From Hydrogenophaga sp. BPS33 (lineage in GTDB: Bacteria; Pseudomonadota; Gammaproteobacteria; Burkholderiales; Burkholderiaceae_C): a stretch of DNA of 64,000 nucleotides. Numbering within the stretch: the first letter of the stretch is position 1; each line of letters starts with the position of its first letter. The notes below the pieces were generated by a model that did no database searches, was not told the origin of the DNA, and saw only the letters and a program-made list of their open reading frames with translations. Positions 1 through 64,000 of this stretch are shown piece by piece. The stretch spans positions 5,084,001 to 5,148,000 of the forward strand of contig NZ_CP044549.1 in the NCBI RefSeq assembly GCF_009859475.1. The letters run 5' to 3'. Made by a program: the position numbers and the translations under genes.

Positions 1-811
1 CTCCCAGGACCTTGCCGATCTGCTCGTCCAGAAACGTGCATAGCCCGTAGTAGGAGGCCAAGGCTTTGTGGACATGTGCATCGTCTTCGAAGTAGGCGCC
101 GTAGTCGATGCACGACGCATAGCCGCGCACATAGGGATGAAGCTGGTCATCGGGCCGCTGGTGCAGCTTGGGCATCGGCAGCTTCTGATCGGCGTAGCGG
201 TAGTAGTGCTCGGGCGGTGCCGTGAGAGGGAAATGGGGAGCAACGAATGAGACGAACAGCACCCAGGGCTTTTCCTGGTACTGCTGCGCCTTCTCGCGCA
301 ACCACACCTGGGCCTGCGCTGCAATGGCGCGGTCATAGGTGGTGTAGGTCGACTCGCCGGGGCCGGCGGTCGCCGCCAACTTCCGAGCGTGGCCACGGGC
401 AGCCAGTGGGTCTCGCAACAGGCCGATCAGATCGCCCTTGCCTTCCACCACATGCATGGGCAGGATCTCCTCGGAGAAGCCGTTGTCTTCATCGGTGCTG
501 CGAAAGTGGAGCTTTCCGATGGACGTCACCTGATGCCCGCGCTCGCGCAACAGGTGATGCCAGCTCTTGATCGAGCCGTCGTACGGGTCGGCGTTGTCCC
601 AGAAGCCAATCTGGTGAACGTACTGGCCCACCGCGAAGGCAGCCCGCGCCGGCACGCAGATGGGGCTCGTGGTGTAAGCATCGGAGAAGCGGGTACCGCG
701 TTGCGCCAGTGCGTCCAGGTGGGGGGTGTGCACGATGGGATTGCCATAGCAACCCAAGGTCTTGCGGCTGTGCTCATCGGACATGATGACGAGCAAATTC
801 TGTGGTGTCAT
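1..811 (-). CDS. Type I sulfatase (choline-sulfatase/arylsulfatase-like), C-terminus cut by window edge
   Basis: The reading frame opens with an ATG at 811 on the minus strand and runs off the left edge with no stop, so about 270 residues are visible. The N-terminus reads MTPQNLLVIMSDEHSRKTLG, the usual sulfatase start whose Asp binds the active-site metal. About 50 residues in is ICVPAR, fitting the C-x-P/A-x-R signature in which Cys is converted to formylglycine. The family hydrolyses sulfate esters; the substrate cannot be told. There is no obvious signal peptide, suggesting a cytoplasmic enzyme. It is divergent from the LysR gene, which is its likely regulator. Confidence 0.88.
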   Translation of the reverse strand, partial: MTPQNLLVIMSDEHSRKTLGCYGNPIVHTPHLDALAQRGTRFSDAYTTSPICVPARAAFAVGQYVHQIGFWDNADPYDGSIKSWHHLLRERGHQVTSIGKLHFRSTDEDNGFSEEILPMHVVEGKGDLIGLLRDPLAARGHARKLAATAGPGESTYTTYDRAIAAQAQVWLREKAQQYQEKPWVLFVSFVAPHFPLTAPPEHYYRYADQKLPMPKLHQRPDDQLHPYVRGYASCIDYGAYFEDDAHVHKALASYYGLCTFLDEQIGKVLG

Positions 812-891
812 GTGGTCTCCTTGACGCATCGCGGGATGCGTCAGGGCAGTTTAGGCAGCACCACAAAAAGCACACCGCCGTTTTCTAATGT

Positions 892-913
892 GACATATGA
901 TTTTTCTTATGTC
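892..913. promoter_or_regulatory. Candidate LysR operator overlapping the regulator's start codon
   Basis: A perfect inverted repeat GACATA-N10-TATGTC lies in the 85-bp sulfatase/LysR intergenic region and runs into the first codons of the LysR gene. The spacing fits the T-N11-A class of LysR sites. Overlap with both candidate start codons (897 and 909) suggests autorepression. Binding is inferred, not shown. Confidence 0.45.
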
Positions 914-1883
914 TAAACCCCGATTCGAAGCCGTTGGCGAGGCCGCTGCGGCACTGCGGCGCATGACCATGGCCGAACTCCGTGCGCTGTCAGCCATCAA
1001 GTCGGCTGGCAACATCTCGCGCGCCGCCATGCAGATGGGCGTCAGTCAACCGGCGCTCAGTCAGCACGTCCGCGAGCTGGAAGACAAGTTGGGCGTTTCA
1101 TTGTTCGTGCGCCACCGCCGTGGGCTCGACCCCACGCCATTCGGCAGCACACTGCTGCGGCTTGCCGATGCGATGCGCGTGGATTTCGGCATCGCCGCCG
1201 AGGAGTTGGTGCGTGCCTCTCGCGAGGATCAGGTCCCCTTGCGCGTGGGCAGCATGCCCGTGACGTCCGCGGGCTTGTTGGCAGTCGCCATCGGCCGCTT
1301 TGTGGGCGAACCTTCCCATCCCGACGCGGTCATCGTGGAAGGGCCACGCGAACTCCTGATGGAACACCTGCGCCACGGCCGGATCGATCTCTTCGTGGGT
1401 CGACTACCCTCTGCCGATGCAACGTCGGGCCTGAACAGCGAAACCTTGTTTTTGGACGGTGCGGTGGTCATTGCCTCATCGCGACATCCACTGGCGCGCA
1501 AGTCGAGGGTTCTCCTGCCGTCCCTGCTTTCACACCCTTGGATCCTGCCGGCGGAAGACACTTCGTTTCGCCAGCAGATCGAGGAATCCATCCGCAACGC
1601 AGGTCATCCCTTGCCCCCTGCACGCATCGCGACCTATTCCATGCTGTCTTTTCCAGCCGTCGTCGCAACATCGGATCTGCTGGGTTTCCTGCCGACCTCG
1701 CTGTTCGCGTCAGGCACCTTGTCCAGCTCTCTACAAAGACTGCCCGTCGAGATGAGCTGGATCCCGTCGCCGCTGGGCGTCCTGACGCGCAAGAACATGG
1801 CGGACCCTCAACGGGTTGAAAAGCTTCTCGCCATCCTCCGTTCGGTGGCCGCCAGTGCCAATGGCGCCTTGACCCTGAACTGA
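897..1883 (+). CDS. LysR family transcriptional regulator
   Basis: The protein is 328 residues from 897 or 324 from an in-frame ATG at 909. It has the N-terminal winged helix-turn-helix (AIKSAGNISRAAMQMGVSQP, then ALSQHVRELE) and a periplasmic-binding-protein-like effector domain. It is divergent from the sulfatase, the classic layout for a LysR protein controlling its neighbour. The effector is unknown. The start is uncertain because both ATGs lie in or next to the inverted repeat at 892-913. Confidence 0.9.
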   Translation: MIFLMSKPRFEAVGEAAAALRRMTMAELRALSAIKSAGNISRAAMQMGVSQPALSQHVRELEDKLGVSLFVRHRRGLDPTPFGSTLLRLADAMRVDFGIAAEELVRASREDQVPLRVGSMPVTSAGLLAVAIGRFVGEPSHPDAVIVEGPRELLMEHLRHGRIDLFVGRLPSADATSGLNSETLFLDGAVVIASSRHPLARKSRVLLPSLLSHPWILPAEDTSFRQQIEESIRNAGHPLPPARIATYSMLSFPAVVATSDLLGFLPTSLFASGTLSSSLQRLPVEMSWIPSPLGVLTRKNMADPQRVEKLLAILRSVAASANGALTLN

Positions 1884-1902
1884 CCCCAGGCCAGCGGCCT
1901 GC

Positions 1903-2742
1903 TCAGCGCGCCACGCGCGTCGCACTCCAGCGCTCACCCTTGTCGGTCGTGCCCTTCATCGTGCGGCCATCGAACTCGCCGCTGTAGGCAATGTGGTCCA
2001 CCGAGAAGCGGATGCGCGTGCCCTCCATCTGCGCGCTGCTGATCTGCGTGGCCTTGCCGGCTTCGCGCAGCGTGCCCTCGAGCATCTGGAAGTTCTGCGC
2101 CACCACCAGCTCCTGGCCACCCCCCAGGCGCCAGATGCCTTCGACGCGCGCCGGGACGGTCCATTGGTAGGCCTCGCAATAGGTGCGGCAGCCTTCGGTG
2201 GCGCGCTGGGTCTGGTCGGGCTTCCATTCGCCCATGTCGAACGAGTTGGAGACGATGCGCGTGCCCGGTTTCATGTTGAGCAGGATCGGGCGCAGGCGCG
2301 CGTTGAGTTCGGGCAGCAGGAACATCGTGACCACCGTGGCCTTGGAAAAGTCGGACACGAAGATGTCGGCCTTCTCGAAGGTGGCACGCGCGCTCACGCC
2401 CGCTTCGCTGGCGGCGCGCTTGGACAACTCCACGAGCTGCGGGTTGTATTCAATCCCGTGTCCGGTAGCCCCCCGCTGGGCGGCGGTGATCACCAGGCGG
2501 CCATCGCCCGAGCCGAGGTCGACCAGATGGTCCTGGGGCGTGAGCTGCGCCATGGCCAGCATGCGGTCCACCAGCACCTGCGAGGTCGGCACCCACATCA
2601 CGTCCTTGCCCATCTGCCCTTCCTTGGGCGTGTACTCGGCAGCGGCCGGCGCGGGCGCGGTCTGCGACCAGGCCGGCGCGCTCACCGCGGCGAGCATCGA
2701 AGCGCAAGCGGCGGCGCACAGGGCAAAACGAAGGTTTTTCAT
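1903..2742 (-). CDS. Exported class I SAM-dependent methyltransferase
   Basis: The protein is 279 residues. The N-terminus (MKNLRFALCAAACASMLAAV then SAPAWSQ) is a clear Sec signal peptide. The mature part has the SAM motif VDLGSGDGRLVI followed by GIEYNPQLVELS. A frame extending upstream to 3183 exists, but the signal peptide and a 4-base ATGA overlap with the permease stop fix the start at 2742. Translational coupling to the permease is likely. A periplasmic SAM methyltransferase is unusual because SAM is cytoplasmic; the substrate is unknown. Confidence 0.82.
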   Translation of the reverse strand: MKNLRFALCAAACASMLAAVSAPAWSQTAPAPAAAEYTPKEGQMGKDVMWVPTSQVLVDRMLAMAQLTPQDHLVDLGSGDGRLVITAAQRGATGHGIEYNPQLVELSKRAASEAGVSARATFEKADIFVSDFSKATVVTMFLLPELNARLRPILLNMKPGTRIVSNSFDMGEWKPDQTQRATEGCRTYCEAYQWTVPARVEGIWRLGGGQELVVAQNFQMLEGTLREAGKATQISSAQMEGTRIRFSVDHIAYSGEFDGRTMKGTTDKGERWSATRVAR

Positions 2743-4139
2743 GGACGGTCTCCAGAGGGATGGGGATTCTTGATCAACACGAGCGGGGCCTCGGTGTCGG
2801 CGGGCAACGGGTCGATCAGGCGACGTCCCGATTTGAACAAAAGAAGGGGCGCACCCGCCAACAGCACGCCCACGCCGACCCAGGCTGCAGCGCCGGTGTA
2901 GACCACGCTGGCATAGAGCATGTAAAGGCTGGTGAGGCAGAACACGATGGGCGTGAGCGGGTACAGCGGCACCTTGTACGGCAACACGCGCTGCGGCTGC
3001 CGCCAGCGCAGCACGAACAGCGCCAGACCCACCAGCAACAGGAACAGCCAGAACACCGGCGCGGTGTAGTCGACCATGGCCTTGAAGCCGTCGTGCGTGA
3101 CCGTGCCCAGGCCGATCAAGGCCAGCGCCATCGCGGCCTGCAGCAACTGCGCGTTGACCGGCGTGCGGCGGCGGTGGTCCCACTCGCCCATCCAGCGCAT
3201 CACGGTCATGTCGCGCCCGATGGCGTAGAAGGCCCGCGCGCCCGTGAAGATGGTGGCGTTGAGGGTGGAGATCGCGGCCACCACAATGGCCAGCGTCACG
3301 ATGGTCTCGCCCACCGGCCCGGCCGCCAGGTGCATCATGTCGGCCGCCACCGCGTCGGAATTGCGAAGGCCCTCCAGGCCCAGCACGGACAACAAAGCGA
3401 AATTGGCCAGCAGGTACAGCACCACCAGGATGGCGGTGCCCAGCGTCAACACCTTGGCGATGTTGCGCGGCGCGTCCTTGAGCTCACCGCTCAGGTACGC
3501 GGCCTCGTTCCAGCCCCCGTAGGTGAGCAGCACGAAGATCATGGCCATACCCAGCGCGGCGGTCTGCGGCGGCACCACCGGCTCGCTCAGGGGCTGCGGC
3601 GGCGCCGAGCCGAACAACCCGAAGACGATGATGGCCAGCATGGCCCCGATCTGCAGCGCGGTGACAACGATCTGCAGCTTCTTGCCCTGGGCCGTGCCCA
3701 CCACGTTCACCGCGGTCAACACGACCACCGACAGCGCCGCGTACAGCGCTGGGCCCTGCGGGCCGATGGGCACCACGCGCGCGGCGTAGTCGCCCAGCAG
3801 AAAGGCCACGGCGGCGATGGAGCCGGTCTGGATCACGGTGCAGCGCGCCCAGCCGAACAGCATGGCCACCGAGGTGCCGTAGGCGCGCGAGAGAAAGTGG
3901 TACTCCCCGCCCGCATGCGGGTGCGCGGCGGCCAGCTCGGCATAACACAGCGCCCCCACCCAGGTAATGAGGCCGCCCACGAGCCAGACCAGCATGAACA
4001 TCCATTCGGAACTCACGCCCGCGGCCACGAAGGACGGCGCGCGGAAGATGCCGATGCCGATGACCAGGCCCACCACGATGGCCACGGCATCCCACACCGA
4101 CAGGTGTGCTTGCGGCTCAGGCCGATCGCGATCGGCCAT
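2739..4139 (-). CDS. APC superfamily amino acid permease
   Basis: At 466 residues this has the size and pattern of about 12 membrane helices of amino acid-polyamine-organocation transporters. The first helix carries the family's substrate-binding glycine pattern (VGLVIGIGIF). The last coding bases overlap the methyltransferase start (ATGA), so the two form one unit. The substrate cannot be read from the sequence. The 217 bp between this gene and the channel at 4357 must hold divergent promoters; I see no clear operator there. Confidence 0.88.
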   Translation of the reverse strand: MADRDRPEPQAHLSVWDAVAIVVGLVIGIGIFRAPSFVAAGVSSEWMFMLVWLVGGLITWVGALCYAELAAAHPHAGGEYHFLSRAYGTSVAMLFGWARCTVIQTGSIAAVAFLLGDYAARVVPIGPQGPALYAALSVVVLTAVNVVGTAQGKKLQIVVTALQIGAMLAIIVFGLFGSAPPQPLSEPVVPPQTAALGMAMIFVLLTYGGWNEAAYLSGELKDAPRNIAKVLTLGTAILVVLYLLANFALLSVLGLEGLRNSDAVAADMMHLAAGPVGETIVTLAIVVAAISTLNATIFTGARAFYAIGRDMTVMRWMGEWDHRRRTPVNAQLLQAAMALALIGLGTVTHDGFKAMVDYTAPVFWLFLLLVGLALFVLRWRQPQRVLPYKVPLYPLTPIVFCLTSLYMLYASVVYTGAAAWVGVGVLLAGAPLLLFKSGRRLIDPLPADTEAPLVLIKNPHPSGDRP

Positions 4140-4356
4140 GTGGCACCTTGGGTTCTTGTTCTTGTCTCAACAGGTGTCTCCAGATTTTTCTATCTGCTCA
4201 TGGAATGCGCTTGGCTGGCGGAGTTCCCGGCAAGACCCCGGTTTCTCAAGGCCGGACCGACGCGGATGGTATCGCAGCCCGCGCAGGCCACGGCGGGGGC
4301 ATGCCATCCCAGGGGGATAAGCTAGGGCGTTTTCCAAACCCGCTCGCGCCTGCGCC

Positions 4357-4932
4357 ATGAAAGACTTCCTCCCCGACTCCGCCCACCCCTTCATCGACGT
4401 CATCACCATCGCGCTGCAGGTCGCGCTGATCGTTTTCGTCGCACTGTTGCTGCGCTCGGTGCTGCATCGCCTGATCGGACGCCTCGGCACCGAGAAGCAG
4501 TTGCCGTTGGAGATGGTGGTGGGCGCCCGCCGCATCGTCACGTTCTTGCTGATGGGTGCGGCGCTGTTGCTGGTGCTGGACCGCGTCGGCATTTCGGGCA
4601 CGGTGATCTGGACCGGCTTCACCGGCTTCGTCGCGGTCGGCGCGATAGCCTTCTTCGCCGCCTGGAGCGTGCTGTCCAACATCTTCTGCGCGCTGCTGAT
4701 CTTCACCTCGCGGCCCTTTGGCCTGCACGACCAGATCGAGGTGCTGGAAGGTGGCGACAAGCCCGGGCTGGCGGGCGAGGTGATGGACATCAACCTGATC
4801 TACACCACGCTCAGGGAAACCGTCGCGGAAGGCGAAACGCCCTCCTACCTGCGCGTGCCCAACAGCCTGTTCTTCCAGCGCACCACGCGCCTGCGCACGC
4901 ATGCGTCGGCGGTGCGGTCGTTGTTGGGTTGA
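4357..4932 (+). CDS. Small MscS-family mechanosensitive channel
   Basis: The protein is 191 residues with three predicted membrane segments (about residues 15-38, 58-80 and 84-110). The third is Gly/Ala-rich and leads into a short beta domain (RPFGLHDQIEV), as in MscS. It is shorter than E. coli MscS (286 residues) and lacks most of the C-terminal cytoplasmic cage. Role: turgor-driven ion release across the inner membrane, inferred from the family. Confidence 0.8.
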   Translation: MKDFLPDSAHPFIDVITIALQVALIVFVALLLRSVLHRLIGRLGTEKQLPLEMVVGARRIVTFLLMGAALLLVLDRVGISGTVIWTGFTGFVAVGAIAFFAAWSVLSNIFCALLIFTSRPFGLHDQIEVLEGGDKPGLAGEVMDINLIYTTLRETVAEGETPSYLRVPNSLFFQRTTRLRTHASAVRSLLG

Positions 4933-4938
4933 AGCCGC

Positions 4939-6066
4939 TCAGTCCAACGGCCAGGGCAGCTCGCGCGTCGGCGTCGACACCGGTGTGGGTGCGGCGCGCT
5001 CCGGTGCCGATGACCCCAGCCCCGTGGCGCGCCACCACGGTGCTACCGGCCTTTGCAGCGCGGGCTCCACGGCTTCGCCCAGACGCGGCAGCAGCAGCGC
5101 CGTGTCCTGCGCGCCCGCCAGTTGCAGCAAGGTCTCCACCGGCTCGTCCCAATCGTGCATGGCCAGGCCGAAGGTGCCCCAGTGCACCGGCAGGAAGGCA
5201 CCGCCGCCCAGCAAGGCATGGGCCTTCAGGGCATTGGCCGGTCCCAGGTGAATGTCGCCCCACGACGGGTGGAAGGCACCGACTTCCAGCATGACGAGAT
5301 CGAAAGGGCCGAGCCGTTCGCGGATCAGCCCGTACTCGGTGGTCAGGCCCGTGTCGCCGCTGAAGAACACGCGGTGGCGATCGGTGTTCACCACCATCGA
5401 CGACCACAAGGTGGCGTTGCGGTCCTTCAAGCCGCGCCCGGAAAAATGCTGCGAAGGCGCTGCGGTGATGGTCAACCCGGTGCCGGGCACGCGGTGGCTT
5501 TCCCACCAGTCGAGTTCGGTGATGCGCTCGGGCGCGACACCCCAGGCCTCCAGGTGCGCGCCCACGCCGAGCGAGGTCACGAACGGCACCGCGCTGTGCC
5601 GCGCGAGCGTGTGAATGGTGGGGTAGTCCAGGTGGTCGTAATGGTCGTGCGAGATCATCACCACGTCGACCTCGGGCATGTGCCGCAAGCGCAGCGGCAT
5701 AGGCTGGAAGCGCTTGGGACCGACCAGCCGGAAGGGGGAGGCGCGCGCGCCCCAAACAGGGTCTGTCAACACGCGGTGGCCGTCGATTTCGACCAGCACC
5801 GTGGAGTGGCCCAGCCAGGTCGCGCGCAGGCCGCTGGCGATCGGCCGGCGCCAGGCCTCGCGCGGGTCCACCAAGGGCAGCGGGCCAGCGGGTGTTCGAC
5901 GACCGCCCGAGCTGAAAAAGTCCTTGAGCGTGGGCTTGGCCGCCGTGGGGTCGCGCAGCCCCGGCAGCACCGGGTGCAGATTGCGAAAACCCATGCCGTC
6001 CCAGCGCGGGGACGCCTGCATGCGTTCCAGGCGCAGGCCTTGAGCGCGTTTGCCAAAACTGTTCAT
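4939..6066 (-). CDS. MBL-fold metallohydrolase (UlaG/NAPE-PLD-like)
   Basis: The protein is 375 residues. It has the dinuclear zinc motif HDHYDH and the flanking ATWLGHSTVLVEIDG strand that defines the NAPE-PLD/UlaG branch of the metallo-beta-lactamase fold. The start at 6066 is preferred over 6123 because GGAGG lies about 7 bases upstream. A frame-internal FSGDTGLTTEYG stretch supplies the next metal-binding Asp. The bacterial substrate is unknown; phospholipid-type phosphodiesters are acted on by eukaryotic relatives. Confidence 0.85.
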   Translation of the reverse strand: MNSFGKRAQGLRLERMQASPRWDGMGFRNLHPVLPGLRDPTAAKPTLKDFFSSGGRRTPAGPLPLVDPREAWRRPIASGLRATWLGHSTVLVEIDGHRVLTDPVWGARASPFRLVGPKRFQPMPLRLRHMPEVDVVMISHDHYDHLDYPTIHTLARHSAVPFVTSLGVGAHLEAWGVAPERITELDWWESHRVPGTGLTITAAPSQHFSGRGLKDRNATLWSSMVVNTDRHRVFFSGDTGLTTEYGLIRERLGPFDLVMLEVGAFHPSWGDIHLGPANALKAHALLGGGAFLPVHWGTFGLAMHDWDEPVETLLQLAGAQDTALLLPRLGEAVEPALQRPVAPWWRATGLGSSAPERAAPTPVSTPTRELPWPLD

Positions 6067-6176
6067 GGAATGCCTCCGCAGGGTGTCCAATGACGACCGA
6101 GACAGGCACTCTAACAGCGCCACAACAGCCCGCGCGCCGTCAGTACAATCGCCGACCCACCGCCTTTTTGAACCCC

Positions 6177-6476
6177 ATGCAGTACTCCCTCTCGCACCAC
6201 AAACTCAAGCTCATCCTGGCCGCCCAAGGCCTCAAGACCGGCGATGCCGGCGGCATCGACCAGCTCTTCGGCGGCAAGGACGGGTACTACTGGTACGGCA
6301 CCCTGCGCGACCTGTGCCCCGAAGGCAAGACGCTGTCCTGGGAGAACCAGTACGCCATGGTGGCGGCCATCCAGGCGCACGAGAACGCGACCGCGGAAGA
6401 AGACGAGATGAAGCCGCAGGTCCCCAGCGCGGCCAACATCGCCGCCATCTCCAAGCTGCTGGCCGACCCGATCTGA
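6177..6476 (+). CDS. Conserved hypothetical protein, 99 aa
   Basis: I do not recognise a named domain. The product starts MQYSLSHHKLKLILAAQGLK and is a soluble, mixed helical protein with an acidic patch (ENATAEEDEMK). The start at 6177 is chosen over 6090 because a -10-like TACAAT lies at 6145-6150, between the two. It is divergent from the metallohydrolase. Confidence 0.65.
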   Translation: MQYSLSHHKLKLILAAQGLKTGDAGGIDQLFGGKDGYYWYGTLRDLCPEGKTLSWENQYAMVAAIQAHENATAEEDEMKPQVPSAANIAAISKLLADPI

Positions 6477-6486
6477 GCGGGCGAAC

Positions 6487-7035
6487 TCAGCCGCCCGGCG
6501 TGGGCGGCGTGGTCACCACCTGGCCGTCCTTCACGGGCAAGGTCGGCCCCGGTTTGAACGAGGTGCGCACCGTCTCTTCCCGCCCATCGAGCCGATACGT
6601 GACCTGGTAGCCATTTAACTTTTGTGACTTCTGGTTCACGGTTCTGCAACGCCGTTCGGTCGTGGTGATCACGTCCTTCTGCTGCATGTTCTTCTGCACC
6701 TGGTTGCCCGCATAGCCCCCGGCTGCTGCGCCCGCCACGGTGGCCAGCGTCTTGCCGTTGCCGCCGCCAATGGTGCTGCCCAGCAGCCCACCGGCCACGC
6801 CACCGATTACCGAACCCGCGATGCGGTGCTGGTCTTTCACCGGCGCCTGGCGGTTGACGGCCACGTTCTCACAGTGCTCGACCGGCGTCACCACGGTCTG
6901 CATCACGTCCTTCACGGCGACCACCTCGGCCTCCTTGGGTTTCATGAGCGCCTGGTAACCCGTGACGCCACTCGCGCCAATCACCACCGTGGCGAGACCG
7001 CCGACGACCAAGCCTTTCATCATGGATTTGTCCAT
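6487..7035 (-). CDS. Glycine-zipper 2TM-domain envelope protein
   Basis: The product is about 182 residues from the ATG at 7035. It has an N-terminal membrane anchor (GLVVGGLATVVIGASGVTGY) and a glycine-zipper segment (IAGSVIGGVAGGLLGSTIGG followed by AAAGGYAG) typical of the 17-kDa antigen/2TM glycine-zipper family in the outer envelope. A Cys-containing C-terminal part follows. ATGs at 7068, 7047 and 7035 are all in frame; 7035 has AGAAAGGA at a suitable distance. Function is unknown. Confidence 0.78.
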   Translation of the reverse strand: MDKSMMKGLVVGGLATVVIGASGVTGYQALMKPKEAEVVAVKDVMQTVVTPVEHCENVAVNRQAPVKDQHRIAGSVIGGVAGGLLGSTIGGGNGKTLATVAGAAAGGYAGNQVQKNMQQKDVITTTERRCRTVNQKSQKLNGYQVTYRLDGREETVRTSFKPGPTLPVKDGQVVTTPPTPGG

Positions 7036-7195
7036 GGTTCTATCCATCCTTTCTTGTTGAAACATCACGCTGGCAATCTAGACCCCCGCAAGCCGTCGCT
7101 TGTGACAAGACGTGACAGGCACCCCGCACGCGAAACCCACCACATCCAAGGCACGCAACCGTCGAAAACCGCCATGCAACTGGGCGCGGACATCC

Positions 7196-7220
7196 GGGCG
7201 TTCTGCGCAGCGGGGTAAAG
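7196..7220. repeat. Left part of REP-like palindrome split by IS110 insertion
   Basis: These 25 bases are identical to the left end of the intact 74-bp repeat at 27579-27652. Together with 8511-8559 they rebuild that repeat exactly in length. The 127 bp between the glycine-zipper gene and this repeat hold no feature I can identify. Confidence 0.85.
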
Positions 7221-7233
7221 ACACCGTTGTGCC

Positions 7234-7239
7234 TGTCAA
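7234..7239 (-). promoter_or_regulatory. -35 half of circle-junction promoter (TTGACA)
   Basis: TTGACA lies in the right end of the IS and includes the transposase stop codon. When the two element ends are joined through the CT core it sits exactly 17 bases from TATTGT in the left end. In the integrated state it has no partner. Confidence 0.75.
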
Positions 7240-8222
7240 GTGTTTGCATCGCAGAAACGAGTGGCATCGAAAGGTGTTCTGGATTTGAGCACGCCATAAA
7301 CGATGGCCAACAGCTTGTGCATACATGCCACGACGATCACTTTGCCCGGTTTGTTCTGAGCCTTCAAACGTTGCCAGAACGCGGCCACAGCCGGGTTGTG
7401 CCGGCCCGCGACCATGGCCGGGAAGTACAGCGCATGCTTGAGCTGACGGTGGCCCTGCGCGTGCGTGCCGCCCCGCTTGTTCAGCGATGTGCCGGACTGA
7501 CGGATCGCGGGCGACAGACTCGCGTAGGCAATCAACGCCTTGACGCTCTTGAACCGTTCGGGTCGGCCAATGTAGGCCAGCAACTGAGGGATGGTCCGAT
7601 CGCCCAGTCCGGGGATGCTGTGCAACAGCTGGGCACGTCCTCGCAGATGCGGATCGTCATCAATGGTTTGGCGGATTTGCGCCTTGACCTGGGCGATCGT
7701 CTTGTCCAGGGTCGCCAGCATCTCGTGCAGCGAGGCTTGCACAACGCCATGGGCCACCTCCAGGCGGTTGGCCTCGCTCTGGCGCATTTCCTGCAGGGCA
7801 TCCAGTCTGGCGACCAAGGCCTGCAGCGCACGCACACCAGGCGCTGGCGCCTCCCACAGCTCGGGCGAGGCCATGCGGCAGAACCGCGCCAGGCTCTTCG
7901 AATCCCCCTGGTCGGTCTTGTTGCCCGTGCCCTCGAGTTCGATGAACCGCTTGACCCTCAAGGGGTTGACCACCGAGACCCGCACACCCAGGTCGTGCAG
8001 GTGCAGTGCCAGCGGTTCGTGGTACGAGCCTGTGGCTTCCATGCAAACATGCAGCGCAGCGAGCTCCTGGCCTTGCGGCAGGTGGGTCTGCAGCCATTGA
8101 TGCAAGGCTGCGAAGCCCATGCCTGAATTGGCAAACACCTTGCAGCGGTACTTGCCTTCGTCGTTGAGCAAGGCCACATCGAGCTTGGCCTTGCTGACAT
8201 CCACGCCCAGCGATGAAGTCAT
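7236..8222 (-). CDS. IS110 family DEDD transposase (bridge-RNA-dependent recombinase)
   Basis: The protein is 328 residues. The N-terminal RuvC-like domain has D8 (GVDVSK), E62 (MEATGSYHEP) and the D104/D107 pair (TDQGDSKSLAR). The C-terminal Transposase_20 domain begins near IPGLGDR and has the conserved serine region SGTSLNKRGG (about 244-253). AGGAGAACGGC precedes the ATG. The frame is intact, so the element may be active. The stop codon TGA forms part of a TTGACA hexamer that is the -35 of the circle-junction promoter. Confidence 0.95.
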   Translation of the reverse strand: MTSSLGVDVSKAKLDVALLNDEGKYRCKVFANSGMGFAALHQWLQTHLPQGQELAALHVCMEATGSYHEPLALHLHDLGVRVSVVNPLRVKRFIELEGTGNKTDQGDSKSLARFCRMASPELWEAPAPGVRALQALVARLDALQEMRQSEANRLEVAHGVVQASLHEMLATLDKTIAQVKAQIRQTIDDDPHLRGRAQLLHSIPGLGDRTIPQLLAYIGRPERFKSVKALIAYASLSPAIRQSGTSLNKRGGTHAQGHRQLKHALYFPAMVAGRHNPAVAAFWQRLKAQNKPGKVIVVACMHKLLAIVYGVLKSRTPFDATRFCDANT

Positions 8223-8244
8223 GCCGTTCTCCTGTCAACAACAG

Positions 8245-8494
8245 CGCCATATCCGACTTGCGCATCCTGATATGCGAGGTCGCCGCTGGCCACAGACCGG
8301 CGGCGCCCCAAGACACCGTTCGAGCTACAGCGTCGAATCCGAGAGCGTGCCCCACTCTTTACCGCGGGAGGCAATTCCAAAGGAGGAGATCGGGGTCACA
8401 CTACGGGCTCTCTTCGGCGCGAGGAGAGCAGTTTGAACAATATCAGGAGGAGATCGGGGTCACACTACGGGCTCTCTTCGGCGCGAGGAGAGCA
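8245..8494 (-). ncRNA. Predicted bridge RNA of the IS110 element
   Basis: On the transposase strand the order is: 5' hairpin GCTCTC/GAGAGC (8429-8407); left target guide CTCCTCCT (8388-8381); right target guide GGTAAAG (8363-8357); left donor guide AACGGTGTCT (8320-8311); right donor guide ATATCAG (8273-8267). The target loop is closed by GTG(A)CCCC with GGGGCAC (8399-8392 with 8353-8347). The donor loop has a GC-rich hairpin (CGCCGC...GCGGCG) between its guides. Each guide matches its cognate DNA at the real insertion site or element ends. RNA ends are estimates. Confidence 0.85.
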
Positions 8495-8516
8495 GTTTGA
8501 ACAATATCAGGAGGAG
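8381..8516. repeat. 64-bp tandem duplication in the IS left end
   Basis: Two identical 64-bp units (8381-8444 and 8445-8508) are followed by an 8-base third start (8509-8516). Each unit begins AGGAGGAG on the plus strand, which is both the target flank and the left target guide of the bridge RNA. Each unit carries the GCTCTC/GAGAGC hairpin (8407-8429 and 8471-8493) and the -10 hexamer. Confidence 0.95.
8501..8506 (-). promoter_or_regulatory. -10 half of circle-junction promoter (TATTGT)
   Basis: TATTGT starts two bases inside the left end. Transcription from the joined promoter would start next to the 5' hairpin of the predicted bridge RNA. The duplication places a second copy at 8437-8442. 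Confidence 0.72.
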
Positions 8517-8559
8517 CCGCCCTCCCGGCGGCGGGGGACACCCGCGGAGCAGAGCGCCC
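8509..8559. repeat. Right part of REP-like palindrome split by IS110 insertion
   Basis: Matches 27603-27652 base for base, including the GCCGCC/GGCGGC inner hairpin and the terminal GCAGAGCGCCC arm that pairs with GGGCGTTCTGC at 7196-7206. Confidence 0.85.
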
Positions 8560-8603
8560 AGCGTCCGCGAACCCGCGCGGTCTCTGCCAGAAACAAACAA
8601 GCC

Positions 8604-9167
8604 CTAATCCGCCACCCCATGCTGGCGCAGGATCTCGCCCCACGCTGCGAGCTTCCGATCAAAACTCCAGCTCGCGTTCGCCGGACTGGTCGACGGCAGC
8701 TTGTACACCGGCACACCGAGCATCTCGGTGTGGTGCGCGTGCCGGAAACTCTCGCTGCCGTTGTGCACGATGGCACCGAGCTTGGGGCACTGCCAGCGCA
8801 CCACGGAAAAGTCGTTGAGCGCCGCGTTCCGGATGTCCGCGTCCAGACTGCCCTCGCGCTCGCACGCGCCATACACGTCCCACACGCCCAGCCCATGCGT
8901 CTGCAGGGCGTTCACGCGGTCCTCGTAGCCCATCGTCGACAAGGGCAGGTTCCACAACGCGCCGAGGATTTTCCAGAAGTGGTTTTGCGGGTGCCCGTAA
9001 TACTGCTGCGAACGCAGCGATGCAACCCCTGGGAAGCTACCCAGCACCAACACCCGCGTGTCCGCGCTCAACACGGGCGCCAGGCCCTGCAGCCGGCTCA
9101 CGAGGCAACCCTCCGCGCTGCGCGCTGCGGTGCGAGCTTGCTTGGGGCGGCCCGGCGCGGCACTCAT
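8604..9167 (-). CDS. DNA-deoxyinosine glycosylase (TDG/Mug-like uracil glycosylase superfamily)
   Basis: The protein is 187 residues. VLVLGSFPGVASL and YYGHPQNHFWKIL are the signatures of the TDG/Mug-type branch that removes hypoxanthine and uracil from DNA. A C-terminal LPSTSPAN motif is also typical. The start at 9167 forms an ATGA overlap with the TatD gene stop, so the longer frame to 9683 is rejected. Role: base excision repair in the cytoplasm. Confidence 0.88.
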   Translation of the reverse strand: MSAAPGRPKQARTAARSAEGCLVSRLQGLAPVLSADTRVLVLGSFPGVASLRSQQYYGHPQNHFWKILGALWNLPLSTMGYEDRVNALQTHGLGVWDVYGACEREGSLDADIRNAALNDFSVVRWQCPKLGAIVHNGSESFRHAHHTEMLGVPVYKLPSTSPANASWSFDRKLAAWGEILRQHGVAD

Positions 9168-10006
9168 GACACGGCCTCCAACGCCGCCAGCCTGGGCAGC
9201 GCGGCCAAGGCATTCGAGGTGGTCGCTCTCATCAGTTCCTCCACAGGACTCCCACGCAGATCCGCCACCACCGCGCCAATGCGTGGCAACTCCGCCGGGG
9301 TGTTGATGCCTTGCGCACGGCCACCCGCGCGCGCCTGCACCGTCACGTACAGCCATTGCGGCGCCATGTCGGGCGCATCGGTCTCCAGCACCAAGGCCGA
9401 CAACGGCAGCCCGGCCGCGAGCCGGCGCAGTTGCCGCGCGGCATCGAAGGTGCAGGCACCGCCGAATCCCAGTTTGAAGCCCATGTCCAGAAAGCTGCGC
9501 GCCTGCTGCTCGCTGCCATTGAAGGCGTGGGCAATGCCGGCCACGGGCAACTCGCGCAGGTGCTTGAGCAGGTGGTCGGCGCTGCGGCGCACGTGCACGA
9601 TCACCGGCAGGCCATGCCGGCGCGCCAGGCGCAATTGCGCGCGGTAGAAAAACGCCTGCCGCTCGCGCATCTCGGGCGTGCACAGCGCCGGCACGAAAAA
9701 GTCCAGGCCGATCTCGCCCACGGCGACCAGGCGGGGGTCGTCCCGGTGCGCCGTCAACGCGGCGTCCAGAGCCGCCAGGTCGTCGTCACCGGCTTGCGGC
9801 ACGCACAGCGGATGGATGCCCAGCGCATAGGCGTCACCCAGGCGGTGGGCGAGCGTGCGCACGGTGTCAAAGTTGGCGCGCATCACGGCGGGTATCACGC
9901 ACAAGCCCACGCCACGTTCGCTCGCGCGTTGGCGCGCCTCGAACGTGAGCGCGTGGTCCGCGCCGAACTCGGGCGCATCCAGATGGCAGTGAGTGTCGAT
10001 CCACAT
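9164..10006 (-). CDS. TatD family metal-dependent hydrolase
   Basis: The protein is 280 residues and begins MWIDTHCHLDAPEF, the HxH metal-binding start of the family. GEIGLDFF supplies the bridging Glu, VIVHVRRS and GIAHAFNGS further His ligands, and LETDAPDMAP the final Asp. TatD proteins are nucleases/deoxyribonucleases of the amidohydrolase superfamily. It is translationally coupled to the glycosylase, which suggests a shared DNA-repair role. Confidence 0.88.
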   Translation of the reverse strand: MWIDTHCHLDAPEFGADHALTFEARQRASERGVGLCVIPAVMRANFDTVRTLAHRLGDAYALGIHPLCVPQAGDDDLAALDAALTAHRDDPRLVAVGEIGLDFFVPALCTPEMRERQAFFYRAQLRLARRHGLPVIVHVRRSADHLLKHLRELPVAGIAHAFNGSEQQARSFLDMGFKLGFGGACTFDAARQLRRLAAGLPLSALVLETDAPDMAPQWLYVTVQARAGGRAQGINTPAELPRIGAVVADLRGSPVEELMRATTSNALAALPRLAALEAVS

Positions 10007-10100
10007 GGCGGTATAACGGCCATTGTGCCGGCAAGGCCTGCCCCCGTTGGCTGGCCCATGCAGAACCCCCCAAGCCAAAATCGAGAAAGGATCTCCCCTC

Positions 10101-10526
10101 ATGTCACACACCACCCGTCTTGCCTGGATCGTCGCGCCTGCCCTGTTGGTCTTGAACGCCTGCGCCCTGCCCGGGGCATCGGCCCCTGCGCCGCTGGTGG
10201 GCAGCGAATGGTTGCTGGAAGACCTGGGTGGACGCGGCGTGCTCGACCGGGTGCAGGCCACCCTCGCGTTCCCCGAGGCCGGGCGCGTCGCGGGCAACAG
10301 CTCGTGCAACCGCTTCTTCGGCTCCTACACGCTGATGCAGGACAAGGTGGCGTTCGGCCAATTGGGCGGCACGCGCATGGCCTGCCCGCCCGCCGTGGGC
10401 GACCAAGAAGCGCGCTACCTCGACGCGCTGCAGAAGGCGCAGCGCCTGGAAGTGCAGGGCAAGACGATGCTGATGCACGTACAAGGCCTGGACAAGCCGC
10501 TGCGGTTCACGCGCACCCAACCCTGA
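10101..10526 (+). CDS. META/HslJ domain lipoprotein
   Basis: The protein is 141 residues. The signal peptide ends in a lipobox (LLVLNAC). The META domain follows (SEWLLEDLGGRGVLD, then GNSSCNRFFGSY, then GGTRMACPP). GAGAAAGG lies 10 bases upstream of the ATG. HslJ-like proteins are linked to novobiocin resistance and heat shock in E. coli, but the molecular role is unclear. Predicted outer-membrane lipoprotein. Confidence 0.85.
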   Translation: MSHTTRLAWIVAPALLVLNACALPGASAPAPLVGSEWLLEDLGGRGVLDRVQATLAFPEAGRVAGNSSCNRFFGSYTLMQDKVAFGQLGGTRMACPPAVGDQEARYLDALQKAQRLEVQGKTMLMHVQGLDKPLRFTRTQP

Positions 10527-10538
10527 GCGCCCTTCGCC

Positions 10539-12719
10539 ATGCTGGGCTCGCTCCAACAATTCGCCGTGGCCCTGGTCGGTGCCGTCGGCGTCTTCCTGCT
10601 CGGCAAACTCCTGATCGCAGGAGGGCATCGCGCATTCGAGCCAGCTCTGGCGTGGATTCGACCGGTGCTGCTGCGCATCGATCACGCGCTCGCCATGCCG
10701 CTCGCCCGGTGGATTGGGCTCGATGAAAACAGGGCCTGGCGGCGATGGAGCCGCCTGCTCGGTACCTTGTGCGCACTCGGTTTCGTCGGCGCCGTGGCGC
10801 CCTGGCCGCTGGGCGTCATCGCGTTGTCGCTGGGCTTGCTAGCGGTGCTGGCCGTGTTCCGGCGCTGGGCGTGGGACGAGAACGACCGCGAGCTGGGTCT
10901 TCCCAGCGAGGATCGGCGCTTTCGGAACGGCGAAGACTATGGCGATGAGGCGCTGGCCGCGCTGGCCGCCGTGGTCATGTTGAGCAGCCTGCTGGTGTGG
11001 CGCCTGACCGGGGTCCACGCCTTCGAAGGCCCTGTGGCAGAAGGCGAACCCGGTTATCTCCTGCACATCCTTTCGGAGACGTTGGCGGCCTTGCCCATCA
11101 TCGGCAACGTGGACGTGTTGGGCTACGAAGACCCCTCCGGCGTGCGCGTGCTGCAGCCCAACGGAGGCCCGGTCGCGTTTGCCCTGCGCATGGCGATCGA
11201 CCTGGTGGTGATCGGCGGACTGCTCAAGGCGGTCGACATCGCTCGCCGCATGGCCCGGGGGCAGGACTTGCGCCGCGAGGAAGAGGCACTTGCCAGCCGC
11301 GATCTGGCGCGCGTGCTGCCCTCCATCCACCGCCTGCGCCGCCTGGCCGTGGGCGGCGACGCCAATGCCATGAACCTGCTCGCCTCGGCGGCCGCGAGCC
11401 CGGCGGCCGGACAGGCGCCGCGTGCACGCCTGTGCGCCGTCCATGCGTTGCGAAGCGCCGCGGAGCAACACCCCGAATGGGCCGGCACCATCCTGCTGGA
11501 CAACCGGCTGGCCTGCGCGGCCGTGCTGGCCGATCCGGCCACGGCCGATGCCGACCTGCTGGGCGCCGCGCATCTGGAAAACGCGGAGAACGCATTGGCA
11601 GAGGCACGAATGAGCCAGGACCACGTCGCCGCCAAACTCATCGGCAGCGCGATTGCCGGGCTCTCGCAGGCCGTGATGGCCCAGGGCCTCACACCGCTGC
11701 CCGAAGCATTCCTGCTCGACCGGCCCCCGCAGACCTCCATGCCGGCGCGCAGCGCGCTCGTGCTGCGACTGGCCGAGCTGAAACTCAGGCTCACGGAACA
11801 CGTGCACACGGACAGTGCCGCCGAGATCCTGCAGGAAGCCTTGGGCCACGTCCAGACCGTTCTCGCCCACCTGCCCGCCGAGGCAACCCCCGATGCCCGG
11901 TTGCGTGTCCACCAATGCCACGCGCAGATCCTGGCCAGACTCGGCGAACGGGACCCGAGTTACGAAGGCAGTGTGCTGCTGACCGACGCGCTGGATGCGT
12001 TTGCCCATGCACAGACGCTGGTGGACGACGGCGATGCGCTCGCGCGCATCGGCCTCTGGACCGGCCGCGGGGTCGTGCACGAGATCCTCGGCCACCGAAC
12101 CGAGGGCCCGCCATCGGTGGCCCATTTCGCCGAGGCGGCCCAGCTGTTCGATGCCGCCGCTACGCTCATGGTCGACGCACAGGTGGGCACGGCCGATGCC
12201 GCGCAGTGCTTCATCAACCTGGGCAACGCCTGCGGTGCCGCTGCTCAAGCCACGGAAAGCGTCGCCATCGACGACGACCAGGCCACACCCGTACAAGCCT
12301 GGCTCGACCGGGCCGTGCAGGCCTATTCCAACGGCTTGCGGCTGGTCGGCGCTGGCCACTGGCCCGGCCTGGCCCACAACGCCTTTCACGGGCTGGCCGC
12401 GGCGCACGAGCATCGGTTCTCGCGGATGGGCGAGCGGCACGACATCGAAGCCGCGATCGGTGCGCGCCTGAGCATCCTCGACGAGATCGACCCTCGACAG
12501 GCCCCGGCCGAGTGGGCCCGCGCGGCCATCGAGCTGAGCCAGGCCGAGCACCTGGCCTTGCCCTCGTCCGCATCGACCTCGATCGGCCACAGCGCGGTCG
12601 ACCGGCTGCGGCAAGCACGCGAACGGCTCGCGCAAGCCGGCGATGAGGAAGCCCTGCAGCGGTGCGACGCGCTGATGGAGGCGATCCGCGCCGACGTGGC
12701 CGCGCGCGACCGCGGGTGA
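10539..12719 (+). CDS. Large membrane-anchored hypothetical protein, 726 aa
   Basis: I do not recognise this family. Predicted membrane segments lie near residues 5-28, 70-105, 138-156 and 203-225. A long Ala/Leu-rich helical cytoplasmic part of about 490 residues follows, with a TPR-like feel (LDAFAHAQTLVDDGDALARIG and similar repeats) but no clean consensus. It starts 12 bases after the META gene and its stop overlaps a GTG of dinB, so it may be part of a co-transcribed unit. Confidence 0.7.
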   Translation: MLGSLQQFAVALVGAVGVFLLGKLLIAGGHRAFEPALAWIRPVLLRIDHALAMPLARWIGLDENRAWRRWSRLLGTLCALGFVGAVAPWPLGVIALSLGLLAVLAVFRRWAWDENDRELGLPSEDRRFRNGEDYGDEALAALAAVVMLSSLLVWRLTGVHAFEGPVAEGEPGYLLHILSETLAALPIIGNVDVLGYEDPSGVRVLQPNGGPVAFALRMAIDLVVIGGLLKAVDIARRMARGQDLRREEEALASRDLARVLPSIHRLRRLAVGGDANAMNLLASAAASPAAGQAPRARLCAVHALRSAAEQHPEWAGTILLDNRLACAAVLADPATADADLLGAAHLENAENALAEARMSQDHVAAKLIGSAIAGLSQAVMAQGLTPLPEAFLLDRPPQTSMPARSALVLRLAELKLRLTEHVHTDSAAEILQEALGHVQTVLAHLPAEATPDARLRVHQCHAQILARLGERDPSYEGSVLLTDALDAFAHAQTLVDDGDALARIGLWTGRGVVHEILGHRTEGPPSVAHFAEAAQLFDAAATLMVDAQVGTADAAQCFINLGNACGAAAQATESVAIDDDQATPVQAWLDRAVQAYSNGLRLVGAGHWPGLAHNAFHGLAAAHEHRFSRMGERHDIEAAIGARLSILDEIDPRQAPAEWARAAIELSQAEHLALPSSASTSIGHSAVDRLRQARERLAQAGDEEALQRCDALMEAIRADVAARDRG

Positions 12720-12736
12720 GCCGCTATCCTCCTGCG

Positions 12737-13972
12737 GTGCCCGCCCTTTCACCGTCAGCCCCACTGCGCCGCATCGCCCACCTCGACATGGACGCCTTCT
12801 TCGCGTCGGTCGAGCTGCTGCGTTACCCACAACTCAAGGGGCTGCCAGTGGTGATCGGCGGCGGTCGGCGGCGTGAAGACGCGATGCTCGCGCGGCTGCG
12901 CGAGGTCTACCCCGAACGCGCCTGGACCGACGAAGACAGCGCCCACATCCCGGTGGAATTCTTCCCGCGTCTGGAGAGCTACGTCGGCCGGGGTGTGGCC
13001 ACCACGGCCACCTACCCCGCGCGCCAGTTCGGCGTGGGCTCGGCCATGGGCTTGATGAAGGCCGCCAAGCTCTGTCCGCAGGCCATCCTGCTGCCGGTGG
13101 ACTTCGACGAGGTGCGCCGCATCTCGCGCCTGTTCAAGAGCACCATCCGCGAGATCGCGCCGGTGGTGGAAGACCGGGGCGTGGACGAGGTTTACATCGA
13201 CTTCACCGACGTGGCCGGCGGCCAGCGCGAAGGCGGGCGCGTGCTGGCGCGGCTGATCCAGAAGAGCATCCACCAGGCCACGGGCCTGACCTGCTCGATC
13301 GGCGTCGCGCCCAACAAGCTCATCGCCAAGATGGCCAGCGAATTCCAGAAACCCAACGGCATCAGCATCGTCCACATCGAAGATCTGGAACGGCTCATCT
13401 GGCCGCTGCCCTGCCGCAAGATCAACGGTGTGGGGCCCAAGGCGGACGCGAAGCTGCAGGGCCATGGCATCCACACCATCGGCGAACTCGCGCAGCGCGA
13501 GCGGCACTGGCTGGTCGAACACTTCGGCAAGAGCTACGGTGCCTGGTTGCACGACGTGGCCCGGGGCCGCGATGACCGTCCCGTGCAGACCGAGAGCGAG
13601 CCGGTGAGCATGAGCCGCGAAACCACCTTCGAGCGCGACCTGCACGCCGTGCGCGACCGCGCCGAGCTCGGCGCCATCCTCACGCAACTCTGCGAACAGG
13701 TGGCCGATGACCTGCAGCGCAAGGGCTACGTGGGCAAGACCATCGGCGTGAAGCTGCGCTACGACAACTTCCAGATCGTCACGCGCGACACCACGATCGA
13801 CCACTACACCCACGACCCGGCCAGCGTGCGCCGCCAGGCCGGCCTGTGCCTCAAGCGGGTCGACCTCACGCGGCGCATCCGCCTGCTCGGCGTGCGCGTG
13901 GGAACGCTCGCCAAGGTCGGCGAAGTACCCCTCGAACCCGAACGCCTGCCCGACACCGCGCCGCTGTTCTGA
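12737..13972 (+). CDS. dinB: DNA polymerase IV (Y-family) with a 37-residue finger insertion
   Basis: About 411 residues from the GTG at 12737; an upstream GTG at 12716 would overlap the previous stop by four bases. HLDMDAFFASVE gives the catalytic Asp pair and VDEVYIDFTD the third acidic site. The usual SLDEAYLD is changed to GVDEVYID. Between VIGGG (about residue 43) and GVATTATYPAR (about 86) there is an insertion absent from E. coli DinB. A helix-hairpin-helix (KINGVGPKADAKL) and little-finger domain follow. Role: error-prone lesion bypass. I see no LexA box upstream. Confidence 0.88.
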   Translation: MPALSPSAPLRRIAHLDMDAFFASVELLRYPQLKGLPVVIGGGRRREDAMLARLREVYPERAWTDEDSAHIPVEFFPRLESYVGRGVATTATYPARQFGVGSAMGLMKAAKLCPQAILLPVDFDEVRRISRLFKSTIREIAPVVEDRGVDEVYIDFTDVAGGQREGGRVLARLIQKSIHQATGLTCSIGVAPNKLIAKMASEFQKPNGISIVHIEDLERLIWPLPCRKINGVGPKADAKLQGHGIHTIGELAQRERHWLVEHFGKSYGAWLHDVARGRDDRPVQTESEPVSMSRETTFERDLHAVRDRAELGAILTQLCEQVADDLQRKGYVGKTIGVKLRYDNFQIVTRDTTIDHYTHDPASVRRQAGLCLKRVDLTRRIRLLGVRVGTLAKVGEVPLEPERLPDTAPLF

Positions 13973-14067
13973 TCTCCGCCCAGCGGTCGTTGACGGAGCC
14001 TGACGCGAAACTTACATTGACACAGACCGACTGTCAGCCGTCAGCCGCATTCGCTCGGGGGCCTGCC

Positions 14068-14340
14068 ATGTTCTTCTGTCTCAATCTGGCCGAGTTGGAG
14101 CGCATCAAGCGCTGGCACGTGGCGCACCGCCAGGAGCATCCCCTGGAATACCAGCTGTGGGACGCGGTGCTCACCGTCTGGGTGATGGGCTGGGTGGGCT
14201 GGGTGCCTGCGTTCTATTCGCACGCGCTGTGGCTGGTGCCACTGTGCGTGTTCGGCATCAACATGCCCGGGCTCTATGTGCGGTGGCGGCGCAAGGTGCA
14301 TGCCGCGCACCGGCTGCGCTGTGACTGGCTTGATGAGTAA
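14068..14340 (+). CDS. Small two-helix membrane protein, 90 aa
   Basis: Unrecognised. The start MFFCLNLAELERIKRWHVAH is followed by two hydrophobic stretches (LTVWVMGWVGWVPAFY and LWLVPLCVFGINMPGLYV) and a basic C-terminus. The ATG at 14068 is chosen because it precedes the first hydrophobic unit; upstream sequence in this frame belongs to the dinB shadow. Confidence 0.6.
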   Translation: MFFCLNLAELERIKRWHVAHRQEHPLEYQLWDAVLTVWVMGWVGWVPAFYSHALWLVPLCVFGINMPGLYVRWRRKVHAAHRLRCDWLDE

Positions 14341-14575
14341 GAACACCCCCCTGCGCCGCTGCGCGGCTTCCCTCCTCCGTTGCGCGCCTTCGGCGCTTCG
14401 AGGGGGGACGGCATCTTGGGCCGGCGCAGCCGTCCCTCGATGCCTCTGGATGCAGTCACGCGCGCCGGAGAGAGCTGGTGCCTCGGGCCGGCGGCCGTCC
14501 CTCGATGCCTCAGGATGGAGTCACGCGCGCCGGATAGGGGTCGGATGGAGTCACGCGGGCGGAAAGGCGACTACA
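14341..14575. repeat. Dispersed GC-rich palindromic repeat, three degenerate units
   Basis: This 278-bp gap holds no gene. It has the family start CACCCCCCTGCGCCGCTGCG, a GCGCCTTCGGCGC hairpin, GAGGGGGGACGGC, then the motif GTCCCTCGATGCCTCTGGAT twice with variants, and a third GGATGGAGTCACGCG tail. Related copies lie at 37881, 39210, 48495 and 63533. Confidence 0.8.
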
Positions 14576-14618
14576 GTGGCCGCACCGTCCGCCAACGACG
14601 CCACGCACACGAGGCCCC

Positions 14619-15461
14619 ATGACCGCACCGACCTGCTTTTCCCTCACCACCACCGACCACATTGCGCACCTGGTGTTGAACCGCCCCGCCGAACTCAACA
14701 CCATGCACCCGACCTTCTGGCGCGAGCTCGACGAACTGCTCACGCAGCTCCACCACGAAGGCAGCGCGCGGGCACTCGTGATCAGCAGCACCGGCAAGCA
14801 CTTCAGCGCCGGCATGGCGCTGGAGACCTTCGCGGGCGCGATCAGCATGGACGACCAGAGCCCCGAAGGCCGCGCGGCCATCTTCGACCTGCTCACCGAC
14901 ATGCAGGCCACCTTCACCAAGATCGAAAACTTGCGCATCCCGGTGATCTGCGCCATCCAGGGTGGCTGCATCGGCGGTGCGGTCGACATGGTCACGGCCG
15001 CCTGCATCCGCTATGCCAGCGCCGACGCCTTCTTCTGCATCCAGGAAATCAACATCGGCATGGTGGCCGACGTGGGCACCTTGCAGCGCCTGCCCAAGCT
15101 GGTGCCGTTCGCGGTGGTGAAAGAGCTGGCCTATACAGGGCGCCGACTGCCTGCCGCCCGCGCGATGGCGTATGGCCTGGTGAACGAGGTGTTCGACAAC
15201 GCCGAGGCCACGCTCGCCGCCGCGCTGCAATGCGCCCAGGAGATCGCCAGCAAACCCCCGGTGGCGATCTGGGGCACCAAGCAGGCCGTGACCTATGCGC
15301 GCGACCACACGGTGGAAGACAGCCTGCGCCAGATGGGTTGGCTGCAAGGGGCGATCTGGAGCAACGCCCACGTGCGGGAATCGATCGCGGCGATGAAGGA
15401 GAAGCGGGCCGGTGACTTCACACCGCTGTCGGCGCTCAAGCCGTTCACGGCGCTGGGTTGA
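14619..15461 (+). CDS. Delta3,5-Delta2,4-dienoyl-CoA isomerase-like crotonase
   Basis: The protein is 280 residues with the crotonase fold. Oxyanion-hole segments are GKHFSAGMAL and QGGCIGGAVD. The segment EINIGMVADVGTLQRLPK matches the ECH1-type dienoyl-CoA isomerase signature, with both active-site acids (the Glu of EINIG and the Asp of ADVG). ECH1-type enzymes shift double bonds during beta-oxidation of odd-position unsaturated fatty acids. A plain enoyl-CoA hydratase is less likely because of that motif. Confidence 0.82.
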   Translation: MTAPTCFSLTTTDHIAHLVLNRPAELNTMHPTFWRELDELLTQLHHEGSARALVISSTGKHFSAGMALETFAGAISMDDQSPEGRAAIFDLLTDMQATFTKIENLRIPVICAIQGGCIGGAVDMVTAACIRYASADAFFCIQEINIGMVADVGTLQRLPKLVPFAVVKELAYTGRRLPAARAMAYGLVNEVFDNAEATLAAALQCAQEIASKPPVAIWGTKQAVTYARDHTVEDSLRQMGWLQGAIWSNAHVRESIAAMKEKRAGDFTPLSALKPFTALG

Positions 15462-15465
15462 TCGC

Positions 15466-15891
15466 TCAGGAAAGCCGGTACGTCGCCAGATGCAGGCTCG
15501 TCTCGGTGCTGCTGATGCCGCGGATCAGGCGGATGCGCTCGAGCACCTGTGAGAGTTCCGAAAGGCTGGAGGCGCGCAGCTCGGCCAACAGGTCCCAGCG
15601 GCCGTTGGTGTCGTGCAGCGCAGCCACGCCCGGCTCGCCCAGCAAGCTGGCGATGACCGCGCGCGTCTGGTTGCCTTCCACTGCCACGCTCATCCAGGCG
15701 CCGATCTCGTGAGGCTGTGCGTCTGGCCGCAGGCGCACGGTATAGCCCACGATCATGCCCTCGTCTTCCAGCCGCGCGATGCGGTTGTTGACGGTACCGC
15801 GCGACAAGCCCAAGGCCTTGGCCAAAGCCGCGACGTTGGTGCGCGCATCCTTGCGCAGCAGGGCGATCAGTCGTTGGTCCAGCGCGTCCAT
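15466..15891 (-). CDS. Lrp/AsnC family transcriptional regulator
   Basis: The protein is 141 residues with an N-terminal helix-turn-helix (LAKALGLSRGTVNNRIARLE) and the C-terminal RAM (ACT-like) ligand domain (LLAELRASSLSEL). It is divergent from ornithine cyclodeaminase, so an amino acid such as ornithine or arginine is a likely effector. The 121-bp intergenic region is AT-richer than its surroundings (15900-15970) and probably holds the operator; I cannot define half-sites. Confidence 0.9.
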   Translation of the reverse strand: MDALDQRLIALLRKDARTNVAALAKALGLSRGTVNNRIARLEDEGMIVGYTVRLRPDAQPHEIGAWMSVAVEGNQTRAVIASLLGEPGVAALHDTNGRWDLLAELRASSLSELSQVLERIRLIRGISSTETSLHLATYRLS

Positions 15892-16012
15892 AGGAGCATT
15901 GTGCGATTCGCTGCTGCCAATATGTCAATCTTCTGTCGAAATTCATACAAAGTTGGCGATTGTTTTTGACAGCAGGGGTTGGGAGACTGGGTGCCAGCCC
16001 CAAGGACTTCCC

Positions 16013-17077
16013 ATGAACACCCCCGCCCTGCCCACCCTGTTCCTGAGCGCCCAGGACGTCGCCACCCTCGTCCACCGCATCGGACTGCCCACAGTCCTCG
16101 AACGCATGGCCGACACGGTCCACGCCGACTATCTGCGCTGGCCCGCCTTCGACAAGTCGGCCCGCGTGGCCCACCACTCGTCCGACGGCGTGATCGAGCT
16201 GATGCCGATCGCTGATGACACCACCTACGCCTTCAAGTACGTCAACGGCCATCCCAGGAACACGCGCGCGGGCCTGCCCACCGTGATGGCCTTCGGTGTG
16301 CTGGCCGACGTGGCCACCGGTGCGCCGGTGCTGCTGAGCGAGCTTACGCTCACCACGGCGTTGCGCACGGCGGCGATGTCGGTCGTGGCCGCGCGCGCGC
16401 TGGCGCGGCCGGACAGCCTCCGCATGGCCCTGATCGGCAACGGCGCGCAGAGCGAGTTCCAGGCCCTGGCCTTCCACCACCTCATGGGCATCGACGAGAT
16501 CCGCCTCTTCGACACCGATGCCGCCGCCACGCGCAAGCTGATGGCCAACCTCGGGCACGAACCCGGCCTGCGCCTGATCGCTTGCGACAGCGTGGCACAG
16601 GCCGTGTGCGGTGCCGACGTGGTGACCACCGTCACCGCCGACAAGACCAACGCCACCATCCTCACACCCGAGATGATCGAGCCCGGCATGCACATCAATG
16701 GCGTGGGCGGCGACTGCCCCGGCAAGACGGAGCTGCATCCGGACGTGCTGCGCAAGGCGTCGGTGTTCGTCGAGTACGAGCCGCAGACCCGCATCGAAGG
16801 CGACTTGCAGCACCTGCCGGCCGACTTCGCCGTGACCGAACTCTGGCAGGTGCTCGCGGGCCAGGCCGCCGGCCGCACCGGCGCGGCCCAGGTCACGCTG
16901 TTCGACTCGGTCGGCTTCGCCTTGGAGGACTATTCGGCGCTGCGCTTCCTGCGCGAAGCGGCGAGCGAACTGGGGCTGGGCCACGCGCTGCCCTTGATCC
17001 CCGCCCTGGCCGACCCGAAGGATTTGTTCGGCCTGCTGCGCCAACGCACGCCGCGTAAGCTCGCCCTGGCCGCCTGA
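16013..17077 (+). CDS. Ornithine cyclodeaminase
   Basis: The protein is 354 residues. Family hallmarks are the NAD-binding stretch MALIGNGAQSEFQALAF, the substrate region KYVNGHPRNTRAGLPTVMAF and GADVVTTVTADKT. It converts L-ornithine to L-proline and ammonia. The start MNTPALPTLFLSAQDV is used; the frame extends further upstream but only into the regulatory region. It is divergent from the Lrp gene. Confidence 0.9.
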   Translation: MNTPALPTLFLSAQDVATLVHRIGLPTVLERMADTVHADYLRWPAFDKSARVAHHSSDGVIELMPIADDTTYAFKYVNGHPRNTRAGLPTVMAFGVLADVATGAPVLLSELTLTTALRTAAMSVVAARALARPDSLRMALIGNGAQSEFQALAFHHLMGIDEIRLFDTDAAATRKLMANLGHEPGLRLIACDSVAQAVCGADVVTTVTADKTNATILTPEMIEPGMHINGVGGDCPGKTELHPDVLRKASVFVEYEPQTRIEGDLQHLPADFAVTELWQVLAGQAAGRTGAAQVTLFDSVGFALEDYSALRFLREAASELGLGHALPLIPALADPKDLFGLLRQRTPRKLALAA

Positions 17078-17101
17078 TACGGCGAGACAGCGCGCTCCGC
17101 C

Positions 17102-18148
17102 TTACGCGTCGAGAAACTCGCGAAACGCCCCGACGACGCGCTCCGCGCTCGATGCATCGACATCCATATGCGTCACGAGCCGCAGGCGGTATTGCCCACT
17201 GACCCACACGCTGCGCTGACGCAAATGGTCGATCAGTTGCGGCGTTTTGTCCGCATGTCCCCCACGCAGCTCCAGGAAGAGCACATTGGTCATCGGTGCT
17301 TCAACGTGCAAACCGTCCAAGCCCGCCAGCCCGGCGTGCAGACGCTGCGCCAGCCGATGGTCTTCGGCCAACCGTGAAACGTGGTGGTCGAGCGCAAAGA
17401 GAGCCGCAGCAGCCAGGACGCCGGTCTGGCGCATCGTCCCGCCCAAGGTACGTCGAAGGCGGCGCGCACGGGCGATGAACGCAGCGCTGCCGCAGAGCGC
17501 ACTGCCCGCGGGCGCACCCAGCCCCTTGCTGAAGCAGACGGCCACGGAATCAAAGTGGCCTGCGATGCGGCGCGCCTGAGCCAGTGGTGTCAGTCCCAGC
17601 GTTTGTGCCTCGTACACCGCCGCATTGAACAGACGGGCGCCGTCCAGGTGGGTCGACAGGCCTTGTTGCGCAGCGAGCGCGCACGCGGCGTCCAGGTACG
17701 GCTCGGGCAGCACCTTGCCACCCAGTGTGTTTTCCAGCGCCAGCAACCGGGACGTGGGGCAATGGTCGCCCGGTGGCTTGACCGCGTCGGCGATGCCGGC
17801 CAACCCGATACGCCCATCGGCCTCGTGCTCCAGCGGCTGGGGCTGCACGCCGCCCAGCATGGCCGCGCCACCGCCTTCCCACCGATAGCAATGCGCCTGC
17901 TGGCCGACGATGTATTCGTCGCCTCGGCCGCAATGTGCCAGGATGGCGCAGAGGTTGGCCTGCGTGCCGGTCGGCATGAACAGCGCCGCCTCGAAACCCA
18001 GGAGCGCCGCCACCTTGTCCTGCAGGGCATTGACAGTGGGGTCCTCCCCGTAGCCGTCGTCGCCCAGTGGCGCGCGCGCCATGGCATCGCGCATGGCGGG
18101 TGTGGGCTGGGTCAACGTGTCGCTGCGGAGGTCGATGATGGGGTTCAT
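17102..18148 (-). CDS. ltaE: Low-specificity L-threonine aldolase
   Basis: The protein is 348 residues, beginning MNPIIDLRSDTLTQPTPAMR, the standard start of fold-type I PLP threonine aldolases. THLDGARLFNAAV gives the PLP-contacting Asp and CFSKGLGAPAGS the Schiff-base Lys. It cleaves L-threonine or L-allo-threonine to glycine and acetaldehyde; related enzymes act on other beta-hydroxy amino acids. Its start overlaps the M20 gene stop (ATGA). Confidence 0.92.
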   Translation of the reverse strand: MNPIIDLRSDTLTQPTPAMRDAMARAPLGDDGYGEDPTVNALQDKVAALLGFEAALFMPTGTQANLCAILAHCGRGDEYIVGQQAHCYRWEGGGAAMLGGVQPQPLEHEADGRIGLAGIADAVKPPGDHCPTSRLLALENTLGGKVLPEPYLDAACALAAQQGLSTHLDGARLFNAAVYEAQTLGLTPLAQARRIAGHFDSVAVCFSKGLGAPAGSALCGSAAFIARARRLRRTLGGTMRQTGVLAAAALFALDHHVSRLAEDHRLAQRLHAGLAGLDGLHVEAPMTNVLFLELRGGHADKTPQLIDHLRQRSVWVSGQYRLRLVTHMDVDASSAERVVGAFREFLDA

Positions 18149-19347
18149 GCGCGCCCCAACCTTCCGCCGAGTTCCTGGTTCACCAGGGACAGCCAGTACG
18201 CGATGCCATAGGGCAGAACCTTGTCGTTGAAGTCGTAGTGCGGCGAGTGCACGTTGCCCCCGCCGTCGCCGTCGTGGCGGCCATTGCCGATGAGCATGTA
18301 GGCACCGGGGCGTTGGTGCAGCATGTAGGCGAAGTCGTCGCCGGCCGTGATGCGCGGCAAGTCGTCCTGCACCGCCTGTGGTCCCACCACGTCGGTGGCG
18401 GCCGACACGGCCGTCAGCGTGGCATCGGGGGTGTTGAACAGCGGAACACACAACCACCAGCAGGTCACCTCTGCGGTCGCGCCTTCGCTCTGTGCGTAGG
18501 TTTCGGCGTGTGCGCGGATGCGCGTCTCCAGCAGCGTTTGCGTCTGCGGATTGAAGGCGCGCATGGTGCCCGCAATGGTGAGTTCGGCAGGCATCACGCT
18601 CAAGGCCTTCGCATCGCCGGCCCCGAGGTGTCCCACGCTCACGACGGCGGACTCCGTCGGCGCCAGGTTGCGGCTGACGATGGACTGCAGACCGAGGATG
18701 AAATGCGCGGCGACGACGCTCAGGTCGTTGCTGCGGTGAGGGCCTTCGCCGCCGTGTCCTCCGGAGCCCTTGAAGACCACGCGAAAGCGCCCAGAAGCGG
18801 CCATCATCTCCTTGGGGCGGGTGCCGAAGCTGCCCACCGGCAGGGCCGGGTAACTGTGCATGCCGAAGATTCGGTCGCAGGGGAAGCGTTCGAACAGTTG
18901 CTCCTGCAGCATGGCCGGCGCACCGCCCAGGGCTTCTTCCGCGGGCTGGAAGATCAGGTGCACCGTACCTTCGAAATCCGGGTTTTCGGCGAGTGCGCGC
19001 GCCGCGCCCAGGAGCATGGCGGTATGGCCGTCGTGGCCGCAGGCGTGCATGCGGCCTGGCACCTTCGAGGCGTGGGCCAGCGCATTGCTTTCGCCGATGG
19101 ACAGAGCGTCCATGTCGGCGCGCAAGCCGATCGACCGCGCACCCGCACGGCGTCCACGCACCGTGCCGACGACCCCGGTGGTGGCAATCCCCTCGGTCAC
19201 CTCGACTCCCCACGAACGCAACTTCTCCGCGATCACCGCGGCGGTGCGCGTTTCTTCGAAACCCAGCTCGGGGTGCGCGTGGATATCGCGCCGGATCGCA
19301 ATGATTTCGTCAAGGCCTTGCTGGGCCACATTCAACAGCGTGCTCAT
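18145..19347 (-). CDS. M20 family amidohydrolase (hippurate hydrolase/aminoacylase-like)
   Basis: The protein is 400 residues. Metal-site motifs are ADMDAL, HACGHDGHTAMLLG and FQPAEEALGG, typical of the M20D group (hippuricase, IAA-amino acid hydrolase). It hydrolyses N-acyl amino acids. It sits between the Bug receptor (10 bp upstream) and ltaE (4-base overlap). Uptake of an N-acylated hydroxy amino acid, deacylation and aldol cleavage is a plausible pathway, but that is inference. Confidence 0.9.
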   Translation of the reverse strand: MSTLLNVAQQGLDEIIAIRRDIHAHPELGFEETRTAAVIAEKLRSWGVEVTEGIATTGVVGTVRGRRAGARSIGLRADMDALSIGESNALAHASKVPGRMHACGHDGHTAMLLGAARALAENPDFEGTVHLIFQPAEEALGGAPAMLQEQLFERFPCDRIFGMHSYPALPVGSFGTRPKEMMAASGRFRVVFKGSGGHGGEGPHRSNDLSVVAAHFILGLQSIVSRNLAPTESAVVSVGHLGAGDAKALSVMPAELTIAGTMRAFNPQTQTLLETRIRAHAETYAQSEGATAEVTCWWLCVPLFNTPDATLTAVSAATDVVGPQAVQDDLPRITAGDDFAYMLHQRPGAYMLIGNGRHDGDGGGNVHSPHYDFNDKVLPYGIAYWLSLVNQELGGRLGRA

Positions 19348-19357
19348 CGTGTGGCTC

Positions 19358-20338
19358 TCAGTCCTTGCTCAACTTCATCTTCGACACCGTCTCGCGCATC
19401 TGCGCGCGGTCCTCCGCCACCTTGGCGGAGAAACCGGCTTGCTCGGCGCGCGCGGCGGGCGACAGGCTCGCGCGCTGGAGCTGGCTGCGCACGCCCTCGT
19501 CGGCCAGCAGCGCCGTCAACGCGGCGTTCAGCCGGGTGGCCACGTCCGAGGGGGTGTTCACGGGCACAAAGAGCCCGATCCAGACGTTTTGCTGAAGGTC
19601 TTTCAGGTACTGGCCTTCGTTCAAGGTCGGGACCCGCTTGAGGCTTTCATCGCGCCGCAGACTCGTGGTGCCGAAAGCCCGCAAACGGCCTGCCTCGATG
19701 TGGTCGGCCGCGGCCGCGGGCGTCACGATGGCGAGGTCGACCTGACCGCCCAGCACGTCGCTGATCAGCGAGGAGCCACCCCGGTAGGGCACGTGCAGCA
19801 TCGATGCGCCGGTCCTGGCCTGGACCATCTCCATGATGACGTGCTGCATGGAGCCGATGCCGGAGGTGGCGTAGGTGAGCTTGCCCGGGTTGCTGCGCGC
19901 GTACTCGACCAGCTCGTCGGTGTTGCGCGCGGGAATGTCCTTGCGCCCCACCAGCACCAGCGACGACTCGCCCACCTTGCCCACCGGCACCAGGTCGTCC
20001 ACCTTGTAGGGCACGGTGCGGTTCACCAGCGGCACGACCACGACTTCGTTCACCGTGCCCAGCAGCACCGTATAGCCGTCCGCCGGCGCGCGCGCCAGGC
20101 GCGCCGCGCCAAGACCGCCACCGGCGCCGCCCACGTTTTCCACGACCACGGGCTGTCCGAGCTGGTTGCCCAACGGCACGTTGATCACACGGGCGATCAC
20201 ATCGGCCGAACCGCCCGCGGGAAAGGGCACGATCAGCGTCACGGGCTTGCTCGGATAGGGCGCGGGCGTGGCGGCCTGGCTGCTCGCCGCGGCCAGGCCC
20301 AGCAGCGCGAGAAAAATGGCGAGTCGGACTCGGTTCAT
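19358..20338 (-). CDS. Bug-type tripartite tricarboxylate (TTT) substrate-binding receptor
   Basis: The protein is 326 residues with a Sec signal peptide (MNRVRLAIFLALLGLAAASS). The mature protein begins YPSKPVTLIVPFPAGGSADV, the Bug hallmark. VENVGGAGGGLGA and SLSPAARAEQ follow. It is a periplasmic receptor for a carboxylate-type ligand. No TctA/TctB membrane partners are in the window. It is the first gene of the Bug/M20/ltaE unit. Confidence 0.92.
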   Translation of the reverse strand: MNRVRLAIFLALLGLAAASSQAATPAPYPSKPVTLIVPFPAGGSADVIARVINVPLGNQLGQPVVVENVGGAGGGLGAARLARAPADGYTVLLGTVNEVVVVPLVNRTVPYKVDDLVPVGKVGESSLVLVGRKDIPARNTDELVEYARSNPGKLTYATSGIGSMQHVIMEMVQARTGASMLHVPYRGGSSLISDVLGGQVDLAIVTPAAAADHIEAGRLRAFGTTSLRRDESLKRVPTLNEGQYLKDLQQNVWIGLFVPVNTPSDVATRLNAALTALLADEGVRSQLQRASLSPAARAEQAGFSAKVAEDRAQMRETVSKMKLSKD

Positions 20339-20420
20339 GAAGAAGGCACTCCAGATGTTTGCGAGGAGCCGATTCTTTGGCCGCGACCGATGAAGAACAA
20401 ATGAAAACGCGCCATCAGCT

Positions 20421-20442
20421 ATGTGCTTCTCTTATGGCACAT
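20421..20442. promoter_or_regulatory. Candidate LysR operator upstream of the Bug operon
   Basis: ATGTGC-N10-GCACAT is a perfect inverted repeat between the LysR stop (20461) and the Bug start (20338). It has the same 22-bp architecture as the repeat at 892-913. It most likely binds the LysR protein encoded next to it. Confidence 0.45.
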
Positions 20443-20460
20443 GCAACGGCGCCGCACGCG

Positions 20461-21405
20461 CTACGCGTGCTGTTTGGCGTAGCGGCGCAGAAACTCCAGA
20501 AAGGTACGGGCGGCCGGGCCCAGGTCTTCGCCGGCATGGAGAACACCCAGCGGCGCATAGGGCATGGGCTCCTGCACCGGCAGGATCACAAGCAGACCGA
20601 GGTCCACCTGCTGGCGCACCACGCTGTAGGGCGCCAGCATCAGCAGGTGTTCGCTGCGCAGCTGTGTCAGTGTCATGCTCGGCGAGCGCGTGCGCAGCCT
20701 GGCGAATCGCGCCACGATGCCGTGCGCCACCATCATCTCCTCCAGCACGCGAATGGCATTGGTGGACGACGGCAGGAGCAGCCAGGTCTCCTGGAGCACC
20801 TTGGGCAGGCGCAGGCCGCGCCGCCCCACCAGCGGATGCGCGGGTCCCGCGACCACCACCAACCGGTCCTGCATCAGTTCGGCGTAGTCCCAGCCCTCGG
20901 GAATGACGTCTGGTTGTCGGCACAGCAACATGTCCACTTCGCGGTGGGCCATGAGCGCGCTCTGGCCACCCGTGCCGTCTACTTCCTGCAGGTCGATCAG
21001 GATGTCCGGCTTGGCGCGGCTGAAGACCGGAGAGGCGCGCACGAGCAAGCCGCTGATGGCGCCATGGATGGCGCCCACACGCACCACGCTGTGCGCATTC
21101 AAGTGGCGGTGCGCCACGAACTCGGCGCCCCCTTCCAGCGCCGTCAGGGCACGCCTGACGAAAGGCAGCAGCTCGCGCGCCATGTCGGTGGTACGCATGC
21201 CACGCGCGTGGCGGTGGAACAGATCGCACTCCAGCAACTGCTCCAGGTCGGCGATGAGGTGCGTGACCGCGGGCTGCGTCATGCCGATGGCCGTGGCAGC
21301 GCGGCTTGCGCTGCTGAACTCCGCCACCGCGGCGAACGCCTGCAGATGACGGAACCGGGCGCCGGCCATGAGGCGCGCAAAAAGAACAGAAGGAGAGGAA
21401 ACCAT
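20461..21405 (-). CDS. LysR family transcriptional regulator of the Bug/M20/ltaE operon
   Basis: The protein is 314 residues. The helix-turn-helix is FSSASRAATAIGMTQPAVTH followed by LIADLEQLLE. The effector domain has LVVVAGPAHPLVGRRG. It lies upstream of and in the same direction as the Bug operon and is divergent from the porin, so it may control both. The start could be the internal MAGARF at 21369. In the 112-bp gap to the porin, TCTCAAT occurs twice (near 21449 and 21466). Confidence 0.88.
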   Translation of the reverse strand: MVSSPSVLFARLMAGARFRHLQAFAAVAEFSSASRAATAIGMTQPAVTHLIADLEQLLECDLFHRHARGMRTTDMARELLPFVRRALTALEGGAEFVAHRHLNAHSVVRVGAIHGAISGLLVRASPVFSRAKPDILIDLQEVDGTGGQSALMAHREVDMLLCRQPDVIPEGWDYAELMQDRLVVVAGPAHPLVGRRGLRLPKVLQETWLLLPSSTNAIRVLEEMMVAHGIVARFARLRTRSPSMTLTQLRSEHLLMLAPYSVVRQQVDLGLLVILPVQEPMPYAPLGVLHAGEDLGPAARTFLEFLRRYAKQHA

Positions 21406-21529
21406 TGGTGGATTGTGGACAGAGCCATAAACAGGAGCAATAGCTCACGTCTCAATCTTATTTGTTCTCAATAGGTCTGTTGCCGAAGATGACCAGCGTT
21501 CGTCCACCCACAAACCCATGGCACTTCTC

Positions 21530-22555
21530 ATGAAAAAGACCCTGTCCACATTCGCTGTATCGGCCACCTTCTGCGCGGCGGCCGCCGCGCAATCTTCCGT
21601 CACCCTGTTCGGCGTTGTCGACCTGAACCTGCGAGCGGTCGACAACGCAAGGGCAGGCAGTCTGACCACGGTCAGCTCCAGCGGCATGGGCAGCAGCGTG
21701 CTCGGCTTTCGCGGCACGGAGGACCTCGGTGGTGGCCTGCAAGCCAGTTTCTGGATCGAGACCGGGTTCTTCCCGGACACCGGGGCGTCCGCATCGGCAA
21801 CCAAGTTCTGGAACCGCCGCACCACCCTGGGACTGAAAAGCACGCGCTGGGGCGAACTCCGAATGGGCCGGGACTACACCGCCACCTTCTGGAACATGCC
21901 GACCTACGACCCGTTCTCCACCAACGGGGTGGGCGCCAGCTTCAACATCTTGCCAACGCCCAACATCGTGCCGGTGGCTACCCTTACCCGCGCCGACAAC
22001 ATGCTCGCCTACTACCTGCCCGGCAACCTGGGCGGCGTCGACGGCATGTTGCAGTACGCGTTCGGTGAGGGCGACGATGACAACAAGTACGCTGGCGGGC
22101 GCCTGGGCTACGCCGCAGGGCCGTTGAGCACGGCCATTGCCTACGGCAAGACCTGGACCAGGACAAGCACACATGTGCACCTGACCGACTGGGGCGCGTC
22201 GTGGAAGTTCAGCGCCGCGACCCTGATGGGGCAGATCATCCACGTCCGGTATGGCCGCTACGCACGCACCAACTACCTCGTCGGCGCCACCATCCCGGTG
22301 GGCGCGAACGCCATTCGCGTGTCCTACCTCACGAGCCGGTTCAAAGGGCCGACCGCGATCGCGGACGACGCCCAGCAATTCGCGATCGGCTATGTCCACA
22401 ACCTGTCCAGGCGCACGGTGCTCTACACCACCGCCTCGGTCCTGAGCAATGGCCGCAATGGCCGCTTCGTATTGCCCAGCGGCCCGGCGGTGACTGCGGC
22501 CCACAATGGGCTGCAGTCGAAGGGAGTGGAGTTCGGGATGCGCCACACGTTCTGA
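21530..22555 (+). CDS. Gram-negative general porin
   Basis: About 341 residues from the ATG at 21530 (MKKTLSTFAVSATFCAAAAA); an in-frame ATG at 21518 adds four residues. A signal peptide precedes QSSVTLFGVVDLNLRAVDN, the first beta strand of the betaproteobacterial OmpC-like porin. The constriction-loop region and the C-terminal Phe (GMRHTF) are present. Outer-membrane trimeric channel. Its position opposite LysR and near the Bug operon suggests joint uptake of one substrate. Confidence 0.9.
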   Translation: MKKTLSTFAVSATFCAAAAAQSSVTLFGVVDLNLRAVDNARAGSLTTVSSSGMGSSVLGFRGTEDLGGGLQASFWIETGFFPDTGASASATKFWNRRTTLGLKSTRWGELRMGRDYTATFWNMPTYDPFSTNGVGASFNILPTPNIVPVATLTRADNMLAYYLPGNLGGVDGMLQYAFGEGDDDNKYAGGRLGYAAGPLSTAIAYGKTWTRTSTHVHLTDWGASWKFSAATLMGQIIHVRYGRYARTNYLVGATIPVGANAIRVSYLTSRFKGPTAIADDAQQFAIGYVHNLSRRTVLYTTASVLSNGRNGRFVLPSGPAVTAAHNGLQSKGVEFGMRHTF

Positions 22556-22747
22556 TGTGAACAGACCCCAACAGGCGATCGGTTGAATCCAGCGGCGCGC
22601 TGGGTGCGTATCCAGTTCGCCATGACACGGCCCCGACCTCCCAGCCGCCCCTGCGCACCCAGCCCGGCGCACCCGCGTCCACGGCCCACCCTGGTCTGGA
22701 GCCGAGCGGATAACCCCACGCCAGCTCGGGCACGTCACAATGCGCGC

Positions 22748-23320
22748 ATGAGTGACCACCCCGACGATGCCCTCATCGCCCTGATCGACCGCGTGGCCCT
22801 GCGCGACGAGAAAGCCCTGAAAGCCCTCTACGACGCGGTGTCGTCCAAGCTCTACGGCTTGTCGCTGCGCGTGGTGGGCAAGCCCGAATGGGCCGAAGAC
22901 GTGCTCCAGGAAACCTTTCTGCAGATCTGGCGCTCGGCCGGCGACTACCGCGCCAGCCTGAGCCCGCCAATGGCCTGGCTGGGCTTGATCGTGCGCAGCC
23001 GTTCGCTGGACTTTCTGCGCCGGCGCAGCGCCGAGCGCACCCACCTCACCGACGAGATCGACGAGGCGATGGCCGACACGATGGCCGGCGACGCGCCCAA
23101 CCCCATGGACGTGAGCTTGGCCAGCCAGCAAGCCTGGGCGCTGCACCAGTGCCTGGGGCGGCTGGAGAGCCGCCAGCGCGAGGTGGTCAGCCTGGCCTAC
23201 CTGCGCGACCTGAGCCATGGCGAACTGGCCTCGCAGCTCAAGCTGCCGCTGGGTACCGTCAAGACCTGGATCCGCCGCGGGCTGGACCAGCTTCGCACCT
23301 GCATGGCGCACTTTGCGTGA
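22748..23320 (+). CDS. ECF sigma factor (SigK-like)
   Basis: The protein is 190 residues. Region 2 is recognisable from LYDAVSSKLYGLSLRVVG and WAEDVLQETFLQIWR, and region 4 from LKLPLGTVKTWIRRGL. It is followed after 13 bases by its anti-sigma factor. The 192 bp between the porin and this gene carry no feature I can support. Target promoters are unknown. Confidence 0.92.
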   Translation: MSDHPDDALIALIDRVALRDEKALKALYDAVSSKLYGLSLRVVGKPEWAEDVLQETFLQIWRSAGDYRASLSPPMAWLGLIVRSRSLDFLRRRSAERTHLTDEIDEAMADTMAGDAPNPMDVSLASQQAWALHQCLGRLESRQREVVSLAYLRDLSHGELASQLKLPLGTVKTWIRRGLDQLRTCMAHFA

Positions 23321-23333
23321 GGACGGCCGCGCC

Positions 23334-24113
23334 ATGAACCTCATCCAACACCCCGAACTGCTCGATCGACTCGCCGCCGCCCACGCGCTGGGCACGCTGC
23401 GCGGTGGCGCGCGCCGCCGCTTCGAAGCCATGGCGCGCGAACAGGCGCCCGTGCGCGCCGCTGCCCTGGTGTGGCAAAGCCGCGTTGCCAGCATGAACGA
23501 ATTGCAGGCACCCGCCGAGCCGGCCCCTGCGGTCTGGACACGCATTGAAAACCTGGTGCACGCCGACCAACAGCAACAGGCCATGGCCAGCGCGCGCTCG
23601 CGGCCGGCTCCGCCGCGCAGCGGTGGCTGGTTGCGCAGCCTGGCGCTGTGGCGCGGCGCCACCGCGGCCGGTGCCCTGGCCACGGTGCTGGCGGTGGTCA
23701 CCGCCGTGGGCCTGCGCGACAACCTGGGCGCGCGGATCGGCGAGCTGCAGGCCCAGCTGGACACGGCGCCGCAAGTGCAATACGTTGCCGTGCTGCACGA
23801 CGACAATGCCCGCGCGTCCATGCTGGTCACCTTCGACCCGAAACACAACCAGCTGACATTGCAGCGCGTGAGCGGCTTTCAGGAAGCGAGCGACAAGTCG
23901 CTGCAGCTCTGGGCGCTGCCCCCTTCGGGCGGCCCGCGTTCACTGGGCGTGCTGAGCCACGAACGGCTGCTGCAGCTCACGGCGGGCGAAGGCGATGTGC
24001 ACGAAGTGCCCACGCTCGCCGTCACCCTGGAACCCAAGGGCGGCGTACCGGTCGGCAGCGGCCCCACCGGGCCTGTGCTGTTCAAGGGCGCACTGATTCA
24101 GAAAATGCTCTGA
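23334..24113 (+). CDS. Anti-sigma-K factor RskA-like membrane protein
   Basis: The protein is 259 residues. It has an N-terminal cytoplasmic anti-sigma region (ALGTLRGGARRRFEAMAREQ), one membrane helix (GATAAGALATVLAVVTAVGL, about residues 110-128) and the periplasmic RskA domain with KSLQLWALPPSGGPRSLGVL and VTLEPKGGVP. It binds and silences the upstream sigma factor until an envelope signal arrives. It lacks the zinc-binding HxxxCxxC motif of the ZAS class. Confidence 0.9.
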   Translation: MNLIQHPELLDRLAAAHALGTLRGGARRRFEAMAREQAPVRAAALVWQSRVASMNELQAPAEPAPAVWTRIENLVHADQQQQAMASARSRPAPPRSGGWLRSLALWRGATAAGALATVLAVVTAVGLRDNLGARIGELQAQLDTAPQVQYVAVLHDDNARASMLVTFDPKHNQLTLQRVSGFQEASDKSLQLWALPPSGGPRSLGVLSHERLLQLTAGEGDVHEVPTLAVTLEPKGGVPVGSGPTGPVLFKGALIQKML

Positions 24114-24139
24114 CGCCCCCAGCCCGTGCGGCGTGGCGG

Positions 24140-24991
24140 CTACTGCCGCGCCGTGCGCACGTTGGCCGGTGGCGATTGCGGGTGGCTGCTGCGCCAGGGG
24201 TTGATGTCGAGCCCGCCACGGCGCGTGTAGCGCGCATACACGGTGAGCTTGGCGGGCTTGCAGCGCTGCCAGATGTCCATGTAGATGCGTTCGACGCATT
24301 GCTCGTGGAATTCGTTGTGGTTGCGAAAACTCACGATGTACCGCAGCAGGCCGGCCTGGTCGATCTGCGGGCCGCTGTACGCGATCTGCACGCTGCCCCA
24401 GTCGGGCTGGCCGGTCACCAGGCAGTTGCTCTTGAGCAGGTGGCTCACCAAGGTCTCGGTCACCGGCTTCTCGTTCAGCGCGGCGCCCAGCAGCTCGGGC
24501 GCGGGCTGGTATTGCGAGCACTCCACATCGAGCCGGTCCAGCAGGAGGCCGCTGAGTTCGTGCATTGGCTCGCGGTCGAACTGCTCGGGCAGCAACAGCT
24601 TCACGCCCGCACCGGCCTGCACCGGGCCACCGTGCCAGATGGCGGCGCTCACGTCGTGGCGGATGGCGTCGCGCACCGCGTCGGCGCTGGAGAAACGGGT
24701 GTTGTTGAAGCTGTTGAGGTAGAGCTTGAACGACTTGCTCTCCACGATGTGCGTGCTCTCGCAGGGCACGGTGATGTGGGCCAGCGCCACCATCGGCTTG
24801 CCGCGCGTGTTGAGCCAGCTCAGTTCGAACGCGGTCCAGAGATCGGCACCGAGAAAGGGCACGCTGCCCTGGATGCCGATCTCGCGCCGCTTGGTCTCTC
24901 GCGGCAGTGGGAAGAGCAGCGAAGCGTCGTACTGATCGACGTAGGCCGAGGTCTTGCCGAGCTGCGATTGTTCGGGCGTGTGGGCATCCAT
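24140..24991 (-). CDS. queF: NADPH-dependent 7-cyano-7-deazaguanine reductase
   Basis: The protein is 283 residues, the long bimodular QueF type. [13 protein letters not shown] is the QueF NADPH/substrate motif and [13 protein letters not shown] contains the catalytic Cys. It reduces preQ0 to preQ1 in queuosine biosynthesis. The start [15 protein letters not shown] at 24991 overlaps the oxygenase stop by one base; the longer frame to 25033 is rejected. It is the last gene of the yaaA unit. Confidence 0.94.
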
Positions 24992-25875
24992 CAGACGAAC
25001 TCTCTTTCGCGCAGCCACTTGGTCGCGATCCATTTTTCACCCTCGATCACGGGCGCCCCGCCATGCAAGGTTCTGGTGGAGGGATAGGGCCGGTCGTAGC
25101 TGAAGAACACCGCGTTGCCGCGCACCGGCGCCACTTCCAGGCCCACGTCGGGGAAGGTGGTGCCGCCACCGCGCGTGGGTTCGTTGAGGTACATCACCAG
25201 GGTGGCCACGCGTTGTCCGCCACGGCGCAGGATGGTGGGCGTGCCCGGCTCGCTGGGATCGAAGTAGTCGTAGTGCGGTTTGTACTCCGCGCCCGGCTTG
25301 TAGTTGAGCACCTGGAAGCCTTCGCCGTTTTCCAGCGGCCAGTTGAGCAGCCGTGCGATGCGCGCTTCCACGAGCGCTACCTCGGGCGTTTCGCCGCGCG
25401 CGAAAAACATGCCGCTGCTGGTGCGGTCCTCGTTCTCCTCTTCGCCGCCGGTCTTGGTCTGCACCGTGAGCGAGCGCGCCAGGCGCGGGCGCGCGGATTC
25501 GATCAAGGCCTCGCACTCTTCGACGCTCAACAGGTTGCCCAGCACGACCACACGCGGATTGTTCAACGTGACGACCACGTCGACCATGCGGTCGCCCGCG
25601 TCGAGCTGGCGCGGTGATTCGCTCAGCGCGAAATCGGGCACCGGCACACCGACCGATGGGTCCTGGGTCTGCGCCTGCGCCACGGCTTGCGCCTGCGCCA
25701 TGGCGGCCGGGTTGTCGCGCAGGTGTTCGCGCAAGGTGGATTCCATCGCGTTCACCGCCACGGCCTCGTTCCATCCCGAGGCCACCATGGACGCGAGCAC
25801 CGCCTCGGGTTGGAAGCCGGCCGAGGCCTGCTCGATGATCCAGCGGCGCAGTTCGGGGGTGATCTTCTGGCTCAT
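24991..25875 (-). CDS. 2OG-Fe(II) oxygenase, prolyl 4-hydroxylase-like
   Basis: The protein is 294 residues. A helical N-terminal region (about 1-65) precedes the P4Hc catalytic domain. The iron triad is HYD in [10 protein letters not shown] and the distal His in STRTLHGG. The 2OG-binding basic residue is in [10 protein letters not shown]. Substrate unknown; bacterial relatives hydroxylate proline in elongation factor Tu. Overlaps yaaA by four bases (ATGA) and queF by one. Confidence 0.9.
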
Positions 25876-26660
25876 GGCGATGTCGGGTCCTGCTGTTCAC
25901 GGCGAAACACCAGCCGGTCGGGCGACGACGCGGCGGGCACGTAGCGGTAGCCCTCCAGGTCAAAGCCCTTGAGCTGTTCGGGCGTGCTGGCGCGCTGCAT
26001 GACAGCGTAGCGCACCATGAGGCCGCGCGCCCGTTTTGCCATGAAGCTGATGATCTTGTAGCCATCGCCCTTGCGCTCTTCAAACGCGCAGGTCACCACG
26101 CGCGGCAGCAGGGCTTTGCGGTCCACCACCTTGAAGTACTCCTCGCTGGCCAGGTTGATCACCACCGGGCTGAGATCGGCCTTGGCGCGCCGGTTGAGGT
26201 AGTCGGCCACTTGCGTGCCCCAGAACTGGTAGAGATTCTTGCCTTTGGGCGTCTGCAGGCGCGTGCCCATTTCCAGACGGTAGGGCTGCATCCGGTCCAG
26301 CGGACGCAGCACACCATACAGCCCGCTCAGGATGCACAGGTGCTGCTGCAGCCAGTCCAGCTCGGGCTCGCCCAGGCTTTTGGCGTCCAGGCCGCCGTAC
26401 ACGTCGCCATCGAAGGCGAGCACGGCCTGCTTGGCGTTTTTCGCGGTGAACCTGGGCCGCCAGGCCTGGTAACGCGCCACGTTCAGCCCCGAGAGCGCGT
26501 CGGACAGGTCCATGAGTTCGGCGATCTGCTGGGGCGATTTTTCGCGCAGGACGTCGATGAGCTCGGTCGCCTGCTTGACGAACAGCGGCTGGGTGTGGGT
26601 GGGGACGTGCGGCGGGGTCTCGTAGTCGAGGGCCTTGGCGGGCGAGATCAGGAAGAGCAT
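25872..26660 (-). CDS. yaaA: Peroxide stress protein YaaA (DUF328)
   Basis: The protein is 262 residues, beginning MLFLISPAKALDYETPPHVP, the family's conserved start. YGVLRPLDRMQPYRLEMGT, GKNLYQFWG and NLASEEYFKVVD are further signatures. In E. coli YaaA lowers free iron during peroxide stress and binds DNA. It is the first gene of a tightly coupled unit with an iron oxygenase and queF. Confidence 0.93.
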   Translation of the reverse strand: MLFLISPAKALDYETPPHVPTHTQPLFVKQATELIDVLREKSPQQIAELMDLSDALSGLNVARYQAWRPRFTAKNAKQAVLAFDGDVYGGLDAKSLGEPELDWLQQHLCILSGLYGVLRPLDRMQPYRLEMGTRLQTPKGKNLYQFWGTQVADYLNRRAKADLSPVVINLASEEYFKVVDRKALLPRVVTCAFEERKGDGYKIISFMAKRARGLMVRYAVMQRASTPEQLKGFDLEGYRYVPAASSPDRLVFRREQQDPTSP

Positions 26661-26801
26661 CTTGGAGTGAAAGCGCGGGGTGGACACCCAGGGGAGTTCT
26701 GGCGAAAAGCTTCGATTATGACCATCGGTGCGGGGTGCTTCGGGGGCATCGACACCCGTTGCGCAAAGCCGCAAACTGGGGTCGACCTCAAAGCCCCAGA
26801 A

Positions 26802-26841
26802 TTACGATAAGAGAAATGCGTTGCATAATGGTGAATCGTAA
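26802..26841. promoter_or_regulatory. Nested palindrome, candidate operator for the VOC/FAD genes
   Basis: TTACGAT (26802-26808) and ATCGTAA (26835-26841) form a perfect outer inverted repeat. Inside it is ATGC-GTT-GCAT (26816-26826), almost co-centred. It ends 27 bases before the VOC start in a 208-bp divergent region. No regulator gene is adjacent, so the protein that binds is unknown. Confidence 0.45.
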
Positions 26842-26868
26842 AGTCGCCCTTCCGACCAGGAGAACGCC

Positions 26869-27477
26869 ATGCCGAATCCCGCCGCCCTGCCCCCGCCCGC
26901 GCCCATCCAGCAGTTGCACCACTACGCTTACCGCGCCAAGGATGCCGAGGAAACGCGCCGCTTCTATGAGGACATCCTGGGCCTGCCGCTGTACCACATC
27001 ATCCAGAGCGACCACGTGCCCAGCACGGGCGAGTACTGCCCGTACACGCACTTCTTCTTCCGCCTGCAGGACGGTTCGTTCATCGCCTTCTTCGACCTGG
27101 GCGACGACATCGCGGCCGAGCCGTCGCCCAACACGCCCAAGTGGGTCAACCACATCAGCTTTCGCGTGAACACGGTGCAGGAGCTGGAGAACACCAAGGC
27201 ACGGCTGGAGGCCGCCGGCATCGAGGTGCTGGGCGTGACCGACCACCACATCTTCAAGAGCATCTACTTCTTCGATCCCAACGGCATCCGCCTGGAGTTG
27301 ACCGCGCAACTGGCCGACGAATTCCAGATGCTGCAGGAAAGCAAGACCACGCACGCACGGCTGGCCGAGTGGACGGCGCGCAAGGAACAGTGGCGGCGGG
27401 AACGCTCTGAAGGGAAGTCTTCGGCACCGCTCAAGCCGCAGCAGAACGATCGGCCTGAGGTGGTGGGGCGGTCTTAA
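26869..27477 (+). CDS. VOC superfamily protein (glyoxalase/extradiol dioxygenase-like)
   Basis: The protein is 202 residues. One VOC module spans about 15-150: LHHYAYRAKDAEETRRFYED starts the first beta-alpha-beta unit, WVNHISFRV starts the second, and FFDPNGIRLELTA contains the usual metal-ligand Glu. The C-terminal about 50 residues are helical and charged. AGGAG lies upstream. Its place before a FAD monooxygenase suggests aromatic catabolism; the reaction is not certain. Confidence 0.85.
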   Translation: MPNPAALPPPAPIQQLHHYAYRAKDAEETRRFYEDILGLPLYHIIQSDHVPSTGEYCPYTHFFFRLQDGSFIAFFDLGDDIAAEPSPNTPKWVNHISFRVNTVQELENTKARLEAAGIEVLGVTDHHIFKSIYFFDPNGIRLELTAQLADEFQMLQESKTTHARLAEWTARKEQWRRERSEGKSSAPLKPQQNDRPEVVGRS

Positions 27478-27578
27478 AGGTTGTTGGTGTTGGCGTGGGT
27501 CCGGTCGGCACGCAACCACTAGAGAAGAAACAACGAACGACACACGACAAACGCGACGTACCTTGGTTCGATGTCGTA

Positions 27579-27652
27579 GGGCGTTCTGCGCAGCGGGGTA
27601 AAGGAGGAGCCGCCCTCCCGGCGGCGGGGGACACCCGCGGAGCAGAGCGCCC
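27579..27652. repeat. Intact 74-bp REP-like palindrome (empty IS110 target)
   Basis: The ends are GGGCGTTCTGC and GCAGAGCGCCC, an inverted repeat with one mismatch. The middle holds GCCGCC-CTCCC-GGCGGC and CTCCTCCTTTACCCC on the minus strand, the IS110 target. It is identical to the two halves flanking the IS at 7.2-8.5 kb. Confidence 0.88.
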
Positions 27653-27688
27653 TGCGGCATCGAGCCCGCGAGGTAGAGGAGAGCAAAA

Positions 27689-27710
27689 GAGAGAGAGAGA
27701 GAGAGAGAGA
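27689..27710. repeat. (GA)11 dinucleotide microsatellite in a 5' leader
   Basis: Eleven GA units lie 38 bases before the ATG of the FAD monooxygenase and 5 bases before an in-frame GTG at 27715. Such a tract can gain or lose units by slippage. Confidence 0.95.
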
Positions 27711-27747
27711 CAACGTGAACACCAGCGAACACGAAGAGGAACAACGC

Positions 27748-29478
27748 ATGTCACGAACCGCGTACCAGGAAACCACCCACACCAACAGCTACGAGTTCAC
27801 CAGCGGCAAGGGCTACGTGCTGCCCGAATACCCGTTCGTGCCACCCCCTGAATTGCAAAAGGGACCACGTGCAAGGCATCCGATCGTCATCGTGGGCGGA
27901 GGCATCACCGGCCTCACGCTGGCTTGCTCGCTGGCGCGCCTGGGCACACGCGCAGTGCTGATCGACGAGGACAACACCGTGGGCGTCAAGGGTGCTTCGT
28001 CGCGCGGCATCTGCTACACGCAGAAATCGCTGGAGATTTTCGACCGCCTGGGCATCTACGAGCGCATCGCCGCCAAAGGCACGCAATGGAGCGTGGGCCG
28101 CACCTTCGCGGGCGACGACGAGGTCTACAACTTCGACCTGCGCCAGCAAGGCGCCTTCCACCTCTCCACCCAACCGCCCTTCATCAACATCCAGCAGTTC
28201 TACATCGAGGCCTTCCTGGTCGAGCGCATCCAGCAACTGGGCCACGTCGAACTGCGCTGGCAAAACCGCCTCACTGCCTTCGAGCAGAACGCCGAGTGCG
28301 CGACCCTCACCATCGACACGCCGGCCGGTCCGTACCGCATCGAAGCCGAACACGTGATCGACGCCACCGGCTCCAACAGCCCCCTGCGCAAGTGGCTCCA
28401 CGTGCCCTTCGACTCGCGCCGCGGCGACGACCGCTGGTGCATCGCCGACGTGCGCTTCACCACCCACCCGCCGGTGGAGCGCCACACCTGGATCGAAGCG
28501 CCCTTCAACGAAAACCGCGCCGTGTGGCAACACCTCATGGCCGACGGCGTCTGGCGCATCGACTACCAGATGGCACCCAACGCCGACCCCGCCGCCGTGA
28601 GCCGCGAGGACGTGGTGCGCGAGCGCCTGGCACGCCAGTTCGGACCCGACGTGGGCGTGGACATCGTCTGGGTCGGCCCCTACGCCTACCGCAGCGAATG
28701 CGTGCATGCCCTGCGCCACGGCCGCGTGTTCCTCATGGGCGATTCGGCCAAGGTCGTCAGCCCCTTTGGCGCGCGTGGTGGCAACACCGGCGTCGCTGAT
28801 GCCGACAACCTGGCCTGGAAGCTGGCCGCCGTGCGAAGTGGCAAAGCCCCTGCCACGCTGCTGAAGAGCTACGAAGACGAACGCCTGGAAGCGGCGCAGC
28901 AGAACGTGAACGTCACAAACCGCACAGCGCGCTTCTTGCGGCCGGCCGACGGCAGCGAACGGCTGTTCCGTTGCGCGGCCATCGGCCTGGCCCGGCAGTA
29001 CCCGTTCGCCCGCGCGCTTATCAATACCGGGCGCATGGCCGTGGCCAACCCCTACAGCCGCTCCACCGTCTGCACCTACGGGCCGGGCAGCGCGGCGGGC
29101 CAGTCGGTGCAGAACGTGCCCTTCACCTGGGCCGATGGCACAACCGGCCGAGTCAACGATCTACTGAACTGGGCCGATGGCGACTTGCTGGTGCTGACCT
29201 TCGGCCCGCTCGCGCCCACCGACGCGCCGCGCCTGCGCCGGCTGTGCGCACACGCGCCGGTGCGCGCGCTGCAAGTGCTGGAGAGCGGCGCCCCAGCGCA
29301 AGCGGTGGAGCACGTGCGCGATCCCCAGGGGCAATTGCGTGGCGCATGCCAGGTCGAGGGCCCTGCCTGGGCGCTGCTGCGACCCGATGGCTATCTGGCC
29401 GCCACGGGGAGCGCCATCGACGCCACCCTCGTCGTCGCCCTCGAACGCGCGCTCGGATTGCAGGAGGACACGCCATGA
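27748..29478 (+). CDS. FAD-dependent aromatic monooxygenase (MhpA/PheA-like)
   Basis: About 576 residues from the ATG at 27748, chosen because GAAGAGGAA precedes it; the GTG at 27715 would add 11 residues. PIVIVGGGITGLTLACSLAR is the FAD dinucleotide fold, and GRVFLMGDSAKVVSPFGARG the second FAD motif of group A flavin monooxygenases. A thioredoxin-like C-terminal region (LLVLTFGP) follows. It hydroxylates a phenolic substrate with NAD(P)H and O2; the substrate is unknown. Coupled to DUF2783 downstream. Confidence 0.88.
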   Translation: MSRTAYQETTHTNSYEFTSGKGYVLPEYPFVPPPELQKGPRARHPIVIVGGGITGLTLACSLARLGTRAVLIDEDNTVGVKGASSRGICYTQKSLEIFDRLGIYERIAAKGTQWSVGRTFAGDDEVYNFDLRQQGAFHLSTQPPFINIQQFYIEAFLVERIQQLGHVELRWQNRLTAFEQNAECATLTIDTPAGPYRIEAEHVIDATGSNSPLRKWLHVPFDSRRGDDRWCIADVRFTTHPPVERHTWIEAPFNENRAVWQHLMADGVWRIDYQMAPNADPAAVSREDVVRERLARQFGPDVGVDIVWVGPYAYRSECVHALRHGRVFLMGDSAKVVSPFGARGGNTGVADADNLAWKLAAVRSGKAPATLLKSYEDERLEAAQQNVNVTNRTARFLRPADGSERLFRCAAIGLARQYPFARALINTGRMAVANPYSRSTVCTYGPGSAAGQSVQNVPFTWADGTTGRVNDLLNWADGDLLVLTFGPLAPTDAPRLRRLCAHAPVRALQVLESGAPAQAVEHVRDPQGQLRGACQVEGPAWALLRPDGYLAATGSAIDATLVVALERALGLQEDTP

Positions 29479-29663
29479 ACACGACCTTGAATTTCCAGGA
29501 TGCCGACACCTTCTACGAACAGCTGCTCGACGCCCACGCCGGTCTCAGCCGCGAAGATGCCGAACTGCTCAATGCGCGACTGATCCTGCTGCTGGCCAAC
29601 CAGATCGGTGACGCGCAGGTGCTCAAAGACTGCATCGCAGCGGCCCAACGCCTGCCTCGCTAA
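29475..29663 (+). CDS. DUF2783 family small protein, 62 aa
   Basis: The sequence begins MNTTLNFQDADTFYEQLLDA and has AGLSREDAELLNARLILLLA and NQIGDAQVLKDCI, characteristic of DUF2783, which is usually encoded directly after FAD monooxygenases. CAGGAGG lies 8 bases upstream and the start overlaps the monooxygenase stop (ATGA). Probably an accessory subunit; its function is not established. Confidence 0.85.
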   Translation: MNTTLNFQDADTFYEQLLDAHAGLSREDAELLNARLILLLANQIGDAQVLKDCIAAAQRLPR

Positions 29664-29690
29664 AATCGACCGCTTCCCTGCTTTCCCAGA

Positions 29691-29715
29691 CGGCATCCTG
29701 CGGGATGCCGTTTTT
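29691..29715 (+). terminator. Intrinsic terminator 15 bases before valS
   Basis: CGGCATCC-TGCG-GGATGCCG-TTTTT is a perfect 8-bp stem with a T tract. It either ends the FAD operon or, if valS starts at the -10-like TAAAAT at 29661-29666, acts as an attenuator in the valS leader. Confidence 0.8.
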
Positions 29716-29729
29716 ACTTTGGCGCGCCC

Positions 29730-32630
29730 ATGACCGACACCCTGAACCAGCCTGGCCTGCAATCCCTGGCCAAATCGTTCGAACCCGCTCCGCTCGAAGC
29801 CCGTTGGGGCCCCGAATGGGAACAGCGCGGTCTGGGCGTCGCGGGCTACCGCGGCACGGGCCAGCCCCAGGCGGACGCGCCCTCGTTCGCGATCCAGCTG
29901 CCGCCCCCGAACGTGACCGGCACCTTGCACATGGGCCACGCGTTCAACCAGACCATCATGGACAGCCTCACGCGCTACCACCGCATGGCCGGCGCGAACA
30001 CGGTGTGGGTGCCGGGCACGGACCACGCCGGCATCGCCACCCAGATCGTGGTGGAACGCCAGCTGCAGGCCCAGGGCATCAGCCGCCACGACATGGGCCC
30101 CACGCCCGTCGAGGCGCGCAAGAACTTCGTCGCCAAGGTCTGGGAATGGAAGGAACAGAGCGGCAACACCATCACCACGCAGATGCGCCGCATGGGCGAC
30201 AGCGTGGACTGGAGCCGCGAGTACTTCACCATGGACGACAAGTTGTCGACCATCGTCACCGAAACCTTCGTGCGCCTGTACGAGCAGGGCCTGATCTACC
30301 GCGGCAAGCGCCTGGTGAACTGGGACCCGGTGCTCAAGACCGCGGTGTCCGACCTCGAAGTGGAGAGCGAAGAGGAAGAAGGCTCCCTCTGGCACATCGC
30401 CTACCCCTTGAGCGACTGCAGCGGCTCGCTCACCGTCGCCACCACCCGACCTGAGACCATGCTGGGCGACGTGGCGGTGATGGTGCACCCGCAAGACGAG
30501 CGCTACACCGAGCTCATCGGCAAGACCGTGCGCCTGCCGCTGTGCGATCGCGACATCCCGGTGATCGCCGACGCGTACGTGGACCGCGAATTCGGCACCG
30601 GCGTGGTCAAGGTCACGCCCGCGCACGACAACAACGACTACGCCGTGGGCCAGCGCCACGGGCTGCCCCTGATCGGCGTGCTCACGCTGGACGCGGCCAT
30701 CAACGAGAACGCGCCGCCCAAGTACCAGGGCATGGACCGTTTCGTGGCGCGCAAGGCCATCGTGGCCGACCTCGAAGCCGCCGGCCTGCTGGTGGAGACC
30801 AAGAAGCACAAGCTCATGGTGCCGCGCTGCGCGCGCACCGGGCAAGTCATTGAGCCGATGCTCACGGACCAGTGGTTCGTGGCCATGAGCAAGGTGAGCG
30901 AGCAGGACCCTACGGGCAAGTCGATCGCGCAAAAGGCCATCGACGCCGTCGCCTCTGGCCAGGTCAGCTTCGTGCCCGAGAACTGGGTCAACACCTACAA
31001 CCAGTGGATGAACAACATCCAGGACTGGTGCATTTCGCGCCAGCTCTGGTGGGGGCATCAGATCCCGGCCTGGTACGACGAAGCGGGCAACGTGATCGTG
31101 GCACGCAACGAAGCCGAGGCCCAGGCCAAGGCGCCGGGAAAGACGCTCACGCGCGACCCGGACGTGCTCGACACCTGGTACTCGTCCGCGCTCGTCCCCT
31201 TCAGCACCATGGGCTGGCCGAACCAGACAGACAGCGCCACCGACGACTACAACCTCTACCTGCCCAGCACCGTGCTGGTGACGGGCTACGACATCATTTT
31301 CTTCTGGGTCGCCCGGATGATCATGATGACGACCCACTTCACCGGCCGCGTGCCGTTCAAGCACGTCTACATCCACGGCCTGGTGCGCGACGCGCAGGGC
31401 CAGAAGATGAGCAAGAGCGAAGGCAACGTGCTCGACCCGGTGGACCTGATCGACGGCATTTCGCTCGCGCCGCTGCTGGAGAAACGCACCACCGGCCTGC
31501 GCAAGCCCGAGACCGCGCCCAAGGTGCGCAAGCAGACCGAGAAGGAATTCCCCGAAGGCATTCCCGCCTACGGTGCCGACGCGCTGCGCTTCACCTTCGC
31601 CGCGCTGGCCTCGCTGGGCCGCAGCATCAACTTCGACAGCAAGCGCTGCGAGGGCTACCGCAATTTCTGCAACAAGCTCTGGAACGCCACGCGCTTCACG
31701 CTGATGAACTGCGAAGGCCACGACTGCGGCCTGAAAGAGCACACCAAGGCCGAATGCGCGCCGGGCCAGCCCTTCCACAACTACATGTCCTTCAGCCAGG
31801 CCGACCGCTGGATCAGCTCGGTGCTGCAGAAAGTGGAAGCCGAAGTCGCCAAGGGCTTCGCCGAGTACCGCCTGGACAACGTGGCCAACGCGATCTACGA
31901 CTTCGTCTGGAACGAGTTCTGCGACTGGTACCTGGAAATCGCCAAGGTGCAGATCCAGACCGGCAACGAGTCGCAACAGCGCGCCACGCGGCGCACGCTG
32001 ATCCGCACGCTCGAAGCCATCCTGCGTCTGGCGCACCCGATCATCCCGTTCATCACCGAAGAGCTGTGGCAGAAGGTCGCACCCGTGGCGGGCCTGCCGG
32101 GCGAATCGGTGAGCGTGGCGCGCTACCCCGAAGCGCAGCCGAACAAGATCGACGAAGCCGCCATCGCCCACGTGGTCAAGCTCAAGTCCCTGGTCGATGC
32201 CTGCCGCACGCTGCGCGGCGAGATGAATGTCTCGCCGGCCACCCGCCTGCCACTGTACGTGGTCGGCGACACCGACTTCATGCGCGCCGCCGGCCCGGTG
32301 CTGCAAGCGCTGGCCAAGCTGGGCGAAGTGCGCGTGTTCGACGACGAAGCCGCCTGGGCTGCTGCCGCGCAGGCCGCGCCGGTGGCTGTGGTGGGGGAAG
32401 CCCGCCTGTGCCTGTTCATGGAGATCGACGTGGCCGCGGAAAGGGCCCGCCTGGGCAAGGAAGCCGCGCGCCTGGAAGGAGAGATCACCAAGGCCCACGG
32501 CAAACTCTCCAACGAAGCCTTCGTGGCCAAGGCACCGCCGGCGGTGATCGACCAGGAAAAGAAACGCGTGGCCGATTTCAGCGCGACGCTGGGCAAGGTG
32601 CGCGAGCAGTTGCAGCGGCTGGGCGCGTAA
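29730..32630 (+). CDS. valS: Valyl-tRNA synthetase
   Basis: The protein is 966 residues. The class I motifs are [11 protein letters not shown] (HIGH) and [12 protein letters not shown] (KMSKS). The editing domain has [17 protein letters not shown], the anticodon domain follows, and the C-terminal coiled coil ([20 protein letters not shown]) is complete. It charges tRNA-Val and edits Thr-tRNA-Val. Length is normal for the family. A large minus-strand frame over this gene is a codon-bias shadow. Confidence 0.97.
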
Positions 32631-32689
32631 GGCCAAAGAAGGCGGCGAAGAAGCCCACAAACGCTCCGGCGCGAGAAGCCCCGTCCAGA

Positions 32690-32745
32690 AATGCCGCGGG
32701 ACTGGCTTTGCCAGACCGCAGGCATTGCCCCCTTTCAAGGGGGGA
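32690..32745. terminator. Two hairpins between convergent valS and dehydrogenase-like genes
   Basis: AATGCC...GGCATT encloses CTGGC-TTT-GCCAG (32690-32726). CCCCCTT-TC-AAGGGGG follows directly. There is no clear T tract, so this may be a structural barrier or repeat rather than a classic terminator. The rest of the 136-bp gap holds nothing else. Confidence 0.5.
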
Positions 32746-32766
32746 CGCGCGCAGCGCGGCGGGGGG

Positions 32767-33810
32767 TTAACTCCTGTGCAACGCGATGGAACTCCACTGC
32801 GACGGCGTCACCGCCTGCGGGTCACCCATCGTGTCCTGGAACTCCGGGTTGTCGAACACCGAAAAGTCGCTCGTACGAGCCTCGATCTTCGCGCTCTCTG
32901 GCGAGAGCGTCTCGTGGATGCGGTGCGCCAGGTACCAGCTCGCTCGCAGTTTGGCTTCCCGGGTGTGCGAGCCCAGCCGCGGCGTGAGGTGCAGGTTGGG
33001 GATGCCATAAAGCGGCGTGCCCTCGGCGGCGAACTTCGGATTGGCGCCGTCGAGCATGCAGGCGTCGATGCGGCCGTCGCACAGCGCCAATGCCAGCGCC
33101 TCGGCGTCGAACAACGCACTGCGGCTCACGCCGACCCACAACTGGCCCGGCTTGCAGTGGTTGAGGGTGCGCTCGTTGATCCAGCCACGGTAGCGCGAGG
33201 CGTACACCATCTGCAGCGAAATGGCGTCCGAATGCGTCAGCAGCTCCTGCATGGTGACGGGTTCGACCTTGAGCTTGTCCCAGACGTCCGCCGCGTAGTG
33301 CACCGCCGGGTCGTAACCCAACAGGCGCACGCCCAGGCTGCGCAGCATGGGCGCCAGGGCGTGGGCGACGGGGGCCAGGCCCAGCAGGCCTACCGTGCTG
33401 CCCGAGAGCTCGCGGCCCATGCGCACCTGGGAGAGCGTGCGCCCCAGCAGGGCACTGACCATGCCGCGCCGGTACAGCATCAGCAGGCCATACAGGATGT
33501 ACTCGGCATTGGAGCGCACGGTGGCGCTGCGGGCCTGCAGCACGCGCACGTTGCGGCGGGCGCAGGCGTCCAGGTCGGTGTTGTCGCTGGAGATCTGCAT
33601 GCGCGCCACGATCTCCAGCTTGGGCGCGAAATCCAGGAACTCGGCCGTCACCACCACGTGCGGCGGCAACACGAGCGCGCGGCTCTTGGAGATGTGCTTG
33701 CGCAGTTCCAGCGGGTCGTCGGCCAGCTCCGGCCGGAAGGTGACCTCATGGCGCTCCTGCAACCAGGCCAGGGCCTCGGGCACGAGCGGATCGAGCAACA
33801 GGATTTCCAT
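32767..33810 (-). CDS. Divergent D-2-hydroxyacid dehydrogenase-like protein
   Basis: The protein is 347 residues with the family architecture: an N-terminal catalytic half (VVVTAEFLDFAPKLEIVARM) and the nucleotide domain (ELSGSTVGLLGLAPVAHALA, about 134-153). The GxGxxG loop is degenerate: GLAPVA replaces GLGRIG. The usual TPH of the active site reads TPRLGSHT, so the catalytic His is missing or moved. It may be a non-enzymatic or altered-specificity member. It follows tusA after 49 bp. Confidence 0.75.
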   Translation of the reverse strand: MEILLLDPLVPEALAWLQERHEVTFRPELADDPLELRKHISKSRALVLPPHVVVTAEFLDFAPKLEIVARMQISSDNTDLDACARRNVRVLQARSATVRSNAEYILYGLLMLYRRGMVSALLGRTLSQVRMGRELSGSTVGLLGLAPVAHALAPMLRSLGVRLLGYDPAVHYAADVWDKLKVEPVTMQELLTHSDAISLQMVYASRYRGWINERTLNHCKPGQLWVGVSRSALFDAEALALALCDGRIDACMLDGANPKFAAEGTPLYGIPNLHLTPRLGSHTREAKLRASWYLAHRIHETLSPESAKIEARTSDFSVFDNPEFQDTMGDPQAVTPSQWSSIALHRS

Positions 33811-33859
33811 GGTGGCAGGGCTTCGAAGAGGAGTGTTTTCGGAATGCGCCTGCCGGAAA

Positions 33860-34087
33860 TCAGCGGCGCTTGAGCAGGCTGATGTGATCCCCGCCCACGG
33901 TCTCCTGTTGCAGCAGCACGTTGCCGGTTTGCTTGGCAAAGGCCTGGAAATCGCGCACGGAGCCGGCGTCGGTCGAAATCACCTTCAGCGTCTGGCCGCT
34001 GAGCATGTCGGCCAGCGCCTTCTTGGCCTTGAGGATCGGCAACGGGCAGTTCAGGCCGCGGGCATCGAGTTCTTTGTCGGCAGTCAT
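33860..34087 (-). CDS. TusA/SirA family sulfur-carrier protein
   Basis: The protein is 75 residues. LDARGLNCPLPILKAKKAL contains the CPxP sulfur-accepting Cys. Family members carry persulfide for thiouridine or other sulfur transfers. Its place after cysM fits sulfur metabolism. Identity as true TusA versus a paralogue is not certain. Confidence 0.92.
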   Translation of the reverse strand: MTADKELDARGLNCPLPILKAKKALADMLSGQTLKVISTDAGSVRDFQAFAKQTGNVLLQQETVGGDHISLLKRR

Positions 34088-34152
34088 GGGTATGGGATAG
34101 GTCGGAGGAACGCTGGATTTTAAGCCGTGCCACGCACGAAGGGTCGATCGGT

Positions 34153-34680
34153 TCAGCGCGCCATGTCTTCCATGAACACCGGCTCATGCCCCTGCGAGCG
34201 CAGCCACTGCGCCAGCGCCATGCCGGTGCCGGCGCGCCAGCAGCGCACCTGTTCGGGCCTCATGAGCTTGTAATCCACCAACTCGGGAGACAGCCGCACC
34301 TCGCCATGCGCACGCGCGTGGTAGGTGATGATGACTTGGTTCATGCGCTGGAAATCGTGCACGCCCACGAGCGAGAGCGCGTCCACCGACAGCGCCGTCT
34401 CCTCGGCAATCTCGCGCCGGATGCCCTCTTCGGGCGTTTCGCCGGCCTCCATGAAACCCGTGATCAGGCCGTACATCTTGTTCATCCACGCGGCATTGCG
34501 CGCGAGCAGGATCTGGCCCTCGACTTCCACAATGGCCGCCAGCACCGGCGTGGGATTGTTCCAGTGCGTGAAGCCGCAGGCCGGGCAGCGCAGGCGTTGC
34601 ACCAGCCCGCCGTCTTCCTCCTGGGCGATCAGGGTAAGCGGCGTCGCGCATTGGGGACAGAAGCGGAATTCGGCGCTCAT
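34153..34680 (-). CDS. NUDIX hydrolase with N-terminal zinc ribbon
   Basis: The protein is 175 residues. Two CxxC knuckles (FCPQC and RCPAC) form a zinc ribbon as in NudC-type NADH pyrophosphatases. The Nudix box is GFMEAGETPEEGIRREIAEE, with Ala where Gly is usual at the end. It starts 19 bases after cysM. Likely substrate is NADH or a related dinucleotide; it is shorter than E. coli NudC (257 residues). Confidence 0.88.
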   Translation of the reverse strand: MSAEFRFCPQCATPLTLIAQEEDGGLVQRLRCPACGFTHWNNPTPVLAAIVEVEGQILLARNAAWMNKMYGLITGFMEAGETPEEGIRREIAEETALSVDALSLVGVHDFQRMNQVIITYHARAHGEVRLSPELVDYKLMRPEQVRCWRAGTGMALAQWLRSQGHEPVFMEDMAR

Positions 34681-34699
34681 GCGGGTCGTCGCCCCGGCC

Positions 34700-35602
34700 T
34701 CAGGCCGGGAACACACCGGTGGAGAGGTAACGGTCGCCGCGGTCGCACACCACGAAGACGATGGTGGCGTTCTCCACCGTTCGGGCCAGCTGCTGCGCGA
34801 CCCAGCAGGCGCCGGCCGCCGAAATGCCGCCGAAGATGCCCTCTTCGCGCGCCAACTGGCGGCACATGGCCTCGGCGTCGTTCTGGCTCACGTACACCAG
34901 TTCGTCGACCGAGCTCGGGTCGTAGATCTTGGGCAGGTACTCGGTGGGCCACTTGCGGATGCCCGGGATGCGCGAGCCCTCGCTGGGCTGCGCGCCGATG
35001 ATGCGGATGGCCGGGTTCTTTTCCTTGAGGAAACGCGAAACACCGGTGATGGTGCCGGTGGTGCCCATGGCGCTCACGAAGTGGGTGATGCGCCCTTGCG
35101 TCTGCGCCCAGAGCTCCGGGCCGGTGGTCTCGTAGTGGATGCGCGGGTTGTCGGCGTTGGCGAACTGGTCGAGCACGCGGCCCTTGCCCTCGGCCTGCAT
35201 CTTCTCGGCCAGATCGCGCGCGGACTCCATGCCCCCGCTCTTGGAGGTGAGGATGAGTTCGGCGCCGAAGGCCTTCATGGTCTGCGCACGTTCGATGGAC
35301 AGGTCCTCCGGCATGATCAGCACCATGCGGTAGCCCTTGATAGCCGCGGCCATCGCCAGCGCGATGCCGGTGTTGCCCGAGGTGGCTTCGATCAGGGTGT
35401 CGCCGGGCTTGATGTCGCCGCGCTCCTCGGCGCGCCGGATCATGGAGACTGCGGGCCTGTCCTTCACCGAGCCGGCCGGGTTGTTGCCCTCCAGCTTGCC
35501 CAGGATCACGTTGCCTCGTTTTGCGTTGTCGGCAGCGCCGATGCGCTGCAGGGCCACCAGGGGTGTGTTTCCGATGGCGTCTTCAATCGTCGGGTAGTTC
35601 AT
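34700..35602 (-). CDS. cysM: Cysteine synthase B (O-acetylserine sulfhydrylase)
   Basis: The protein is 300 residues. The PLP Lys lies in EGNNPAGSVKDRPAV. EATSGNTGIALAMAAA and SAMGTTGTITGVSRFLKEKN follow. It has the CysM-type RKWPTEYLPKI segment rather than that of CysK. It makes cysteine (or S-sulfocysteine) from O-acetylserine. First gene of the cysM/NUDIX/tusA/dehydrogenase-like unit. Confidence 0.94.
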   Translation of the reverse strand: MNYPTIEDAIGNTPLVALQRIGAADNAKRGNVILGKLEGNNPAGSVKDRPAVSMIRRAEERGDIKPGDTLIEATSGNTGIALAMAAAIKGYRMVLIMPEDLSIERAQTMKAFGAELILTSKSGGMESARDLAEKMQAEGKGRVLDQFANADNPRIHYETTGPELWAQTQGRITHFVSAMGTTGTITGVSRFLKEKNPAIRIIGAQPSEGSRIPGIRKWPTEYLPKIYDPSSVDELVYVSQNDAEAMCRQLAREEGIFGGISAAGACWVAQQLARTVENATIVFVVCDRGDRYLSTGVFPA

Positions 35603-35641
35603 GCCAGCACTGTGCCATAATTTCCGCTTCCGCTCAGAGCT

Positions 35642-35726
35642 GCCCGGGTGGTGAAATTGGTAGACGCGCCGGACTCAAAATCCGGTTCCGAAAGGAGTGT
35701 CGGTTCGATTCCGACCCCGGGCACCA
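35642..35726 (+). tRNA. tRNA-Leu (anticodon CAA)
   Basis: The 85-nt cloverleaf starts GCCCGGG and ends CCCGGGC-A-CCA, with CCA encoded. The anticodon stem CCGGA/TCCGG encloses CTCAAAA, giving CAA. GGTTCGATTCC is the T arm and the long variable arm is CTTCCGAAAGG-like, as for class II tRNAs. A -10-like CATAAT is at 35616-35621. GATCGCT-GCCT-AGCGATC at 35730-35747 may help end the transcript. The remaining 234 bp to 35981 hold nothing I can identify. Confidence 0.97.
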
Positions 35727-35981
35727 CGTGATCGCTGCCTAGCGATCCTCATCGACGTATCGCTCTCGGCGCTCCCCCTATTTGCATTTGCGATTGAACG
35801 GTTCTGCCCTTGAGCCGTTTCCGAGCGCCTCTACAGGCTGCTCAAAATCGGGGCGATTCATTTGCGGCATGCTGCCATAAAACAATCGTCTGGCGAAAGA
35901 CGCCCAGGCGGGCTATGGTGCCCCTGCGCACCGGGACAAGGGCCCACATGAGGCACCGACGGGCGTGGAGACCACACCCGG

Positions 35982-36905
35982 ATGAGCCCTAAAACCGTCA
36001 TCACATGCGCCATCGTCGGCGCCAGCACCAGCCGTTCCCAGTCGCCCCACCTGCCCATCACGCCGGCCGAAATCGCCCAATCGGCGCTGGACGCCGCGCG
36101 TGCCGGTGCTGCCGCCGTGCACATCCACGTGCGCGATCCGCAGACCGAGAAGGCCAGCATGGACGTGGCGCTGTACGCCGAAGTCGTGCAGCGTATCCGC
36201 GACGCGGGATCGCCCATCATCATCAACCTGACCACCGGCGCCGGCGCGCGCTTCGTGCCCAGCGCACACGACCCGAAGGTCGCCGGACCGGGCACCACCC
36301 TGGTAGCGCCCGAGCACCGCGTGCAACACATCCTGGCGCTCAAGCCCGACGTCGCCACGCTAGACCTCAACACCATGACCTCGCGCAACCAGGTCGTGAT
36401 GAACACGCCGGACATGGCCCGTGAGATGGCGCGCCACATCCAGGCGGTCGGCGCCGTGCCCGAGATGGAGTTGTTCGACTCGGGCGACATCCAGTTGGCC
36501 AACGCGCTGATTGACGAAGGCACCGTGAAAGGGCCGTACCTCTTTTCCTTCGTGCTCGGCGTGAAATACGGCTTTGTGTCGACCCCCGAAACCGTGCAAT
36601 ACGCGCGCAACCAGTTGCCTGCGGGGGCGCACTGGACCGCCATCGGAATTGGCAAGCAGTCGTTCCCCATGGTGGCGCAAAGCTGGCTGATGGGTGGACA
36701 CGCCCGGGTAGGCATGGAGGACAACGTGTACCTCGGCAAAGGCAGACTCGCCCGAACGAACGCGGAACTCGTCGAACAGGCGGTCAACCTCCTCCATCTG
36801 CTGGGCGGTGAGGTCGCGTCGCCGGCCGAAGCCCGCGCCCTCTGGGGCCTACGCACCTCGCCTGGCGTGCCGGCCTCCGACCCGCTGGAGAGGAGGGCCG
36901 CATGA
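35982..36905 (+). CDS. BKACE family enzyme (beta-keto acid cleavage), copy 1
   Basis: The protein is 307 residues. The start VITCAIVGASTSRSQSPHLP and the metal motif VHIHVRDP are typical of the former DUF849 family. LMGGHARVGMEDNVYLGKG is the conserved C-terminal segment. These enzymes condense a beta-keto acid with acetyl-CoA to give acetoacetate and a CoA ester. Its stop overlaps the Bug gene start (ATGA), so receptor and enzyme are a transport/catabolism pair. Confidence 0.92.
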   Translation: MSPKTVITCAIVGASTSRSQSPHLPITPAEIAQSALDAARAGAAAVHIHVRDPQTEKASMDVALYAEVVQRIRDAGSPIIINLTTGAGARFVPSAHDPKVAGPGTTLVAPEHRVQHILALKPDVATLDLNTMTSRNQVVMNTPDMAREMARHIQAVGAVPEMELFDSGDIQLANALIDEGTVKGPYLFSFVLGVKYGFVSTPETVQYARNQLPAGAHWTAIGIGKQSFPMVAQSWLMGGHARVGMEDNVYLGKGRLARTNAELVEQAVNLLHLLGGEVASPAEARALWGLRTSPGVPASDPLERRAA

Positions 36906-37876
36906 GACGCGAATTCCTCAAAAGGTCCGCGGCCCTGTCGGCGTCGCTCGCCACCTTCCCATGGGCCTTCGCGCAGTCCGACTGGCCCAGCCGCCCAATC
37001 ACCTTGCTCGTGCCATATCCGCCGGGCGGAGCGCTGGATCCCATCGCCCGCGCACTGGCCGCGCAACTGCCACCTCTGCTGGGACAACCGGTGGTGGTCG
37101 TGAACCGCCCGGGCGGCAACACCTCTATCGCCTCGACCGCCGTCCACCGGGCCGAGCCCGATGGCTACCTCCTCGTGATCAACTCGCCGACGACACAGGT
37201 CCTGCACACCATGCAGGCGCCACGCGGCTACGACCCCATCAAAGGGTTCACACCCGTGGCGACGGTGTCGCATGGCGACTGGGTGCTGGCGGTGCATGCG
37301 TCCGTGCCTGCCGAGACCTTGCCCGCGTTCTTGGCCTACGCGCGCGCCAACCCGCAGAAGGTCAGCGCCGGCGTCACGGGCGCGGGCACGGCGGATCACA
37401 TGGGCACGGAGCTGTTCAAGCACGCCGCCGGCCTGAACATCATGTCCGTACCGTTCAAAGGCTCGGGTCCCGCGCTCGTCGATCTCATTGCGGGGCGTGT
37501 GCAGATGATGATCAGCACCAAGACCGTGCTGCAGCCGCAGATCGACGCGGGCAAACTGCGTTTGTTGGCCTACACCAGCCAGCCACCGGGCGAGACGTCC
37601 GTGCCCACCTTCGCGCAGCATGGTCTCGCAGGCTTCGAAGTGTTTGGCACCACCCTCATGGTGCTGGGCCCGCCCGACATGCCCGCCGCCATCGTGGACA
37701 AGCTGAGCAGCACGATCAAGCGTGCCATCCAGATGCCCGAGACCAAGGCGATGCTCGCGAAGGTCAACCAACGTCCGCTGTACGACGCTCCAGAAGGCAC
37801 GCACAAACGCCTGGTGACCGCACAGGCGACCTTCTCCGATATCGTGCGCAAGACTGGCATCAAGTTCGAGGAGTGA
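36902..37876 (+). CDS. Bug-type TTT substrate-binding receptor, copy 2
   Basis: The protein is 324 residues. The signal peptide begins MRREFLKRSAALSASLATFP with a twin-Arg-like RR and FLKRS, so Tat export is possible. The mature start is WPSRPITLLVPYPPGGALDP. It is coupled to the BKACE gene and probably supplies that enzyme's substrate. No membrane permease is nearby. Confidence 0.92.
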   Translation: MRREFLKRSAALSASLATFPWAFAQSDWPSRPITLLVPYPPGGALDPIARALAAQLPPLLGQPVVVVNRPGGNTSIASTAVHRAEPDGYLLVINSPTTQVLHTMQAPRGYDPIKGFTPVATVSHGDWVLAVHASVPAETLPAFLAYARANPQKVSAGVTGAGTADHMGTELFKHAAGLNIMSVPFKGSGPALVDLIAGRVQMMISTKTVLQPQIDAGKLRLLAYTSQPPGETSVPTFAQHGLAGFEVFGTTLMVLGPPDMPAAIVDKLSSTIKRAIQMPETKAMLAKVNQRPLYDAPEGTHKRLVTAQATFSDIVRKTGIKFEE

Positions 37877-37880
37877 ACTG

Positions 37881-38035
37881 GAACACCCCCCTGCGCCGCT
37901 AACGCGGCTTCCCCCCTCTCTGGCGCGCCTTCGGCGCTTGGAGGGGGGACGGCATCTCGGGCCGGCGCAGCCGTCCCTCGATGCCTCTGGATTCAGGCAC
38001 GCGCGCCGGAAAGGGGGGCGGTATCTCGGACCGAC
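37881..38035. repeat. Dispersed GC-rich repeat, left of second IS110
   Basis: It contains the full family unit: CACCCCCCTGCGCCGCT, a CCTTCGGCGCTTGGAGGGGG hairpin, GGCCGGCGCAGCCGTCCCTC, and GATGCCTCTGGATTCAGGCA, followed by the start of another unit (GGTATCTCGGACCGAC) that the IS interrupts. Confidence 0.8.
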
Positions 38036-38055
38036 GGAGGTTCTATGGATAGAAG

Positions 38056-39009
38056 TCAAGCGCTGGGTGCATATCGCTGAGGCTCGAATGGTTTGCCAGA
38101 GCGCCAGACGGCAAAGGCGATACGCAGGAGCTTGCGAGCCAGTACAACGAGGGCTTCGGTGGTCTTCAGGCCGCGCTGGCGCAAAGCCTTGTACGTGGCT
38201 TCAAATGTCTTGGTGTGGCAGGCCGACATGGCGGCGAGGTACATCTGGCGTCGTAGAGCCGGTTGTCCGCGTTTTGAGAGCCTTCGGTGGCCTCGACTGC
38301 GGCCCGAATCACAGGCACGCGGGTCCAGCCCACTGTAGGCCACCAAGGCATCGGCGCTGGCAAAGTCCAGCTGGGCCAGCACGCTGGCCAGCAATGCACT
38401 GCTTTGCGCGCCCACGCCCACGATGCTTTGCAGTAAAGCCCGTTGCTCTGCCAAGCGGGCATCCTTTGCGAACAGTGCTGCGATGCGCGCATCCATGGCC
38501 TTGAGCAGCGTGGCGAAGGCCGCATCCAGGGCCCCTAGCTCGGCAGCGATGGCTGCATCACAGCCCTGTAGCGACTGGTGCAGCGCGGTGCGTTTGGTCA
38601 CTACCGTCCAACGCTGCGCGAGCAGGGTGTTGACCTGAGCGAGCGCGGGGCAGCAAGCCTGCCAGGGGTGCAGGTGCTCATGATGTTCAAGAAGGTAACG
38701 GGCGATCACATGGGCATCGAGCCGATCGGTCTTGGCCCGAGCGCCCAGGGCGCGGGCGTAGAAGAACACATCGCGGGCGTTGAGCACGAACACCTGCAGA
38801 CCCGCTGCGTGTGCCAGGGTGGCGAGCAGTTGGTGGTAGCGCCCGGTGGACTCCATGGCCACAAGGGTGTTGTCTGGTAGCTCACGCAGCCAGGCGCTGA
38901 TGGCGCCGACCTCGTTGGCGATGCTGCGGCATCCTGGTTGGGAGGCCGTGGCGACGACGAGTTCGGCCTTGGCCACATCTACCCCGATGAACACATGGAC
39001 TTCTTGCAT
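38056..39009 (-). CDS. IS110 family transposase, second type
   Basis: The protein is 317 residues from the ATG at 39009, which has AGGAGG just upstream; the frame to 39081 is too long. The catalytic pattern is D (IGVDVAKAELVVA), E (AMESTGRYHQLL) and D/D (KTDRLDAHVIARYL). The C-terminal SGRSRGHRRLSKRGQPALRR region is complete. The gene is intact. Confidence 0.93.
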   Translation of the reverse strand: MQEVHVFIGVDVAKAELVVATASQPGCRSIANEVGAISAWLRELPDNTLVAMESTGRYHQLLATLAHAAGLQVFVLNARDVFFYARALGARAKTDRLDAHVIARYLLEHHEHLHPWQACCPALAQVNTLLAQRWTVVTKRTALHQSLQGCDAAIAAELGALDAAFATLLKAMDARIAALFAKDARLAEQRALLQSIVGVGAQSSALLASVLAQLDFASADALVAYSGLDPRACDSGRSRGHRRLSKRGQPALRRQMYLAAMSACHTKTFEATYKALRQRGLKTTEALVVLARKLLRIAFAVWRSGKPFEPQRYAPSA

Positions 39010-39037
39010 GGCAACCTCCTGCGAGAAAGAATGGCAA

Positions 39038-39198
39038 GTGTTGGGGTGGAAATTCCCGCCAGCCGCGTTAGCTTGCTTCAAGATCGGCGCTACTGGGTGC
39101 CGCTCAGTTCCTTATCGACGCTGAAAGGCGGGGTGGGGGCAATCTCCGCCAGTCGGTCCAAGCCGATAGCCGTACTTCCAGGCCCTCCACCCCAACAC
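39038..39198 (-). ncRNA. Candidate structured RNA in the second IS110 left end
   Basis: A perfect 13-bp inverted repeat (39038-39050 with 39186-39198, GTGTTGGGGTGGA) closes a 135-base loop upstream of the transposase. Inside, the transposase strand reads CGGCTTG followed by GACCGAC, matching the left target and complementing the right target. Donor guides were not found by eye, so bridge-RNA identity is tentative. Confidence 0.45.
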
Positions 39199-39209
39199 CT
39201 CAACCATAC

Positions 39210-39258
39210 AAGCCGGACCCTTGATGCCTCTGGATTCAGGCACGCGCCGGAAAGGACA
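39210..39258. repeat. Dispersed GC-rich repeat, right of second IS110
   Basis: AAGCCGGACCCTTGATGCCT, then CTGGATTCAGGCACGCGCCG and GAAAGG: the right half of the unit interrupted by the IS. Confidence 0.75.
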
Positions 39259-39274
39259 CAGCGCTTGGTCGGCA

Positions 39275-40273
39275 TCAACCGTCGATCTTGACGGTCTTGC
39301 CCACTTCCTTCCATTTCATCAGGTCCTTTTCCAGGTACTCGCGAAAGGCGGCAGGTGTGGTCGTCACCGGCTCGACGGAAAACCGGTCACGCATGTGTTC
39401 GACCACTTCGGGCATCGCCCCCACCTTGTTGAACGCCTGGTTGATCTTCTGGATGACCGCTGACGGCATGTTCGCCGGACCGACCAAGGCGTAGTAGCTG
39501 AAGCCGTCCATGCTTTTCAGGGCAGCGTTGGAGCCGGCCTCGGCCATGGTGGGCACATTGGGCAAGGCCGGCAGCCGGCGGGTGTTGGTCACGGCAATGG
39601 CGCGCACGCGCCCGTCGTTGGCCAGTGGAATGGCGGTCTGCGCAGGCGCCAAGCCAAACTGGACTTCGCCCGAGACCACCGACTGCGCAGCTTCGGGTGA
39701 CGACTTGTACGGGATGTGGGTCATCTTGATGCCTGCGCCCTGCATGAAGTACTCGACTTGCAAGTGGCTGCCGGACCCCACGCCGGACGACGAGAAGTTG
39801 ACCTTGCCTGGGTTCGCTTGGGCGTAGGCCACGAAGTCGCTGACGGATCGCACCGGCAGTGCAGGGTTCACGTAGAACACACCCGGTGCCGTGGCGACCA
39901 TGGCCACGTGGCTCAGACTCGTCAGTGGCTCATAGGGCAGGTCCTTGCGTATGCCAGGGCCGATCGAGAGCGCCCCGCCCGCGGCCAGCCACAGCGTGTA
40001 GCCGTCGGGTGGCGACGCGATCAATGCGCGCACCGCTTGCAGCTCCGAGGCACCCGCCTTGTTCTCCACGATCACAGGCGTATTGAGTTCCTGGCGAAGG
40101 TGTTGTGCGTAGAGGCGAGCGATCAGATCCGAACCGCCGCCGGGGGCAAATCCGATCAGGATCTTGATGGGTCGGCTGGGAAAGTCCTGGGCATGCGCCT
40201 GCCCCATCCACAGGGCGACCATGCCCAGCAGCGCGCAAGCCGCAACACGGCCGCAAATTGAATTCCACGACAC
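39275..40273 (-). CDS. Bug-type TTT substrate-binding receptor, copy 3
   Basis: About 332 residues from the GTG at 40273, selected because AAGGAGA lies six bases upstream and a good signal peptide follows (GRVAACALLGMVALWMGQAH). The mature start is FPSRPIKILIGFAPGGGSDL. It lies downstream of a second BKACE gene, mirroring the module on the other side of the IS. The 197 bp between them have no visible feature. Confidence 0.9.
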   Translation of the reverse strand: MSWNSICGRVAACALLGMVALWMGQAHAQDFPSRPIKILIGFAPGGGSDLIARLYAQHLRQELNTPVIVENKAGASELQAVRALIASPPDGYTLWLAAGGALSIGPGIRKDLPYEPLTSLSHVAMVATAPGVFYVNPALPVRSVSDFVAYAQANPGKVNFSSSGVGSGSHLQVEYFMQGAGIKMTHIPYKSSPEAAQSVVSGEVQFGLAPAQTAIPLANDGRVRAIAVTNTRRLPALPNVPTMAEAGSNAALKSMDGFSYYALVGPANMPSAVIQKINQAFNKVGAMPEVVEHMRDRFSVEPVTTTPAAFREYLEKDLMKWKEVGKTVKIDG

Positions 40274-40470
40274 GGAGGTCTCCTTGTTGAAGGCTCTGCC
40301 CATGGCTGCATCGAATGCCAGCACGTTCTGATGTCCCCTTGCAATGGCGCGCGGGCCATCGTAACGAGATCGCCTCGACAAGACCAAGACCGATGCGTTA
40401 TCCAGCTATTCGGTTTTTCCATACTGAGCAAACGGCTCGACCACCGCGTGCCCTGCCTCGAGGTTGCGGC

Positions 40471-41331
40471 TTAAAGGTGCAGTAGCTGGCGGGCCTCGTC
40501 CGCATTGGCGACCTGTCGGCCCGCATCGCGTGCGTACAGGGCCAACTGGGCGATCAGTTGGCCGTTCGACGTTGCCTTTGCGCCATCGGGCAAATAGAAA
40601 GTGTCTTCCAGTCCCGAGCGCAGATGGCCACCCATCTCCGCGCATCGACGATGCAGGGGCCAGATCTCCTGGCGCCCGATGGCCGTGACCTGCCAGTTCG
40701 CGTCAGCCACGGCGAGCCTGGTCAGGATGGGCAGCAGGTCGGGATCGGCCGGCATGCCCGAAGACACGCCCATCACGAAGTTGTATTCCAGTGGCCCGTC
40801 GTACATGCCCACCTGGCGGTACATGTCGACACATCGGACGATGCCCACATCGAAGCACTCGAACTCGGGCAAGCATCCCACGGAGGCCATCGCGTCGATG
40901 AAGTCCTTCACCTTCGCGGGGGCGTTGTCGAACATCATCGGGGGCCAGGCCCAGGTGCCATCCGATTTGACCTTGAGGTAGTTCAACGACCCCGCATTGC
41001 ACGCAGCCATCTCCGGACGGGTCTGTCGGATGCACGCCAACGCGCCACCATAGTCCGGGCCCACCACGCCAGTCGTGTGGTTGATGATGACCCCGGGGCA
41101 AGCCTCGCGAATCGCGTCTTGGATGTCCTTCGATACCACGGGGTCCCAACTCGGCAGGTGGCCCTTGCCCGGCGCTTGCTGCCGGATATGGATGTGCATC
41201 ACCGTGGCGCCCTCGTTCCAGGCGGCCTTGGCTTCTGCGGCCATTTGCGCTGGCGTGACGGGCACGCCATGTTGATGTGGATCGGTGAGCACGCCGGTGA
41301 GGGCGCAGGTAAGGACGACTTTGTCGGACAT
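40471..41331 (-). CDS. BKACE family enzyme, copy 2
   Basis: The protein is 286 residues, beginning MSDKVVLTCALTGVLTDPHQ. VMHIHIRQQ replaces the VHIHVRDP of copy 1, and GGHLRSGLEDTFYLPDG is the C-terminal motif. The differences at the metal/substrate loop imply another substrate. It is followed by Bug copy 3 and preceded after 25 bp by an enoyl-CoA hydratase remnant. Confidence 0.9.
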   Translation of the reverse strand: MSDKVVLTCALTGVLTDPHQHGVPVTPAQMAAEAKAAWNEGATVMHIHIRQQAPGKGHLPSWDPVVSKDIQDAIREACPGVIINHTTGVVGPDYGGALACIRQTRPEMAACNAGSLNYLKVKSDGTWAWPPMMFDNAPAKVKDFIDAMASVGCLPEFECFDVGIVRCVDMYRQVGMYDGPLEYNFVMGVSSGMPADPDLLPILTRLAVADANWQVTAIGRQEIWPLHRRCAEMGGHLRSGLEDTFYLPDGAKATSNGQLIAQLALYARDAGRQVANADEARQLLHL

Positions 41332-41356
41332 GGAAACAGCCCTTCGTTTCTGGAGA

Positions 41357-41575
41357 TCAACGACCGGCGAAGACAGGTCGTCGCTTGTTGTTGAATGCGT
41401 CAAACCCTTCTTTGGCGTCTTCCGACAGCGCGAGCAAAGGGACCTGCCCCTCGACACACGATAGACCTTGATCGACCGTCATGCCAACCATCTGGCGCAT
41501 GAAATTCTTCCCGCGTCGCATCGCGGTGGGCGACACGCGCGAAAGCACCGGCACGAGCTCCAGGGCACTTGCCCT
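41357..41575 (-). pseudogene. C-terminal remnant of an enoyl-CoA hydratase/isomerase
   Basis: About 72 codons survive, from ASALELVPVLSRVSPTAM through GQVPLLALSEDAKEGFDAFN to KRRPVFAGR, which is a typical crotonase C-terminus. All catalytic residues are lost. The open frame begins directly after the stop codon of the SDR gene, so a deletion joined the two. It was probably the first gene of the BKACE-2/Bug-3 operon. Confidence 0.8.
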
Positions 41576-42508
41576 TCAAGCCCCGCCCGACGCCACCAGG
41601 CCCTGCGCCACCGTCGGATAGCGCAAACGCAAGCGCAGTTCGTCTTTCATGCGTTGGTTACTCAAGCGCCGCGACTCGCTCATGAAACTCAGCAGCACCA
41701 GCGGCAACTGGTCACCCGCGGCATCGCGTGCCACGCGCTGCGGACGGGGCAGGCCATAGAGATCGGCCGCGAGGTCGAAGTAGTCGCCCATCTTGAGCTC
41801 GGTGTCGTCCACCACGTTCACATTGCGCTGCGGCCGCCCCCGCCAGAGCGCGAGCACACAGGCGCGCGCCAGGTCGTCGGCGTGGATGTGGTTGGTGTAC
41901 ACGTCGTCCTCGGCGCGCAGCACGGGTGTGCCGCGCTCCAGCCGCGCGCGCGGCGTGCCACCCTCGCGATCGGGCGCGTAGATACCCGGGATGCGCAGGG
42001 CCGTGGTGCGCACGCCGGTGGCGCGGCCCACCCAGTGCACCGCCGCCTCGGCATCAACCCGGCGCCAGGCGCGGGGCGTGAGCGGCTGCGCGGGCGTGGC
42101 TTCGCTGGTCCAGCGGCCTTGGCGATCGCCATAGACCCCCGTGGTGGAGCCATACACCAGCGCGCTGGGCAAGGACCGCTGCAACAGCGCCTGTCCCAGC
42201 GCACGGGTGCGCGGGTCGAGCCGCCAGTCGGCCTGTTCGCCCGAGGGGGGCGGCGCCAGATGCAACACGCGGGTGGCCAGGCCGGCCAGGCGGCGCAGGC
42301 TGCGCGCGTCGTCCAGGTCGCCTTGCAACGGGGTGATGCCCAGCGCGCGCATGGCGGGCACGCGCGCGGGGCTGGAGGTCAGCGCCAGCAGGCGCACGCG
42401 CCGACCACCCCCCAGGACATGGGCGGCGCGCTGGCCGACATCACCACAACCCACGATCAGGACCCGTTCACGCCGGAAGCGCGCAGGCAAAGCGCCGAGA
42501 AGGCTCAT
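41576..42508 (-). CDS. NAD-dependent epimerase/dehydratase (extended SDR)
   Basis: The protein is 310 residues. RVLIVGCGDVGQRAAHVL is a Rossmann GxGxxG. VYGSTTGVYGD resembles the active-site Tyr region of atypical SDRs (YeeZ-like), without a clean YxxxK. NHIHADDLARACVLAL is a conserved epimerase segment. Substrate unknown. It is divergent from the reductase at 42591. Confidence 0.85.
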   Translation of the reverse strand: MSLLGALPARFRRERVLIVGCGDVGQRAAHVLGGGRRVRLLALTSSPARVPAMRALGITPLQGDLDDARSLRRLAGLATRVLHLAPPPSGEQADWRLDPRTRALGQALLQRSLPSALVYGSTTGVYGDRQGRWTSEATPAQPLTPRAWRRVDAEAAVHWVGRATGVRTTALRIPGIYAPDREGGTPRARLERGTPVLRAEDDVYTNHIHADDLARACVLALWRGRPQRNVNVVDDTELKMGDYFDLAADLYGLPRPQRVARDAAGDQLPLVLLSFMSESRRLSNQRMKDELRLRLRYPTVAQGLVASGGA

Positions 42509-42590
42509 GAGAAATCCGAATTTGAGACAATGGCCGGTTGCTGCGAGCGCCTCGCCGCCGCCGGCCTTTCCATTTTTTCAGCCCGCCAGT

Positions 42591-43625
42591 ATGACATTCA
42601 CGATCACCGTCGAGCCCAGTGGGCGCACCTTCACCACCGAACCCGAAGAGTCCATGCTCGCAGCCGGCATCCGCCAGGGCATCGGCCTGCCCTATGGCTG
42701 CAAGGACGGGGCCTGCGGTTCCTGCAAATGCAAGTTGGTGTCGGGCAGCGTCACGCACGGCCACCACCAACCCAAGGCGCTGAGCGCCGAGGAAGAAGCC
42801 GCCGGCTATGTGCTGACCTGCTGCGGCGTCGCGCACAGCGACGTGGTGCTCGAATCGCGCCAGGTCACCGAGGCCGGCGCATTCCCGATCAAGAAGATGC
42901 CGGTGCGCGTGAATACGCTGGAGCGCGCGTCGCACGACGTGATCGTGCTGCGCCTGCAACTGCCCGCCAGCGACGCCTTCCAGTACCACGCCGGCCAGTA
43001 CGTCGAATTCCTGCTGCGCGATGGCGACCGCCGCAGCTACTCCATGGCGAATGCGCCGCACACGCAAGCCGTGCAACCGGGCCTGGAGCTGCACCTGCGC
43101 CACATGCCCGGTGGCAAGTTCACCGACCACGTGTTCGGTGCGATGAAGGAGCGCGACATCCTTCGCATCGAAGGGCCTTACGGCAGCTTCTTCCTGCGCG
43201 AGGACAGCGACAAGCCCATCATCTTCCTGGCCTCGGGCACCGGCTTTGCGCCGATCAAGGCGGTGATCGAGCACATGCAGCACAAAGGCATCACGCGCCC
43301 CGCCACCGTCTACTGGGGCGGCCGCCGCCCGGCAGACCTGTACCAGAGCGCCTGGATCGAGGCCCGCCTGGCCGAGATGCCGAGCCTGCGCTACGTGCCG
43401 GTGGTCTCCGACGCGCTGCCCGAAGACGCCTGGACCGGTCGCACCGGCTTCGTGCACAAGGCCGTGCTGCAGGACTTCCCCGACCTCTCGGGCCACGAGG
43501 TGTACGCCTGTGGCGCGCCCATCGTGGTCGAGTCGGCGCACCGCGACTACGTGGCCCAGGCCGGACTGCCCGACGAAGCCTTCTTCGCCGATTCGTTCAC
43601 CAGCGCCGCCGATAAACTGGACTGA
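42591..43625 (+). CDS. 2Fe-2S ferredoxin/FAD reductase (CDP-6-deoxyglucoseen reductase-like)
   Basis: The protein is 344 residues. The N-terminal plant-type ferredoxin has CKDGACGSCKCKL and the later CC of LTCCGV. The FAD domain has RRSYSMANAP, and the NAD domain SGTGFAPIKAVIEHM and YACGAPIVV. It passes electrons from NAD(P)H to an iron-sulfur or oxygenase partner. Annotated relatives are called AscD-like, but no deoxysugar genes are here, so an oxygenase or demethylase reductase role is equally likely. Confidence 0.88.
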   Translation: MTFTITVEPSGRTFTTEPEESMLAAGIRQGIGLPYGCKDGACGSCKCKLVSGSVTHGHHQPKALSAEEEAAGYVLTCCGVAHSDVVLESRQVTEAGAFPIKKMPVRVNTLERASHDVIVLRLQLPASDAFQYHAGQYVEFLLRDGDRRSYSMANAPHTQAVQPGLELHLRHMPGGKFTDHVFGAMKERDILRIEGPYGSFFLREDSDKPIIFLASGTGFAPIKAVIEHMQHKGITRPATVYWGGRRPADLYQSAWIEARLAEMPSLRYVPVVSDALPEDAWTGRTGFVHKAVLQDFPDLSGHEVYACGAPIVVESAHRDYVAQAGLPDEAFFADSFTSAADKLD

Positions 43626-43628
43626 CAC

Positions 43629-43705
43629 CCCCGCCGCGCTGCGCGCGTCCCCCTCAAGGGGGGCAGCGCCTGCGGCCCGTCCTGAGCTTGTCGAAGGGCG
43701 GTGCC
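43629..43705. repeat. Short GC-rich repeat plus CCTGAGCTTGTCGAAGG motif
   Basis: CCGCGCTGCGCGCG and CCCCCTC-AAGGGGG hairpins are followed by CCGTCCTGAGCTTGTCGAAG, a motif widespread between genes in many bacteria. It may end transcription of the reductase gene. Confidence 0.6.
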
Positions 43706-43748
43706 GCGGCACTTCTGGTTTTGATTTCACCCCATCGGAGACAACGAC

Positions 43749-44729
43749 ATGCTGAACCGCCGCCAACTCATCACCCGCACCGCGCTCGCTTCCGCCAGCG
43801 TCGCCCTGCCCGGCCTCGCCCTGGCGCAAGCGAACAACACCACGCGCATCGTGGTGCCCTTCGCCGCGGGTGGCCCGATCGACGTGACCGCGCGCATCCT
43901 CGCCGATGCGGTCAAGGGATCGCTGGGCACGGTGATCGTGGAGAACCGGCCCGGCGCGGGCGGCAACATCGGCATGAGCGCGGTGGCCAAGGCACCCGCC
44001 GACGGGCTCACGCTGGGTGTGGCTACCACCGCCTCGCACGGCATCAACCCCTGGCTGTTCAAGCAGTTGCCCTACGACCCGGCGAAGGATTTCGCCGGCA
44101 TCACGCAGATGCTCAGCGTGCCCAACGTGCTGGTGATGAACGCCGAGACCGCCGCGCGCCTGAAGATCCAATCCGTGGCCGACCTGATCGCCTACGGCAA
44201 GGCCAACCCCGGCAAGCTGAACTACGGCTCGGGCGGCAACGGCAGCGCGGGCCATCTCGCGGGCGAGCTGCTGAAGAACCAGGCCGGCATCTTCGCCGTG
44301 CACATCCCCTACAACGGCGGCAACCCCGCGCAGCTGGGCCTGCTCTCGGGCCAGGTCGACTTCAACATCGACAACCTCGCCACCGCCGCGACCAACATCC
44401 GCTCGGGCAAGCTCAAGGCCCTGGCGGTCACCACCGCGCAGCGCAGCAGCGCGATGCCCGACGTGCCCACCGTGGCCGCCACCCTGCCCGGCTTCGAGAT
44501 CGACACCTGGTGGGGCCTGGTCGCGCCGGCCGGCACGCCGGCCGACGTGGTGCGCAAGCTCAACACCGCGTTCGCCGATGCGCTGAAGTCGGCCGAGGTG
44601 AAGACGCGCTTTGCCGCGTTGTTCGCCGAGCCCGCGCCGAACACCCCGGAGCAGTTCGACGCGTTCATGAAGCGCGAGCGCGCGAAGTACGAGCGCCTGG
44701 TGAAACTGAGTGGTGCGAAGGTCGACTGA
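43749..44729 (+). CDS. Bug-type TTT substrate-binding receptor, copy 4
   Basis: The protein is 326 residues. The signal peptide begins MLNRRQLITRTALASASVAL and contains RRQLI, so Tat export is possible. The mature part has TTRIVVPFAAGGPIDVTARI and VENRPGAGGNIGMSAV. It is a single gene ending in a strong terminator and has no transporter partners nearby. Confidence 0.92.
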   Translation: MLNRRQLITRTALASASVALPGLALAQANNTTRIVVPFAAGGPIDVTARILADAVKGSLGTVIVENRPGAGGNIGMSAVAKAPADGLTLGVATTASHGINPWLFKQLPYDPAKDFAGITQMLSVPNVLVMNAETAARLKIQSVADLIAYGKANPGKLNYGSGGNGSAGHLAGELLKNQAGIFAVHIPYNGGNPAQLGLLSGQVDFNIDNLATAATNIRSGKLKALAVTTAQRSSAMPDVPTVAATLPGFEIDTWWGLVAPAGTPADVVRKLNTAFADALKSAEVKTRFAALFAEPAPNTPEQFDAFMKRERAKYERLVKLSGAKVD

Positions 44730-44755
44730 GTCCACCTGCCACGCCCGCTCCATGC

Positions 44756-44780
44756 AAAAGCCCCGCTGAGCGGGGCTTTT
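44756..44780. terminator. Bidirectional intrinsic terminator
   Basis: AAAAGCCCCGC-TGA-GCGGGGCTTTT is a perfect stem between the converging Bug and htrA genes, with A and T tracts usable in both directions. Confidence 0.92.
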
Positions 44781-44802
44781 GTGTATCTGGCGGGGTACGG
44801 CC

Positions 44803-46284
44803 TCAACCCAGGCGCACCGGCACGAAGATGCGGTCGCCATCGCGCTGGATCAGCAGCGCCAGCGATTGCCGGTCCTTGCCCAGCATCGCGCGCACCTGCT
44901 CGACGCTCTGCACCTTCTGGCCATTGACGGCGAGCAGCACGTCGCCCTGCTGCACGCCCGCCAGCGCGGCCGGGCCCTGCGCGTCCTCGACCAGCAGACC
45001 GCCCTCCACGCCGACCGCGCGCTGCTCCTGCGGCGCAAGCGGTCGCAACGCCAAGCCAAGGCGGCCTTGATCGGCGCCCTTCTGGCCCTTGGCCGCCACC
45101 GGGGTCTTGGCGCTGGCATCGCCCAGTTGCGCGTTCAGGGTCACGTCCTTGCCTTGGCGCCACACGGTCAGCTTGACCTTGTCGCCGGGCAAGGACTGGC
45201 CGATGTACGCGGGCAGATCGCCCGAGCCCACGATGGCCTGGTCGTTCACTTCGCGAATCACGTCACCCACTTTCAAGCCCGCCTTGTCGGCGGGGCCACC
45301 GGGCTCCACGCTGGAGACCAGGGCACCCGCGGCTTTGTCGAGCTTGAACGATTCGGCCAAGGTCTGGTTCACCTCCTGCACGGACACGCCCAGGCGCGCA
45401 TGGCTGGCCTTGCCGGTGGCGACGATCTGGTCCTTCACCTTCAACACCGTTTCCATCGGGATCGCGAACGACAGGCCCTGGTAGCCGCCGGTATGGCTGT
45501 AGATCTGCGAGTTGATGCCCACCACTTCGCCGCGCGCATTGAACAGCGGGCCACCGGAGTTGCCGGGGTTCACCGCCACGTCGGTCTGGATGAAGGGCAC
45601 GAAGCTGTCGTCCGGCAAGGAGCGCCCCTTGGCGCTGACCACGCCGGCGGTCACGCTGTTCTCGAAACCGAAGGGCGAGCCGATGGCCAGCACCCATTCG
45701 CCCACCTTGAGGTCCTTGGTGTTGCCCAGCGGTACCACGGGCAGGTCCTTGGCGTCGATGCGCAGCACCGCCACGTCGGTCTTCGGGTCCGAGCCCAGCA
45801 CCTTGGCCACGAACTCGCGCCGGTCGGTGAGCTTGACGGTGACGCGCTGCGCGTTGCGCACCACGTGGGCGTTGGTCAGCACCAGACCGTCGGCGCTGAT
45901 GATGAAGCCCGAGCCCTGGCCACGCGTGGGCGCTTGGCGACCACCTTGTGCGCCCGGTCCCTGGAAACGTTTGAAGAACTCGAAGAACGGGTCGTTCGGG
46001 TCGATGCCCGGGATCTGGTTGGAGGCTTGTTGCTGTTCGTCGTCGCCGGCTTTGCCGATGACGCTGATGTTGACCACGGCCGCGCCGTGGCGCTGCGCGA
46101 TCTGGGAGAAGTCGGGCAAGCCCGCAGCGTACAGGGGCGTGGACTGCGTGGCCACCGGCGCGTTCGCATTGGCCGCCGCGTTGGCGTGGGTCCCGCTCAC
46201 CAGCCCGACGCTGGCGCCACCGACGATGCCTGCGGCCGCCAGGGACAGCACCAGGCGCGTCGCGGTTAGAGACAAGGTTTTCAT
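44803..46284 (-). CDS. Do-family periplasmic serine protease (DegP/HtrA)
   Basis: The protein is 493 residues. A signal peptide (MKTLSLTATRLVLSLAAAGI) precedes the catalytic triad: His in LTNAHVV, Asp in KTDVAVLRID and Ser in NPGNSGGPLFN. Two PDZ domains follow (HARLGVSVQEV and GRLGLALRPL). AAGGAG precedes the ATG. Role: periplasmic quality control. It lies 67 bp after the histidine kinase gene, suggesting envelope-stress control by that pair. Confidence 0.94.
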   Translation of the reverse strand: MKTLSLTATRLVLSLAAAGIVGGASVGLVSGTHANAAANANAPVATQSTPLYAAGLPDFSQIAQRHGAAVVNISVIGKAGDDEQQQASNQIPGIDPNDPFFEFFKRFQGPGAQGGRQAPTRGQGSGFIISADGLVLTNAHVVRNAQRVTVKLTDRREFVAKVLGSDPKTDVAVLRIDAKDLPVVPLGNTKDLKVGEWVLAIGSPFGFENSVTAGVVSAKGRSLPDDSFVPFIQTDVAVNPGNSGGPLFNARGEVVGINSQIYSHTGGYQGLSFAIPMETVLKVKDQIVATGKASHARLGVSVQEVNQTLAESFKLDKAAGALVSSVEPGGPADKAGLKVGDVIREVNDQAIVGSGDLPAYIGQSLPGDKVKLTVWRQGKDVTLNAQLGDASAKTPVAAKGQKGADQGRLGLALRPLAPQEQRAVGVEGGLLVEDAQGPAALAGVQQGDVLLAVNGQKVQSVEQVRAMLGKDRQSLALLIQRDGDRIFVPVRLG

Positions 46285-46351
46285 GAGAGCTCCTTCAGCA
46301 AGGACAGGTTGAACATGTCCTCGAATATGGGCCCTCAGAGTTAGAGGATTC

Positions 46352-47707
46352 TTAGGCTGCGGGCCGATCGAGCGGCAGGCGCAGCCCGATGCGCAGGCCA
46401 CCCAGGCGCGGTGAGCGGTCCAGTTCGAGCCGGCTTCCGTGCAGCTGCGCGATGGCGTTGGCAATGGCCAGGCCCAGTCCGCTGCCGTTGGCGGGTGATC
46501 CGGGCAGGCGGTAGAAGCGGTCGAGCACGCGGGCACGGTCGGCGTCGGGAATGCCGGGCCCGCTGTCTTCCACGCAGAGCAGGAGCCGATCGGCTTCGCG
46601 CCGCACCGACACGTCCACCGTGCCGCCTTCGGGCGTGTACTTGAGCGCGTTGTCCACCAGGTTGCCGAGCAGGATGCGCAGGGGTTCGGCGTGGCCCAGC
46701 ACCTGTCCCGCATCGGCTTGGCCCAGGCCGAGGTCGATGTGGCGCGCGTTGGCGCGCGGCACCGCGTCGGCGATCACCTGCGCCGCGAGTTCGGCCAGCG
46801 AGACGGCCTGCGCGGGCTCGCCGCTGGAGGGTTGCGCCTGCTGGCGGGCGAGCATGAGCAACTGCTCCACCAGGTGCGTGGCCCGGTCGATGCCGGCGAG
46901 CAGGCGCTCCACCGCCACCTGGCGCGTGTCGTCGTCGCGCGCGCGCTGCAGCCCTTGCGCCTGCAGACGCAACGCGGCCAAGGGTGTGCGCAGTTCGTGC
47001 GCGGCTTCGGCCACGAAGTTCTTCTGCGCATCGAAGGCCTGGCGCACGCGTGCGAACAGCAAGTTGAGTTCGTGCACGAGTGGCTGGATCTCGTCGGGCA
47101 AGCCCGCCTCGCTCACCTCGCCGAGTTCGTCGGCCTCGCGCGCGGCCACCTGGCGCCGCACGCGCGCCACCGGCGCCAGCGACATGCTCACCACCGCCCA
47201 GGCCACCAGCATGAGCAAGGGCGCCATCCAGGCGATCGGCAGCACGGTGCGCCAGGCAAGCGCGCGCGCCATGATCTGGCGCGGACGCATGTCCTGCGCC
47301 ACCTGAACCACTTGCGTGCGCGATTGCATCGAGAACACGCGGTAGGGTCTGCCGTCGACTTCGATGTTGGAGAAGCCCAGCACCGCACGCTGCGGCAGGT
47401 CGGCGCGCGTGCCGGACTGGAACACACGCAGGCCGTCGCTGGTCCAGACCTGTACGAAGAAATCGAACGCATCGGCAGGCAGGCCCGGTTCGTCCAGGGG
47501 CGAAGGCCTGCCCGGCGGCACGACGCCCGCGCGCAGGGCTTGTGCCATCTGCTCCATGTGGTAGTCGAAGATGCCGTCGGCCTCCGCCCTCGCCTGCCGG
47601 TACACCACAGCCGCCTGCAGACCGGCCGCGAGCACGATGGCCAGCAGCAGCAGGCCGATCAGGCGTGCGCGCAGCGAATGGATGGCGAACACGCGCACAA
47701 GCCTCAT
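46352..47707 (-). CDS. Sensor histidine kinase
   Basis: The protein is 451 residues. Two membrane helices (about 15-35 and 155-178) flank a periplasmic sensor. A HAMP-like linker follows, then the H box (EAAHELRTPLAALRL), N box (NLVDNALKYTPEGG) and G boxes (EDSGPGIPD and GSGLGLAIA). QseC-like. Its start overlaps the response regulator stop (ATGA). Confidence 0.93.
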   Translation of the reverse strand: MRLVRVFAIHSLRARLIGLLLLAIVLAAGLQAAVVYRQARAEADGIFDYHMEQMAQALRAGVVPPGRPSPLDEPGLPADAFDFFVQVWTSDGLRVFQSGTRADLPQRAVLGFSNIEVDGRPYRVFSMQSRTQVVQVAQDMRPRQIMARALAWRTVLPIAWMAPLLMLVAWAVVSMSLAPVARVRRQVAAREADELGEVSEAGLPDEIQPLVHELNLLFARVRQAFDAQKNFVAEAAHELRTPLAALRLQAQGLQRARDDDTRQVAVERLLAGIDRATHLVEQLLMLARQQAQPSSGEPAQAVSLAELAAQVIADAVPRANARHIDLGLGQADAGQVLGHAEPLRILLGNLVDNALKYTPEGGTVDVSVRREADRLLLCVEDSGPGIPDADRARVLDRFYRLPGSPANGSGLGLAIANAIAQLHGSRLELDRSPRLGGLRIGLRLPLDRPAA

Positions 47708-48363
47708 GCCTTGGGGATCATGTAACCGACGCCGCGCACGTTCTGGATCAGTCCGGCGCCCAGCTTCTTGCGCACGCCGTGGATGTACACCTCCACCGCG
47801 TTGCTGCTCACGTCGTCTTTCCAGCCATAAAGCTTTTCTTCGAGTTGTGCGCGTGAGAGCACGCGCCCCGGGCGCGCGATCAGCGGCTCGAGCACGGCCC
47901 ACTCGCGCGCCGAGAGCACCACGGGTTCGCCCTGCAGGGTCACCTCGCGCGTGGCGGTGTTGATGCTCACGCCCATGTGTTCGTACACCGGCTCGGCACG
48001 GCCAGCGGCGCGGCGCAACAGGGCACGGATGCGCGCGAGCAGTTCGTCGAGGTCGTAGGGTTTGAGGATGTAGTCGTCCGCGCCCGCGTCCAGGCCTTGC
48101 ACGCGCTGCTGTACCGAGTCGCGGGCGGTGGCAATGAGCACAGGCACGCGGTTCTTGCGGGCGCGCAGTTCGCGCAACACCTCCAGCCCGTCGCGGCGCG
48201 GCAGGCCCAGATCGAGCAGGATGAGGTCGTAGCTTTCCGCTTGTGCGGCGGTCGCGGCCATCTCGCCGTCGCGCACCCAGTCAACCGCGTAGTGCTCGGC
48301 GCGCAGCAGGTCCAGCACGGCCTCGCCGATCATGGTGTCGTCTTCGACCAGCAGCAGTCTCAT
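47704..48363 (-). CDS. OmpR-type response regulator (QseB-like)
   Basis: The protein is 219 residues. The receiver has VEDD, the phospho-Asp in LILLDLGLP, and the Lys of ILKPYDLDEL. The winged-helix C-terminus has LSRAQLEEKLYGW and SNAVEVYIHGVRKKL. Cytoplasmic DNA-binding partner of the kinase. The signal is unknown. Confidence 0.95.
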   Translation of the reverse strand: MRLLLVEDDTMIGEAVLDLLRAEHYAVDWVRDGEMAATAAQAESYDLILLDLGLPRRDGLEVLRELRARKNRVPVLIATARDSVQQRVQGLDAGADDYILKPYDLDELLARIRALLRRAAGRAEPVYEHMGVSINTATREVTLQGEPVVLSAREWAVLEPLIARPGRVLSRAQLEEKLYGWKDDVSSNAVEVYIHGVRKKLGAGLIQNVRGVGYMIPKA

Positions 48364-48494
48364 GGATGCGCGTTCTCCAGATCCGTGGTTGTCGAATGCC
48401 CCGACGGGGCACCCCGTCTGCATGATGCGGGATTTCGCTTAGAGCGGCCTTATTTTTACCGCGCAACGCGGGGGGCAAATGCAATCCACCCGGA

Positions 48495-48822
48495 GCACGT
48501 GCCTGTATCCAGAGACACCAAGGGACGGCGCCGGCCCAAGATGCCGTCCCCCCTCCAAGCGCCGAAGGTGCGCTACGGAGAAAAGAAGCTGGGCCATGCG
48601 CGCAGCGGCATGGCAGCTTTGCATGTCTCCGGCGAGCGTGCCCCTCACCCCAACCCTCTCCCCAGAGGGGCGAGGGAGCAAGACACGCAACGCGAGAAGT
48701 ATCTTCGTCCAGAGGCAACGAGGGACGGCTGCGCCGGCCCAAGATGCTGTCCCCCCTCCAAGCGCCGAAGGCGCGCCAGAGAGGGGGGAAGCCGCGTCAG
48801 CGGCGCAGGGGGGTGTTTCAAA
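48495..48822. repeat. Inverted copies of the dispersed repeat in a 459-bp gene-free region
   Basis: Region 48364-48822 holds no gene. Two reverse-oriented units (48501-48580 and 48711-48822, each with GGGACGG..CCGGCCCAAGATG and CCTCCAAGCGCCGAAGG) flank the common motif CCCCTCACCCCAACCCTCTC near 48640-48682. The promoter of the two-component genes should lie in 48364-48495; I see no clear hexamers. Confidence 0.8.
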
Positions 48823-49419
48823 TCACGCGCCGTCGAGCAGTTTCTTCACGTCCCCAGCCAGCGCCGCCGCGCCACTGCCGTAGCGGTGGTACAGACGGAT
48901 GCGGCCTTGCGGGTCGTAGACGTAGCTGCCGGCCGAGTGGTCCATGGTGTAGCTGGTGGGCGTAGGACCGTCGACCTTCTTGTAGTACATCTTGTAGCTC
49001 TTGGCCAGCGCGGGCAGCGCGTCGGGTGCCGCGTACAAGGCGAGGAAGCTGGGGTCGAAATTGCCCACGTATTGCTTCATCACCTCGGGGGTGTCGCGCT
49101 CGGGATCGACACTGACGAACAGGCCTTGCAGGCGCTCGCCGTCGGGGCCGAGCAGGCGCTTGGCTTCGGCCAGTTCGCTCATGGACGTGGGGCACACGTC
49201 CGGGCACTGCGTGAAGCCGAAGAACATCACGACCGCCTTGCCCTTGAAGTCGGCCAGGGTGCGGGGCTGGCCGTTGTGGTCGGTGAGCGAGAAGCCGGTG
49301 GCGTAGTCGGCACCGGTGATGTCGATGCCGGCGAACGCGGCCGGCGCATCGGCCTTGTCGGTACAGGCGGCCAGGCCCAGCGTGCCCAGGCCCAGGGCGA
49401 GAAGTTGTCGGCGGTTCAT
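48823..49419 (-). CDS. SCO1/SenC copper chaperone lipoprotein
   Basis: The protein is 198 residues. The lipobox is TLGLAAC. The copper site is GFTQCPDVCPTS (CxxxC) and the distal His in YTMDHSAGSY. It inserts copper in the CuA site of cytochrome oxidase subunit II or reduces its cysteines. Start at MNRRQLLALG (49419); an in-frame ATG at 49434 would overlap ctaB by 8 bases. Last gene of the cox assembly unit. Confidence 0.92.
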   Translation of the reverse strand: MNRRQLLALGLGTLGLAACTDKADAPAAFAGIDITGADYATGFSLTDHNGQPRTLADFKGKAVVMFFGFTQCPDVCPTSMSELAEAKRLLGPDGERLQGLFVSVDPERDTPEVMKQYVGNFDPSFLALYAAPDALPALAKSYKMYYKKVDGPTPTSYTMDHSAGSYVYDPQGRIRLYHRYGSGAAALAGDVKKLLDGA

Positions 49420-49426
49420 GAGGTCT

Positions 49427-50332
49427 TCAGACATAGTGGTCGACCAGCAGGGCGGCAAACAGGGCCGCGAGGTGGATCAGGGAAAAACGGAAGGTCTTGC
49501 GCGCGAGCGCATCGGAGTAGTTGCGCCACAGCGCGAAGGCATAGGCGCAGAAGCCGATGCTCAACACGACAGCCACCACCAGGTAGATCCAGCCGCTCAT
49601 GCGCATCACGAAAGGCATGAGGCAGGCCGCGAACAGCACGAAGGTGTAGAGCAGGATCTGCAGGCGCGTGAACTCGGAGCCGTGCGTGACCGGCAGCATC
49701 GGCAGGCCCGATTTGCGGTAGTCCTCGACGCGGTAGAGCGCCAGTGCCCAGAAGTGCGGCGGTGTCCAGAGGAAGATGATGAGGAACAGGATCAGCGCTT
49801 CCGGGGCGACCGTACCGGTCATGGCGGCCCAGCCCAGCACCGGCGGCATGGCGCCCGACGCACCGCCGATCACGATGTTCTGCGGCGTGAGCGGCTTGAG
49901 GATCACGGTGTAGACCACCGCATAACCGACGAAGGTGGCGAAGGTCAGCCACATGGTCAGGGGGTTGACGAGGAAGTACAGCACGGCCGACCCGCCCGCG
50001 CACAGCGCGGCGGAGAACGTGAGCGTGTGGGCGTTGGTGAGTTCGCCCTTGGCGGTCGGCCGCCAGGCGGTGCGCTTCATCTTGGCGTCGATGCGCTGCT
50101 CGACCACGCAGTTGAACGCCGCCGCCGCACCGGCCACGAGCCAGATGCCGAAGCAGGCGATGGCCGCCAGCCTCACCTGCTCCCAGGTGGGCAGGCCGGG
50201 CACGGCCAGCACCATGCCGATCAGCGCGCAGAACACGATGAGCTGGATCACGCGCGGCTTGGTGAGCGCGTGGTACTGGCGCCAGACCGAAGGCAGGGCC
50301 ACGGCAACAGATGGGGTGGGTGCGGAACTCAT
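49427..50332 (-). CDS. ctaB: Protoheme IX farnesyltransferase (heme O synthase)
   Basis: The protein is 301 residues with about eight membrane helices. The UbiA-family Asp motif is [19 protein letters not shown] and the second loop [17 protein letters not shown]. It adds farnesyl to heme B to make heme O. The start at 50332 overlaps the heme A synthase stop (ATGA). Confidence 0.95.
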
Positions 50333-51492
50333 CGAAGGGGCGTGGAGAAGGGCGTAGGAGAAAGTGTCGATGCGGGGTGGTGCGCGCTCGCGCGGCGCGT
50401 GCCGGCGAGCGCGCCGGTAAGCACGATCACCAGCGCGGCGGCACCACCCGTGTGGCCCACGGCGGCGAGCAGCGGCCAGTCGAGCACCACATTGGTCAGG
50501 CCGCTGGCGAACTGCCACACGGCCAGCAGCAGCAGCCCGCGCGCGGTGGCGCGCATGCCGTCCACCCGCCACAGCCGCCAGGCCAGCCACAACAGGGCGG
50601 CCAGCACGCCATAGGCCGCAAGCCGGTGCACGTAGTGGATCGCGGTGAGCGCGGGAAAGGCGATGGCTTCGCCCAGGTGGTTCAAGCCCAGCTCGCGCCA
50701 GAGGGTGAAACCTTCGCGCAGATGCATCTCGGGCCACCAGCTGCCCTGGCAGGTCGGGAACTCGCTGCAGGCCAACACCGCGTAGTTGGTGCTGACCCAG
50801 CCGCCGAGCGCGATCTGCAGCCACAGCAATACATACACGCCCAGCAGCGCCCAGCGCAACCGGCCGGGCAGGCCCACCGGGGCGCAGTGGCCGGGCTCGG
50901 CCAGCGCATAGGCCGTGGCTTGCGCGCGCAGCAGCGCCAACAACACCAGGCCACCGAGCAGGTGCAGGGTGACGATGGCCGGGAACAGCTTCATGGTCAC
51001 AGTGAGCGCGCCGAAAGCGCCCTGCAGACACACCCACACCAGCGTGAACAAGGGCCACACGTACGACACGCTCAAGCGCTTGCGCTCGACCAAGCTCACG
51101 AGGGAGAGCACCAGAATCAGCACGCCCACCGCCGTGGCCAGGTAGCGGTGGATCATTTCGATCCAGGCCTTGGAGAAGGTCACGGGGCCGTGCGGCATGG
51201 ATTCCTGCGCGGCCGCGATCGCACTGCTCGCACCCACCGGGCTCACACTGCCATAACAGCCCGGCCAATCGGGGCAGCCCAGGCCGGAATCGGTCAGGCG
51301 GGTGAAGGCGCCGAACAGCACCAGGTCGAAGGTCAGGAACAGCGTGACCAGGGTCAGCACCCGAAGGCGCTGCGCGGGCGGCGCATGGCGGTTGCGCACC
51401 CACACCCACGCCAGTGGGCCGAGCGCGATCACCACGCCCAGAAACATCATGCGCGCGATGGGGGTGAGGTCGTAGAGCGGCTGCGTGTCCAT
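50329..51492 (-). CDS. Heme A synthase (COX15/CtaA)
   Basis: The protein is 387 residues with eight membrane helices in two four-helix bundles. Conserved motifs are [20 protein letters not shown] and [12 protein letters not shown] in the first half, and [11 protein letters not shown] in the second; the His residues are heme ligands. The Cys pair in [15 protein letters not shown] is typical. It oxidises heme O to heme A. Confidence 0.94.
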
Positions 51493-51493
51493 G

Positions 51494-52174
51494 TCAGTTC
51501 GCGTCCCTGCCCTCTTTGTCCCAGGAGGACGAGGCGCGCAGCAAGCGGTCCAGATCGCGCTTGGCCTGCGCCGGATCGAGGTTGGCGGGGAAACGCATCA
51601 TCCAGTTGCCCAAGGGATCGACCACATACAAGTGGTCTTCGATGTTCTGACCCGGCGCGGGCTGCAGCCAGGTGGCCAGCGCCGGCGCGTCGACTTTGAG
51701 CACCTGCGCGGCCACCGTGGCCTGCTGCAAGGACGCGGGCAGGGCCGCATCGCCCGTGCGCAGCCAGACCCAGTCCAACCGGTCCTTTTCGCGCCCCAGC
51801 ATCTCGCGCAGCTGGCGTTGCAGGTACAGGCGCTGCACGCAGGCCTCGTTGCAGGCACCGTCGGACACGCTCACGAGCAACCATTGTTTCTTCAACGCGT
51901 CCAACGGCACGGCGCGGCCCTGGGTGTCGATGCCCGTCCAGTTCGGCAACGGGCGCTGTGGGTCGATCAACTCGCCATAGTTGGTGCGACCCTGTGGGCG
52001 CACCACGTAATACATGAAGTACGACGCAATGACCGGCGCGGCGCACACCAGCATCAGGCCCAGCATCTTCCAGCGACCCTTGCGCGTGGCGGCGGCCGCA
52101 TCGGCGCTGGCGCGATCGAGCTGCGGCAGGCTGTGCACGGTCAGTGTCAGGGGTTCATCGGGCGTCTGTGCCAT
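51494..52174 (-). CDS. Membrane-anchored cytochrome oxidase-associated protein, thioredoxin-like
   Basis: The protein is 226 residues. One N-terminal membrane helix (MLGLMLVCAAPVIASYFMYY) is followed by a periplasmic domain with SDGACNEACVQRLYLQRQLR, whose CxxxC recalls SCO proteins, but without the SCO sequence around it. It lies between surf1 and heme A synthase with a 20-bp overlap with surf1. Likely an oxidase assembly factor; the function is not proven. Confidence 0.78.
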   Translation of the reverse strand: MAQTPDEPLTLTVHSLPQLDRASADAAAATRKGRWKMLGLMLVCAAPVIASYFMYYVVRPQGRTNYGELIDPQRPLPNWTGIDTQGRAVPLDALKKQWLLVSVSDGACNEACVQRLYLQRQLREMLGREKDRLDWVWLRTGDAALPASLQQATVAAQVLKVDAPALATWLQPAPGQNIEDHLYVVDPLGNWMMRFPANLDPAQAKRDLDRLLRASSSWDKEGRDAN

Positions 52175-52904
52175 GGAGTCTGCGCTTTCGGCGGGGAGAG
52201 AGGATTTGGAACCAGAGATAGAGCGCGCCCGCAAGGGCACAGAGCGCAAACCACTGGAAGGCGTAACCGTGGTGCTTGCTCACGTCGACCGCGAAGCGGG
52301 GCCATTCGCGCAACAGGCCATCAGGGGCCGTCCCACCTGTCTGCAGGACGGACACGCCCAGCAGGGACAGGCCGGTTTCCTGAGCGTAGGCCGCGAGGTC
52401 GACATTTTGCCGGATCGGTCCCGTCGCATCGTCGCCCAGTTGGTATAGCTTGGCGGGCGGGGGGGCCAATCGCCCTTCGAGCTCGACGCGGCCGTTGGAG
52501 GTGGGCACATCGGGCACCCGCGAGCGGTCATTGAAATCGCGCGGCACCCAACCGCGCTGCACCAGCACCACGCGCTCGCTGCCTTCCAGCCGCAGCGGGG
52601 TCAGCACGAAAAAGCCCACCCGGGCGCTCATCTGGCGGTTGTCGAGAAAGACGTTGTGGCCGGGCATCCACGTGCCCACCAGGCGCACCGGACGGTACAC
52701 GCCGGTCTGCGGATCGGCCGCAGCCAGCAGTTGCTGGGTGCTCCAGGCCGGCAAGGCCGCCCGCTCGTCGATCTGCGCCTGCAGCGCCAGCTTCTGCTTC
52801 GCGCGATCGAGTTGCCACAGACCCAGGGAAGCGGTGGCCGCCATCGTCACCACGGTGGCCACCGTGACGACCCAGAAACGCCAGGCGCTGCGCTGCGGAT
52901 TCAC
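52155..52904 (-). CDS. SURF1 family cytochrome oxidase biogenesis protein
   Basis: The protein is 249 residues from the GTG at 52904, which has GAGGAGG upstream. Two membrane helices flank a periplasmic domain. ASLGLWQLDRAKQKLALQ and VQRGWVPRD are SURF1 hallmarks, as is HHGYAFQWFALCALA at the second helix. SURF1 helps place heme A in subunit I. Confidence 0.92.
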   Translation of the reverse strand: MNPQRSAWRFWVVTVATVVTMAATASLGLWQLDRAKQKLALQAQIDERAALPAWSTQQLLAAADPQTGVYRPVRLVGTWMPGHNVFLDNRQMSARVGFFVLTPLRLEGSERVVLVQRGWVPRDFNDRSRVPDVPTSNGRVELEGRLAPPPAKLYQLGDDATGPIRQNVDLAAYAQETGLSLLGVSVLQTGGTAPDGLLREWPRFAVDVSKHHGYAFQWFALCALAGALYLWFQILSPRRKRRLHGTDAR

Positions 52905-52988
52905 TGGACGCCCCTCCTCGCTGCCATGCCCCTGCCACAGGCCCATGCCCGTCCTGGGGCCTTGCCCTGGAAGCGGATAATTGCGCGC

Positions 52989-53222
52989 ATGAAGTACTTG
53001 GTCATCGCGGCATTCATTGCCATCCTTGGAAGCCTCGCCACCGCCCTGGTGTACATGATGCGCGGGGGCAGCGAAACCAACGAAGACGGCACGCCGCGCA
53101 AAAACCACATGGCGCGGGCGTTGGCGTTTCGAGTGGGGTTTTCCATCCTGCTCTTCGTGGTGGTGCTCGTCAGCTACCGCATGGGCTGGATCCAGCCCAC
53201 GGGGTTGCCGCTGCGCGGTTAG
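52989..53222 (+). CDS. DUF2909 twin-transmembrane protein, 77 aa
   Basis: Starts MKYLVIAAFIAILGSLATAL and has a second helix FSILLFVVVLVSYRMG, separated by a polar loop NEDGTPRKNHM. It is on the opposite strand to the cox genes, between cox3 and surf1. Function unknown; the position suggests a link to the oxidase. Confidence 0.82.
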   Translation: MKYLVIAAFIAILGSLATALVYMMRGGSETNEDGTPRKNHMARALAFRVGFSILLFVVVLVSYRMGWIQPTGLPLRG

Positions 53223-53243
53223 CCTGCCCGGTTCCCGTCAACA

Positions 53244-53267
53244 AAAAAGCGCCTCTCGGCGCTTTTT
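53244..53267. terminator. Bidirectional intrinsic terminator
   Basis: AAAAAGCGCC-TCTC-GGCGCTTTTT lies between the converging DUF2909 gene and cox3. Confidence 0.92.
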
Positions 53268-53310
53268 CTTTGTGAGGGGCCGAGCAAGGTGGATCGACCA
53301 CCATGACCCA

Positions 53311-54192
53311 TTACATCCAGTAGACCAGGATGTACAGACCCAGCCACACCACGTCCACGAAGTGCCAGTACCAGGCAGCGCCTTCGAAGCCGAAGTGGCG
53401 CTCGGCGGTGAAGTGGCCTTTCTGCAGCCGCAGCGTGATGAACAGCAGCATCAGCATGCCCACCAGCACGTGAAAACCGTGGAAGCCGGTCAGCATGAAG
53501 AAGGTGGAGCCGAACACGCCCGACGAGAGCTTGAGGTTCAGATCGGCGTAGGCGTGGGCGTATTCATAGCCCTGCACGCACAGGAAGATGATGCCCAGCA
53601 GCACCGTCATCCACATGAAGGCGATGGTCTTGCCGCGGTTACCGACCTGCAGCGCATGGTGCGCGATGGTCAGCGTCACACCCGAGGTGAGCAGCAGCGC
53701 GGTGTTGATCGTGGGCAGCCAGAACGGGCCCATGGTCTGGAAGGGATCGACAATGCCGCCCGGCGAAGCCGTGGCGCCAGCCTGCACGCTGGGCCATACG
53801 GCAGAGAAGTTCGGCCAGATCAGCGAGTTGTCCAGACTGCCCAGCGCCGGCACCGAGTGCGTGCGCGTCCACCACAGCGCGGTGAAGAAGGCGCCGAAGA
53901 ACATCACTTCCGAGAAGATGAACCAGCTCATGCTCCAACGGAACGAGAGGTCGATCTTGCGGCCGTACATGCCGGTTTCGCTTTCGTGCACCGCGTCGCT
54001 GAACCATTGGAACAGCACGAACAGCCAGAACACCAGGCCGAAGGCCAGCGAGTACGCACCCCAGCCGTGGCCGTTGACCCACTGACCCGCGCCCAGAATG
54101 ACGAAGAAGAGGCCAATGGCCGCCATCACCGGGTGGCGCGAGGGACCGGGAACGAAGTAGTAGGGCGTCGTGCCGTGGGTTGCTGCTGACAT
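53311..54192 (-). CDS. ctaE: Cytochrome c oxidase subunit III
   Basis: The protein is 293 residues with seven membrane helices. YYFVPGPSRHPVMAAIGLFF is the usual start, and MSWFIFSEVMFFGAFF contains the conserved Glu. HFVDVVWLGLYILVYW ends the protein. The ATG at 54192 is preferred to a GTG at 54198 because GGAG is well spaced. Confidence 0.95.
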   Translation of the reverse strand: MSAATHGTTPYYFVPGPSRHPVMAAIGLFFVILGAGQWVNGHGWGAYSLAFGLVFWLFVLFQWFSDAVHESETGMYGRKIDLSFRWSMSWFIFSEVMFFGAFFTALWWTRTHSVPALGSLDNSLIWPNFSAVWPSVQAGATASPGGIVDPFQTMGPFWLPTINTALLLTSGVTLTIAHHALQVGNRGKTIAFMWMTVLLGIIFLCVQGYEYAHAYADLNLKLSSGVFGSTFFMLTGFHGFHVLVGMLMLLFITLRLQKGHFTAERHFGFEGAAWYWHFVDVVWLGLYILVYWM

Positions 54193-54262
54193 GCTCACTC
54201 CAGTTGTGCTTTCGCTTGTATCTAATGTCTAAAAATCAAAAATCGTCCTGCGCCGCCGTGTC

Positions 54263-54475
54263 TCAGCCGGCAACCCAGTTCACCAGCAGTATCAATACCA
54301 GCACGAACAGGAACGCCATCCCCACGCCGACGGCCATCAGGTGCAGCGGGTTGAGTTTGGAGATGTCCTTCTGGTAGTCGGCGTTGCGGCGAATGCCCAG
54401 GAAGCCCCAAGCCACGGCCTTGACCGTGTCCATGAAGGTGCCCTTGCGTCGGTTCTCTGTGGGTGTGGAAGTCAT
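54263..54475 (-). CDS. DUF2970 family membrane protein, 70 aa
   Basis: DTVKAVAWGFLGIRRNADYQ and a C-terminal helix (AVGVGMAFLFVLVLILLVNW) match the DUF2970 family found in betaproteobacterial cox clusters. Overlaps the Cox11 gene stop by four bases. Function unknown. Confidence 0.82.
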   Translation of the reverse strand: MTSTPTENRRKGTFMDTVKAVAWGFLGIRRNADYQKDISKLNPLHLMAVGVGMAFLFVLVLILLVNWVAG

Positions 54476-55083
54476 ACGTCCCCCGTGGTCTTGGATGGCA
54501 CGGCGCTGGCCTGCGGCGCGGCGTCGGTGTCCGGCGCTGCAGGCACTTTGCCGCCGACTTCGAAGAAGGTGTAGGACAGGGTGATGGTGGTCACGTCCTT
54601 GGACAGGCGAGGGTCGATCACGAACGCCACCGGCCATTCCTTCTTTTCGCCCGGCTGCAGTGTGTACTGCGTGAAGCAGAAACACTCCAGCTTGTTGAAA
54701 TGCGCCGCGGCCTGCTTGGGCGCGTAGCTCGGCACCGCCTGTGCCGCCATGGTGCGGTTCTGGATGTTCTGGAACTCGTACATCACCGTGGTGAGTTCGC
54801 CCGGGTGCACCTGCAACGAGCGCACGGCCGGTTTGAAGTGCCAGGGTCCGCGCGCATTCGTGTCGAACTCCACGCTGATGGTGCGCGTGCGGTCCACCTG
54901 CGTGTTCGCGGGCAGGCTCGCGGCACCCGGCACACGCAACTCGGACACCGCCAGCACGTTGATGCCCAGGGCCTCGCAGATGTGGCGGTAGATCGGCACC
55001 AGCGCATACCCGAACGCGAACATGCCCAGCGCGATCACGCAGAGCTTGCCCACCATGTTGAGGTTTTCGCGTCGGAGTGCCAA
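54472..55083 (-). CDS. Cytochrome oxidase assembly factor Cox11/CtaG (CuB insertion)
   Basis: The protein is 203 residues with one N-terminal membrane helix and a periplasmic domain. The copper-binding CFCF is in KLECFCFTQYTLQPGE. The start is a TTG at 55083, giving the family N-terminus ALRRENLNMVGKLCVIALGM; an internal ATG at 55056 would trim nine residues. Delivers copper to the CuB site of subunit I. Confidence 0.92.
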   Translation of the reverse strand: MALRRENLNMVGKLCVIALGMFAFGYALVPIYRHICEALGINVLAVSELRVPGAASLPANTQVDRTRTISVEFDTNARGPWHFKPAVRSLQVHPGELTTVMYEFQNIQNRTMAAQAVPSYAPKQAAAHFNKLECFCFTQYTLQPGEKKEWPVAFVIDPRLSKDVTTITLSYTFFEVGGKVPAAPDTDAAPQASAVPSKTTGDV

Positions 55084-55115
55084 GGTATGAAGTCCCGTGC
55101 GGGGTTGCGCCGGCC

Positions 55116-55229
55116 TCAGAGGCCGAACAGGAACCGCTTGCCGATGAAGCCCAGGAAGAACACGAGCGCCACTGACGCCAGGATCAGCCCCAGGCGGCGG
55201 TTGCTCTTCTTCTGTTCAGGCGTGGTCAT
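55116..55229 (-). CDS. Cytochrome oxidase small assembly protein, 37 aa
   Basis: A very short frame reading MTTPEQKKSNRRLGLILASV followed by ALVFFLGFIGKRFLFGL and a stop. It has one membrane helix with a basic N-terminus. Its location between coxA and cox11 and its size match the small oxidase assembly protein of this group. An in-frame ATG at 55241 would add four residues. Confidence 0.8.
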   Translation of the reverse strand: MTTPEQKKSNRRLGLILASVALVFFLGFIGKRFLFGL

Positions 55230-55257
55230 GGCGTTGCCCATCGGTGTTCGCGCTGGC

Positions 55258-56892
55258 TCAGCCAATCACCTTGGTAGCGGTGGCGTCGAGCTTGGGCGGG
55301 TTCTCGAAGGTGTGGAACGGTGCCGGCGAAGCCACTTCCCACTCCAGGCCCACAGCGCCTTCCCAGGGGTTCTGCGGCGCCTTCTCACCCTTGCCACGCA
55401 TGGCGGGAACGATCACGGCCAGGAAGAAGTACACCTGTGCCAGACCGAAACCGAAGGCGCCGATCGAGGCGATGGCGTTGAAGTCGGCGAACTGCATCGG
55501 GTAGTCGGCGTAGCGGCGGGGCATGCCGGCCAGACCCAGGAAGTGCATCGGGAAGAAGGTGATGTTGAACGAGATCATCGACCACCAGAAGTGGATCTTG
55601 CCGCGGGTTTCGCTGTACATCACACCGGTCCACTTGGGCAGCCAGTAATAGATGCCGGAGAACATGGCGAACAGCGAACCGGCCACCAGCACGTAGTGGA
55701 AGTGGGCCACCACGTAGTAGGTGTCCTGCATCTGGATGTCGATCGGCGCGACCGACAGGATCAGGCCGGTGAACCCGCCGACGGTGAAGACGAAAATGAA
55801 GCCGACGGCCCACAACATGGGGGTCTCAAACGTCATCGAGCCCTTCCACATGGTCGCAACCCAGTTGAAGATCTTCACGCCCGTGGGCACGGCGATCAAC
55901 ATGGTCGAGTACATGAAGAACAACTGGCCCGTCACCGGCATGCCGGTGGTGAACATGTGGTGGGCCCACACGACGAAGGACAGGATGGCGATGGAGCCGG
56001 TGGCGTAGACCATGGAGGCGTAGCCGAACAGCTTCTTGCGCGCGAAGGCGGGCACGACCTGGCTCACGATGCCGAAGGCCGGCAAGATCATGATGTACAC
56101 CTCGGGGTGGCCGAAGAACCAGAAGATGTGCTGGTACATCACCGGGTCACCGCCGCCGGCGGGGTTGAAGAAGCTGGTGCCGAAGTGGCGATCGGTCAGC
56201 GTCATGGTGATCGCGCCGGCCAGCACGGGCATCACGGCGATCAGCAGGTAGGCGGTGATGAGCCAGGTCCAGCAGAACATCGGCATCTTCATCAGCGTCA
56301 TGCCGGGCGCGCGCATGTTCAGGATGGTCACGATGATGTTGATCGAGCCCATGATCGACGAGGCGCCCAGGATGTGCATGGCGAAGATGCCGGCGTCCAT
56401 CGAAGGGCCCATCTGCAGCGTCAGCGGCGCGTACAGCGTCCAGCCGGCAGCGGGTGCGCCACCGGGCATGAAGAACGAGGCCACGAGCATGATGGCGGCG
56501 GGGATCATCAGCCAGAAGCTGAAGTTGTTCATCCGCGCGAAGGCCATGTCCGAAGCGCCGATCTGCAGCGGGATCATCCAGTTCGCGAAACCCACGAAGG
56601 CCGGCATGATGGCGCCGAACACCATGATCAGACCGTGCATGGTGGTGAGCTGGTTGAACAGCTCGGGGTTCACCAGTTGCAGGCCGGGCTGGAACAACTC
56701 GGCACGAATGCCCAGGGCCAGCAGGCCACCGATCATCAACATGGTGAACGAGAACAGCAGGTACAGCGTGCCGATGTCTTTGTGGTTGGTGGCGTAGACC
56801 CAGCGGCGCCAGCCCGTGGGGGCGTGGTGGTCGTGGTGGTCGTGGTGGTCGTCGTGGCCGTGTGCACCGTGGTGGTCAAGAACTGCACTCAT
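55258..56892 (-). CDS. ctaD: Cytochrome c oxidase subunit I (aa3-type)
   Basis: The protein is 544 residues with twelve membrane helices. WFFGHPEVYIMILPAFGI holds the CuB His and the cross-linked Tyr. THFHYVLVAGS-like HFHYVLVAGSLFAMF holds the heme a3/a ligands. The N-terminal 25 residues are a His/Asp-rich tail (DHHGAHGHDDHHDHHDHH) encoded by a GTGGTGGTC-type run at 56819-56880. Reduces O2 to water and pumps protons. Confidence 0.97.
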   Translation of the reverse strand: MSAVLDHHGAHGHDDHHDHHDHHAPTGWRRWVYATNHKDIGTLYLLFSFTMLMIGGLLALGIRAELFQPGLQLVNPELFNQLTTMHGLIMVFGAIMPAFVGFANWMIPLQIGASDMAFARMNNFSFWLMIPAAIMLVASFFMPGGAPAAGWTLYAPLTLQMGPSMDAGIFAMHILGASSIMGSINIIVTILNMRAPGMTLMKMPMFCWTWLITAYLLIAVMPVLAGAITMTLTDRHFGTSFFNPAGGGDPVMYQHIFWFFGHPEVYIMILPAFGIVSQVVPAFARKKLFGYASMVYATGSIAILSFVVWAHHMFTTGMPVTGQLFFMYSTMLIAVPTGVKIFNWVATMWKGSMTFETPMLWAVGFIFVFTVGGFTGLILSVAPIDIQMQDTYYVVAHFHYVLVAGSLFAMFSGIYYWLPKWTGVMYSETRGKIHFWWSMISFNITFFPMHFLGLAGMPRRYADYPMQFADFNAIASIGAFGFGLAQVYFFLAVIVPAMRGKGEKAPQNPWEGAVGLEWEVASPAPFHTFENPPKLDATATKVIG

Positions 56893-56932
56893 GGTCGATT
56901 CCTTTGAGACTCAATATTTTTCTATGAACAGA

Positions 56933-58138
56933 TCACTTGCGGGCGGCCAGTACTTCGGCCGGTTGCACGATCTGCTCCGTCTTGTTCGACCAATTGTTCT
57001 TGGCGTAGGTCATCACGGCGGCCAGCTCGGTGTCGGAGAGCTGTTTCCACGCAGGCATGGCACCGCCAGCCGCGCCTTGGAGCACGACGTTGATCATCTT
57101 GCCGTGGTCCTTGTCGTTCACGATGGCCGAACCATCGAGCGGCTTGATTGGGCCCGCACCCTTGCCGTTGGCCTGGTGGCAGGCCGCGCAGTTGGCGGCA
57201 TAGACGGATTCGCCACGCTTGACCAGATCGGCCAGCGTCCAGACCTTGTTCGGGTCATCGGCGGCGGCGGCCATGGCTTTCTGGCGCTCGGTAACCCAGG
57301 CGGTGTAGTCCTCGGCGCTCACCACCTTCACGTGGATCGGCATGTAGGCGTGCTCCTTGCCGCACAGCTCGGCGCACTGGCCATAGAAGTCGCCGGTTTT
57401 TTCGGCGCGGAACCAGGTGTCGCGCACGAAGCCGGGAATGGCATCCTGCTTCACGCCGAAGGCGGGCACCATCCAGGCGTGGATCACGTCGTTGGCGGTG
57501 GTGATGATGCGGACCTTCTTGTTCACCGGCACGACCAGGGGGTTGTCCACCTTCAGGAGGTAGTCGTCGGTGGCTTCGGGCTTGCCGCTGTTGGACATGA
57601 CGCGCTGGTTGTTGTCCAGCGTGGAGAGGAAGCCGATGCCTTCGCCTTCGCCCTTGAGGTAGTCATAGCCCCATTTCCACTGCATGCCCGTGGCCTTGAT
57701 GGTCAGGTCGCTGTTGGTGGTGTCTTTCTGGGCCACGAGCACTTTGGTGGCGGGCAGCGCCATACCGATGACGATCAACAGGGGAACGATGGTCCATCCG
57801 AGCTCCACCCAGATCGGCTCTGGCAGCACCTCGGCCTTGTGCCCCACCGACTTGCGGTGCTTGAGGATGGAATAGAACATCACGCCGAAGACGATGACGA
57901 AGATGACGGCGCACAAGATCATCATGAACCAGTGCAGCCAGTGCTGTTCCTCGGCGATGCGGGTCACCGGCGGATGAAAGTTCAGCTGGTTGACGGCCGG
58001 GCCACCGGCAAGGTCATTGACCGTCTGAGCAGCGACCGTGGTCCAGGCGCCTGCGCCCAACGCCAGCGTGGTACCCACAGCGCGGATTGCGGCCCACCGG
58101 TTTCGTAGGGAATGCACCTTTTTATTCGTCGTACTCAC
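56933..58138 (-). CDS. ctaC: Cytochrome c oxidase subunit II with C-terminal cytochrome c domain
   Basis: The protein is 401 residues. After a signal sequence come two membrane helices and the CuA cupredoxin domain (FYGQCAELCGKEHAYMPIHV contains the Cys, Glu, His and Met ligands). A fused cytochrome c follows (YAANCAACHQANGKGAGPIK, CxxCH), with the distal Met in GGAMPAWKQL. This is the caa3-like form. First gene of the cox cluster, 40 bp before subunit I. Confidence 0.96.
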   Translation of the reverse strand: MSTTNKKVHSLRNRWAAIRAVGTTLALGAGAWTTVAAQTVNDLAGGPAVNQLNFHPPVTRIAEEQHWLHWFMMILCAVIFVIVFGVMFYSILKHRKSVGHKAEVLPEPIWVELGWTIVPLLIVIGMALPATKVLVAQKDTTNSDLTIKATGMQWKWGYDYLKGEGEGIGFLSTLDNNQRVMSNSGKPEATDDYLLKVDNPLVVPVNKKVRIITTANDVIHAWMVPAFGVKQDAIPGFVRDTWFRAEKTGDFYGQCAELCGKEHAYMPIHVKVVSAEDYTAWVTERQKAMAAAADDPNKVWTLADLVKRGESVYAANCAACHQANGKGAGPIKPLDGSAIVNDKDHGKMINVVLQGAAGGAMPAWKQLSDTELAAVMTYAKNNWSNKTEQIVQPAEVLAARK

Positions 58139-58161
58139 TTTAAGCGCCTCAAATATAAGTA

Positions 58162-58175
58162 TTGATTTATATCAA
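58162..58175 (-). promoter_or_regulatory. Perfect FNR/Anr box upstream of the cox operon
   Basis: TTGATTTATATCAA matches the TTGAT-N4-ATCAA consensus exactly and is centred 30 bp before the subunit II start. So close to the gene it would overlap the promoter core and probably repress under low oxygen. Confidence 0.75.
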
Positions 58176-58511
58176 TGCCGATTAGAACAAATTTCCCGGG
58201 CTCACCCACCCATCACCCACCGCCACGTACCACGCAACGAGCGAACAGACACACAGGGAGGCACAGGGCCATTCCAATGGCGCGGGCGTCTCAAACACAT
58301 GTGTTTTCAGCGACGGCCCCGGGCCTTGGCAGACGTACAAGGCTCACCACCCATCGCCGGCTCAGGCTGAGCGCGGCCATGAGGCGCGCGCGTTGACGCA
58401 GGGAAACCACCCTTGAAATCTGGATCGCCGCCAATTGTAGCGGCGAGACCATGGCAACCTCCCGATAAAGCCGGTACATCGGTCCCGGGCTTCGCGCGTG
58501 GCGCCAAGAGC
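58176..58511. other. Gene-free 336-bp region upstream of the cox operon
   Basis: Besides the FNR box I see no gene or clear repeat here. The 60 bases next to the box are AT-rich against the genome background, consistent with the promoter region. Confidence 0.6.
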
Positions 58512-59381
58512 TTAAGTCTTTCTGCCGCGCAACATCGCGCGCATGTCCTCCATGGGCACGGTGGTGGATGGTCCCATCGCCACCCGCGGCACCGGCTTGA
58601 AGGCATGGCCGTAGATGATCTCGAAGGTCAACAGCAGACGGCCATCGGGCGCGCGGGGCAGGCTGGCCTCGATCGCATCAAGAAGCCTGGCGCGCCAATG
58701 GCGCGAACGGCAACCGGTAAAGCGATCGGCGAACAGGTTGCGCCCCAGGCCCCGCAGCTCGGCCAGCAGCGGCTCGGCACCGCTGTACGACAAGGTGATG
58801 CGTTCCATGTCCATCACCGGTTCGGCAAAACCGCTGTGCACGAGCATGTCACCCCAATCGTGCATGTCGGTGAACGCATGGGACGGCGCGGGCCACCCTT
58901 GTTCTGCGTAGACCGCGCGCAACTCGCGCAGGCTGTCCGGCCCCAGGCACGAGAACATCAGGAAGCCGTCGGTTTCGATGTGGGCATTCCAGCGTTTGAG
59001 CAGGGTTTGGGGCTTCGGCTCCATGTGCAACGCCATGTTGGCCCACAGCATGCGCACGCGTGTGGCCTCGCTCGCGGCCTGCGGGCTTTTGCCACGTCCC
59101 CACTTCAGGGGGTTCCAGGCCGACGCAGGAGATTCGCGCGTGGCGTCCAGCGCCTGCGGCAGGCGCTGCGCCGCGACATGGCACGGCGCATCGGGAAGCT
59201 GCGATCGGATCCGCCGGTGCGCCTCCAACCCGCCGCTCACGGGCTCCCAATGCATCCAGCTCGAGGGCGGTTCGCGAAACCACTTCAACCGCTCGACCAT
59301 GCGCGAGGCCACTTCCTCGTGCAACCAAGGGGTGGCGGACACGTCACGCCTCTGCCAGCGCAAGGCGGCCACAGGGTCCAT
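58512..59381 (-). CDS. BioC-like methyltransferase-fold protein with degenerate SAM motif
   Basis: About 289 residues from the ATG at 59381. HAFTDMHDWGDMLVHSGFAE and PVMDMERITLSY closely match the C-terminal half of BioC-type methyltransferases. The SAM-binding motif I (normally GxGxG) reads HWEPVSGG, so activity is doubtful. A longer start at 59474 would overlap the comF start codon on the other strand and seems less likely. Confidence 0.7.
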   Translation of the reverse strand: MDPVAALRWQRRDVSATPWLHEEVASRMVERLKWFREPPSSWMHWEPVSGGLEAHRRIRSQLPDAPCHVAAQRLPQALDATRESPASAWNPLKWGRGKSPQAASEATRVRMLWANMALHMEPKPQTLLKRWNAHIETDGFLMFSCLGPDSLRELRAVYAEQGWPAPSHAFTDMHDWGDMLVHSGFAEPVMDMERITLSYSGAEPLLAELRGLGRNLFADRFTGCRSRHWRARLLDAIEASLPRAPDGRLLLTFEIIYGHAFKPVPRVAMGPSTTVPMEDMRAMLRGRKT

Positions 59382-59472
59382 GCCGGGCACCGGCGTTTCG
59401 GAAGGGGTGGGAGCGTTCAAAGGAAAAGCGGACGGGGCAGGACGCGGTGGGGCGTCCCAGTATATTGGCCCC

Positions 59473-60201
59473 ATGTTCACGCTTTGGCGCACCTTGTGGA
59501 ATTCCCTGCCCAGCATCTGCCATGTGTGCGGTGCCTGGCCGGCCAGCGCGGTGTGCGATGCGTGCGCCCAGCGGTTCCGGGGCGCTCCGCGGCGCTGCGG
59601 CGGATGTGCCGCACCCTTGGTGGCCGACGCCACGCGGTGCGGCACCTGCTTGACACAGCCCACACCCGCGCCGCTGCACACCTGCGTGGCGGCGGTCGAC
59701 TACGCCTACCCCTGGAACGGTTTGATCGCGCGTTTCAAGTTCCGCAACGAGCCCGGCTGGGCCGGCCCGTTTGCGCACCAGATGGCGGCCGCACCGCTGG
59801 CCGCCGATCTGCTCTCGCAATGCGACCTGATGGTGCCGGTGCCGCTGACCCGCTCCCGGTTGGCCCATCGGGGCTACAACCAGGCCTGGGAGCTGGTGAA
59901 ATCCTTGCGCCGCCTATCCCCGGGCCAGCACGCGGCGCGACCCGATGCACTGGTGCGTTTGCTGGAAACGCCCGACCAGCACAGCCTCGCGCGCGAACAA
60001 CGCCTGCGCAATCTGCGGGGGGCTTTCGCAGTCCATCCCCAAGGCATTCGCCAGATCGAACAGGCGCACGTCTTGCTGGTGGACGACGTGATGACCACCG
60101 GCGCGACCCTGCAGGCAGCCGCGCAAGCACTTCAGCAGGCTGGCGCGGCGCGGGTCAGCGCAATGGTATTTGCGCGCACGGCGGCGCCCTCCACCGAATA
60201 A
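59473..60201 (+). CDS. comF: ComF family phosphoribosyltransferase-like protein
   Basis: The protein is 242 residues. An N-terminal double zinc finger (ICHVCGAWPASAVCDACAQR and RCGGCAAPLV...CGTC) precedes the PRT domain with the PRPP loop VLLVDDVMTTGATL. It is required for DNA uptake in competent bacteria, acting inside the cell. YNQAWELVKSL is a further family motif. Confidence 0.93.
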   Translation: MFTLWRTLWNSLPSICHVCGAWPASAVCDACAQRFRGAPRRCGGCAAPLVADATRCGTCLTQPTPAPLHTCVAAVDYAYPWNGLIARFKFRNEPGWAGPFAHQMAAAPLAADLLSQCDLMVPVPLTRSRLAHRGYNQAWELVKSLRRLSPGQHAARPDALVRLLETPDQHSLAREQRLRNLRGAFAVHPQGIRQIEQAHVLLVDDVMTTGATLQAAAQALQQAGAARVSAMVFARTAAPSTE

Positions 60202-60230
60202 AACCTCTCCGCTCAAACTGCTCTACCGCC

Positions 60231-60704
60231 ATGTTCCATATCGTCCTCGTCGAGCCCGAGATCCCACCCAACACGGGCAACGTGATCCGGCTCAGCGCCA
60301 ACACCGGCTGCACGCTGCACCTCGTCGAACCGCTCGGGTTCTCGATGGAGGACAAGCACATGCGCCGGGCGGGCCTGGACTACCACGAGTACGCGGACCT
60401 GCGCCGCCACGCCGACTGGAGCAGCTTCCTGCGGACCGAAATGCCCGACGCGCAACGCATGTTCGCGTTCACCACGCGCGGCAGCCACAGCGTGTTCGCC
60501 AACACCTTCCAGGCCGGCGACTGGCTGGTGTTCGGCTCGGAAACGCGGGGCCTGTCGCCCGAACTGCGCGACGCGTTTCCCGAGCCACAGCGGCTGCGCC
60601 TGCCGATGGTGGCCGGGCAACGCAGCCTCAACCTGTCCAACGCCGTTGCCGTCACGGTGTTCGAGGCCTGGCGCCAACTGGCGTTTTGCCATGCAATTTC
60701 GTGA
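60231..60704 (+). CDS. trmL: tRNA (cytidine(34)-2'-O)-methyltransferase
   Basis: The protein is 157 residues, the small SPOUT type. FHIVLVEPEIPPNTGNVIRL is motif 1, VFGSETRGLSPELRD motif 2 and RSLNLSNAVAVTVFEAWRQL motif 3 (trefoil knot). It methylates the wobble base of tRNA-Leu. It follows comF by 29 bp. Confidence 0.95.
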   Translation: MFHIVLVEPEIPPNTGNVIRLSANTGCTLHLVEPLGFSMEDKHMRRAGLDYHEYADLRRHADWSSFLRTEMPDAQRMFAFTTRGSHSVFANTFQAGDWLVFGSETRGLSPELRDAFPEPQRLRLPMVAGQRSLNLSNAVAVTVFEAWRQLAFCHAIS

Positions 60705-60799
60705 TGCAGGTCACAAAGGCGATCTGCAGGGAAATGCGGTGGCCGAGGGAAGCGCGCAACATGGGGCCGATTCCGAGCGGGCTTTGTCCCGTCACGCAC

Positions 60800-61135
60800 A
60801 TGGAGGGCCTCTTGATCCACGTTCTCACACGGATGTTCCGCGTGAAGGTCGCGCCCCGACCACGCACTGGCCGCAGCGCCAGTCTGCGAGACCTGGCGCG
60901 TATCCGGCGCCAGCTGGAGCGCAGCATCGAGGATTGCCCGAGCGAGTCCGCGCAGCGTCTGCGCCAAATGATCCATGAAGCCCGAACGCCTCTGGAACTC
61001 TGGCTGTTGCGCAACGACGCCTACCAGCTGATCTCTCAACGGCACGATCAAACGATCGCCGCACGCCGCATCAACGCCCTGATCCACTGCTTCGAAGGCT
61101 GGCTCGAGCCCAAGCAGCTCGTGCCGATCAAATAA
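60800..61135 (+). CDS. Conserved hypothetical protein, about 111 aa
   Basis: Unrecognised. A short amphipathic start (MEGLLIHVLTRMFRVKVAP) leads into charged helices (LRDLARIRRQLERSIEDCPS). The start is uncertain: an in-frame ATG at 60734 would add 22 residues and neither site has a strong ribosome-binding sequence. Confidence 0.6.
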   Translation: MEGLLIHVLTRMFRVKVAPRPRTGRSASLRDLARIRRQLERSIEDCPSESAQRLRQMIHEARTPLELWLLRNDAYQLISQRHDQTIAARRINALIHCFEGWLEPKQLVPIK

Positions 61136-61143
61136 CGCCGGCC

Positions 61144-61599
61144 TCAGGGATACAAGCGCACCACCGACTCAGCGAAGCACACCGGCTTGTCGACGCCTTC
61201 GCGCCGCACCACCACGGCCCAGGTCAGCTGCTGCCCATCCTGCTCAACGACCTCGACCGCCTGCAAGGTCAGGTGCGCGCGCAGCCGGCTGCCCACCGGC
61301 ACCGGTGCGGTGAAACGCACCCGGTTCAAACCGTAGTTCACACCCATGCGCACACCGCGCACGCTGAACGCCGAAGCCAGAAAAGCGGGGAGCAGGGACA
61401 GCGTCAAAAAACCATGCGCAATGGGCGCACCGAACGGACCGCTGCGGGCGCGCTCCACATCGACGTGGATCCACTGCTGATCGCCAGTGGCCTGGGCAAA
61501 GAGGTTGACGCGCTCCTGCGTGATGTCGACCCAGTCGCTGATGGCCACTTCCTGGCCCACACAGGCCGCCAGCGCCGCCAGGGATTCAAAGGTTTTCAT
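61144..61599 (-). CDS. MaoC family hydratase, (R)-enoyl-CoA hydratase-like
   Basis: The protein is 151 residues with a single hot-dog domain. The active site motif is QATGDQQWIHVDVERARSGP (Asp and His), followed by GAPIAHGFLTLSLLP. It hydrates trans-2-enoyl-CoA to (R)-3-hydroxyacyl-CoA, a supply step for polyhydroxyalkanoate or fatty-acid use. Single gene, convergent with the hypothetical protein before it. Confidence 0.92.
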   Translation of the reverse strand: MKTFESLAALAACVGQEVAISDWVDITQERVNLFAQATGDQQWIHVDVERARSGPFGAPIAHGFLTLSLLPAFLASAFSVRGVRMGVNYGLNRVRFTAPVPVGSRLRAHLTLQAVEVVEQDGQQLTWAVVVRREGVDKPVCFAESVVRLYP

Positions 61600-61662
61600 G
61601 CGGCGCACTGTATCGCGCGTGCGCAGGCAGGTGCTGTCGGTCCGGTGACAGGTGGCGTTCGT

Positions 61663-62280
61663 TCACCGGTCGAGCCAGTCGCAGATGCCCTGCCACTGCG
61701 CAAGATCTTTTTCCACCCGGCTGGGCGCCACGTCGAACAGCGTCAGCCCACGCGCGGCCAGATGCACATAGTTCTGGGTGTCGCGCAGCGCGCCCAGCAC
61801 CGGCAGCCCCAGGCCATTCACGAACTCCCCCAGCTTGTCGGCGGCAATGGTGCGCATGTCCACCCGCATGCCAACGATGCCCACCTGTATCTTGCCGGCG
61901 CGGCGCGACTCGGCGAGTTCGTCGAGAAACGCGCGCGTCGCATAGATGTCGAAGATGCTGGGCTGCAAGGGCACCAGCACCTTGTCGGCGACCTTGAGCA
62001 CGTCCTTCAGCCGCTGGCCATGCAAGCCGGCAGGGGTGTCGAGCACGACATGGGTCACATCCTTGGGCGGGCGCGCAACCAGTTCGTCGGACACGTCCCA
62101 GGTCTGGATCGGCCTGGCCTCGGCCGGCCTCAGCTTGAGCCACAGCGCCGACGACTGCTGCCGGTCGGCATCGCCCAGCATGACGGAGCGACCCTTGCGG
62201 GCAAAGTACCCGGCGACGTTGGTCGACAGCGTGGACTTGCCCACGCCTCCTTTGGGATTGGCCACCAACACGACGGGCAT
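61663..62280 (-). CDS. ParA/MinD-like ATPase, stand-alone
   Basis: The protein is 205 residues. The deviant Walker A is NPKGGVGKSTLSTNVAGYFA; the switch regions are GDADRQQSSALWL and VVLDTPAGLHG. There is no N-terminal DNA-binding domain and no ParB gene beside it, so it is not a partition locus but an orphan ParA-like positioning ATPase. Confidence 0.88.
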   Translation of the reverse strand: MPVVLVANPKGGVGKSTLSTNVAGYFARKGRSVMLGDADRQQSSALWLKLRPAEARPIQTWDVSDELVARPPKDVTHVVLDTPAGLHGQRLKDVLKVADKVLVPLQPSIFDIYATRAFLDELAESRRAGKIQVGIVGMRVDMRTIAADKLGEFVNGLGLPVLGALRDTQNYVHLAARGLTLFDVAPSRVEKDLAQWQGICDWLDR

Positions 62281-62415
62281 ACGGAGCTCCTTTTGGGGTC
62301 GGACGCCGCTCGCGCGATGCGCGGCGGGGCATGAAGGATCGGGCCCCTATGTTATCGCCACCGCCTCCTGCACCTGCTGGACCGGCGCTCAGGGACATGG
62401 AACGACAATCCGGCG

Positions 62416-63054
62416 ATGCAAAACGTTCAATTCTGGGGCGAGTCGGTGCGCCTGCTGGTGGAGCTGGCGGCCACGGCCGCTTTCGCGCTATCGGGCATTC
62501 TGATGGGCGCGCGCACGCGGCTCGATGCGGTGGGCGTGACCGTGGTCGGCTTTCTGGCCGCGTTTGGCGGTGGCACGCTGCGCGATCTGCTGCTGGACCA
62601 GCGGCCCTTCTTCTGGGTGCAGCATGTGGAGATGTTGTGGGGCGTGCTCGCGCTCTGCGTGCTGGCCATGGTGTTCCTGCGCCAGCAACACGTGGGGCTG
62701 ACCGAGCAGGCCATCCAGTGGCCCGACGCGCTGGGCCTGGGCCTGTTCACCGCCACGGGCGTGCACCAGGCGCTGCTGCTGGAAATGCCCGCGCTGGTGG
62801 CGGTGCTCATGGGCTTGATCACGGGCGTGTTCGGCGGCGTGCTGCGCGACGTGGTGTGCAACCAGATACCCACCGCGTTTCGCGATCACCGGCCGTACGC
62901 GCTGTGCGCCTTCGCCGGTGGATGGCTCTACGTGGGCCTGTGGCACCTGGAGGCACCGGGTTGGCTGGCGCTGGTGGCATGCGTTCTGGTCACCGCCGGG
63001 CTGCGCGCCCTGGCGTTGTGGCGCAACTGGCAGTTGCCCATGTGGAAGTTCTGA
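62416..63054 (+). CDS. TRIC-family cation channel (YicG-like)
   Basis: The protein is 212 residues with seven membrane helices in two repeated halves. The paired motifs FGGGTLRDLLLD and FGGVLRDVVCNQIP are the family signature (GGxxRD). Bacterial TRIC channels pass monovalent cations. Divergent from the ParA-like gene. Confidence 0.92.
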   Translation: MQNVQFWGESVRLLVELAATAAFALSGILMGARTRLDAVGVTVVGFLAAFGGGTLRDLLLDQRPFFWVQHVEMLWGVLALCVLAMVFLRQQHVGLTEQAIQWPDALGLGLFTATGVHQALLLEMPALVAVLMGLITGVFGGVLRDVVCNQIPTAFRDHRPYALCAFAGGWLYVGLWHLEAPGWLALVACVLVTAGLRALALWRNWQLPMWKF

Positions 63055-63091
63055 AGGCGAAACCGTATGAGGCATGCGGGACAATCGCCCC

Positions 63092-63526
63092 ATGTTCAAT
63101 CCGACCCAGGCCGACGTGCGTCGGTTTTTCTGCGCCGTGCACGCCAAGCGCCTGCAACAGCAACCCATGGAAGCCATCGAGACGCTGGCGGGCCAGTGGA
63201 TCGCGGAGCATCCCGAGCACCACGCCGAGCTGGCCGATGTGGATGCCGCGCTGGCGCGCCTGGGCGAACCCGATACCGGGCGGGACAACCCTTTCCTGCA
63301 CCTGTCCATGCACCTGTCGATCAGCGAGCAATGCAGCATCGACCAGCCACCGGGCATCCGCCAGGCCGTGGAGTTGCTCGCCGCGCGGCGCGGTGATCTG
63401 CACGCCGCCCACCACGAAGTGATGGAGTGCCTGGGCACGATGCTGTGGGAGAGCCAGCGCGCAGGCCGCCCGCCCGATGGCCAGGCGTACATCGACGCGG
63501 TGCGCCGGCGTGCGACGCGGGACTAG
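63092..63526 (+). CDS. DUF1841 family protein
   Basis: The protein is 144 residues, beginning MFNPTQADVRRFFCAVHAKR. NPFLHLSMHLSISEQCSIDQ and HEVMECLGTMLWESQRAG are the conserved DUF1841 segments. Start at 63092; the in-frame ATG at 63074 is weaker. Function unknown. Confidence 0.9.
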   Translation: MFNPTQADVRRFFCAVHAKRLQQQPMEAIETLAGQWIAEHPEHHAELADVDAALARLGEPDTGRDNPFLHLSMHLSISEQCSIDQPPGIRQAVELLAARRGDLHAAHHEVMECLGTMLWESQRAGRPPDGQAYIDAVRRRATRD

Positions 63527-63532
63527 GATGAA

Positions 63533-63650
63533 ACACCCCCCTGCGCCGCTGCGCGGCTTCCCCCCTCCGTGGCGCGCCTTCGGCGCTTCGAGGGGGGACG
63601 GCGCCTTGGGCCGGCTGAGCCGGACCCTTGTCGCCCCTGGTCTGCATGGT
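63533..63650. repeat. Dispersed GC-rich palindromic repeat
   Basis: The unit CACCCCCCTGCGCCGCTGCG, CCTTCGGCGCTTCGAGGGGG and GGCCGGCTGAGCCGGACCCT is the same family as at 14.4, 37.9 and 48.6 kb. The 241-bp gap 63527-63767 contains only this and the terminator. Confidence 0.82.
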
Positions 63651-63719
63651 TTCATGCGTTGCGGGGTCGCGCTTCGGCATGGTGGAAACCGATACGGTTG
63701 AAGGCGAAACCGCATGAAA

Positions 63720-63750
63720 GCAAAAGGCCGCTCTTGGAGCGGCCTTTTGC
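63720..63750. terminator. Intrinsic terminator
   Basis: GCAAAAGGCCGCTC-TTG-GAGCGGCCTTTTGC is a perfect stem with A/T tracts between the DUF1841 gene and the cytochrome c gene on the opposite strand. Confidence 0.9.
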
Positions 63751-63767
63751 AGAGACAGTGCGCCCGA

Positions 63768-64000
63768 TCAGCGGAAGCGCGATTGCGGCACGGTTTTCAG
63801 CTCGCCTTCGACGGTCGACAGGTACTTGGCCATCTCGCGCATTTCGGCGTGCGTGAATTGCTTGGCGATGCCGGCCATGATGCCGTTGGAGCGGCCGACC
63901 ATGGCGTTGCCTTCGACCGTGTAAGCCTTGAGCGCGACGTACAGATAGTCGGCGTGCTGGCCGCCGATCTTGGGATAGCTGGGGTCGATGGGCTTGCTGA
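63768..64000 (-). CDS. C-type cytochrome, C-terminal part (N-terminus outside window)
   Basis: The frame enters at the right edge and ends at a stop at 63768. The visible 77 residues include PIDPSYPKIGGQHADYLYVA and GIMAGIAKQFTHAEMREMAK, with a Met in GIMAGIA that fits the axial heme ligand of class I cytochromes c (c4/c5-like). The CxxCH motif of this last domain is not seen and must lie outside. Confidence 0.82.
   Translation of the reverse strand, partial: SKPIDPSYPKIGGQHADYLYVALKAYTVEGNAMVGRSNGIMAGIAKQFTHAEMREMAKYLSTVEGELKTVPQSRFR

Follow-up and report, generated by a model that had tools for sequence, protein, structure and literature searches.

Bridge RNAs are already an established part of the IS110 group. 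Passages of Durrant et al. (PMC11208160) report bridge RNAs predicted in 85.7% of the IS110-group elements of ISfinder and an analysis of 5,511 target-RNA pairs, and they describe a promoter formed at the junction of IS110 circles. For the IS110-type ISEc21, the seekRNA is described as matching both strands of the target in passages of PMC11187229. Against this background the element studied here is very probably an IS621-like insertion sequence of the IS110 group equipped with a bridge RNA. It occupies 7219–8508 on the minus strand of the window, by which we mean the whole stretch of 64,000 nucleotides analysed. A first-pass annotation had come to the same identification, which is upheld by covariation of guides with targets and of RNA base pairs, by a promoter motif at the junction and by alignment with IS621 and ISCro4. 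The novelty that the annotation implied was overstated, as bridge RNAs had been predicted for thousands of IS110 elements (passages of Durrant et al. 2024, PMC11208160).

The element, its site and its guides

The features are as follows, all on the minus strand.
7197–7218: right part of the REP-like target repeat, beginning TTACCCCGC (sequence comparison)
7219–7228: right end AACGGTGTCT with the CT core (sequence)
7219–8444: canonical IS110-group element, one CT core counted in (1226 bp, length equal to the sister copies L002–L004)
7234–7239: TTGACA, −35 box of the promoter predicted at the circle junction (closure at the inner left end puts TATTGT, 8437–8442, behind a spacer of 17 bases)
7236–8222: open frame of a DEDD transposase/recombinase, 328 aa (Pfam PF01548 and PF02371, IS621/ISCro4 alignment, alignment of 120 homologues)
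8245–8434: predicted bridge RNA (covariance model R1, 193.4 bits)
8267–8273: right donor guide (RDG) ATATCAG, 7 nt, exact complement of CTGATAT at the left end
8311–8320: left donor guide (LDG) AACGGTGTCT, equal at 10/10 positions to the right end 7219–7228
8357–8363: right target guide (RTG) GGTAAAG, complement of CTTTACC right of the core (sequence)
8381–8388: left target guide (LTG) CTCCTCCT (sequence)
8407–8429: 5′ hairpin of the bridge RNA, recurring at 8471–8493 (consensus fold, sequence)
8445–8508: additional tandem unit identical to the initial 64 bp of the element, repeating 8381–8444 with its left end, 5′ hairpin and LTG
8509–8558: left part of the REP-like target repeat, with CTCCTCCT at its end (sequence comparison)

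The interval thus comprises a canonical element of 1226 bp and an extra unit of 64 bp. The canonical left non-coding end measures 222 bp, against 17 bp (7219–7235) past the stop codon at the right. The first-pass annotation had described a non-coding 5′ end of 286 bp; non-coding it is, but it consists of those 222 bp and an exact 64-bp tandem duplication that had gone unnoticed. A UDG-like gene and a gene for a glycine-zipper protein flank the insertion, and neither is broken.

The host genome (6.77 Mb, three contigs) carries four copies of the element, the window copy (L001) and the sisters L002, L003 and L004. No difference separates L002 from L003. Relative to this pair, the window copy has changes at positions 520, 774 and 786 and L004 at 667, 774 and 786; between the window copy and L004 two positions differ. 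All four are inserted at the same place in the same REP-like intergenic repeat, CTCCTC^CT^TTACC, between CTCCTCCT and TTACC. The uninterrupted 13-mer site CTCCTCCTTTACC is present at 12 further places in the genome, each within the REP-like repeat, and the reversed control pattern has no occurrence in the genome. The 72-bp repeat itself gives 21 genome matches at E 1e-5, three of which are left halves adjoining element copies. The closest named relatives of the transposase belong to Comamonadaceae and other betaproteobacteria; four relatives of 31–42% identity are found on viral contigs, and the search of the plasmid collection returned no match. Rfam at gathering score reports only a single feature in the window, a tRNA.

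A second IS110-family transposase is encoded in the window (38068–38988, minus strand; 31% identity) and has seven copies in the genome. The four copies that were read lie inside another repeated extragenic sequence, with left flanks ending GGACGGCT or CCGGCT and right flanks beginning CCG.

The four guides of the window copy, each matching its own partner and arranged in the IS621 order LTG-RTG-LDG-RDG, were already in the first-pass annotation and are confirmed by the sequence and by shuffling. Mononucleotide shuffling of the 222-bp region, repeated 20,000 times, produced the LTG, RTG, LDG and RDG words in 67, 173, 6 and 108 shuffles, respectively, and all four together in none. The annotated 5′ hairpin and closed target loop are likewise retained; the closure is not the single 7-bp stem proposed there, but CCCC/GGGG with further pairs outside.

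A cycle of the IS621 kind can be proposed from these features. The bridge RNA would have guided the element to the CT core, within a dispersed REP-like repeat, at which it now sits. The recombinase would excise it as a circle, as established for IS621, and the joined right and left ends would create a promoter, whose motif is legible and from which the left-end RNA would presumably be produced. This RNA would pair with the donor junction through LDG and RDG and with the target through LTG and RTG, upon which the recombinase, if active, would exchange strands at CT. The 64-bp tandem duplication of the left end would have been gained after insertion.

Covariation of guides, targets and RNA pairs

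It is conceivable that the guide matches merely reflect chance or base composition and that no guide RNA is encoded at the left end. With CTCCTCCT being of low complexity and the targets of close relatives alike, left matches come cheaply in the close group. The first-pass annotation had itself stated that internal loops failing to co-vary with their targets in homologues at other sites would speak against a bridge RNA. Across the relatives, the guides change along with the targets.

The comparison covered 75 loci with a transposase relative, whose element ends were located by motif, the left-end motifs having been picked by inspection of this first set. Each flank was matched to its own non-coding region and, after permutation of flanks, to those of other elements. 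The left test used 48 of the 75 loci and the right test 43; dropped loci had no recognisable end, repeated another row, or were doubtful (L028, L068, L089, L093 and L101). Among the 48 are seven pairs with near-identical non-coding regions and different flanks, the window copy and two sisters included.

The mean best match of LTG to target was 8.13/9, against 6.49 ± 0.11 with permuted flanks (0/5000; 48 elements). The 37 distant elements reach 8.08 versus 6.48 (0/5000), with exact matches in 19. For the 11 close elements the values are 8.27 and 7.99, with 327 of 5000 permutations as good; LTG covariation is uninformative in this group because its left targets are nearly all CTCCTCCT. The right guide scored 6.40/8 versus 5.77 permuted over 43 elements (0/5000), 6.32/8 versus 5.84 over the 34 distant ones (0/5000) and 6.5/7 versus 5.44 in the close group (n = 8; 2/5000). 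Individual close relatives pair different right guides with different targets: GGTCAAG with CTTGACC (L022), AATAAAG with CTTTATT (L027) and GGTAAAAG with CTTTTACC (L030). The right guide of the Ramlibacter copies (L024–L026) is matched at only 6/8 positions.

A later set of 26 loci gave 7.47 versus 6.39 (0/5000) from 17 usable loci before cleaning. L102, L126, L127 and L129 were then removed as repeats of first-set elements, and L113 as a false match, since its left flank is itself right-end sequence and therefore matched its own LDG, not the LTG. The 12 elements absent from the first set score 7.33 versus 6.32 ± 0.26 (1/5000). The best left match is 6/9 or lower in 6 of the 48 first-set elements and in 5 of these 12. 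LDG and right end agree at 9.07/10 versus 8.22 permuted (0/5000; 43 elements). The RDG signal under an ungapped rule is weak, 6.0/8 versus 5.72 (1/5000; 48 elements), as would be expected because RDG pairing is discontiguous according to a passage of Durrant et al. (PMC11208160).

L022 and L031 share near-identical left ends and the LTG CTCCCCCT, but their left flanks differ (TTTCCCCCT and GCTCCTCCT, respectively). As read from these flanks, the pair is a natural example of a tolerated guide mismatch.

The consensus fold of nine close bridge regions comprises target and donor loops in addition to a 5′ hairpin. Outside the guides it has 43 pairs, in which 95.8% of cells are paired, compared with 89.0% in shuffled alignments and 35–49% in slid ones, the slid control being flattering to the fold as the structure came from the same alignment. 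Changes on both sides occur in 13 of the 43 pairs versus 7.2 in shuffled alignments (0/500; nine sequences). The first-pass annotation had proposed a covariance fold against homologues, and compensatory changes are present in the predicted fold of these nine. The single-sequence fold has only a modest advantage over shuffled sequences, 7 of 200 of which do as well (z −2.0). Permutation over divergent elements, RTG covariation within the close group and the compensatory base pairs together contradict the explanation by chance, which we regard as highly improbable.

Covariance model R1 was built from nine sequences, sister L002 included. Outside the training set it matches L083 (E 3e-10) and L052 (E 8e-9), and at E ≤ 0.01 about 19 of 64 sources, the window and L031 among them. 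Scores near 14.6 bits are meaningless, because the opposite strand of the element reaches that value. R1 had no match in the second IS110 element (L005). The upstream region of L028 holds what seems a truncated bridge RNA region, in which the 3′ part of the donor loop is kept and the remainder replaced.

Joining of the right and left ends yields TTGACA-17-TATTGT, a sigma70-like promoter predicted from sequence only. The pattern TTG..-17-TA...T recurs in 39 of 43 elements, and three of the four misses are rows of the host genome from which the first TT had been sliced off.

The duplicated left end and residue 100

The duplicated unit runs from the left end through the last base of LTG and is flanked on both sides by CTCCTCCT, which thus occurs three times (8381–8388, 8445–8452 and 8509–8516), while the left end and 5′ hairpin occur twice. 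In the lowest-energy fold of the lengthened RNA both hairpins and the target loop form, and the donor region pairs partly elsewhere. The duplication is found in the window copy and in none of the three sisters. The host genome has five left-end matches, namely the four full copies and the one extra unit; solo 64-bp scars, reciprocal deletions and left-end-deleted copies were not seen there.

Among 101 upstream stretches, a tandem duplication of the left end was found only in the window copy and L101. These stretches combine the 75 earlier and 26 later loci; several end at contig edges, and at least 4 of the 26 repeat first-set elements. The L101 duplication was set aside, as it has an N at the join and is likely a contig join. 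L061, L083, L090, L094 and L120 contain exact repeats of 19–30 bp, below the tandem criterion. In L083 and L120 it is the left flank that is repeated, exactly over 29 and 19 bp, and the second copy, lying 38 or 48 bp farther upstream, is followed by GACCCC. A literature search on left-end tandem duplication in IS110 elements found no paper. The word "tandem" is absent from the available text of PMC11208160, PMC11208158 and PMC11187229, where passages with "duplicat" concern other matters.

That the duplicate is exact, and that the similar-looking duplication of L101 holds an N and resembles a contig join, could point to an assembly artefact. With a unit of 64 bp in a contig of 6.33 Mb and no N in the stretch, such an origin is quite improbable. 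The most likely route, and a probable one, is slippage or unequal exchange between identical 8-mers that are inherent in the system, namely the left half of the target and the LTG copying it; the duplication would then have arisen in one step.

Alternatively, the recombinase may have made the duplication, if a circle, guided by its RNA, entered the LTG of the resident element and homologous recombination between the two bodies then removed one of them. The LTG DNA followed by TT (CTCCTCCTTT) does match the left 10 of the 13 target bases and has a CT core; insertion there predicts the very duplicated sequence observed. In L066, moreover, target and LDG meet at their CT dinucleotides, as though LDG DNA had served as an end. 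This route takes two events and would need mismatches to the right guide to be tolerated; nested elements were not seen, and L066 is a single case with a microhomology of 3 bp (CTT). The final sequence is identical for both routes. An origin by the recombinase is considered unlikely, and slippage or unequal exchange is preferred.

The join in L066 lies upstream of the transposase gene, some 60 bases from its start, where the target left half GAAGCCACCGACCT meets, at CT, the post-LDG sequence TTGGCCCGCC. In comparison with L058, this relative has lost its left end, its target loop and the greater part of its LDG and has kept the right end, in what looks like a deletion from core to core with the LDG as an end. 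With 3 bp of microhomology the join may be due to chance, yet it sits at the cutting point expected of a recombinase that mistook LDG DNA for the right end. A wider reading is that bridge-RNA elements process themselves via their own guide DNA, the window copy and L066 being two products caught. The LTG and LDG could be used as a pseudo-target and a pseudo-end because the former copies the target left half and the latter the right end. We consider this generalisation doubtful. If it were true, both left ends of the window copy would be equivalent, and an element excised from the inner one would leave behind a scar of 64 bp that ends in a rebuilt target. In principle the window element could excise from either left end, a prediction only.

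A right-end-like sequence (ACAGTATCT or ACGGTATCT) precedes the left end in L089 (930–960) and in the left flank of L113. These loci are possibly tandem elements or insertions beside another copy.

The transposase frame is open, and its 328 aa fit the IS110-family range of about 300–460 aa. PF01548 (78.6 bits) and PF02371 (77.9 bits) are both over the cut-off, and the catalytic-type residues D8, E62, D104, D107 and S243 are all present. At E 0.001 the only solved chains matched are ISCro4 9t56 and IS621 8wt6, aligned over residues 5–323. Residue 100 is Gly in the window copy; in the best 120 of 616 homologue entries (E 1e-80) it is Arg in 119 and Ser in one. The counterpart is also Arg in IS621 and ISCro4, and the DNA of the three sisters encodes Arg100 (C at position 520), so that R100G is private to the window copy. 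The residue lies four positions ahead of the catalytic D104, which aligns with D102 of IS621, and the loop of that D102 contributes to the composite active site in passages of PMC11208158. A search of the available text of PMC11208158 for residues R98 to T101 gave no mention. R100G replaces a near-invariant Arg near the active site and may leave the window copy damaged, with reduced activity or none. The transposase had been annotated as intact, which stands for the reading frame and not for residue 100, where those 119 of 120 entries have Arg. Nor is the window copy as a whole simply complete and intact, given the 64-bp left-end duplication and the private R100G, both missing from the sisters.

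Significance and comparison with known systems

The mechanism is already published; the novelty lies in an additional member and in a rearrangement that is small and unusual. Text searches of the literature, which are blind to sequence, found no paper evidently on the window element. Its guides can be read unaided in an IS621-like element, and its relatives, with right guides GGTCAAG, AATAAAG and GGTAAAAG, display natural re-targeting, which is of use in the search for programmable recombinases. The left-end duplication raises the possibility that RNA-guided insertion sequences are inherently unstable. R100G illustrates that an open frame is an insufficient criterion when a copy is picked for the bench.

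IS1111 members usually have the RNA downstream and carry subterminal inverted repeats, according to passages of PMC11187229, whereas the RNA of the window element lies upstream. Against assignment to the IS1111 group, in which the subterminal inverted repeats measure 7–17 bp, speak the upstream RNA region and the 17 bp between the stop codon and the right end. ISEc21 shares the upstream non-coding region and the circle-junction promoter (passages of Siddiquee et al. 2024, PMC11187229). ISCro4 (9t56_A) has the closest solved recombinase by sequence (E 5e-80), the comparison covering the recombinase. A further close likeness is to IS621 of E. coli (passages of PMC11208160 and PMC11208158). Its recombinase aligns over residues 5–323 (E 3e-77), and it shares the CT core, a left-end RNA with 5′ hairpin, target loop and donor loop, the guide order, a sigma70-like junction promoter and insertion into REP repeats. 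Its target and its guides have other sequences; R100G and the doubling of the left end belong to the window copy.
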